From the IMG/VR virus record IMGVR_UViG_3300042311_000104, positions 1 to 29,542 of that record: a stretch of DNA of 29,542 nucleotides, one strand, 5' to 3'. The DNA is from a virus. The notes below the pieces were generated by a model. It saw nothing but the letters and a program-made list of their open reading frames with translations, was not told where the DNA came from and ran no database searches. The translations under genes were made by a program, and so were the position numbers. Shown piece by piece: positions 1-29,542 of the stretch; the first letter of the stretch is position 1, and every line of letters begins with the position of its first letter.

Positions 1-99
1 AGGTTTACTGAGAACAACAAGGTTTCCATCATCAAACTCAGAAACATCTGCAATGATTTCATCCCCACTGATCAACTTAACACATTTGATATTGGACAT
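1..99 (-). CDS. Partial small protein, possibly Sm-like (5' end only)
   Basis: Only the first 33 codons are in the window; the gene runs off the left edge. The N-terminus reads MSNIKCVKLISGDEIIADVS, followed by an acidic stretch. The pattern hydrophobic-KL-x-x-G-[DE]-x-hydrophobic resembles the first strand pair of short Sm/LSm-like phage proteins, and is close to the N-terminus of the gene at 14963-15352 (LLKLKDGDMVM). The start is the ATG 30 bases after the Hsp20 stop; no strong Shine-Dalgarno is visible. It is probably co-transcribed with Hsp20. The Sm-like reading is an inference from a short stretch. Confidence 0.6.
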   Translation of the reverse strand, partial: MSNIKCVKLISGDEIIADVSEFDDGNLVVLSKP

Positions 100-128
100 A
101 CTTTATACTTTCATTATTTAGATTAAGA

Positions 129-614
129 TTATTTAGTTTTACCTTCTGCTAAGAATTCGGCAGCCTGCGATGGATATTCACTATCATCGGTAATGTCGAT
201 TTTCTTCGCTTTCTTTTCTTCTGGAATAAATGCTTCTAACCAAATCTTCAGCATACCATTAACCAGAGAAGAACTTTTTACTTCCACATTGTCAGCAAGA
301 GTGAATTCACGTTTGAATCCTCGCTCTGCGATTCCCTTGTAGAGATATTCAGTAGACTCAGATGAATCGCACTTTCCTTGGATGCTCAGCATACCCTCTT
401 GCAATTGAATATCAATGTCCGCTTTACCGAAACCAGCAACTGCCAGTTCGATTACGTAGCGATCTTCATCGACTTTCTTGATATTGTATGGAGGATATTT
501 AATTGGCATCATCTGTGCCGATTGATCAGCAATATCTGCCAACCGTTTCATGACGCGATCAGCGCCAACAAAATAACGGTCGAAGTCTGCTAAATTAGTT
601 GTATTAAATTTCAT
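129..614 (-). CDS. hsp20: Small heat-shock protein (Hsp20/IbpA family)
   Basis: 161 residues. An alpha-crystallin domain covers about residues 43-140: PPYNIKKVDEDRYVIELAVA, then AGFGKADIDIQ, the GIAERGFKREFTL strand and the late GMLKIWLE segment, close to the classical GxLxI signature of IbpA-type chaperones. Family members hold unfolding proteins as oligomers without ATP; phage copies are thought to protect virion or replication proteins during infection. Hsp20 genes are common in aquatic T4-like phages. It lies after regA, behind its own terminator plus a dual early/late promoter (672-702), so it is probably expressed both early and late. Confidence 0.93.
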   Translation of the reverse strand: MKFNTTNLADFDRYFVGADRVMKRLADIADQSAQMMPIKYPPYNIKKVDEDRYVIELAVAGFGKADIDIQLQEGMLSIQGKCDSSESTEYLYKGIAERGFKREFTLADNVEVKSSSLVNGMLKIWLEAFIPEEKKAKKIDITDDSEYPSQAAEFLAEGKTK

Positions 615-643
615 ATTTTGCTCCTATTAAGCGAGTTTAAAAA

Positions 644-670
644 AGTGTGCCATCCGAAGCATGGCACACT
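644..670 (-). terminator. Rho-independent terminator after regA
   Basis: Perfect 10-bp inverted repeat AGTGTGCCAT/ATGGCACACT with a 7-base loop. On the minus strand the 3' arm is followed by a run of T (about 640-644). It sits between the regA stop and the Hsp20 start and should end the gp45-regA transcript. Confidence 0.8.
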
Positions 671-671
671 C

Positions 672-679
672 TATTTATA
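672..679 (-). promoter_or_regulatory. T4-type late promoter TATAAATA upstream of hsp20
   Basis: Exact late octamer on the minus strand. With T4 geometry (octamer at -13 to -6) the start point is near 666, inside the 5' arm of the terminator 644-670, so late transcripts would lack the complete hairpin. The octamer also contains the -10 box of the sigma-70-like promoter 674-702. Confidence 0.7.
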
Positions 680-702
680 CTACAATTTAGAAGAAAAGTA
701 AA
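674..702 (-). promoter_or_regulatory. Early sigma-70-like promoter, overlapping a late promoter
   Basis: On the minus strand TTTACT (702-697), 17-base spacer, TATAAA (679-674). Spacer length and sequence match the other early promoters in this window (especially 14845-14873). Confidence 0.65.
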
Positions 703-710
703 TAGTTTTT

Positions 711-1130
711 TTAATTTCTTTTTGCGCCAATATTATATTTTTGAACCAGTTCCCACTCGCCCTTTTCTTTATAGGCGATAATCTTAATCTGATTTAGTGG
801 TGCACAATTTTCGTGCAGTTCTGGATTCTTAATATCTATTAGACCCCAGTCACCGAGCAACTTGGCAATAGTATTTCTACGTTCTAAATCATTGTCACTA
901 AAGTCAGCACCCTTACCATCTAAGGCAAAGAGTTCCTTGAAGTGAACAATAAAGTATCTGCTCTGTTTGTGGAGGATATGGCAGGACTGGAAAAGAGTCT
1001 TTTCCTTGCGTGATGCTACCCCAATACGAGAAAGAGTTTCTCGCACCTTTAGAAAGTCGTCGGGATTCTTGAGGGTTACTTCTAAGGGTGCATACCCTGG
1101 AAAGTCGATATCAAAAAAATCATCAGTCAT
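711..1130 (-). CDS. regA: RegA translational repressor
   Basis: 139 residues, near the usual RegA length (T4 122). RegA binds the initiation regions of early phage mRNAs and represses their translation, including the clamp and clamp-loader messages. Recognisable family features are the N-terminal strand PGYAPLEVTLKNPDDFLKVR, the basic segment around RIGVASRKEKTLFQSCHIL, and HFKELFALDGK followed by DNDLERRNTIAKLLGDWGLI. The ATG overlaps the gp62 stop (ATGA), so it is translationally coupled as the last gene of the replisome operon. A terminator follows. Confidence 0.93.
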   Translation of the reverse strand: MTDDFFDIDFPGYAPLEVTLKNPDDFLKVRETLSRIGVASRKEKTLFQSCHILHKQSRYFIVHFKELFALDGKGADFSDNDLERRNTIAKLLGDWGLIDIKNPELHENCAPLNQIKIIAYKEKGEWELVQKYNIGAKRN

Positions 1131-1582
1131 TTGTTGCCACCTTTATTCAATTTCTCTTTTATGTATTGTTTTTGTTCTTCAGAGAGAATTGAGAGTGCTT
1201 GGCGTGCTTTTTCATTGCTATAACCATAATACTCTTTGATCAACTCTACATCAGCATTCTTTTCGGACTTCAACCATGGATTCCATCGGTTTTTCGCCCT
1301 TATAGTATTTATAAGAAATGCATTTTGGAGAGCATGAGCTAGGTGAGGACGGCAATTGACCTCATTCGCTTGAACGATGGTTTCTCGATCTAGCGAAAGT
1401 GCTCGATTAATGATATATGGGGTGTATTGTTTTTCTGATCGTTCGTCTACAATGAGATTCTTTTGTTGATTGATGTTCTTGACAAATTCAAATGGACTTA
1501 TCTTAGTTATCTTCTCAACATAATCTTCTGCAGTGTAAATCTTAGTAGGTTCACCCAAACCTTCTAGGATTGCTTCCTTCAT
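1127..1582 (-). CDS. 62: Clamp-loader small subunit (gp62)
   Basis: About 151 residues. With gp44 it forms the ATP-driven loader that opens the gp45 ring and places it at primer-template junctions. It is assigned by position between gp44 and RegA and by family-like segments: SPFEFVKNINQQKNLI near the N-terminus and the alpha-helical RPHLAHALQNAFLINTIRAK/NRWNPWLK region. An in-frame GTG lies six bases upstream (1588), but the ATG at 1582 forms a TGA/ATG overlap with gp44 and is the better start. The 3' end overlaps regA in the same way. Confidence 0.9.
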   Translation of the reverse strand: MKEAILEGLGEPTKIYTAEDYVEKITKISPFEFVKNINQQKNLIVDERSEKQYTPYIINRALSLDRETIVQANEVNCRPHLAHALQNAFLINTIRAKNRWNPWLKSEKNADVELIKEYYGYSNEKARQALSILSEEQKQYIKEKLNKGGNK

Positions 1583-2514
1583 TTCCACACCGCAGTCGCC
1601 ATAATGTCAGTCAAACACGCAACCAGATTGATTTCCTGATCGACTGCAAATGCTGCCTTGTATTGATAGTCAGCGAGAAGAAGAATGATGGCAGGAATAT
1701 TTTTAAATTCATCAAGATAACTGTCATAGATCTTACGAATGATTGCATTAGGATCACTATCCATATTTTCTACAACCCATGCACGCATCTTCGTCCAATC
1801 CTTGCCTTGAAGATAAGTCAAAAGACTCTTCATATCAAGATCACGACTGGTATTAAGAACACCCTCGTCAATAGTGCCGCCGACACTATACCGCTGCAGT
1901 TCGTTTAAAACACGGCGATAGTCAGGGAAGTGCTTCTTGAGAACATGAGCGACCACCTTCTCATCGAAGGTGACATTTTCTCCACGAAGAATGTCAGTCA
2001 ATCGTTTCATGAACCGACCTGCCATTTTCGGACGGTCTGCCTTGGTAAGTTTAAATTCGATGACTGCACAACGACTATGCAGAGGAGAGATAATCTTATC
2101 CTTGAAATTACAAGTAAAGATAAACCGACAGTTGTTTGAATATTGCTCAATAAACGCACGAAGCGCAGGTTGAGTTGAATTTGGATTGAGGTAATCTGCC
2201 TCATCAAGAATTACGATCTTGGGTTTACCATTAAATGAAACCGACGCAGCAAACTCTGTAATCTTGACACGCAGAGTTTCAATATTTCTATCGTCAGAAC
2301 CGTTGATGATGATGTAATCGCACCCAAGTTCTTCACAGACTGCTCGAGCGATGGTAGTCTTACCAACACCCGCAGTACCACAAAGAAGCATGTTAGGAAT
2401 TTCACCAGACTCAACAAACTGGCGGAAGGTGTTCAATTGTGCATCTGGAAGGATACAGTCGTCCAATTTACGAGGACGATACTTTTCAACCCAAAGGAAT
2501 TGTTCATTGCTCAT
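1579..2514 (-). CDS. 44: Clamp-loader large subunit, AAA+ ATPase (gp44)
   Basis: 311 residues, close to T4 gp44 (319). It is the ATPase subunit of the sliding-clamp loader. Motifs: N-terminal WVEKYRPRKLDD (conserved in RFC/gp44), Walker A GTAGVGKT at about residues 46-53, Walker B VILDEAD near 101-107, sensor-1 FIFTCNFKDKI, and the arginine finger motif HSRC. The start is the ATG at 2514 with GGAG upstream; a longer reading frame to 2550 has poorer initiation and enters a structured gap. It overlaps gp62 by four bases. Confidence 0.95.
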   Translation of the reverse strand: MSNEQFLWVEKYRPRKLDDCILPDAQLNTFRQFVESGEIPNMLLCGTAGVGKTTIARAVCEELGCDYIIINGSDDRNIETLRVKITEFAASVSFNGKPKIVILDEADYLNPNSTQPALRAFIEQYSNNCRFIFTCNFKDKIISPLHSRCAVIEFKLTKADRPKMAGRFMKRLTDILRGENVTFDEKVVAHVLKKHFPDYRRVLNELQRYSVGGTIDEGVLNTSRDLDMKSLLTYLQGKDWTKMRAWVVENMDSDPNAIIRKIYDSYLDEFKNIPAIILLLADYQYKAAFAVDQEINLVACLTDIMATAVWK

Positions 2515-2578
2515 AATAATCTCCATAATAAAAGGTGGGTGATGCCTCATCGATGACGCTCTTCGCAGCAGCAGACAT
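2504..2578 (-). CDS. Possible 24-residue leader peptide upstream of gp44
   Basis: A short frame from an ATG at 2578 (MSAAAKSVIDEA then aromatic- and Asp-rich) ends with TGA inside the first codons of gp44. GAGG lies three bases before the ATG, which is shorter than ideal. It spans most of the only gap in the replisome operon and would couple to gp44 translation if real. It could equally be a chance frame. Confidence 0.25.
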   Translation of the reverse strand: MSAAAKSVIDEASPTFYYGDYYEQ

Positions 2579-2597
2579 CACCCTCAGCGAAGTTTGA

Positions 2598-3137
2598 TTA
2601 ACTATTCGTTTGCAACCAATGCAAGATAGTGTATGGATCAGTCTCGCCATACGGATCAGTCTCGCAGTTATCTTCCTTCCCAGGTTCGATAAACCACTTC
2701 TCGATCTTACCATTATCTACAACAACTGCATACCGCCAAGAACGAATGCCAAAACCAAGATTGTCCTTATAAACTTCCATGTTCATACCAGAAGTAAACT
2801 CTGCAGAACCATCAGGGATAACCTTAACATGCTCTAGTTTCTGATCCTTCGCCCAACAATTCATAACGAATGAATCGTTGACTGACAGGCAGTAGATATC
2901 GTCAATACCATGAGAGTAGAAACGCATCGCCAGTTCTTCGAATCCAGGAAGTTGCATTGTCGAACAAGTAGGCGTAAATGCTCCAGGAAGCGAGAATAGG
3001 ATGACACGTTTACCCGCGAAAAGATCGAACGATGTCACATCCTCCCAACGATAAGGATTCAAATCCTCAATAGTATCATCACGAACACGAGTCTTGAAGA
3101 CTACACTCGGAACAACTGTCGGTAGATTATCAACCAT
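2598..3137 (-). CDS. Peroxiredoxin (AhpC/TSA, Prx5-like)
   Basis: 179 residues. The peroxidatic cysteine sits in PGAFTPTCS (about residues 51-59), matching the Prx PxxxTxxC active site; LPGFEELAMRFYSHGIDDIYCLSVND and FVMNCWAKDQ follow the Prx5/redoxin pattern, with a further Cys near 91. The family reduces H2O2 and alkyl peroxides using thioredoxin or glutaredoxin. The start at 3137 is chosen because GGAG is about seven bases upstream; it overlaps the end of the preceding small gene (ATGGTTGA). It lies between the clamp and clamp-loader genes, which are often close together in T4-like phages. It is probably host-derived and auxiliary-metabolic. Confidence 0.93.
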   Translation of the reverse strand: MVDNLPTVVPSVVFKTRVRDDTIEDLNPYRWEDVTSFDLFAGKRVILFSLPGAFTPTCSTMQLPGFEELAMRFYSHGIDDIYCLSVNDSFVMNCWAKDQKLEHVKVIPDGSAEFTSGMNMEVYKDNLGFGIRSWRYAVVVDNGKIEKWFIEPGKEDNCETDPYGETDPYTILHWLQTNS

Positions 3138-3303
3138 TAACATTCTCCACTTGAGCATCCCAATCATTGACAATCAGGAATTTATTAAACTGACGAATGA
3201 CTTCTTCAACACTACTTGTAGTGAATTCGATAGACATTGCACGACCATCTACATCATTGTCATACGGAATTCGTGCACTAAATGTAATTTCTAACTTATC
3301 CAT
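3130..3303 (-). CDS. Small conserved-looking protein between gp45 and peroxiredoxin
   Basis: 57 residues, starting MDKLEITFSARIPYDN and ending in DWDAQVENVNG. It has an alternating beta-like N-terminal half, then a helix (SVEEVIRQFNKFL). No family is recognised. It starts 11 bases after the gp45 stop and its stop overlaps the peroxiredoxin start, so it is read as an operon member coupled to the redox enzyme. It is supported by tight packing and absence of any other gene in this 170-base stretch. No function is proposed. Confidence 0.65.
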   Translation of the reverse strand: MDKLEITFSARIPYDNDVDGRAMSIEFTTSSVEEVIRQFNKFLIVNDWDAQVENVNG

Positions 3304-3313
3304 GACTGTATCC

Positions 3314-3973
3314 TTATACGACCGACGAAGGTTCCATCGCCAACCAGTATTCCAACTTCTTGGTCAGGTTGTTAAAGTGCATTGCCTTCTTCTTTCCGAG
3401 TGTTACCTCATAGTCATCAGCAATAACCTTCAGGTTCTCGACCTTCAGACGACAATCAAAGTCACCATCTGCGTTATTGTCTAGTTCGCGACGGAATGCA
3501 TTTGCACGAGGATTAGCAGGGTCGCTAACAGTCAGAGTCACCTTACCGCCCTTTGAGACAACGCTCATGGTCGGAGCAGAAAGAATGGATGCTGCCTTCT
3601 GGACCATGCCAATCTCAGCAGCAGTCATCTTGAAGGTGAAGAACGGATCAATCTCGAGTGACTTATAGGGAGCAGCGGTAACTACTGATGGGTCAGCATA
3701 ACCATACTCGAATTCCGACTTGTCCTTACGCAAGAACATACTCGACTGTTCAAACTCGATATCTTGTTCGTCCCAGATGCTGAGAAGAGCAAGGAGGTTG
3801 GGCAAATCATACACTGCGAATTCGCGAGGGAATGATTCGGAGACAGTGGCAAGAGTCAGAATGTTCTTACCTTCACTCACGGTCGCAAGAACTGAACCCT
3901 CGCGAACGACAATGTTCGTATTAATCGAGGCAAAGTTCTTTAGAACGGCGAGAGTTTCATTTGAGATCTTCAT
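3314..3973 (-). CDS. 45: DNA polymerase sliding clamp (gp45)
   Basis: 219 residues, against 228 in T4. gp45 is the trimeric ring that tethers DNA polymerase and, in T4, also serves as the mobile activator of late transcription through gp55 and gp33. The N-terminus MKISNETLAVLKNFASINTN is the clear family hallmark, followed by EFAVYDLPNLLALLS and, in the second domain, ADDYEVTLGKKKAMHFNN. It heads the 45-44-62-regA set, seven bases after the DUF3310-like gene, so it is probably transcribed from the promoters of the CobS-like region. Confidence 0.95.
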   Translation of the reverse strand: MKISNETLAVLKNFASINTNIVVREGSVLATVSEGKNILTLATVSESFPREFAVYDLPNLLALLSIWDEQDIEFEQSSMFLRKDKSEFEYGYADPSVVTAAPYKSLEIDPFFTFKMTAAEIGMVQKAASILSAPTMSVVSKGGKVTLTVSDPANPRANAFRRELDNNADGDFDCRLKVENLKVIADDYEVTLGKKKAMHFNNLTKKLEYWLAMEPSSVV

Positions 3974-3979
3974 AATATA

Positions 3980-4426
3980 TTAATCCTTAGTAGTCAGAGA
4001 GGTTTTAAGACGTGGTAAAGTAATAGTACCACCATCAGTTATACTATCATTATTGAAGAAAGTCAAGGTATTTGTTGCACTTCCCATGGTAGTAAATGAT
4101 TCAGTATCGGTGTTTAGAACAAAAGTATTTTCGTCGAAATCATCTTCGACTCCAACTTCTTCATCATGCACATGTAATGCAATGATTGCGTAATGAATGA
4201 CCTTCATGAGATCCTTACGCCAGTCTTCAGGTGTTCCCTTGTGACCATAACGTTGAGCATACTTTAAAATATTCCCAACAGTAAATCCAATACCATGACC
4301 ACCGTCGATAATAAACTCGGTCGCCTGATATTGGTTTTGTGCGTAATGTCCATCATATGTGGAATCTACGTAGTCGGTGATCTCCCGTAGGAGATCACCC
4401 TCATTATATCTGTATTCAATTGTCAT
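3980..4426 (-). CDS. DUF3310-like protein
   Basis: 148 residues. Residues about 27-87 carry the pattern HYAQNQYQATEFIID...IGFTVGNILKYAQRYGHK...DWRKDLMKVIHYAI, which matches the phage DUF3310 domain (substrate helix, GN-x-x-KY-x-x-R, then D-L-x-K-x-x-x-Y). The family is widespread in phages without a settled role. The C-terminal 55 residues are acidic then Thr/Asn-rich and look disordered. It begins 9 bases after the CobS-like gene and ends just before gp45, so it belongs to the same transcript. Confidence 0.7.
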   Translation of the reverse strand: MTIEYRYNEGDLLREITDYVDSTYDGHYAQNQYQATEFIIDGGHGIGFTVGNILKYAQRYGHKGTPEDWRKDLMKVIHYAIIALHVHDEEVGVEDDFDENTFVLNTDTESFTTMGSATNTLTFFNNDSITDGGTITLPRLKTSLTTKD

Positions 4427-4435
4427 AGTTTCTCC

Positions 4436-5581
4436 TTAGAATGGGACTTCTTCAGTCATTTGGTTAAAATATGCATCTTCATTCACACCATCATCTGGCA
4501 CTGCATCAACGTCGACTTTCTTATAGAGGTCGAGGAATGCTGCCTTGGTATCGGCATCGAAGCGATTAACGCAAAGTTCGATTGCCTTGCTGCGTGAATT
4601 AAACATCGCGTAAGCATTGACGATGTGCTCAAGACGACGAGTAGAAACCAGTTCGTCGACGCCACCGTCGTAGAAAGTCTTACGGATGATTTCCGCCCAC
4701 GTGGTCAGTTTATCGGCGAATTCTTCGTCGACCTTTCCTGCCTTCTCCATCTTGTTCAGCACGATCTTCTTTTCGATCTTGGCGGAAGGATATTCCTGCT
4801 CAACGGTGATGGCGAAACGCTCAAGGAAAGCATCGTCGAGGATTTGGGCAGACATAAACTTGCCATCGTCAGAACCACGACCCTTGGTGTTGGCAGTGGC
4901 GATAACGTTGAACCCTGCCTTGGGAAAGATAGTTTCACCAGTCTTCTTATTGAAGTAAGGTTTGCCCTCAAGGATTGCTTGAAGACACATCATCTTGTTC
5001 GAACCACGGTCGATTTCGTCGAGGATGAGGATAGCACCACGCTTCATGGCGGTCAGGACTGGACCTTCGCGGTAAACAACGTTACCGTCGATCAGGGTGT
5101 TACCACCGATCAGATCGTCTTCATCGGTTTCAATCGAGATATTGACACGAAGGCATTCGCGCTTCAACTTGGCACATGCCTGTTCAATCATCGTGGTCTT
5201 ACCGTTACCAGAAAGACCAGAGACGAACGTCGGATAGAACACACCAGCGTTCAAGATCTTGATTAGATCTTTATAAAAACCGAATGGAACGTAAGTCGTG
5301 TCAGCAGCAGGAACGAGGTTCTCAATAAGAACTTCCAACTTAGGAGCGATAACAATCTTCGCTGCTTCGCGAACTGGCATCGGGGTAACGTTGCCTACCA
5401 TCAGAGGAGACAGGTTATACTTACCACGACCGATACGGTGTTCGGTCATGTTCAACAACCAGAAGGGAACCTTCTGACCAAGGTCACGGGCAGCGGCAAC
5501 GATTTCCTTCTTAAGGAAAACACCGTTCTTGGTGTTGTTGGCGGAGAGTTTTTCAAGCAGTGCTTCACGGTTCATAATCAT
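4436..5581 (-). CDS. cobS: CobS/MoxR-like AAA+ ATPase
   Basis: 381 residues. AAA+ domain with Walker A GLSGNGKT (about 122-129), Walker B ILILDEID (about 184-191), sensor-1 VIATANTKG and the arginine-bearing LDDAFLERF. Phage members are usually annotated as CobS, the ATPase of aerobic cobaltochelatase, but the closest mechanistic relatives are MoxR-type ATPases that work with VWA proteins. Its likely partner is the HExxH/VWA protein at 6060-8321. Several in-frame starts exist (GTG 5596, ATGs 5590, 5587, 5581, 5575); 5581 has GAGG nine bases upstream. An early promoter is at 5615-5643. Confidence 0.88.
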   Translation of the reverse strand: MIMNREALLEKLSANNTKNGVFLKKEIVAAARDLGQKVPFWLLNMTEHRIGRGKYNLSPLMVGNVTPMPVREAAKIVIAPKLEVLIENLVPAADTTYVPFGFYKDLIKILNAGVFYPTFVSGLSGNGKTTMIEQACAKLKRECLRVNISIETDEDDLIGGNTLIDGNVVYREGPVLTAMKRGAILILDEIDRGSNKMMCLQAILEGKPYFNKKTGETIFPKAGFNVIATANTKGRGSDDGKFMSAQILDDAFLERFAITVEQEYPSAKIEKKIVLNKMEKAGKVDEEFADKLTTWAEIIRKTFYDGGVDELVSTRRLEHIVNAYAMFNSRSKAIELCVNRFDADTKAAFLDLYKKVDVDAVPDDGVNEDAYFNQMTEEVPF

Positions 5582-5614
5582 ATTCATCATCCTCACATCA
5601 TCATAATATAATAC

Positions 5615-5643
5615 ATTCTACCGCAAAACGCAGCAGAAGTCAA
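5615..5643 (-). promoter_or_regulatory. Early sigma-70-like promoter for cobS-like gene
   Basis: Minus strand TTGACT (5643-5638), 17-base spacer, TAGAAT (5620-5615), GG before the -10 box. Located just after the stop of the 64-residue gene. Confidence 0.75.
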
Positions 5644-5650
5644 CAGTTTT

Positions 5651-5845
5651 TTAAGAAATAATCAACTCACGCGACTCAACTAGTTCATGAGAACCGTCAT
5701 TGCAGAAGTCATAATATTCAACGGTTTCATTGCGAAGAAGCATAAACCCAGCACCATTGGGATATACAGCACGAAGGACACCATTTTCATCACGCGACCA
5801 CGAGCAGAGGACGAGAGTTTCAAGTTCAGAGGGGAAATCAACCAT
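5651..5845 (-). CDS. Small hypothetical protein, 64 residues
   Basis: Starts MVDFPSELETLVLCSWSRDE; predicted beta-rich (LRAVYPNGAGFMLLRNETVEYYD), without membrane segment or known motif. It has its own early promoter (5877-5905) 30 bases upstream and is followed directly by another promoter, so it is a single-gene unit between the CobT-like/membrane genes and the CobS-like gene. An AGGA lies about 10 bases before the ATG. The position suggests a role with the ATPase pair, but nothing in its sequence shows this. Confidence 0.65.
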   Translation of the reverse strand: MVDFPSELETLVLCSWSRDENGVLRAVYPNGAGFMLLRNETVEYYDFCNDGSHELVESRELIIS

Positions 5846-5876
5846 AATAAAATTTTCCTTTTCAAATTATATACAC

Positions 5877-5905
5877 AGTATACCCCAAAAACGAGATAAA
5901 GTCAA
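5877..5905 (-). promoter_or_regulatory. Early sigma-70-like promoter for the 64-residue gene
   Basis: Minus strand TTGACT (5905-5900), 17-base spacer ending GGGG, TATACT (5882-5877). The -35 box overlaps the stop codon of the small membrane gene at 5902-6042. Confidence 0.78.
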
Positions 5906-6042
5906 GCCCTATTCTTGCGATATATGTAAAAAAGATACAAGATTATCCACAGCGGCCATAGCGAAAGCGCAATCAAAAACATTGCACCCAATACATAAAA
6001 TGCAATAACCAAAACTGTCAACAAACCAATCAATTCTAACAC
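5902..6042 (-). CDS. Tiny membrane protein, GTG start
   Basis: 46 residues, extremely hydrophobic: LIGLLTVLVIAFYVLGAMFL, then IALSLWPLWIILYLFYIY, ending in the basic YRKNRA. It is compatible with one long or two short membrane helices and a positive cytoplasmic tail. The start is GTG at 6042 with GGGAG eight bases upstream; no ATG is in a suitable place. It follows the CobT-like gene by 17 bases and shares its transcript. Small hydrophobic proteins are often missed in annotation. Function is unknown; membrane anchoring of the neighbouring VWA protein is one possibility. Confidence 0.6.
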   Translation of the reverse strand: MLELIGLLTVLVIAFYVLGAMFLIALSLWPLWIILYLFYIYRKNRA

Positions 6043-6059
6043 AGACCATCTCCCTATCA

Positions 6060-8321
6060 TTATGCTACTGCCCGAATCATTTTGGTAAGCAGAACACGGT
6101 TTGCTTGCTTTCCGTTCTGCATCTTTTTGAATGCTTGGAAGATTTGCTTCGTATTCTCACTATCAACCTGCAAAGTATCAGCGCCAATCTGAAGGTTCTT
6201 GCCACCTGGAACGAGGAAGCGATTGTGGAACCCACCGTGGTTGTCGAGAGTGAACACACGGTCCTTGACCCATTCTGTCTTCCACTTGGCATCGAAATTG
6301 AAGTCATCACCGAGCATACGACGAGCAGTATGCTTTTCGCTGTATCCTACGATGAAGAAATTGATCACTCGCGAACCAGTCACCTGACCGTAGAGTTCGA
6401 GCAATGCCTTCGAGTAGGCAGAGCGCATACCCTTATCGCGGTCATACTTCACAGTAACCGACTTACGAGTCTTAGCATCTTCAATAGTCAGATTGCTATT
6501 GCCGTAGTAGTTATAGGTATTGGTGTTAAAGTTATTGTCACCGTCACCATCAGTCAAGAACACGGTCGACAGAACTTCGAGACGATGCTTCGAGCGGAAC
6601 TGTTCAGCAATCGAGCGAGCAACGATAACTGATTCCTCGAGAGGAGTCGAACCAAGACCGAAGTGATCAGGATACCTGTAAATCAGATTTTTATAACTAC
6701 CATACGAACGACGATTTTCATATGCATGACCAAGATGCAGCAACTTTTTTACAGCATTATTAAACTGTGCACTAGAGCAACTCCCGTCGAGGAACTGATA
6801 CAAGAAGAAATTTGAATCAGCAATCTGGATATCGTTCTTGTTTTCACCAGTGGTAATTTCACGATGTTCACGATTGTGCGCAGGGAATGCAGACTTAGCA
6901 AACTGGTTATTGATGAAACCGTAAACTTCCAACGGGATACGAACCTTACGGCAGAACATTGCCAGCGTAACCATCTGCTCAATCGTGCCTTTCATGTTCA
7001 TGTCCATAGAACCAGACATGTCGAGGAACATAAGCATGCCATGGTTCTTACCGTTAGGCATAATGGTGTGACGAGCGAACAAATCTTCGCTGATCTTATG
7101 TGCCCACAAACGATCAGTGTCAAGACGACCAGTCTTAGCAACAGTCGCACGAGCAAACTCAGATGCCTTACGACGCATTTCGAATTCTTGAACCATCAGA
7201 TTGATATACTTTTGGTTGTTCGCACGAAATTCGTTGTAAACCTTAGTTGCATCAGTTTCAGAATTGACAGTGTTGTAACCATCACGAACAGTAATCTTGA
7301 TGCTATCAATCACCCGTTTCATTGGAATAATATAGTCAGAAGGTTTTACGATCGTCAGGTTGCCATAGACATATGGACGCGACTTATCATCGACCAGTTC
7401 GTCTTCACGATTGCGGAAGTGTTCGTCGGTTTCAGCGATAGGATTTTCGTTGTAATAAGGTTCTTCTTGAAACCCCTTTGAACCATCTGGTTCGCGCGAA
7501 TCATATTCTTGATCGTCGCCATTTTCACCAGATTCATCTTCATCAGTTTCAGAGGTGGTGTTCTCATTGTCAGTTTCGTCAGTCATTCCACCCGATTGAC
7601 CTTCGCCATCTTGCGTGTCATCGGTTTCTTCCGACTCATCATCAGACTGACCATCAGAGGTTTCGGAAGGAGCAGAGGAAGATGAGTCCATGTCGAATTC
7701 ATCACCCATCATACCACCGAGTTGATCCATCAACTCATCAAAGGCAGTTTCTTCGGGAGTCTGTTCAGTCTTAGCGAGACCGTAGAGTTCGGTTGCCAAC
7801 GCCGAAACTTCTTCCCAAGTTTCTAGAACGTCGATGCGGCGCAGGATTGCCTTCTCATCTTCCGAGAACTGAATGTTCAGGAAAGCACCAACCTTGTAAT
7901 AAAGGTTGACACGGTCGATGAAGCGAAGTGTATCGAGGTCGCGACCCTCTACGCCGAAGAAGTTACGCTCAAAGAGTTCCTTGTAACCAGCGTAGAAGTT
8001 CTTGCGAATTCCAGGATACTTGTCCTTAACCTTACGCTCAATACGAGCATCTTCGAGAATGTTTAGGAACGACTTGATACCGTTACCACCTTCGTTGATG
8101 GCATCGTGCCAACCTTCGGCGGGAGTGTAGAGAGCGTGACCGATTTCATGACCGATAAGCAGGTCATAGAGGTCAGCAGACATTTCCTTCCAGATAGGAA
8201 GGATCAACGCACGGTCTTGAAGGTTGAACGCTGCGGTTGCAACCTTCTGGTGCTCAATGCGGATATTCTCGGAAGCAAGCAACTTAGCGAGAATGGACTT
8301 TTCAGAATTAGAAACAGACAT
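6060..8321 (-). CDS. cobT: CobT-like protein: HExxH metallopeptidase-like domain plus VWA domain
   Basis: 753 residues from the ATG at 8321 (a GTG precedes it; GAGG is seven bases before the ATG). N-terminal domain has HEIGH at about 58-62 and LEDARIE near 89-95, a gluzincin-like zinc site. A highly acidic Ser/Asp/Glu linker covers about 205-300. The C-terminal half has a VWA domain with MIDAS motif DMSGS near 434 and TDGDGD near 607. Annotated relatives are CobT-like cobaltochelatase subunits. With the downstream AAA+ ATPase this forms a MoxR/VWA-type machine; the intact HExxH suggests proteolysis or metal insertion. It has its own early promoter at 8351-8379. Confidence 0.88.
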   Translation of the reverse strand: MSVSNSEKSILAKLLASENIRIEHQKVATAAFNLQDRALILPIWKEMSADLYDLLIGHEIGHALYTPAEGWHDAINEGGNGIKSFLNILEDARIERKVKDKYPGIRKNFYAGYKELFERNFFGVEGRDLDTLRFIDRVNLYYKVGAFLNIQFSEDEKAILRRIDVLETWEEVSALATELYGLAKTEQTPEETAFDELMDQLGGMMGDEFDMDSSSSAPSETSDGQSDDESEETDDTQDGEGQSGGMTDETDNENTTSETDEDESGENGDDQEYDSREPDGSKGFQEEPYYNENPIAETDEHFRNREDELVDDKSRPYVYGNLTIVKPSDYIIPMKRVIDSIKITVRDGYNTVNSETDATKVYNEFRANNQKYINLMVQEFEMRRKASEFARATVAKTGRLDTDRLWAHKISEDLFARHTIMPNGKNHGMLMFLDMSGSMDMNMKGTIEQMVTLAMFCRKVRIPLEVYGFINNQFAKSAFPAHNREHREITTGENKNDIQIADSNFFLYQFLDGSCSSAQFNNAVKKLLHLGHAYENRRSYGSYKNLIYRYPDHFGLGSTPLEESVIVARSIAEQFRSKHRLEVLSTVFLTDGDGDNNFNTNTYNYYGNSNLTIEDAKTRKSVTVKYDRDKGMRSAYSKALLELYGQVTGSRVINFFIVGYSEKHTARRMLGDDFNFDAKWKTEWVKDRVFTLDNHGGFHNRFLVPGGKNLQIGADTLQVDSENTKQIFQAFKKMQNGKQANRVLLTKMIRAVA

Positions 8322-8350
8322 CACAAAACCTCATCATCAATTTATATTCC

Positions 8351-8379
8351 ATTCTACCCCAAAATGAGATAAAAGTCAA
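8351..8379 (-). promoter_or_regulatory. Early sigma-70-like promoter for cobT-like gene
   Basis: Minus strand TTGACT (8379-8374), 17-base spacer ending GGGG, TAGAAT (8356-8351); 30 bases before the ATG. Confidence 0.8.
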
Positions 8380-8403
8380 CACTTATTTTGAGATTTTTGT
8401 AAA

Positions 8404-8760
8404 TTAATAACAGGCAGTGACCCTTGCGTATCGCACGAAACGACCGTAAGAATCATACAGCGGTTCAAATTTCTCGTAACAAGTAGGTTCTGGTATACGA
8501 CGATAGTGATAGTCATATTCGCGGTCATAGACTTCACGATCGGTTGCACGATCGTTGCGACGATTACTGTTTGTGGCGGCACCAAGAATGAATGCACCTA
8601 CGCCGATAGCGATTGCCTCGCCTGTGCTAATGCGTGAACGTTTTTCGCGTCGTTCCTTGCGCTGTTCCCATCCATATCCATCGCGGTTGCGTGCTTCAGC
8701 AGCAACAGGAACAAAGGCAACACTCAGAGCAACTAAACTTACAACAACTGTCTTAATCAT
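8404..8760 (-). CDS. Small secreted/periplasmic protein with signal peptide
   Basis: 118 residues. The N-terminus MIKTVVVSLVALSVAFVPVA followed by AEA fits a Sec signal peptide with cleavage near residue 23. A very basic stretch (RKERREKRSR) leads to a Gly/Ala-rich hydrophobic segment (GEAIAIGVGAFILGAA) and an Arg/Tyr-rich C-terminal part with two cysteines (PTCYEKFEPL and TACY). No family is recognised. GGAG precedes the ATG and an early promoter lies at 8783-8811. It is followed directly by the next promoter, so it is a single-gene unit. Such exported early proteins may alter the host envelope; this is inference. Confidence 0.75.
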   Translation of the reverse strand: MIKTVVVSLVALSVAFVPVAAEARNRDGYGWEQRKERREKRSRISTGEAIAIGVGAFILGAATNSNRRNDRATDREVYDREYDYHYRRIPEPTCYEKFEPLYDSYGRFVRYARVTACY

Positions 8761-8782
8761 AACTTTCTCCTTCTATTATTCC

Positions 8783-8811
8783 ATTCTACCTTAAAACCTG
8801 ACAAAAGTCAA
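8783..8811 (-). promoter_or_regulatory. Early sigma-70-like promoter for the secreted protein gene
   Basis: Minus strand TTGACT (8811-8806), 17-base spacer ending GG, TAGAAT (8788-8783); the -35 box is just after the stop of the HAD gene. Confidence 0.78.
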
Positions 8812-8815
8812 GCCC

Positions 8816-9430
8816 TTATTTACGATATCTTGTCATCGTTCCATCATGATGTGCAAGGTATGCTTCAAAATCAATATCAGGATATTCAGTCTTTAAACCT
8901 AGTAGCATATCTAGATTTGAGATTGCATCATCGAACAGACGGACACGAGCGTATTTACCCGTTTCGAGATACTGTTTGATAACGATTTTCTTACCCGCAG
9001 CAGAGTTAGGAGCATCGAGATTACCTGAACGATGAACGTGCACATCATCAATGTCAATTCCCTGTTGACGGAAAGTGTCTAGGAAAGTTTCGCGGTCATC
9101 GAAGTCTGAGCGAGCAGTAATGATAATCATCTTACTACCAGCACGATTCTTAATGTTTTTGTGGATTGCTTTCGCCTTCGCGATTGCCCGAACGATAGGT
9201 TCAGAGGTGTCGCGGAAATGCTTCGCGTCTTTGAATTCAACGAAGTCGTAGGTCTCTCCAGGTTTCCGAGTGTATGTATTATACTCGGTATTGGAAAGTT
9301 TCTTTACCAGTTTGCCGTCCTTGACAACATGGATTTGTGCCTTTGTGTTAAAGAGGGTCTCGTCAATATCCCAAATGGTCAGACCAGCACCCTCTTTAGA
9401 CTCAGCAATATAATCTTTAAATTTTATCAT
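8816..9430 (-). CDS. HAD-superfamily hydrolase
   Basis: 204 residues. HAD motif I is WDIDETLF with nucleophile D21 and acid/base D23; motif II is MIIITARSDF; a later LFDDAISNLDML gives the acidic motif IV. This is the layout of small phage HAD phosphatases and polynucleotide 3'-phosphatase-like domains; the substrate cannot be told from sequence. There is no Shine-Dalgarno: the -10 box of its promoter ends six bases before the ATG, which suggests a leaderless message. The N-terminus MIKFKDYIAE leaves no alternative nearby start. Confidence 0.85.
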   Translation of the reverse strand: MIKFKDYIAESKEGAGLTIWDIDETLFNTKAQIHVVKDGKLVKKLSNTEYNTYTRKPGETYDFVEFKDAKHFRDTSEPIVRAIAKAKAIHKNIKNRAGSKMIIITARSDFDDRETFLDTFRQQGIDIDDVHVHRSGNLDAPNSAAGKKIVIKQYLETGKYARVRLFDDAISNLDMLLGLKTEYPDIDFEAYLAHHDGTMTRYRK

Positions 9431-9436
9431 ACAGAC

Positions 9437-9465
9437 AGTATACCTGATTTTTTTAGAAAAGTCAA
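9437..9465 (-). promoter_or_regulatory. Early sigma-70-like promoter, leaderless start of HAD gene
   Basis: Minus strand TTGACT (9465-9460), 17-base spacer ending GG, TATACT (9442-9437), six bases GTCTGT, then ATG at 9430. The expected transcription start coincides with the start codon. Confidence 0.78.
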
Positions 9466-9471
9466 GCCTAT

Positions 9472-10068
9472 TTATGCTGCAGAAGATATCTTTTTTCTAC
9501 TTTTTTTCACAGGAGTTTCTTGACTCTTGATTCGGTTTGCCAAACGTTTGGCAACCTCCTCTGCATCTAACCAGATGTCCTTATTGTCTAGCATCGATTT
9601 AATCTCTGCTTCTGTTAAGAAATCCTTATAGAATGAGGTAAACAACTTCTCAGACCACGCACGGAAATGAGTAATCTGGTCATACATTTCGCCACCCTTA
9701 CCAATTGTTCCGCTTGAATAGTTATGGAACATGAACATGGTATGGTCGGAGAGTTCAAACTGGTCTGCAGTCAGGAAGATAAGAGTGGCAGCACTCATAC
9801 AAATACCCTCGACGGAACAGACGATAGTGGCATTTGATTCCTGAATCGCACGAACCAACTGGAGAGCAGAGAACAAGTCACCACCTTCGCTGTTAATACG
9901 GATGTAAACGATATCGTTCTCTCCGACCGAACGGAGAACCTGAAACCACTCAATGTATTCTTCTGCTTCTTTTATCTCTCCGCAGAGATAGAAATTAAAA
10001 ATCCTCGCAGCAGGTTCTGCAAAAAACTTTTGTTTATGTGGAGGTAAGGGATGGTCAAACTCGTTCAT
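9472..10068 (-). CDS. clpP: ClpP-like serine protease
   Basis: 198 residues. ClpP fold signature: INSEGGDLFSALQLVRAI, nucleophile S92 in ICMSAATL, H115 in MFMFHNYSSG, and an acidic residue near DNKDIWLDAEE (about 161-170). The C-terminus is Lys/Arg-rich. Phage ClpP-like proteins cleave capsid proteins or substitute for host ClpP subunits; here the prohead protease role is filled by gp21, so a regulatory or host-takeover role is more likely. The start at 10068 overlaps the upstream gene by 14 bases; a longer frame to 10152 lies wholly inside that gene and is less likely. Confidence 0.88.
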   Translation of the reverse strand: MNEFDHPLPPHKQKFFAEPAARIFNFYLCGEIKEAEEYIEWFQVLRSVGENDIVYIRINSEGGDLFSALQLVRAIQESNATIVCSVEGICMSAATLIFLTADQFELSDHTMFMFHNYSSGTIGKGGEMYDQITHFRAWSEKLFTSFYKDFLTEAEIKSMLDNKDIWLDAEEVAKRLANRIKSQETPVKKSRKKISSAA

Positions 10069-10420
10069 AGTATCTCGTGATTGCCGTGATTTTATCAATT
10101 TGTGCGTCAATAGTTTTAGTCCTTGTTGCACCTGGCCAATGAATGTAATCACGCTCAGGATTTTTCTTCAAATTATAAAGCAGAGGTAAAATCATATCCT
10201 CTACCTCCTTCAACTTCGATGAAACTTCTTGTTGCAGTAGCGCCTTATGTTCAGCAACAATTCCTGTTGCATCTGTACCCGTTATTCTCGCAGAGAGTTC
10301 AGCGAGTTTCGCCATAATTTCATCTTGCGCACCAGTGTCTATTTGCTGCGCTGGTTGTTGGATAATTGTTTCGGTTGGATCCTCGAATGTGAATCCAAAA
10401 TCATACGTTTTGTCGGACAT
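10055..10420 (-). CDS. Conserved-looking T4-like phage protein, 121 residues
   Basis: Not assigned to a named family. The N-terminus is acidic and Gln/Thr-rich (SDKTYDFGFTFEDPTE), the middle is helical (QDEIMAKLAELSARI and EHKALLQQEVSSKLKEVEDM), and the C-terminus has LKKNPERDYIHWPG followed by a helix. The NPERDYIHWPG-type segment is reminiscent of uncharacterised proteins of aquatic T4-like phages. Its start lies inside the 3' end of the peptide deformylase gene and its end overlaps the ClpP-like gene, so it is translated within that operon. The function is unknown; a structural or adaptor role through the helices is possible. Confidence 0.75.
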   Translation of the reverse strand: MSDKTYDFGFTFEDPTETIIQQPAQQIDTGAQDEIMAKLAELSARITGTDATGIVAEHKALLQQEVSSKLKEVEDMILPLLYNLKKNPERDYIHWPGATRTKTIDAQIDKITAITRYYERV

Positions 10421-10916
10421 ATTTTTGAATATACCTTTTTGCTCGTTTTTCTAGAGATTTGATTGCCATATCGCGCTTCAGTTTTGATGCTCTATCCAAA
10501 AAATTCAACCCGACCATATGATCGTATTCATGGAGAGCGATTCTTGCCTCTAGACCAACAAGTTGCTCAACAACATATTCACCCTTGACATTACGATATG
10601 AAATGGTAACTTCTTCTGGTCGACGAATATTTACCCACATACCTGGAAGACTCAAACAACCTTCAGTCGCCATGCTCGTTTTATCCGACAAAGCAACAAC
10701 AGTTGGGTTAAAGATATTCTTTCGATTGGTTTCATCAGTCCCCATTACGAAAACCTTTGCATTGATACCAACCTGATTGGCAGAAAGACCAAGACCCTTC
10801 AGTTCTCGACACTTTGCCCAGAGAGTATCAACGAGTTCTTGCGCATTCTGGGTTTCAAAATCAAATTCAGCAGGGATCTCTCTCAATACGGGATCGTTAA
10901 TTTTCAACAGTTCCAT
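10401..10916 (-). CDS. def: Peptide deformylase
   Basis: 171 residues with all three deformylase motifs: GLGLSANQ (about 41-48), EGCLS (85-89, metal-binding Cys87) and HEYDH (129-133, two metal-binding His and catalytic Glu). The enzyme removes the formyl group from nascent protein N-termini. Phage deformylases are well known in cyanophages, where they may help D1 synthesis, but they occur in other marine phages. The ATG overlaps the gp46 stop (TAATG), so it is coupled to the gp47-gp46 operon. It is full length with no truncation. Confidence 0.95.
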   Translation of the reverse strand: MELLKINDPVLREIPAEFDFETQNAQELVDTLWAKCRELKGLGLSANQVGINAKVFVMGTDETNRKNIFNPTVVALSDKTSMATEGCLSLPGMWVNIRRPEEVTISYRNVKGEYVVEQLVGLEARIALHEYDHMVGLNFLDRASKLKRDMAIKSLEKRAKRYIQKYVRQNV

Positions 10917-12631
10917 TATACCACCATTTCACTATAGTTATTTTTCTTTTCGAACTTGATCAGACTGCGGAACTTATCGAACAGTTGATCGCCCTTATGA
11001 CTGATAACAAACGTATTTGTTTCCTCTCCAAGAGTATCTAACAACGCCATGACGTAATCAGTTCCGTTATTATCTAGAGAACTGTCGAACACTTCATCAA
11101 GAATCAGTAGGTTAGTCGCAACGCTGTTCTTCATCTTAGCGATTGTGCGCCAAGTAAACAGCAGTGCCAAGTCAATTCTTTGCTTCTCACCCTCGCTGAA
11201 CGAAGCATAACTGAAGTCATCGCGATGACGAGACTTGATTGTCTCGTCAAACTTCTCGTCTAGATTAAACTGAACGAAGAAGTCCATGGCAGTTAGATAT
11301 TTATTTACCAATTTATTGATAACTGGAAGGTATTGCCGAATAATTTTAGTCTTAATACCAGTGTCCTTGAGAAGCATCGAAACAGCGTCCATGTAATGTT
11401 TTTCTTCATTCAGTTTCGCTTTCTCGGAATTCTGCGCAAGAACATCTTTCGCGAACATCTTTAGTTTATCTTTCTCACCATCAATGTCTGCAGTCTTAGT
11501 AGTGATGTCATTCAGTTCTAGATTTAGTGCTTGAATCAATCTCTGTTGAACAATAATTTCGTTATTGTTCGCGATAATCTCTGCACTTAACTCAGAAATT
11601 TGTTCGGAGAGAGTCTCATTTTCCGCGATAAGTTCCTCAAGTTTTGTAAATTCTTCCTGTAACTTATCCATTCCCGAAGATAGTTCTTCGATTTTCTCTT
11701 GTCTGGATGATACGATGGTTTCTTTATGATCGTGAGCAATGCCTTGCTGGCACGTCGGACATTCGTCTGTCTCATTGTAGAACGAAACCTCCTTTTTGAG
11801 ATCTCGGAGTTGGGTGGAAAATTTGGTTTTAAAAGATTCGAGTTTCTTTTGTTTTGCACTGAGATCTCCAAGTGCTGCCTTGGCAGCTTCGTGCGTAATC
11901 TTTTTGCCTTCGAGTACTCCAATAAGATTCTGAAAACTGGCGATGGATAGTTCACCTTCTTCGATTCGAGATTGTATCTCATCCGATCGTTTCTCCTTGT
12001 TCGTCTCAAGAGTGTCTACATACTCTTTTTGTAGAGTCGCTTTCTGTTTCAAAATTTCTAGGCGACTATCTGCACCAGTCAACTTATCTTTGATTTCAAT
12101 AATCTTGTCTTTCAATACACTATTCATCGTAGTGAAGATCTGAATGTCAAGAATGTCTTCAATAATTTCCCGACGAGTAAACGCAGGAAGTTGCATGAAT
12201 GGTGTAAAAGATGCGCTTCCTAGAATAACAATCTGGGTGAACGACTTATAATTCATCTTCAGAATTGATTCTTCGAGATACTTCTGGTAGTCTCGAGCAG
12301 CAGCGTCTTGATTGAGGAGTTCGCCATCTGCATAAATCTCAAAGAGATTCGGACGAATACCTCGCACAATCTTATATGACTTGCGACCAGTTTGAAATTC
12401 AATTTCGACCAGCAAGTTCTTCTTGTTAATTGAGTTGATCAACTGTGGTTTGTTGATGTTACGAAACGGTTTATTAAACAGCGCAAAGCAAAGCGCATCG
12501 AGCATAGTCGATTTACCACCGCCATTCTCGCCAACGATTAGGGTGCTAGGTGAACGGTCCAATTTAATTTCTGTAAACTGGTTGCCCGTCGACAACATAT
12601 TTTTCCATCGAATAGTATTAAAATTAATCAT
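10916..12631 (-). CDS. 46: Recombination endonuclease subunit, Rad50/SbcC-like (gp46)
   Basis: 571 residues (T4 gp46 is 560). Walker A GENGGGKS at about 34-41, long coiled coil about 170-420 with zinc hook CPTC at 291-294 in the middle, then signature FSEGEKQRIDLALLF and Walker B LLILDEVFD in the C-terminal lobe. With gp47 it resects double-strand breaks to feed UvsX/UvsY recombination and recombination-dependent replication, and helps degrade host DNA. The start overlaps the gp47 stop (ATGA). Confidence 0.96.
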   Translation of the reverse strand: MINFNTIRWKNMLSTGNQFTEIKLDRSPSTLIVGENGGGKSTMLDALCFALFNKPFRNINKPQLINSINKKNLLVEIEFQTGRKSYKIVRGIRPNLFEIYADGELLNQDAAARDYQKYLEESILKMNYKSFTQIVILGSASFTPFMQLPAFTRREIIEDILDIQIFTTMNSVLKDKIIEIKDKLTGADSRLEILKQKATLQKEYVDTLETNKEKRSDEIQSRIEEGELSIASFQNLIGVLEGKKITHEAAKAALGDLSAKQKKLESFKTKFSTQLRDLKKEVSFYNETDECPTCQQGIAHDHKETIVSSRQEKIEELSSGMDKLQEEFTKLEELIAENETLSEQISELSAEIIANNNEIIVQQRLIQALNLELNDITTKTADIDGEKDKLKMFAKDVLAQNSEKAKLNEEKHYMDAVSMLLKDTGIKTKIIRQYLPVINKLVNKYLTAMDFFVQFNLDEKFDETIKSRHRDDFSYASFSEGEKQRIDLALLFTWRTIAKMKNSVATNLLILDEVFDSSLDNNGTDYVMALLDTLGEETNTFVISHKGDQLFDKFRSLIKFEKKNNYSEMVV

Positions 12632-13683
12632 ACAGTAACGTTCTGTGCCTCAACATAGAGAGTTTGTAGAATAGATTTGATTCTAGTCTTTTCTAGGTCA
12701 GTGGAAATAGTATCGACGAAATCTGACAGAACAGTCATAGTATCCTCGACATTAAATTCTTCTTCACCTATTGCTTCAGTTTCAAACTCAGAGAAGTCTT
12801 CAATAATCTTTAGTTCGAGAAGATTGCAGTCATAGAGTTTATCTACAAAACGGTCAAACTTATAGAAGTCAGTTTTCTTAACAACAACTAATCGAACGCA
12901 ACATCCAACAAGTGCACTAACATCAAGCAAACTAGGATCATCAGTAGTGTCGTCATAATAGATTTTATGGAAGATGCGATTTGGATTCTCAAAGAATTCT
13001 ACCTCGTTTGTTTCCGTATCATATAAGTGATACCCTCTAGGGTCATTATAATCAGACCAAGTAAACTCATAGGTATTACCAAGATACAGAATATTGCCAG
13101 TGCGACTGCGATGGTGGAAGTGACCAGAACAAACGAGAGGAAATCTATCAAAATGTTTTGTATCCATTCCATGGTCATTCGTATGCCCACGATACATTTG
13201 GAAACCTGCAAATTCAAAGTGTCCAAATACGGCTTGTGCATTTGAGGCATTAACAATCTCCATAGTTTGGTCATAGTTACCCGAACAAATCCAAGGAACT
13301 AGTAGTAGGTTTTTACCATCAACGATAATATCTTCTGTCTCAGAATAGGTAATTACGTTAGGATATTCGCGCAGCAACAAATCAAGTGCATTGACTTCGT
13401 TGGTGTTCTTAAAGAAAGTGTCGTGGTTTCCTGCGATCATATGAACGTCGATGCCAAGTTCGACAGTTCGATCGAAGAAATACTCACGACACTTCTTCAG
13501 TGTATTAAAATTAATATATTTCCGACGATCAAAGACGTCACCAAGATGGATGATTGTCTTAATCTGTTCACGCTCAAGGTGAGGAAAGAAAACTTCTGTA
13601 TAGAATTTATTAAAGAAGTTATCAAACGGAATTGAATCCGATCGTGCCCCGAAGTGGGTGTCGGTAATTAGTGCAACTTTCAT
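12628..13683 (-). CDS. 47: Recombination endonuclease subunit, Mre11/SbcD-like (gp47)
   Basis: 351 residues (T4 gp47 is 339). Metallophosphoesterase motifs in order: TDTHFG (residues 7-12), HLGDVFDRR, MIAGNHD and the paired histidines in CSGHFHHRSR. It binds two metal ions and supplies the nuclease of the gp46/gp47 complex. It is coupled on both sides: its ATG overlaps the stop of the 62-residue gene, and its stop overlaps gp46. Confidence 0.96.
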   Translation of the reverse strand: MKVALITDTHFGARSDSIPFDNFFNKFYTEVFFPHLEREQIKTIIHLGDVFDRRKYINFNTLKKCREYFFDRTVELGIDVHMIAGNHDTFFKNTNEVNALDLLLREYPNVITYSETEDIIVDGKNLLLVPWICSGNYDQTMEIVNASNAQAVFGHFEFAGFQMYRGHTNDHGMDTKHFDRFPLVCSGHFHHRSRTGNILYLGNTYEFTWSDYNDPRGYHLYDTETNEVEFFENPNRIFHKIYYDDTTDDPSLLDVSALVGCCVRLVVVKKTDFYKFDRFVDKLYDCNLLELKIIEDFSEFETEAIGEEEFNVEDTMTVLSDFVDTISTDLEKTRIKSILQTLYVEAQNVTV

Positions 13684-13868
13684 ACAGTACGAATCGCTAC
13701 CTTGATGTCTCGATAAAATTGATCGAGGATTTCGCGCACCTTTGCCTTTTCAGAAGGTGATGCGCCAGTGATAGAAATATAGATGTTGCTGTTGATAGAA
13801 GTTTCACCAACAGTGCGATCAGAATCGCTATCCATGTCATTATGTAGAATTTGTGTTTCGATAATCAT
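13680..13868 (-). CDS. Small hypothetical protein, 62 residues
   Basis: Starts MIIETQILHNDMDSDSDRTV; a beta-like core (SNIYISITGASP) precedes a helix SEKAKVREILDQFYRDIKVA. No known motif. The ATG at 13868 is chosen because the longer frame to 13922 overlaps the neighbouring gene fully. It begins eight bases after that gene and its TGA overlaps the gp47 ATG, so it is a leader cistron of the gp47-gp46 operon. Function is unknown. Confidence 0.7.
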   Translation of the reverse strand: MIIETQILHNDMDSDSDRTVGETSINSNIYISITGASPSEKAKVREILDQFYRDIKVAIRTV

Positions 13869-13875
13869 CGTAACC

Positions 13876-14196
13876 TCACTTCGCTGGAGTGGTTGCGGTG
13901 ACAGGTGCAGGTTCAACTGCATTCTGAATTACATCGACAGCTTCAGGTGCTGGTAATTCATCGTCTCCAGCAAGATGCACAAGATTGATTCGACCATCAC
14001 AGAGCATGTAGTGTTGATCAACACCAAGTCGACTTGACTCAAGATAGATACATCCAGGATTTTGACGGGTAACTTGTGTTACTTTATTCTCGTGTCGAGC
14101 GACCGAAAATAAAAGCAAAAACAGTGGAATAACAATAAGTGCAGCGAGTGCAATGGCACCAGTATTTTTGCTGACCCAATCATAAAATTTACTCAT
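13876..14196 (-). CDS. Single-span membrane protein
   Basis: 106 residues. A basic/polar N-terminus MSKFYDWVSKNTG is followed by a strong membrane helix AIALAALIVIPLFLLLFSV (about 14-32), then a basic ARHENK and an about 70-residue soluble part with two Cys (GCIYLES, LCDGRI). The Pro/Ala-rich C-terminus looks disordered. GGAGG precedes the ATG at 14196; a longer frame to 14238 has no such site and enters the promoter region. It is transcribed from 14227-14255 as first gene before gp47-gp46. No family is recognised. Confidence 0.75.
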   Translation of the reverse strand: MSKFYDWVSKNTGAIALAALIVIPLFLLLFSVARHENKVTQVTRQNPGCIYLESSRLGVDQHYMLCDGRINLVHLAGDDELPAPEAVDVIQNAVEPAPVTATTPAK

Positions 14197-14226
14197 ATAA
14201 ACCTCCATAACATTAATACTAAAACA

Positions 14227-14255
14227 ACTATACCTCATTTAACGTCAAAGGTCAA
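14227..14255 (-). promoter_or_regulatory. Early sigma-70-like promoter for the gp47-gp46 operon
   Basis: Minus strand TTGACC (14255-14250), 17-base spacer ending GG, TATAGT (14232-14227). It overlaps the 3' end of the gp55 reading frame. Confidence 0.7.
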
Positions 14256-14819
14256 GGTTTTTTTCTTCTTTTTTATCAAAATATTTTGGTCTGCGTTTCG
14301 GCATAGGATTTTTCGGTGGTTGATTCTCGAGAGAACTATCGTAGGCATCATCGATCTGTTTGCGTAGATAATTGATAAATTCGTTTGTATGCTAGAACCA
14401 TCGGCGTCCTCGCTAATGATGCTGTTGATATCTAGATTTTGAATGTATCGATACTTGGTTGCCATATACTTCTTTTCTTTCTGGATTCGACGCAGAAAGG
14501 CATAGTATGTAATCTGGGTAAAGTAGGCAAAGGGATTGGAAGATTTGGCAGGATCAAAGTTATCAAGATATGTAATACAATTCTCAATACCATCTAGCAC
14601 CATCTCTTCTCGATAGGTGTAGTTGATGAAGTTTGCTTTGTATGCAAGATGGTTTGCGATCTTAACGAAACATTCGCCAATATAATTGGGAACTCTAGGT
14701 TTCTGTTTCCCCTCTGCTTTGGCCGCGAGAACTTTTTCTCGATACTCCACCATCGCTGCAAGGAATTCTTTATTGTTTACGTAATGTACGTTAGTTCTTA
14801 CTTTAGCAGTTTTTGCCAT
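14235..14819 (-). CDS. 55: Late-promoter sigma factor (gp55), apparently frameshifted near its 3' end
   Basis: 194 residues as read (T4 gp55 is 185). gp55 binds core RNA polymerase and recognises TATAAATA. Typical features are VPNYIGECFVKIANHLAYKA, YREEMVLDGIENCI and the sigma region-2-like NPFAYFTQITYYAFLRRIQK. After DADGSS (about codon 142) the frame turns into an unlikely Ile/Arg/Lys-rich tail. From about 14388 the next frame instead encodes TNEFINYLRKQIDDAYD, continuing to KEEKNLDL and a stop at 14245, which fits the family far better. One base seems to be missing around 14381-14395. It could be a sequencing error, a real mutation or recoding. Promoter at 14845-14873. Confidence 0.88.
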   Translation of the reverse strand: MAKTAKVRTNVHYVNNKEFLAAMVEYREKVLAAKAEGKQKPRVPNYIGECFVKIANHLAYKANFINYTYREEMVLDGIENCITYLDNFDPAKSSNPFAYFTQITYYAFLRRIQKEKKYMATKYRYIQNLDINSIISEDADGSSIQTNLSIIYANRSMMPTIVLSRINHRKILCRNADQNILIKKKKKTLTFDVK

Positions 14820-14844
14820 TATTTACCCTCATTAATATAACTCC

Positions 14845-14873
14845 TTTATACCGCAAATAGACGTCAAAGTAAA
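14845..14873 (-). promoter_or_regulatory. Early sigma-70-like promoter for gp55
   Basis: Minus strand TTTACT (14873-14868), 17-base spacer ending GG, TATAAA (14850-14845); 25 bases before the gp55 ATG, with GAGG between. Confidence 0.72.
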
Positions 14874-14906
14874 TAGTTTTTTTAATCTTTTTCTTCAAGA
14901 AAACTG

Positions 14907-14935
14907 TTGACTTGTTCACCTATTCAGGGTATAAA
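14907..14935 (+). promoter_or_regulatory. Rightward (antisense) sigma-70-like promoter
   Basis: Plus strand TTGACT (14907-14912), 17-base spacer ending GGG, TATAAA (14930-14935). It has the same design as the leftward promoters but faces the opposite way, back to back with the gp55 promoter. No plausible plus-strand gene follows; a transcript from about 14942 would be antisense to the gene at 14963-15352. Confidence 0.6.
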
Positions 14936-14962
14936 GACTATGTCGTCTATGAAATGAATCAT

Positions 14963-15352
14963 CTAATTAAGTAGATTGTTCTTCTTTAGGTAATCGGCGG
15001 TCGTCGCGACCCAATCTTCGATTTCCTCTTCCTCTTCTTCGGGAGGATTTCCTCTCGTCTTCAAATATGTTTTATACTGTCGTTCGACATCATCTTTCAG
15101 AGTGCCGACCAGCACAACATTTTCACTCAGGATAACAAATTCTGTCTCTTCACATACTGCCATCCATGGTTTGAAAAGAAATCCTTCAACAACACCATTA
15201 CCTGATTGGACCTGATATGGAACAATGGAGACAGGATGCCGTATCTCGATCTCAAAAGAATCGAATAGTTCCTGCTGAGATGCAATATTTGTAGCGCACA
15301 TAACCATGTCGCCATCTTTCAGTTTAAGTAGTCTGATATAATCTTCAGTCAT
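14963..15352 (-). CDS. Small protein, possibly Sm-like, downstream of uvsW
   Basis: 129 residues. The N-terminus DYIRLLKLKDGDMVMCATN resembles Sm/LSm-type strands; the central part (HPVSIVPYQV... and ETEFVILSENVVLVGTL) is beta-rich. A Glu run (EEEEEEIEDW) precedes a short C-terminal helix. It is reminiscent of uncharacterised proteins next to uvsW in marine T4-like phages. The start at 15352 overlaps the uvsW stop in the context ATGACTGA. RNA binding would be the natural guess for an Sm fold, but this is inference from weak similarity. Confidence 0.72.
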   Translation of the reverse strand: MTEDYIRLLKLKDGDMVMCATNIASQQELFDSFEIEIRHPVSIVPYQVQSGNGVVEGFLFKPWMAVCEETEFVILSENVVLVGTLKDDVERQYKTYLKTRGNPPEEEEEEIEDWVATTADYLKKNNLLN

Positions 15353-16835
15353 CAATTGACAACCTTACTATCTTGTAGTTGAAACCTTCTTCATTATAAA
15401 TCTTCACACGCTCGACCATATGATTGAGGGTATAATTCTTTTTGGACTTCCAAGATAGGTCATCGCCAATATCAAAAAGATTACAACGTTCTTTCTGATT
15501 GCCCTTTCTTAATCCGCGACCAATAGATTGAAGATTTCTAATGCGGGATTTAGAAGGTGAAGCGAATACTACATTATGGAGGTTACGTATATTTATTCCC
15601 GTAGAAAAGGTTCCGTATGACGCAACAATAATTGCATCAGTTTCTTTCTCTGTAATAGATCGGATCTGTTCTCGTTGAGAAGTATCAGTTCCACCATAGA
15701 CAAAGAAAACCTTTCGCGAAGTTCCTGCCTTTTCTTTAATCATTTTATAAAGAACATCACCATGTTTCTCTACGAACTGAAACAAGACTAGCGTGTTGCC
15801 TTTTTGTGACACAGAGAGATTGCGGATGACCACATTTCGTTTGTGGTTTTTAACCAACCAGTCCATTTCTTCTTGGTATGTATGATTCTTAACTGCTTTT
15901 TTGGTTTCGTCGGTATAGTCCAGAAGCAAACATGTAATCTTTAACTCGGCGAGGTCTTTGTTATCCATCAGTTCTTTGGTAGTAATTACCCGATGAACCT
16001 TACCGAATAGACCCTCGAGAATCAACTTATGAGTCTTAGTTCCGTCGAGAGTACCAGTGGTTCCAATGCGGAACTTAGTCTTGGTGCATTTGTTAAAGAT
16101 TGATGTTAGTGACTTTGCCTTGAACAAGTGTGCTTCGTCGCCGTAGATAACATCAAATTCATCGAAGAACTTTTTTGGTAGTTTGTATATTGACTGCCAT
16201 GTCGAGATAACGATGTTTGCTTGATTTGACTTTTCAAATCCAGCGTAAATTTTAGAGCAGTTATTTGCAACATGCCATGTATCATCATTGTGAGAATAAT
16301 CAGCGAAGTCGCCATACATCTGTTCGACCAATGATGTTGTGGGAACAATGACCAACTGCTTACGATTAAACTTCTGGTGATACCTCAGGAGTAGATAGAT
16401 GATCAGGGATTTGCCTGATGCAGTCGGAGATAGTAGCAAAGTTCTGCCAATGCGAATCGCATATTTGACTGCATCGATTTGATATTCTCTCGCCTGAATC
16501 GGACTACCTTGTGAGGTAAGATTCAAACTCTCTGCGAATTCTTCTAGGTATTCAATATCAACTGGATCACCAATCGGATCCATTTTGACATCCATATCAT
16601 AGTCTGATCTTGCAGCAAACTCTCTTAGATATGGAAGCAGACCAACGTAAAGTTCCTTGGTCCACATGTTGAACATTCGTGCTTTACCATCCCACAGTTT
16701 CGCTTTATAGGTTGGCATGAATCTTGCTCCAGGAACGTCGAAAGTGAAGTAGTCATTCAACTCGGAAGCAATCGAAGGATCGCTTTCGATATTCAAATAG
16801 ACTTCATCTTTCTTGGTAACTGTTAAGTCAGGCAC
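15345..16835 (-). CDS. uvsW: RNA-DNA/recombination helicase (UvsW)
   Basis: 496 residues, as in T4 (503). An SF2 helicase: motif I SPTASGKS (about 136-143), DEAH box in YGDEAHLF (233-236), motif III-like GTTGTLDG, and motif VI QSIGRGLRKG near the C-terminus. The N-terminal 110 residues form the small substrate-binding domain typical of UvsW. It unwinds R-loops and branched DNA and shifts the phage from origin- to recombination-dependent replication. It starts with GTG directly overlapping the uvsY stop (TAGTG); no in-frame ATG is available. Confidence 0.95.
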   Translation of the reverse strand: MPDLTVTKKDEVYLNIESDPSIASELNDYFTFDVPGARFMPTYKAKLWDGKARMFNMWTKELYVGLLPYLREFAARSDYDMDVKMDPIGDPVDIEYLEEFAESLNLTSQGSPIQAREYQIDAVKYAIRIGRTLLLSPTASGKSLIIYLLLRYHQKFNRKQLVIVPTTSLVEQMYGDFADYSHNDDTWHVANNCSKIYAGFEKSNQANIVISTWQSIYKLPKKFFDEFDVIYGDEAHLFKAKSLTSIFNKCTKTKFRIGTTGTLDGTKTHKLILEGLFGKVHRVITTKELMDNKDLAELKITCLLLDYTDETKKAVKNHTYQEEMDWLVKNHKRNVVIRNLSVSQKGNTLVLFQFVEKHGDVLYKMIKEKAGTSRKVFFVYGGTDTSQREQIRSITEKETDAIIVASYGTFSTGINIRNLHNVVFASPSKSRIRNLQSIGRGLRKGNQKERCNLFDIGDDLSWKSKKNYTLNHMVERVKIYNEEGFNYKIVRLSIDD

Positions 16836-17275
16836 TACATCAATCCATTAGTAAACTTTGTCCATTCGATGGCATTTTTGATTTCCCAACCACGACCATT
16901 TAGTGAACGGATAATTTGCTCTAGTTGGTAGAGCATTGCTTTCATATATTCGACTTTATCAACGCAACGAATAATATCTTCGTCGCAATTAACAATATCT
17001 TCGACCTCATTCTTTAGAGGTTTTAATCCCTGAAACTGATTCCACCCAAGTTCTTCTAGTTCTTCGCGAGTCATCTCTCCGCGATAGTATTTAAACTTGG
17101 TGCGACGTAGGCGCAGGTAATCCCCCTCGCATTTGCGAAGTTGTAATTTGGTATTACTCAAAATGTTTAGATATTTTGCATGCAGTTCGGCGATTTGAAT
17201 CGAAGACTTACCAAGATCTAGTTCGTTGACCTTAGCATCTTTTGTCCACATGTCTTGAATTTCAGATAGTTTCAT
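16835..17275 (-). CDS. uvsY: Recombination mediator UvsY
   Basis: 146 residues (T4 UvsY 137). UvsY loads UvsX recombinase on gp32-coated single-stranded DNA. The sequence is mostly helical and charged, beginning MKLSEIQDMWTKDAKVNELD, which is very typical of the family, with the basic LRRTKFKYYRGEMTREELEE region in the middle. GAGG precedes the ATG and an early promoter lies at 17300-17328. It is coupled to uvsW through TAGTG. Confidence 0.92.
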   Translation of the reverse strand: MKLSEIQDMWTKDAKVNELDLGKSSIQIAELHAKYLNILSNTKLQLRKCEGDYLRLRRTKFKYYRGEMTREELEELGWNQFQGLKPLKNEVEDIVNCDEDIIRCVDKVEYMKAMLYQLEQIIRSLNGRGWEIKNAIEWTKFTNGLM

Positions 17276-17299
17276 ATTTCCTCACAATAAAATAATTTA

Positions 17300-17328
17300 A
17301 TCATACTATATTTTTTGACAGAAGTCAA
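17300..17328 (-). promoter_or_regulatory. Early sigma-70-like promoter for uvsY-uvsW
   Basis: Minus strand TTGACT (17328-17323), 17-base spacer, TATGAT (17305-17300). It marks the switch from the late block to early/middle genes. Confidence 0.7.
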
Positions 17329-17334
17329 GGTATT

Positions 17335-17919
17335 TTATACGGATTCAATCGTATAATATCTATATTTAAACGACGCAATGCCTATGAGATATTCTACAGA
17401 ACCACTTGATATATCGAAGTCCAGTGCTTCAAGACTGGTGGGGAAAAGATCGTAATATGTAATCTTGACGTTTGGATTATTATCCGAGTCTAAAATGAAG
17501 AAGTCAGCGTCTGAGAAGTTCGCAACTGCACCAAGTCTTTTCTCTGGGATTGCAGGGAATCTATATGCTTGCTTCTTATTCCAGTTGTTATATTGCTCGT
17601 GGTTCTCTGGAAATGATAGACCAACCAACCAATTATATAGTTCTACATAATTTGCCATGTTTTCTTGAACAAGGAAACGAATGACAAGTTCGCCAAACTG
17701 CGGTTTCTCTCCAGGATTATACAGAGCAGAAAGAGGAGTTTCTGTTGTGGTAAATCCAATACTGAACGATGGGATATTTGCTGCCTGACAGAAATATGAT
17801 ACGTTAGGTAGAGTATGAATTTGGAATTTAAAACCATTCGGTTTCAGGTAATCAAGATCGCTCGGTTGCGAACTTCCCCAAGATCCCTCACTGATGTTTG
17901 TTGTTGTGGATATTACCAT
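17335..17919 (-). CDS. Tail-tube-like structural protein (position of gp3 in marine T4-like phages)
   Basis: 194 residues. The segment LKPNGFKFQIHTLPNVSYFC, then QAANIPSFSIG and NPGEKPQFGELVIRFLVQEN, followed by YVELYNWLVGLSFPENHEQY, follows the pattern of contractile-tail tube proteins and related baseplate/terminator proteins. It is distinct from the main tube protein gp19 in this window. In related phages the gene after gp23 is usually called gp3 (tail completion). It has its own late promoter (17938-17945), isolated from gp23 by a terminator. It is a tail protein with good confidence; whether terminator, tube or baseplate tube is not settled. Confidence 0.72.
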   Translation of the reverse strand: MVISTTTNISEGSWGSSQPSDLDYLKPNGFKFQIHTLPNVSYFCQAANIPSFSIGFTTTETPLSALYNPGEKPQFGELVIRFLVQENMANYVELYNWLVGLSFPENHEQYNNWNKKQAYRFPAIPEKRLGAVANFSDADFFILDSDNNPNVKITYYDLFPTSLEALDFDISSGSVEYLIGIASFKYRYYTIESV

Positions 17920-17937
17920 CTATTCCTCCATTACGTA

Positions 17938-17945
17938 TATTTATA
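17938..17945 (-). promoter_or_regulatory. Late promoter TATAAATA for tube-like gene
   Basis: Exact octamer on the minus strand, 19 bases before the ATG at 17919 and directly after the terminator of gp23. Confidence 0.75.
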
Positions 17946-17947
17946 AT

Positions 17948-17977
17948 GAAAATGGGGGAAGCATTTCTGCTCCCCCC
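17948..17977 (-). terminator. Terminator after the major capsid gene
   Basis: On the minus strand a GC-rich stem (GGGGG paired with CCCCC, one mismatch, then AGCA with TGCT) closed by a GAAA tetraloop, followed by ATTTTC. A second weaker hairpin (CCTCTC/GAGAGG, 17992-18010) precedes it right after the gp23 stop. Confidence 0.7.
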
Positions 17978-18016
17978 AGTTTCTTAGTAACCCTCTCTCT
18001 AATGGAGAGGTATCGA

Positions 18017-19291
18017 TTACATAAGGTTCGAAACCTTAACGCGACGGTAGTAGTGGTTGCGGTTTGCAGTGAATGTATCCGCATCTGTTGTTCCGTCCGA
18101 CTTAAGAACGAATGGGTTAGCAATCATCCCGTAACGAGTCTTGAAACCAATTTTTGGTTGGAAGGTGTTAGGGTCGATAGCACGAACCATTTGTAGTGGA
18201 ACGTATGGGCAATAGAAGATACCAGCGTCATAAGCATTCGCACCCTTATAACCAACAACATAGAACTGCGATGCAGCACCTTGGTTTGCTGAATATGGAT
18301 CAACGTATACCTTGTAACGACCGTTAAGAACACCAGCAAAAGTATTACCTGTGTCATCAACGTTCAGAGTTGGCGAACCGTTAAGTGCACCACCTGTGTC
18401 AAGCATACCTGCCATTGCAAGAGCAGCAGCAACGTCTGACGAACAGATGATGAAGTTACCCTTACCGCGACGAGTGTCTTGAGCGATTACGTTAGCATCA
18501 CGTTCGATGTTGAACAGAAGACCCTTGAAACGCTCAACCGACCAACGACCGTTTGAGTCAACGTCAAGATCGAAAGTACCAGCAGTTGCTGTCGAAGCAG
18601 CACCTGGCTTAGCAACCTTATAGATCGTACGGATAACTTCGCGGTTGATTTCAGCAAGAATTTCTTGTGAAAGGATGTTCGAGAGTTCTGACTCAGCGTC
18701 AAGACCGTGAATTGCCTTGAGATCCTGAGCAAGTTCTACTGTGTATTCTGCTTTAAGAGCACGTGTCTTAGCAGTTACAGTTGTCTTCTCGATGCTGAAT
18801 GCCATCTCATTGAAGTCAGTTCCGCCTGATTCACCAAGTGCTTCAGCGTCAGCAGTAGCAATACCAGTACCTGTGGTGTAAGAACCATCAACTGGGTTTG
18901 AACCAGCGTGAGTTCCTGTACCAGCGAAGTCAGTATCTGCTTCGTTGAAGAGTGCTTCAGTGCCAGATTGTGTGCTGTAGCGTGACTTCATTGCGAAGAT
19001 AAGACCAACTGGTCCAGTCATTGGTTGAACGCCAGCAACGTCATATGCCATCAAGTTAGGCAGCGCACGACGAACGAGCGAGATTAGAATTGGATCGTAG
19101 TTATCGATGCCAGAGCCTGTAGCGTTTGCTGGAGTTTCGAACAACGCAGTCTTTTCTTCTTGAAGAGCCTTTTGTTGGTTTTCGAGAACAACTGCAGTAA
19201 CTGCACGCTTGTAGGAATCCTTGATTTGTCCCATACCATCATGGTTTAGGACAGGCTCCCACTTCTTTTGTAGAGATTCTGAAAGAAACAT
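18017..19291 (-). CDS. 23: Major capsid protein (gp23)
   Basis: 424 residues. Strong T4 gp23 signatures: QKKWEPVLNHDGM near the N-terminus, LISLVRRALPNLMAYDVAGVQPMTGPVG, AFSIEKTTVTAKTRALKAEY, TVELAQDLKAIHGLDAESEL and the C-terminal YVPLQMVRAIDP.../KTRYGM. It forms the hexameric HK97-fold shell after the N-terminal propeptide is removed by gp21; the segment around ALFETPANA is about where such a site would be expected. It is preceded by a late promoter (19328-19335) and followed by two hairpins, consistent with a strong monocistronic late message. Confidence 0.97.
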   Translation of the reverse strand: MFLSESLQKKWEPVLNHDGMGQIKDSYKRAVTAVVLENQQKALQEEKTALFETPANATGSGIDNYDPILISLVRRALPNLMAYDVAGVQPMTGPVGLIFAMKSRYSTQSGTEALFNEADTDFAGTGTHAGSNPVDGSYTTGTGIATADAEALGESGGTDFNEMAFSIEKTTVTAKTRALKAEYTVELAQDLKAIHGLDAESELSNILSQEILAEINREVIRTIYKVAKPGAASTATAGTFDLDVDSNGRWSVERFKGLLFNIERDANVIAQDTRRGKGNFIICSSDVAAALAMAGMLDTGGALNGSPTLNVDDTGNTFAGVLNGRYKVYVDPYSANQGAASQFYVVGYKGANAYDAGIFYCPYVPLQMVRAIDPNTFQPKIGFKTRYGMIANPFVLKSDGTTDADTFTANRNHYYRRVKVSNLM

Positions 19292-19327
19292 TTTTTTCTC
19301 CTTGTAGGGTTTTTTATTTCAACTTAT

Positions 19328-19335
19328 TATTTATA
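19328..19335 (-). promoter_or_regulatory. Late promoter TATAAATA for gp23
   Basis: Exact octamer on the minus strand between the gp22 stop region and gp23; 37 bases before the gp23 ATG, with AAGGAG as ribosome binding site. It overlaps the last bases after the gp22 stop. Confidence 0.8.
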
Positions 19336-19340
19336 TTTAT

Positions 19341-20552
19341 TTAGATTTGAGATGACATTTTGTCTAGAACCTTCGTATACTTCTCCATAAGAGGAGATCC
19401 AGCATACGCATTAGTTTCATCTAGACCATCAGTCATCTTTTCTTCCGTGTTAGGTTGTGCTTTAGGGAAATAATTTTCTCTAATGACATTCAACTTTTCT
19501 TCGAAAATTTCTGCGTTCTCGAATTCTACATCAGCAACAATACTTACAAACTTCTCAGCATCGGTCTTAGCGAGGTTTTCAGTAACCGCGATAAGTACGC
19601 TCTCTCTTTGAAGTTTAGTATTTTCAGCATGCAGTTCTACATTTGCAGTCATAGTTTGGTCCACACGAGCTTGAAGGTTTTCAATCTCGACTTGCATTTC
19701 ACCAAGCACATCATATTTCTCTTCAGGAACCTCAATATAGTGTTCCGAAAACAGATTCTTAAGTCCTGCAATAAACGACTCAGTGATGTCTGAACGGAGA
19801 CCGTTCTCAACAGCGAGTTCGTTTTCAGCAATATACTGTTCAGCGACATAAGTTAGATAAGAATCAACCTTTTCAACGAGGTCATCCTTAAATTCTTCCA
19901 TAAGAGCAGCAGCTTCTTGGATAAGTGCTTCTTCGAGTGCTGCTGCTTTAACGTTGACCGATGCAGAAACCATTGCTTCAAACAGCGATGCTGCCTTGCC
20001 ACGGAATTCTTCAGTTAGATCTTCGTTACCGTCGAATAGAGTTGCGAGTTCTGCTGAGAAATCTTCTTCGAGATCTTCTTCAGCATCTTCGTCTTCATCT
20101 TCGTCTTCGATATCGTCTTCAATCAGATCGTCGTCTTCTGGTTCAACTTCTTCTTTATGAACGTTGCCCTTAGAAGATGGTTGATTTACAACCGATCTTG
20201 GATCAGCAACAGTAGTGAAGTTTGGTGCATCACCTGGACCAGATGCAGGACCTGACGAGTCGGAAGTATCCTTAGCGTTTACTGCAACCTTTGCGCCTTG
20301 GTTTTCGTCAGCATCACCATCACGGTCTTGGTGTGGTGCGTCTGCTGAAGAACCTTGACGTGGTTGAGTTTGGTCACCCGATGTGTTCGACTTAGCTGCT
20401 TTCGAGGTATCTTTACCATTCGAAGCACCCATCTTTTCTGATGAAGATGTGACCGAACTACCTTGCTTTGGTGCGGTCATATCACCGTCAGAAGCTTCAG
20501 TAATCGCTTGCTTTCCAGCAAGCAACTCTCTGATTTTTCTTTCTACAGTCAT
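19341..20552 (-). CDS. 22: Prohead core scaffolding protein (gp22)
   Basis: 403 residues, longer than T4 gp22 (269). The extra length is N-terminal: about 125 low-complexity residues rich in Gly, Ser, Asp and Gln with repeated T-x-P-x-QGSS, then an almost pure Asp/Glu run (about 134-165). The remaining part is helical, with coiled-coil potential around QVEIENLQARVDQ, as in family scaffolds. It forms the prohead core and is degraded by gp21 during maturation. The ending GSPLMEKYTKVLDKMS is a recognisable gp22-type C-terminus. Late promoter at 20585-20592. Confidence 0.88.
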   Translation of the reverse strand: MTVERKIRELLAGKQAITEASDGDMTAPKQGSSVTSSSEKMGASNGKDTSKAAKSNTSGDQTQPRQGSSADAPHQDRDGDADENQGAKVAVNAKDTSDSSGPASGPGDAPNFTTVADPRSVVNQPSSKGNVHKEEVEPEDDDLIEDDIEDEDEDEDAEEDLEEDFSAELATLFDGNEDLTEEFRGKAASLFEAMVSASVNVKAAALEEALIQEAAALMEEFKDDLVEKVDSYLTYVAEQYIAENELAVENGLRSDITESFIAGLKNLFSEHYIEVPEEKYDVLGEMQVEIENLQARVDQTMTANVELHAENTKLQRESVLIAVTENLAKTDAEKFVSIVADVEFENAEIFEEKLNVIRENYFPKAQPNTEEKMTDGLDETNAYAGSPLMEKYTKVLDKMSSQI

Positions 20553-20584
20553 TTTTTTCTCCTAAATTTCGGATCTTAGTCTTT

Positions 20585-20592
20585 TATTTATA
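20585..20592 (-). promoter_or_regulatory. Late promoter TATAAATA for gp22
   Basis: Exact octamer on the minus strand in the gap between gp21 and gp22, 33 bases before the gp22 ATG. Confidence 0.78.
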
Positions 20593-20603
20593 ATAAAGAA
20601 ACT

Positions 20604-21260
20604 TTAAATTCTAGCAAGTCTATTGAGGAAATTCTCAAAAACTACCATCTTTGCTTCTTCGAGTTGCTTTTTGCTCGCCTTCTTGATGACCTTTTTCGCC
20701 ATATCATTTGCTTGTTCAGTCCACAGACCGTTAACAATCACCCATTCTTTATTTTCCATAATCCCTCTTACGAAAGCATCAGGAGCAGAAGGATCCGCAA
20801 CAATATCTGCTGCGGTTGCAAGATGGAAATCGTCTTGGACGATCTGAACCCCATCTCTATTCTCTTTCAGAGTACCAAGTCCTCTTGAAGAAACGCCAAG
20901 TTGACCACCTGATTCAATCAAACCACGGGCAATATTACCCATAGGAGTATCAGTGATCTTCGCTTTACCCATCCAGTTATCGCCATCTCTATAGAGTTCG
21001 GTAACGATATGAGATACACGGTCGAGGTTAATTGAAGGACCGTCTGGGTGACCAAGTTCGCCGAATGCTCTCTTGTTGTTCACTGCTTCAGACATGTAAC
21101 GCTCAACTTCTTTTTCCATAATCTCAGCAGGATACATACGTCCATTACGATTCTTGAGATTTGATTGTAGGAAAACACCTTCAATGTAGAGGGATTTCTT
21201 ACCGTCTTTTTCTTCAGTGATATAACGAACGTTGTCGTTTACTTCAGTAATAAGTTTCAT
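20604..21260 (-). CDS. 21: Prohead maturation protease (gp21)
   Basis: 218 residues (T4 gp21 212). Family S80: YIEGVFLQSNLKNRNGRMYP, catalytic H71 in ELGHPDGP and nucleophile Ser in LGVSSRGLG (S124 or S125). It cleaves the capsid, scaffold and core proteins during head maturation and then itself. Its ATG overlaps the stop of the preceding 125-residue gene (TAATG). Confidence 0.95.
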   Translation of the reverse strand: MKLITEVNDNVRYITEEKDGKKSLYIEGVFLQSNLKNRNGRMYPAEIMEKEVERYMSEAVNNKRAFGELGHPDGPSINLDRVSHIVTELYRDGDNWMGKAKITDTPMGNIARGLIESGGQLGVSSRGLGTLKENRDGVQIVQDDFHLATAADIVADPSAPDAFVRGIMENKEWVIVNGLWTEQANDMAKKVIKKASKKQLEEAKMVVFENFLNRLARI

Positions 21261-21637
21261 TATCCTAAATCTCCTTGGTCCTGATGTTGCTGCGAACCAT
21301 ATCCAGAAACCTTAGCAAGTTCTAGAACTACTGAACCAGTACCTGACGAGAAATCTACGACGATGTCTGAACCGTTTTCTTCGTTGTCAGACCAACCCAT
21401 GAATTCCATCTTACCAGATCCTGAAAGATAGTACAGAACTTCCCCGTCTCTCGCAATAGTAGCAGTGGTTGCTACTGCACACGCCCAATGAAGAGTGCGA
21501 ATGTTCGCCTTTGGTGAAGATTGAGTTTCTGAAGTCTTCTTCAGATCGGTGGCAAGCGCGATGGTAGCGGATCCCGTGCCACGCACTTTCACCACACCAT
21601 GAACCTGTGTTAGTTTTAGAACCGCCTTAGTTGCCAT
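21260..21637 (-). CDS. Hypothetical beta-rich protein between gp20 block and gp21
   Basis: 125 residues, Gly/Ser/Thr/Ala-rich with alternating hydrophobic strands (MATKAVLKLTQVHGVVKVRG, then YYLSGSGKMEFMGWSD, and IVVDFSSGTGSVVLELAKV). It has a polar Gln-rich tail. No named family is recognised. It lies in the prohead operon with an overlap to gp21, so a virion or head-assembly role is likely. A beta-sandwich decoration or capsid accessory protein is one option; there is no direct evidence. Confidence 0.75.
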   Translation of the reverse strand: MATKAVLKLTQVHGVVKVRGTGSATIALATDLKKTSETQSSPKANIRTLHWACAVATTATIARDGEVLYYLSGSGKMEFMGWSDNEENGSDIVVDFSSGTGSVVLELAKVSGYGSQQHQDQGDLG

Positions 21638-21647
21638 CTAATATTCC

Positions 21648-22739
21648 TTACTGGTATCTTGCTTTTTTCTGATTACGAAGGATCTTGAAATCGTGTCCGT
21701 CAACCTTACCATTCTTATTGGCATCAATCTTATGTTGATTACCCTTTAGTTCTTCAGATTTCAAAGAACTTTGCATTTCTTGCTTTGTTCTTCTATGTTT
21801 TCTTTTAAAATCTGCATGCGACAATGATTCCATATCCGTCGCCAGATCTTTCATACGACTTTCATCAAGATCGAATTCTTCTTTTCGCATAGAAGAACGA
21901 TTCTTACCAACAGTTGCACTCATAGTGTCTGTTTTTGCTGCATTTCTAGCAGCGTTGAAATGATGACTTTCTGAATCTTGATCATTTTTAGCAGCAGCAT
22001 TCTTGGCTTTTTCTAGATGACCCATAACAGTCGAACCATGAACCTTGGTAATTGCTTTTTTGACTGCAGCAGCTTTCTTGGGTTCTGGACTATCTCCAGA
22101 ACCCAGAGCATGATCTGCATATTTGTTATACAAAGTGCGAATGGATAGATCGCCTTCGCCTAGCATAATTGATTCGAATAAATCGAAATCGAATTCTTCT
22201 GCTCGCAGTTTATCGCCACGCTTTAGAATCTTTTTACCAGCATCCCACGAACCCATTGAACGTTTACGAAGGCGACGATCGTCATCAACATCAGCTGCAT
22301 CGTATGCATCATCTTTCGCTTTTGTTCTATACTTTCTAAGCGTATCCGTTGAAAGTTCTTGGATACCTTCGACTTCTTCGCCTAGAAGTTTATTAAAATG
22401 CTTAGTATATGATTTCTTTTCGCTGTCTGACATATGTTTATGGAACTGCGATCCTCGTTCACCAGGACCAGATCCTGTTAAGTGATGGGCTTCATCATGA
22501 GCATGGGCGTGAAAGTCTTTCGCCGCTTGTTCTCCGTGAGACTGTCTTACTTTTTCTACGGCGTCGTGGAACTTTTTCTCGTGCTTCTCTGGATGATCGA
22601 CATCGCCGATTTGTGCAATACCCAAATGTTTAACAGCATGCGCAAGATGTTTACCGAGATCTTCATGAAGACCTTCGACTTCCTCTAGTAAAGAGAGAGT
22701 TTCATTGATACCTTCTACCAATTCTTTATACGTCTTCAT
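21648..22739 (-). CDS. Modular prohead-region protein with EF-hand-like C-terminus (gp68 position)
   Basis: 363 residues, strongly charged and His/Lys-rich. N-terminal helix YKELVEGINETLSLLEEVEG, a His-rich middle (about 29-115), a segment STDTLRKYRTKAKDDAYDAA, a helical module LSIRTLYNKYADHALGSG to ATVGKNRSSMRKEE, and a C-terminal DANKNGKVDGHDF loop that fits a calcium-binding EF-hand/dockerin pattern. Two related stretches RAEEFDFDL and RKEEFDLDE separate modules. The position between gp67 and gp21 corresponds to T4 gp68, but it is far longer. Likely a prohead core or packaged internal protein; overlaps gp67 by 14 bases. Confidence 0.78.
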   Translation of the reverse strand: MKTYKELVEGINETLSLLEEVEGLHEDLGKHLAHAVKHLGIAQIGDVDHPEKHEKKFHDAVEKVRQSHGEQAAKDFHAHAHDEAHHLTGSGPGERGSQFHKHMSDSEKKSYTKHFNKLLGEEVEGIQELSTDTLRKYRTKAKDDAYDAADVDDDRRLRKRSMGSWDAGKKILKRGDKLRAEEFDFDLFESIMLGEGDLSIRTLYNKYADHALGSGDSPEPKKAAAVKKAITKVHGSTVMGHLEKAKNAAAKNDQDSESHHFNAARNAAKTDTMSATVGKNRSSMRKEEFDLDESRMKDLATDMESLSHADFKRKHRRTKQEMQSSLKSEELKGNQHKIDANKNGKVDGHDFKILRNQKKARYQ

Positions 22740-22926
22740 CGGGATCCCCTTCTGTTTCTACTTCTTCGCTCGAATTAAAAACAGCATTTGCCATTTCTTC
22801 GCGACGAGCAGAAAGAATATCTGCAAGTTTTAAATCTAACGCAGCGCTGAAATCATCGTTCGCATCAGTCATATTACCTGCTTCGATATTATTTATTAAA
22901 CTTTTAATAACCTCAGTATTGTCCAT
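22726..22926 (-). CDS. 67: Prohead core protein (gp67-like)
   Basis: 66 residues. Helical N-terminal half (MDNTEVIKSLINNIEAGN), a LKLADILSARREEMANAVF stretch, and an acidic C-terminus (EEVETEGDPDEDV). Length, acidic tail and position straight after the portal gene agree with T4 gp67 (80 residues), a core protein needed for normal prohead shape. It starts three bases after gp20 ends and overlaps the next gene. Confidence 0.78.
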   Translation of the reverse strand: MDNTEVIKSLINNIEAGNMTDANDDFSAALDLKLADILSARREEMANAVFNSSEEVETEGDPDEDV

Positions 22927-22928
22927 TA

Positions 22929-24443
22929 TTATTGTCCTTCTTCTGGCGGCGGTTGCATCGCAGGTTCTAATTGAACTGGATCCGCCTTATTATCTAATTC
23001 AATTTGTGCAATATCGTCATCAGTTAGTTTGAGAATATTCTTTTGGACATATTCTTTGCTGTATAACGTGCCGATATAATTTGCCATCCCATTAAGAATC
23101 TCAACGCGAGATTGTATAATTTGCTGTTCTTTCGACTCAGTATAATATGCATCAGTAGCATACTTGTATTCAATATTGTTCTTAATCAGATTCCAGTCTG
23201 CCTCGGTAATGATACCCTTGAGGATTAACTGGGTCTTAAGAAGATCGTCGAACAGAAGAGAGAAACGACGACGAAGTTTAGCAATAAACTTAGTAAACTT
23301 CCACTCATCGCGATTAATTTCAGCAGCACGTCCGAAGTTTAATCCAGACTGCTGTTGCATTCTTGAAATTGGAACGTTCAATGATTGAAATAGTTTCTTC
23401 TGGAAGTAGTCGATGTCACCGATTTCGCCGAGACTCTGACCACCTGGAAGTGTTTCAATCTGGGTTCCTCTACCACCTTCGCGGCGAGGCAACCAGAAAT
23501 CTTCAAGCATTGACATAAACTTTTTATCGTCGCGGATTTCACCAGTGTTACCATCATAGACCAGTTTATTTCTATACTGATTCATAATACCAGCAAGGTA
23601 TTGTTCCGCTTTAATCTTAGGGAGATTACCAACGTCAACATAGAATACGCGACGTTCTGGTGCTCTCGAAATTCTGTAGATTACTGCAGCGTTTTCCATC
23701 ATGCGCAACTGATTGGCGGGACGGATCGCTTTATGCAGATACGACAATGGGATGTTCTTATCCTGATCACTTAGACCAGAAGGAACATAACAAATCGCAT
23801 CCCTAGTAACCCTCATTGTTGCAGCAGATCCAGGAGAAGCAGTTTGTGCTTTATCCAGGACAATGCCACGTTCATTATAAACAAAGTATTCTTCGATCTT
23901 CTTGATGAACTCAACACCTGATTTTTCATCTTTTTCTTTAAAGATCTCTCGGACTTTTTTAATCTTACGAGGATCGATAAAACGAATATCAGTAATACCT
24001 TCTTTTGGTTTTGCGGTATCAATTACTTTATGAAAGTAAATTCTACCATCAATATACCAACGACGATAATAGTCTTGCGCTCTTAGATTAAACTCTAATA
24101 GATCTAAAACTGATTCAAACTCTAGTTGAATCTTTTTCTTAATAGAGTCAGATAGTTTGACATTATCAAGATTGATTTCAACTGGACGTTCATCGTCGAG
24201 GTTTGAAATAGAATCATTCACGATATCATCAATGGCAGAATCGACATCTGCCATGAAGGCAATGTCGCGATACTTTTTAATAAGTTCTGCCTCGGTGTTG
24301 GCGGTTCCGTCTAAGTCAAGGTAGGTGCCAAAATAACCACCTGCCTTTATGACATCGGAACCGCCATCGTCCGTTGGCGGCACAAACGATTTTTCCGTCG
24401 GTGCCGCCTTGGATTTTTCAACTTTATAACCAAAAATTTCCAT
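22929..24443 (-). CDS. 20: Portal vertex protein (gp20)
   Basis: 504 residues (T4 gp20 524). Family hallmarks: DVDSAIDDIVNDSISN, RRWYIDGRIYFHKVID, FIDPRKIKKVREI, HKAIRPANQLRMMENAAVIY, RISRAPERRVFYVDVGNLPK, and FWLPRREGGRGTQIETLPGG. The dodecameric portal initiates head assembly and is the channel for packaging and ejection. It lies directly after gp19 with 22 bases between. Confidence 0.97.
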   Translation of the reverse strand: MEIFGYKVEKSKAAPTEKSFVPPTDDGGSDVIKAGGYFGTYLDLDGTANTEAELIKKYRDIAFMADVDSAIDDIVNDSISNLDDERPVEINLDNVKLSDSIKKKIQLEFESVLDLLEFNLRAQDYYRRWYIDGRIYFHKVIDTAKPKEGITDIRFIDPRKIKKVREIFKEKDEKSGVEFIKKIEEYFVYNERGIVLDKAQTASPGSAATMRVTRDAICYVPSGLSDQDKNIPLSYLHKAIRPANQLRMMENAAVIYRISRAPERRVFYVDVGNLPKIKAEQYLAGIMNQYRNKLVYDGNTGEIRDDKKFMSMLEDFWLPRREGGRGTQIETLPGGQSLGEIGDIDYFQKKLFQSLNVPISRMQQQSGLNFGRAAEINRDEWKFTKFIAKLRRRFSLLFDDLLKTQLILKGIITEADWNLIKNNIEYKYATDAYYTESKEQQIIQSRVEILNGMANYIGTLYSKEYVQKNILKLTDDDIAQIELDNKADPVQLEPAMQPPPEEGQ

Positions 24444-24465
24444 TATTCAATTTTACTTTTCAATA

Positions 24466-25005
24466 TTACGCAAGAGTTTCTTCAGGACGACCACCAGCAA
24501 AAGTGGTATAGTGCTGGTACTGGAATGTTACTGTAAACTCTTCAACGACATCGTTCTGACCATACTGAAGAGCAATTTCCGACATGTTAATCGGGAATGC
24601 ATCTGCAAGTACATAGGTTTGAAGAGGAACATCGTTGCGATCAAGATGCGTCACAGTGATTTCTGTTTGGTAGCTGCTTGGTCTAGTTTCACCTCTGTTG
24701 GTGACCAGATTGTTCATGAGATTCATCCATCTTTCGAATGGACGACGAAGTTTAAATTCTGTATCGTTTACAATAGTAATTGTCCATGGATCGAAGACAC
24801 GCTCACCAGCGAGTTTAACTTCACGACCACGATACTGAAGTAGAGTTGGGTTTACGTTAGACGCAGGAAGTGCAGCACCCGTAACAAGCAAAGATGCCTC
24901 ACCGATGTTTGCACCAACCAATTGAGGGAAGGTTAGGAGTACGCGGAATTGGTTAGGTCTTGCACCACCAGCCCCAAGTAACCCCTTAAATTGTGAAATA
25001 TCCAT
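24466..25005 (-). CDS. 19: Tail tube protein (gp19)
   Basis: 179 residues (T4 gp19 163). PNQFRVLLTFPQLVG, TGAALPASNVNP, GREVKLAGERVFDPWTITIV followed by NDTEF and RPFERWMNLMNNL are classical gp19 segments, and the C-terminal EEFTVTFQYQHYTTF completes the barrel. It polymerises as stacked hexamers inside the gp18 sheath. It has its own late promoter at 25028-25035. Confidence 0.95.
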   Translation of the reverse strand: MDISQFKGLLGAGGARPNQFRVLLTFPQLVGANIGEASLLVTGAALPASNVNPTLLQYRGREVKLAGERVFDPWTITIVNDTEFKLRRPFERWMNLMNNLVTNRGETRPSSYQTEITVTHLDRNDVPLQTYVLADAFPINMSEIALQYGQNDVVEEFTVTFQYQHYTTFAGGRPEETLA

Positions 25006-25027
25006 TATTAGATCTCCATTTCTTTCT

Positions 25028-25035
25028 TATTTATA
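25028..25035 (-). promoter_or_regulatory. Late promoter TATAAATA for gp19
   Basis: Exact octamer on the minus strand, 23 bases before the gp19 ATG in the gap after gp18. Confidence 0.78.
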
Positions 25036-25038
25036 GGG

Positions 25039-26727
25039 TTATGCGCCGACTTCTTCAAACGAAATTGAAGTTCTCGTAGCGACGAAATTCAATTTGATGA
25101 AGTTAATCGATTTTGCTGGTTTGATAAAGATGTCAGCAACGAATTCGTTACGGTCAATTACTTCGCCAGTGTTATTTGATTCGTCACACACAACACGGAA
25201 GTCAAAGATACCACGGCGACCACGAACATCGCGGAGGAATGGTTCTACGATCGACTTGAACTGTGCACGAGTAAAGACATCGTTGAATTCGAACAACTGG
25301 AACTTAGCAGCAGTCGAGATTGCCTTCTCAAGAACGATGAACAGACGACGAACATTGATACGATCGAATGCCGATGGTTTAGCAAGAAGTGTCTTGTCAC
25401 CATAGAGAACAATACCGTTTCCTGCAAGACTTGCAACAGGGTTGATACCATTCTTATACAATTCGTCGCGATTTGTTTGGTTTGGAGACCAAAGAAGTTT
25501 AACAACATTCTTAATCGCACCACGATTTAGACCAGCAGGTGAGAACCATGGATCATTGGTATTGTCAGTACGTGCACAAAGACCAGCAATGTCAGCGTTC
25601 AAAGGAACGTTTACAAACACGTCATTGTAACGATCGTATTGGCGCTTCCAACCTGAGTCAGCAACAACATACGAACTGAAACGATTTAGATCTTCTTTGA
25701 AGTATGTGACGATATCATCTGCTTCATCCCCTGAGTTGTTCTTGACAGCGGCAAGAGGAGGAGAAACAAAGGTAACGCAATCTAAACGACCAAGTGAAAG
25801 TGTATCAATTGCATGTTGGCAAACAGCGTCACTGTGTCCGCCAGTAATTACAAGAGAGATATCTACTAGTTCTTTATCTGTAAACAACGAGTAACCATCT
25901 TCAAGATCGCCAGTAGCAGGGGCAGCATCAACACCACCTGTGAACGTGCAAGTGTGTTCACCCGCAGTATCGATAGGTTGATATACACCAGCGCTGGCAG
26001 CAGCACCCCATGAAAGGTCTTCAGTATCATCCTGAGTTGGGTGTTTACCCCACCAAGCATACTTTGATTGTGTGTTGATTACGTTCTTATAGTAGAGTGT
26101 TCCACCGTCATTGCCCTTTGCATCGGATGCAACTGACAAATATGGGAACTTCTCAAGAACTGTTCCTGCAGTTCCTGTGAACATCCCGAGATTATCGACT
26201 ACGATTACGTGGACTTCATCTTTAGATGCACCCTTAGCAGCAGCATAGGCAGAAGTTCCTGGCGCACCAGAGAAATTCGCTGCATAATCCCATGTGTCGA
26301 AACCAGTTGAGTCACAGATTGAAACAATCAGACTGTTACCTTTTGTTCCAGGATACTTTGCAGCAAATTCATATGTTTCAGTACCATCGCTGAAACTATC
26401 TTCATAAACGGTTTGGTTTGGAATGAGAACTGCAGTTTGACCGCATCCAACAGCGTTTCTTGCGGTCGAACCGACTGCACGAACGAGTTTGAGGTTGGTA
26501 GTATATGCTAGGAAGTTTGCAGCAGAATAGAAGTCTACTGCATTAGTGCTATTTGGTCCACCGAACTTACTTACAAGTTCGTTTTCAGATCCAATAGTAA
26601 CGATTTCTTGCGCTGGTCCCCATGCGAAGTTGCCAACGAATGCACCAGCAGATGTTGAAACTGCTGGAACTACATTAGTAAGGTCTTGCTCGGTAACTAG
26701 GACTCCAGGCGATAACTGAAAAGCCAT
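25039..26727 (-). CDS. 18: Contractile tail sheath protein (gp18)
   Basis: 562 residues (T4 gp18 659). N-terminal LSPGVLVTEQDLTNVVPAVS and GAFVGNFAWGPAQEIVTIGS are diagnostic for T4-type sheaths, and the C-terminal domain has RINVRRLFIVLEKAIST, FEFNDVFTRAQFKSIVEPFL and KSINFIKLNFVATRTSIS. The middle of the protein (about 130-290) is the variable, surface-exposed insertion and is shorter than in T4. AAGGAG precedes the ATG and a late promoter lies 44 bases upstream. Confidence 0.97.
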   Translation of the reverse strand: MAFQLSPGVLVTEQDLTNVVPAVSTSAGAFVGNFAWGPAQEIVTIGSENELVSKFGGPNSTNAVDFYSAANFLAYTTNLKLVRAVGSTARNAVGCGQTAVLIPNQTVYEDSFSDGTETYEFAAKYPGTKGNSLIVSICDSTGFDTWDYAANFSGAPGTSAYAAAKGASKDEVHVIVVDNLGMFTGTAGTVLEKFPYLSVASDAKGNDGGTLYYKNVINTQSKYAWWGKHPTQDDTEDLSWGAAASAGVYQPIDTAGEHTCTFTGGVDAAPATGDLEDGYSLFTDKELVDISLVITGGHSDAVCQHAIDTLSLGRLDCVTFVSPPLAAVKNNSGDEADDIVTYFKEDLNRFSSYVVADSGWKRQYDRYNDVFVNVPLNADIAGLCARTDNTNDPWFSPAGLNRGAIKNVVKLLWSPNQTNRDELYKNGINPVASLAGNGIVLYGDKTLLAKPSAFDRINVRRLFIVLEKAISTAAKFQLFEFNDVFTRAQFKSIVEPFLRDVRGRRGIFDFRVVCDESNNTGEVIDRNEFVADIFIKPAKSINFIKLNFVATRTSISFEEVGA

Positions 26728-26770
26728 GTTTTTCTCCTTATGTTAAAATGATCAGTTTCATTTTATCTTT

Positions 26771-26778
26771 TATTTATA
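26771..26778 (-). promoter_or_regulatory. Late promoter TATAAATA for gp18
   Basis: Exact octamer on the minus strand between gp17 and gp18, 44 bases before the gp18 ATG. Just upstream a 7-bp perfect inverted repeat (26799-26815) covers the gp17 stop. Confidence 0.8.
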
Positions 26779-26795
26779 ACTCATGTATTTTGTGT

Positions 26796-28415
26796 TTATC
26801 GATACGATGTATCGACTTTCCAATAATCACCCCCAGCAATAAAAACTTCTTCTTCAGTACCACTAATAATAACACCAAAGGGGGTAAGGTCTTCTTCAAT
26901 TTGTCTCATTTGATTTGCATATAATTTCTCACGAATATCTATGTCTGTCAAATCTTTAAAGTATGTGTTTGTGGTTAACCATCCGAACAGTACTAGGCAC
27001 ATTGCTAAGTCGTCATGATAACCTTCGTCTGCTTGATACGATCCTGCCTTTTCAATAAACGTTGACAACTCGCTGATTGTATCAGCATCAAAAATTTGTA
27101 ACTTCATTTCTTCTAATAACGACTTAAACGTAAAACAACCTTGTCTTTTGACCTGCTTTGACATCTTGACACCAAAGGTTGTCGTTCTGCCAAATCCAGG
27201 AGACAGGTATTGTTTGTTCGCATCTCGAGCAGTGGTAAGAATATTATCATATTCTAAGTCGCTATGTAAAATATCAGCGACTTGCTGCCCAATATCATTA
27301 ACTTCAATCAATACGTGTGCGGAATTATAATCTCTCGCTACTTTATTTATAATATTAGGAAACAGTAGTGGAGCAATCTTGTTGTCTCGATACTTCGCAA
27401 CCATCTTATATGGCACTGTAGTAACGTCGATAACCACTGCAGTGGAGTAGTCTCCGCCGATACCTCTGGCAGTGTCGACCGTCATCGTATATGCTCGGTC
27501 TGGCATAGGTTCTTCGAAGATATCCAATCCATCTTTAGTATAGACGGGATCGATAGAACTCATATTACCAAGAGTCTTAGCATTAATAAGCGTATTGCTT
27601 GATCCGAGGAAGTTACACATAACTTCCTGATTGAATTTCAATTCACCAAGAAGTCTTAGTTGTTCTTCTGCCCATGCATCATCGCGCCCTGGAATTTCAG
27701 TGTATGGAATGAACATAGGCACAAAACCATTTGCGCCCTTTTCTGCTTCGTTCCAGAATTTCCAGAAGTGGTTATACCCCAGAGGTGTTGAGGTCAGAAG
27801 GATCTTAGTTGTTTGACCCGCAGAAATCGTAGGATAAACTGAAGCGAAGAACTGCTCAGCAACAGTGTTTGGAATAATCGCTGCTTCGTCGATATACAAC
27901 CAGTTAACAGACTTACCACGAATACCGCTGGTAGTTGTCGCCGAAGTAAATACCTTCGATCCATTTTCTAATTCAATGTCACCCTTGTTCCAAGTTTTTA
28001 CGCCTTGTTGCATCCACAGTGGTAAGTTCTCATACATGCCTTGGTAACGAGACATAACTTCTCTGGCAGCAGAGGTTTTGTTCGCCATAATAGCGACAGT
28101 CTTGGCTTCTTGGAAAAGCGTATACCAGAGGATACATGCAGCGGATGTGATGGTCTTACCTTGCTGACGACCCTCCATAAGAATCGCTTTACGATTGTTC
28201 AGAATATGAGCGACTTTTCGCTTCTGGCAATCATAGAGTTTGAATAACTGAAGACCGTGATCGAGAGTAACGATCTGGCAATAGTTCTCAATAAAATAAA
28301 TGGGATCTTCTTGGCACAACTCGAGTTCTGCCAACTGCTCCATTGTAAAACTATGCTTATGCCCGATCGGTTTTAAATTAATATTACCGTGATACGAGGA
28401 TTCTTCTTCAGTCAT
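26796..28415 (-). CDS. 17: Terminase large subunit (gp17)
   Basis: 539 residues (T4 gp17 610). ATPase: Walker A EGRQQGKT (about 81-88), Walker B NWLYIDEAA (DE at 176-177), coupling motif LLTSTP. Nuclease: TVDTARGIGGDYSTAVVIDV with the first metal-binding Asp near 314, and a late GYHDDLAMC with the conserved Asp pair. It pumps DNA into the prohead and cuts concatemers. The start is the ATG at 28415 in ATGACTGA, overlapping the gp16 stop; a TTG at 28421 is not needed. Confidence 0.97.
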   Translation of the reverse strand: MTEEESSYHGNINLKPIGHKHSFTMEQLAELELCQEDPIYFIENYCQIVTLDHGLQLFKLYDCQKRKVAHILNNRKAILMEGRQQGKTITSAACILWYTLFQEAKTVAIMANKTSAAREVMSRYQGMYENLPLWMQQGVKTWNKGDIELENGSKVFTSATTTSGIRGKSVNWLYIDEAAIIPNTVAEQFFASVYPTISAGQTTKILLTSTPLGYNHFWKFWNEAEKGANGFVPMFIPYTEIPGRDDAWAEEQLRLLGELKFNQEVMCNFLGSSNTLINAKTLGNMSSIDPVYTKDGLDIFEEPMPDRAYTMTVDTARGIGGDYSTAVVIDVTTVPYKMVAKYRDNKIAPLLFPNIINKVARDYNSAHVLIEVNDIGQQVADILHSDLEYDNILTTARDANKQYLSPGFGRTTTFGVKMSKQVKRQGCFTFKSLLEEMKLQIFDADTISELSTFIEKAGSYQADEGYHDDLAMCLVLFGWLTTNTYFKDLTDIDIREKLYANQMRQIEEDLTPFGVIISGTEEEVFIAGGDYWKVDTSYR

Positions 28416-28863
28416 GATCAATTATTTTTGCCTTCTCTGCTTTCAATGCTTTCAAAAGATCCGCAGTTGAACCAGCAAACACAATATTATTCTGGGTTTC
28501 AATATTACCCTTTGCTGGTTGCTGTTCGCGCAATTTCTTTTTCCTTGCCTGAAGATCCAATAGATCCTTAGCAGTATCGCCAGTTGTTTTTATCAATTGT
28601 CCGACAACTTCATAGGCGCGAGGACTGTCGCTGGCAAGTGCAACGTTTAACATTCCGTCAAGTGCTTGTTGACTTTTGTCGATAAGAGTATTAAGTTTCT
28701 GCCTTGCGACTTGATAATCATCCTCAATATCATCACCCGTTGGTATATACGCAACTGGAACTTGAATTGGGGTAGCAGGTGGGATAACTACTGCAGTTGA
28801 TACTTGCTCAGTCTTAGTCCCAAAAATCTCATCTAGTTTTTCATAGTTATTCGAAGAACTCAT
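28408..28863 (-). CDS. 16: Terminase small subunit (gp16)
   Basis: 151 residues (T4 gp16 164). Central helices DDYQVARQKLNTLIDKSQQA and SPRAYEVVGQLIKTTGDTAK, then DLLDLQARKKKLREQ, match the coiled-coil core of T4-type small terminases that form a ring regulating gp17. The start at 28863 (MSSSNNYEKLDEIFG) lies inside the 3' end of gp15; a longer frame to 28893 is less likely. The Pro-rich segment around 35-50 is variable. Confidence 0.88.
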   Translation of the reverse strand: MSSSNNYEKLDEIFGTKTEQVSTAVVIPPATPIQVPVAYIPTGDDIEDDYQVARQKLNTLIDKSQQALDGMLNVALASDSPRAYEVVGQLIKTTGDTAKDLLDLQARKKKLREQQPAKGNIETQNNIVFAGSTADLLKALKAEKAKIIDHD

Positions 28864-29542
28864 CGAATGTCTCCACATAGTCCCACGCACCAATTTCAGG
28901 TGTTACGTCGGATGGTGATGTTGTCACTGTATATTTTTGTCCATTGTTGATATCAACTATATCATTTGCATATGTATTTGCAATAGCAGTTCTAATGATA
29001 CCTTGAAGTTCGACTGGACCGTAAAAATTCAATCCAAGTTTGAAATTCAATGTCCAAATGATAGACTGTCTTTGGGCAAAATCGCCCTCGTATTGATCCT
29101 CATAATCGATACCCTCCAGAGTTATTTGCAAATCGCGTTTGATTCCCATCTCTGGAATATCATTAATCGTGACACAAAAATCTGGATTAAAGAATGGCAA
29201 GATCTGCTCAATAATTTGCAAACCATCATCTTGGTTCTTTGCAAAAATAAAAAGAGAAATATTCATATCGTATGGAGTGCTGGTAAATTGTGATCGCAAT
29301 TTATTGGTATCATCGCCTGCACCAACAGCAACGTTTTTGGTAAGTATGTTAATCTTACGGGTCGGATTATAATTGAGTCCAGTGATTTCAAACCCAATTC
29401 TCGGTAGTGTGATTGCTGTGCTTGCTGGATCCGTCGTAGGAACCGAGGCAATACGAGCGAGGAATTTTTGTTTGGTAGAATATGCTAACGGAACACGAAG
29501 ACTCTGTGCAAATTCTCCATCAGAGTTCTTACGTTGCACAAC
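28847..29542 (-). CDS. 15: Tail sheath stabiliser and completion protein (gp15), 5' end missing
   Basis: At least 231 residues; the frame continues through the right edge, and no true start is visible (the nearest candidate is a GTG at 29539). LRVPLAYSTKQKFLARIAS, LPRIGFEITGLNYNPTRKIN, and NISLFIFAKNQDDGLQIIEQ followed by ILPFFNPDF match T4 gp15 closely in order and spacing. gp15 caps the tail as a hexamer and joins it to the head neck. It overlaps gp16 by 17 bases. Confidence 0.93.
   Translation of the reverse strand, partial: VVQRKNSDGEFAQSLRVPLAYSTKQKFLARIASVPTTDPASTAITLPRIGFEITGLNYNPTRKINILTKNVAVGAGDDTNKLRSQFTSTPYDMNISLFIFAKNQDDGLQIIEQILPFFNPDFCVTINDIPEMGIKRDLQITLEGIDYEDQYEGDFAQRQSIIWTLNFKLGLNFYGPVELQGIIRTAIANTYANDIVDINNGQKYTVTTSPSDVTPEIGAWDYVETFDEFFE

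Follow-up and report, generated by a model that had tools for sequence, protein, structure and literature searches.

Antisense RNAs are a known kind of phage transcript, and the nearest described case to the one considered here is CfrI of the T4-like cyanophage S-PM2 (PMC2984593, PMC5931967). CfrI is a cis-antisense RNA of about 225 nt that covers the 3' end of a phage gene and links psbA with a homing endonuclease gene. The early promoters of S-PM2 and of phage Syn9 have boxes of the TTGACA-N17-TATAAT type and are used by the host RNA polymerase, and cyanophages appear to be without the alt, modA, motA and asiA machinery of T4 (PMC2984593). For T4 itself, PMC3016281 describes UvsW as made from a late promoter and as unwinding origin R-loops, and its reservation for the late phase lets these R-loops survive early. 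A predicted cis-antisense transcript over the 3' end of a phage gene, boxes of this early type and a proposed reservation of UvsW for the late phase are likewise features of the locus described here. It lies in a 29,542-nucleotide stretch of viral DNA (29.5 kb; the window), which has no close match among phage records and whose UvsW is nearest to that of the Methylophilales phage Melnitz, followed by those of cyanophages.

Organization of the locus

All recognised genes of the window are on the minus strand, in the order uvsY, uvsW, Sm-like, a gap of 143 bp, gp55, two small open reading frames and gp47. In T4, gp55 is presumably not adjacent to uvsW. The gap holds the gp55 promoter and, back to back with it on the plus strand, TTGACT-N17-TATAAA at 14907-14935, with a 17-base spacer ending in GGG. 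The first-pass annotation had placed these boxes at exactly these positions, and its description of a divergent promoter with no plus-strand gene downstream is borne out. The features of the locus are as follows:

14235-14819, minus: gp55, late sigma factor (phrog_234 late sigma factor, E=1.5e-59)
14845-14873, minus: gp55 promoter, TTTACT-N17-TATAAA, the divergent partner (sense promoter of at least 9/12 in 79/91 relatives)
14907-14912, plus: antisense -35 box, TTGACT (TTGAC[A/T] in relatives)
14930-14935, plus: antisense -10 box, TATAAA, spacer 17 (TATAAT, TACAAT or TAGAAT in relatives)
14936-14947, plus: inverted repeat at the start site, GAC-TATGTC-GTC, spanning the predicted +1 (G14942)
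14942-14962, plus: predicted antisense transcript start and lead-in
14963-15355, minus: Sm-like protein gene, 130 aa, predicted first antisense target (Pfam Sm_like, E=1.5e-4; phrog_471)
15345-16835, minus: uvsW helicase gene, next upstream gene in the possible reach of the antisense transcript (Pfam ResIII, UvsW_N, Helicase_C)
16835-17275, minus: uvsY, first in the same-strand uvsY-uvsW-Sm-like run (Pfam UvsY)
17300-17328, minus: sigma-70-like promoter ahead of uvsY, TTGACT-N17-TATGAT (sense competitor)
17938-17945, minus: T4-type late promoter, TATAAATA, ahead of the gene that precedes uvsY
702, 4066, 5905, 9465, 14255, 14873 and 17328, minus: leftward promoters of similar design

The uvsY-uvsW-Sm-like run is thus downstream of both the TATAAATA late promoter (17945) and the sigma-70-like site (17328). 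The Pfam Sm_like match of the Sm-like gene falls under the curated cutoff. PHROGs and cyanophage records name this gene "methylamine utilization", apparently an annotation error that has been propagated. The antisense promoter had been said to have exactly the design of nine leftward promoters; it does resemble them in design, and about seven are counted, most of which deviate from the exact boxes. About 48 bp that take in the gp55 promoter and the A-rich sequence upstream of it (14845-14895) recur, with 82% identity, at the leftward promoter at 674-723.

The antisense site matches the sigma-70 consensus at 10/12 positions with a spacing of 17, and is weaker than the copies in most relatives, having TATAAA and a short dyad. 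TTGACT-N17-TATAAA has a single exact match in the window on both strands, and four hits with at most one mismatch versus 0.32 expected from shuffles. Because a general promoter scan of the region gives no excess of sites (25 versus 23.8), the decisive evidence is conservation and not this single match. The site differs from a T4-type late promoter, which has TATAAATA at the -10 position and no -35 box: its -35 box is near perfect, its -10 region reads TATAAAGA, and TATAAATA is absent from the plus strand of the window. Established sigma-70 rules suggest early use of this promoter and a start at a purine 6 to 8 nt past the -10 box. The predicted +1 is G14942, 21 nt ahead of the Sm-like stop codon (14963), in agreement with the start near 14942 proposed earlier; TG is invariant there, with the putative starting G at 6 to 7 nt in most relatives.

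Conservation of the antisense promoter

Relatives were fetched from IMG/VR using gp55, and named phages were added. The order uvsY-uvsW-Sm-like-gp55-gp47 is broadly kept among them, interrupted at some points by small genes. In the gap between Sm-like and gp55, the best antisense sigma-70 site reaches at least 10/12 in 87.5% of 72 loci versus 5.8% of shuffles. When 63 non-redundant loci were scanned in sliding intervals of 140 bp, antisense sites of this quality were found in 77% only just ahead of gp55, and in 0-12% in the 14 other intervals. An unbiased non-redundant set comprised 91 gp55 loci with Sm-like upstream (assigned by profile) across a gap of 45 nt or more; an antisense site of at least 10/12 is present in 88 of these (97%), and TG[TC] stands at the start in 89. 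Among the loci counted as negative, L014 has a 12/12 antisense site just beyond the scanned interval, and Melnitz (L083) keeps the -10 box and start element with a poor -35 box. The promoter is found in Syn9, P-SSM2, P-SSM4, S-SKS1, S-SSM7 and Mosig, and so occurs in phages of cyanobacteria and of SAR11 (Mosig), while it is degenerate in the OM43 phage Melnitz. It is usually stronger than the promoter of gp55 itself, and is kept in 12 loci that have no good visible gp55 promoter.

Loss of the boxes in close relatives, named in the first-pass annotation as evidence that would count against a promoter, is not seen. In the closest relative (L003) both boxes are unchanged, with 0/27 changes from the -10 box to the Sm-like stop codon and 1/29 in the stretch from -35 to -10, located in the spacer, while 17% of third positions differ over the final 138 nt of the Sm-like gene. 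A chance match is ruled out by the conservation across relatives (88/91 loci, set against the other intervals and the shuffles). In our judgement marine T4-like phages almost certainly share a genuine antisense early promoter of sigma-70 type at this site, and it is very probably transcribed during infection. Syn9 has one further minus-strand site of at least 11/12, a 12/12 sigma-70 match that faces backwards inside gene 6 (58902, minus, in L090, Syn9 50001-100000).

The antisense promoter goes together with the gap between Sm-like and gp55. It is present in 0/8 loci where gp55 abuts the upstream gene, and the same scan finds no gp55 promoter in these either. At one locus (L068), where desaturase genes replace uvsW and Sm-like, the gp55 promoter is visible and the antisense site is absent; this one locus is what points to a dependence of the promoter on uvsW and Sm-like. 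The -35 boxes of the antisense and gp55 promoters are at most 60 bp apart in 59/75 loci and are interlocked in 14, and the two promoters thus form a divergent pair. At the loci concerned (L091, Syn9 100001-150000, with record positions 123718 and 123733; L085; L086), the boxes interlock in Syn9 and P-SSM4 and share one hexamer in P-SSM2 and others.

An inverted repeat at the start site

Directly 3' of the -10 box, relatives carry an inverted repeat that has the predicted +1 at its centre and contains an invariant TG, a feature that the first-pass annotation had missed. It takes the form AACTCTGYCAGGGTT in cyanophages, AACGGTGTCCGTT in SAR11 phages and GACTATGTCGTC in the window, where it is weakest, with 3 bp per arm. 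Pairing between the arms is 4.26, versus 3.15 +/- 0.13 in an arm-swap control, and deviations on the antisense strand are 48 G.T versus 1 A.C, counts that related sequences inflate. Both the pairing excess and the wobble bias are suggestive only, and the latter might reflect C-to-T change on the non-template strand or an AT preference of the discriminator. Because a conventional start puts the 5' arm upstream of +1, the RNA itself would not contain the hairpin, and a better fit for the repeat is an operator in the DNA or a hairpin formed by the non-template strand. The repeat is probably a control site, of one of these two kinds, for its promoter class. A simple operator is possible; arm sequence and spacing that vary between lineages with compensation are unusual for a single repressor.

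Exact scans of IMG/VR with a pattern consisting of the -10 box and start element, the -35 box being left out, returned at least 163 marked sites beside gp55 and at least 44 elsewhere. Among the matches listed that had full flanks, a 5-6/6 match to TTGACA at 16-18 bp precedes 74/74 of those beside gp55 and 39/40 of those elsewhere. The marked sites away from gp55 are, among the matches listed, mostly ordinary sense promoters located 40-65 nt ahead of genes. These genes encode a GIY-YIG-like nuclease (phrog_447), a RusA-like resolvase (phrog_244), CpeT (phrog_488) and unknowns, and no autoregulated repressor gene was recognised among them. Syn9 has exactly one second marked site (52741, plus). 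The SAR11-phage form occurs, among the matches listed, beside gp55 only, except for two matches at contig ends, where gp55 would fall off the contig. At several of the other marked promoters (loci L121, L123, L170, L172, L115, L162 and L166) the -35 TTGAC is part of an intrinsic-terminator loop (e.g., GAGGGGGCTCTTGACCCCCTCTTTTTTT), so that the terminator overlaps the next early promoter.

The predicted antisense transcript

By its geometry, the predicted transcript is antisense to the 3' part of the Sm-like gene and runs on towards uvsW, as had been proposed. The small hairpins assigned to its first bases fare less well. The ATCTA/TAGAT pair, previously put at 14969-14984, is at about 14961-14976 and spans the Sm-like stop codon, and in 67 relatives the predicted structure of the first 40-100 nt does not exceed that of shuffles (mean z of about -0.01 to -0.24). 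No match was found in Rfam, which speaks against a known structured RNA. A hidden antisense open reading frame is also rejected, as none is conserved and the median longest frame starting in the first 80 nt has 17 aa; the predicted transcript is in this respect like other phage cis-antisense RNAs, which encode no protein. No intrinsic terminator common to the relatives was found, which speaks against a defined small RNA ended by one. In the sub-lineage of L005 and L006, a terminator-like hairpin and T-run at about +37 would give a very short antisense RNA.

The discrete, hairpin-bearing small RNA of the first-pass annotation thus finds no counterpart in a conserved fold, reading frame or terminator. 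What is conserved is a predicted transcription start about 20 nt ahead of the Sm-like stop codon. This fits cis-antisense transcription or promoter interference, and not a defined trans-acting small RNA; the lack of a conserved fold or reading frame is as expected for a cis-antisense transcript that acts by complementarity or through transcription itself.

Possible functions of the promoter

The anatomy, deep conservation and position of the promoter, with its start-site inverted repeat, lead us to favour, tentatively and at a little short of an even chance, a function in which early antisense transcription opposes uvsW and Sm-like expression until gp55 takes over. Early in infection, host RNA polymerase would start at about 14942 on the plus strand and proceed through the Sm-like 3' end towards uvsW, giving a cis-antisense transcript of variable length. 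This would oppose expression of, and read-through along, uvsY-uvsW-Sm-like while the partner promoter makes gp55. Once polymerase is redirected by gp55 to late promoters of the TATAAATA type, activity of the antisense promoter would cease and late sense transcription would then prevail. The early/late control element suggested in the first-pass annotation is accordingly a plausible reading. That the transcript is made and represses uvsW and Sm-like is what we infer. Early restraint of uvsW makes sense because T4 UvsW is late and unwinds origin R-loops (PMC3016281). The sigma-70-like promoter of uvsY (17328) may give uvsW some early expression, and a model of simply keeping it off is the weaker for it. 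A broader claim, possible but doubtful, is that marine T4-like phages have in common an early/late toggle of ancient origin, in which a gp55 arm is joined by an antisense arm restraining UvsW and Sm-like, and a phage regulator bound to the start-site repeat shuts down every promoter of the class when the switch comes.

Other functions would use the same promoter differently. Antisense RNA might pair with the uvsW/Sm-like mRNA at its 3' end and shield it from host RNase E, as PMC10976474 cites work in which antisense transcription protects cyanophage mRNAs from this enzyme and reports antisense transcription in Kyanoviridae; CfrI of S-PM2, moreover, is co-expressed with its target (PMC2984593). 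We consider protection unlikely, since RNA from an early sigma-70 promoter and late sense mRNA would be present at different times, and the promoter also occurs in the SAR11 phage Mosig and, degenerate, in the OM43 phage Melnitz, whose hosts differ. The transcript could also be a by-product of promoter competition, in which overlapping polymerase footprints limit or time gp55. The close or interlocked -35 boxes (Syn9 and P-SSM4 included) and the joint absence of both promoters where Sm-like abuts gp55 speak for competition. It is nevertheless improbable, as the nearest sense site is more than 60 bp from the antisense -35 box, too far for competition, in 16/75 loci where the antisense promoter persists; of the two sites, moreover, the antisense one is generally the stronger, and it is kept in the 12 loci noted above that have no good visible gp55 promoter.

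A short trans-acting RNA directed at other phage or host mRNAs would explain the family consensus retained over the first ~18 bases of the transcript (GTCAGGGTTCAAGGGA in cyanophages), and the terminator-like hairpin of L005 and L006 would delimit one. The same initial bases, however, are also found where ordinary sense promoters precede other genes, those for nuclease and CpeT among them, and so belong to the promoter class; with no conserved fold, common terminator or Rfam match, a trans-acting RNA is quite unlikely. The repeat might, finally, be a hairpin of the sense mRNA (Sm-like 3' untranslated region or weak terminator) whose likeness to a promoter is secondary, as it is located between the Sm-like stop codon and gp55, and folding of it is possible in some sense transcripts. 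This is disfavoured as highly improbable: the G.T bias on the antisense strand is opposite to what a sense RNA would show, unrelated sense promoters carry the element too, almost always preceded by a -35 box, and there is no U-tract.

Comparison with known systems

A literature search, with the Syn9 transcriptome outside its coverage, returned no report of an antisense transcript at gp55/uvsW, and the novelty of an antisense promoter there is provisional. Present in 97% of diverse loci and often stronger than the gp55 promoter, it is a concrete candidate for the timing of cyanophage transcription and offers a single site for mapping and mutation. The start-site repeat, in turn, defines a small co-marked set of early promoters (nuclease, resolvase, CpeT and others) that is testable as a regulon. 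T4 uses a late promoter for uvsW, and the accessible text of PMC3016281 describes no early antisense promoter. Unlike CfrI, the site described here belongs to the gp55/Sm-like/uvsW boundary, and cyanobacterial and SAR11 phages alike keep its promoter. Unlike the ordinary early promoters of S-PM2 and Syn9, it faces against the run of genes, and its start-site repeat is shared with only one other promoter of Syn9.
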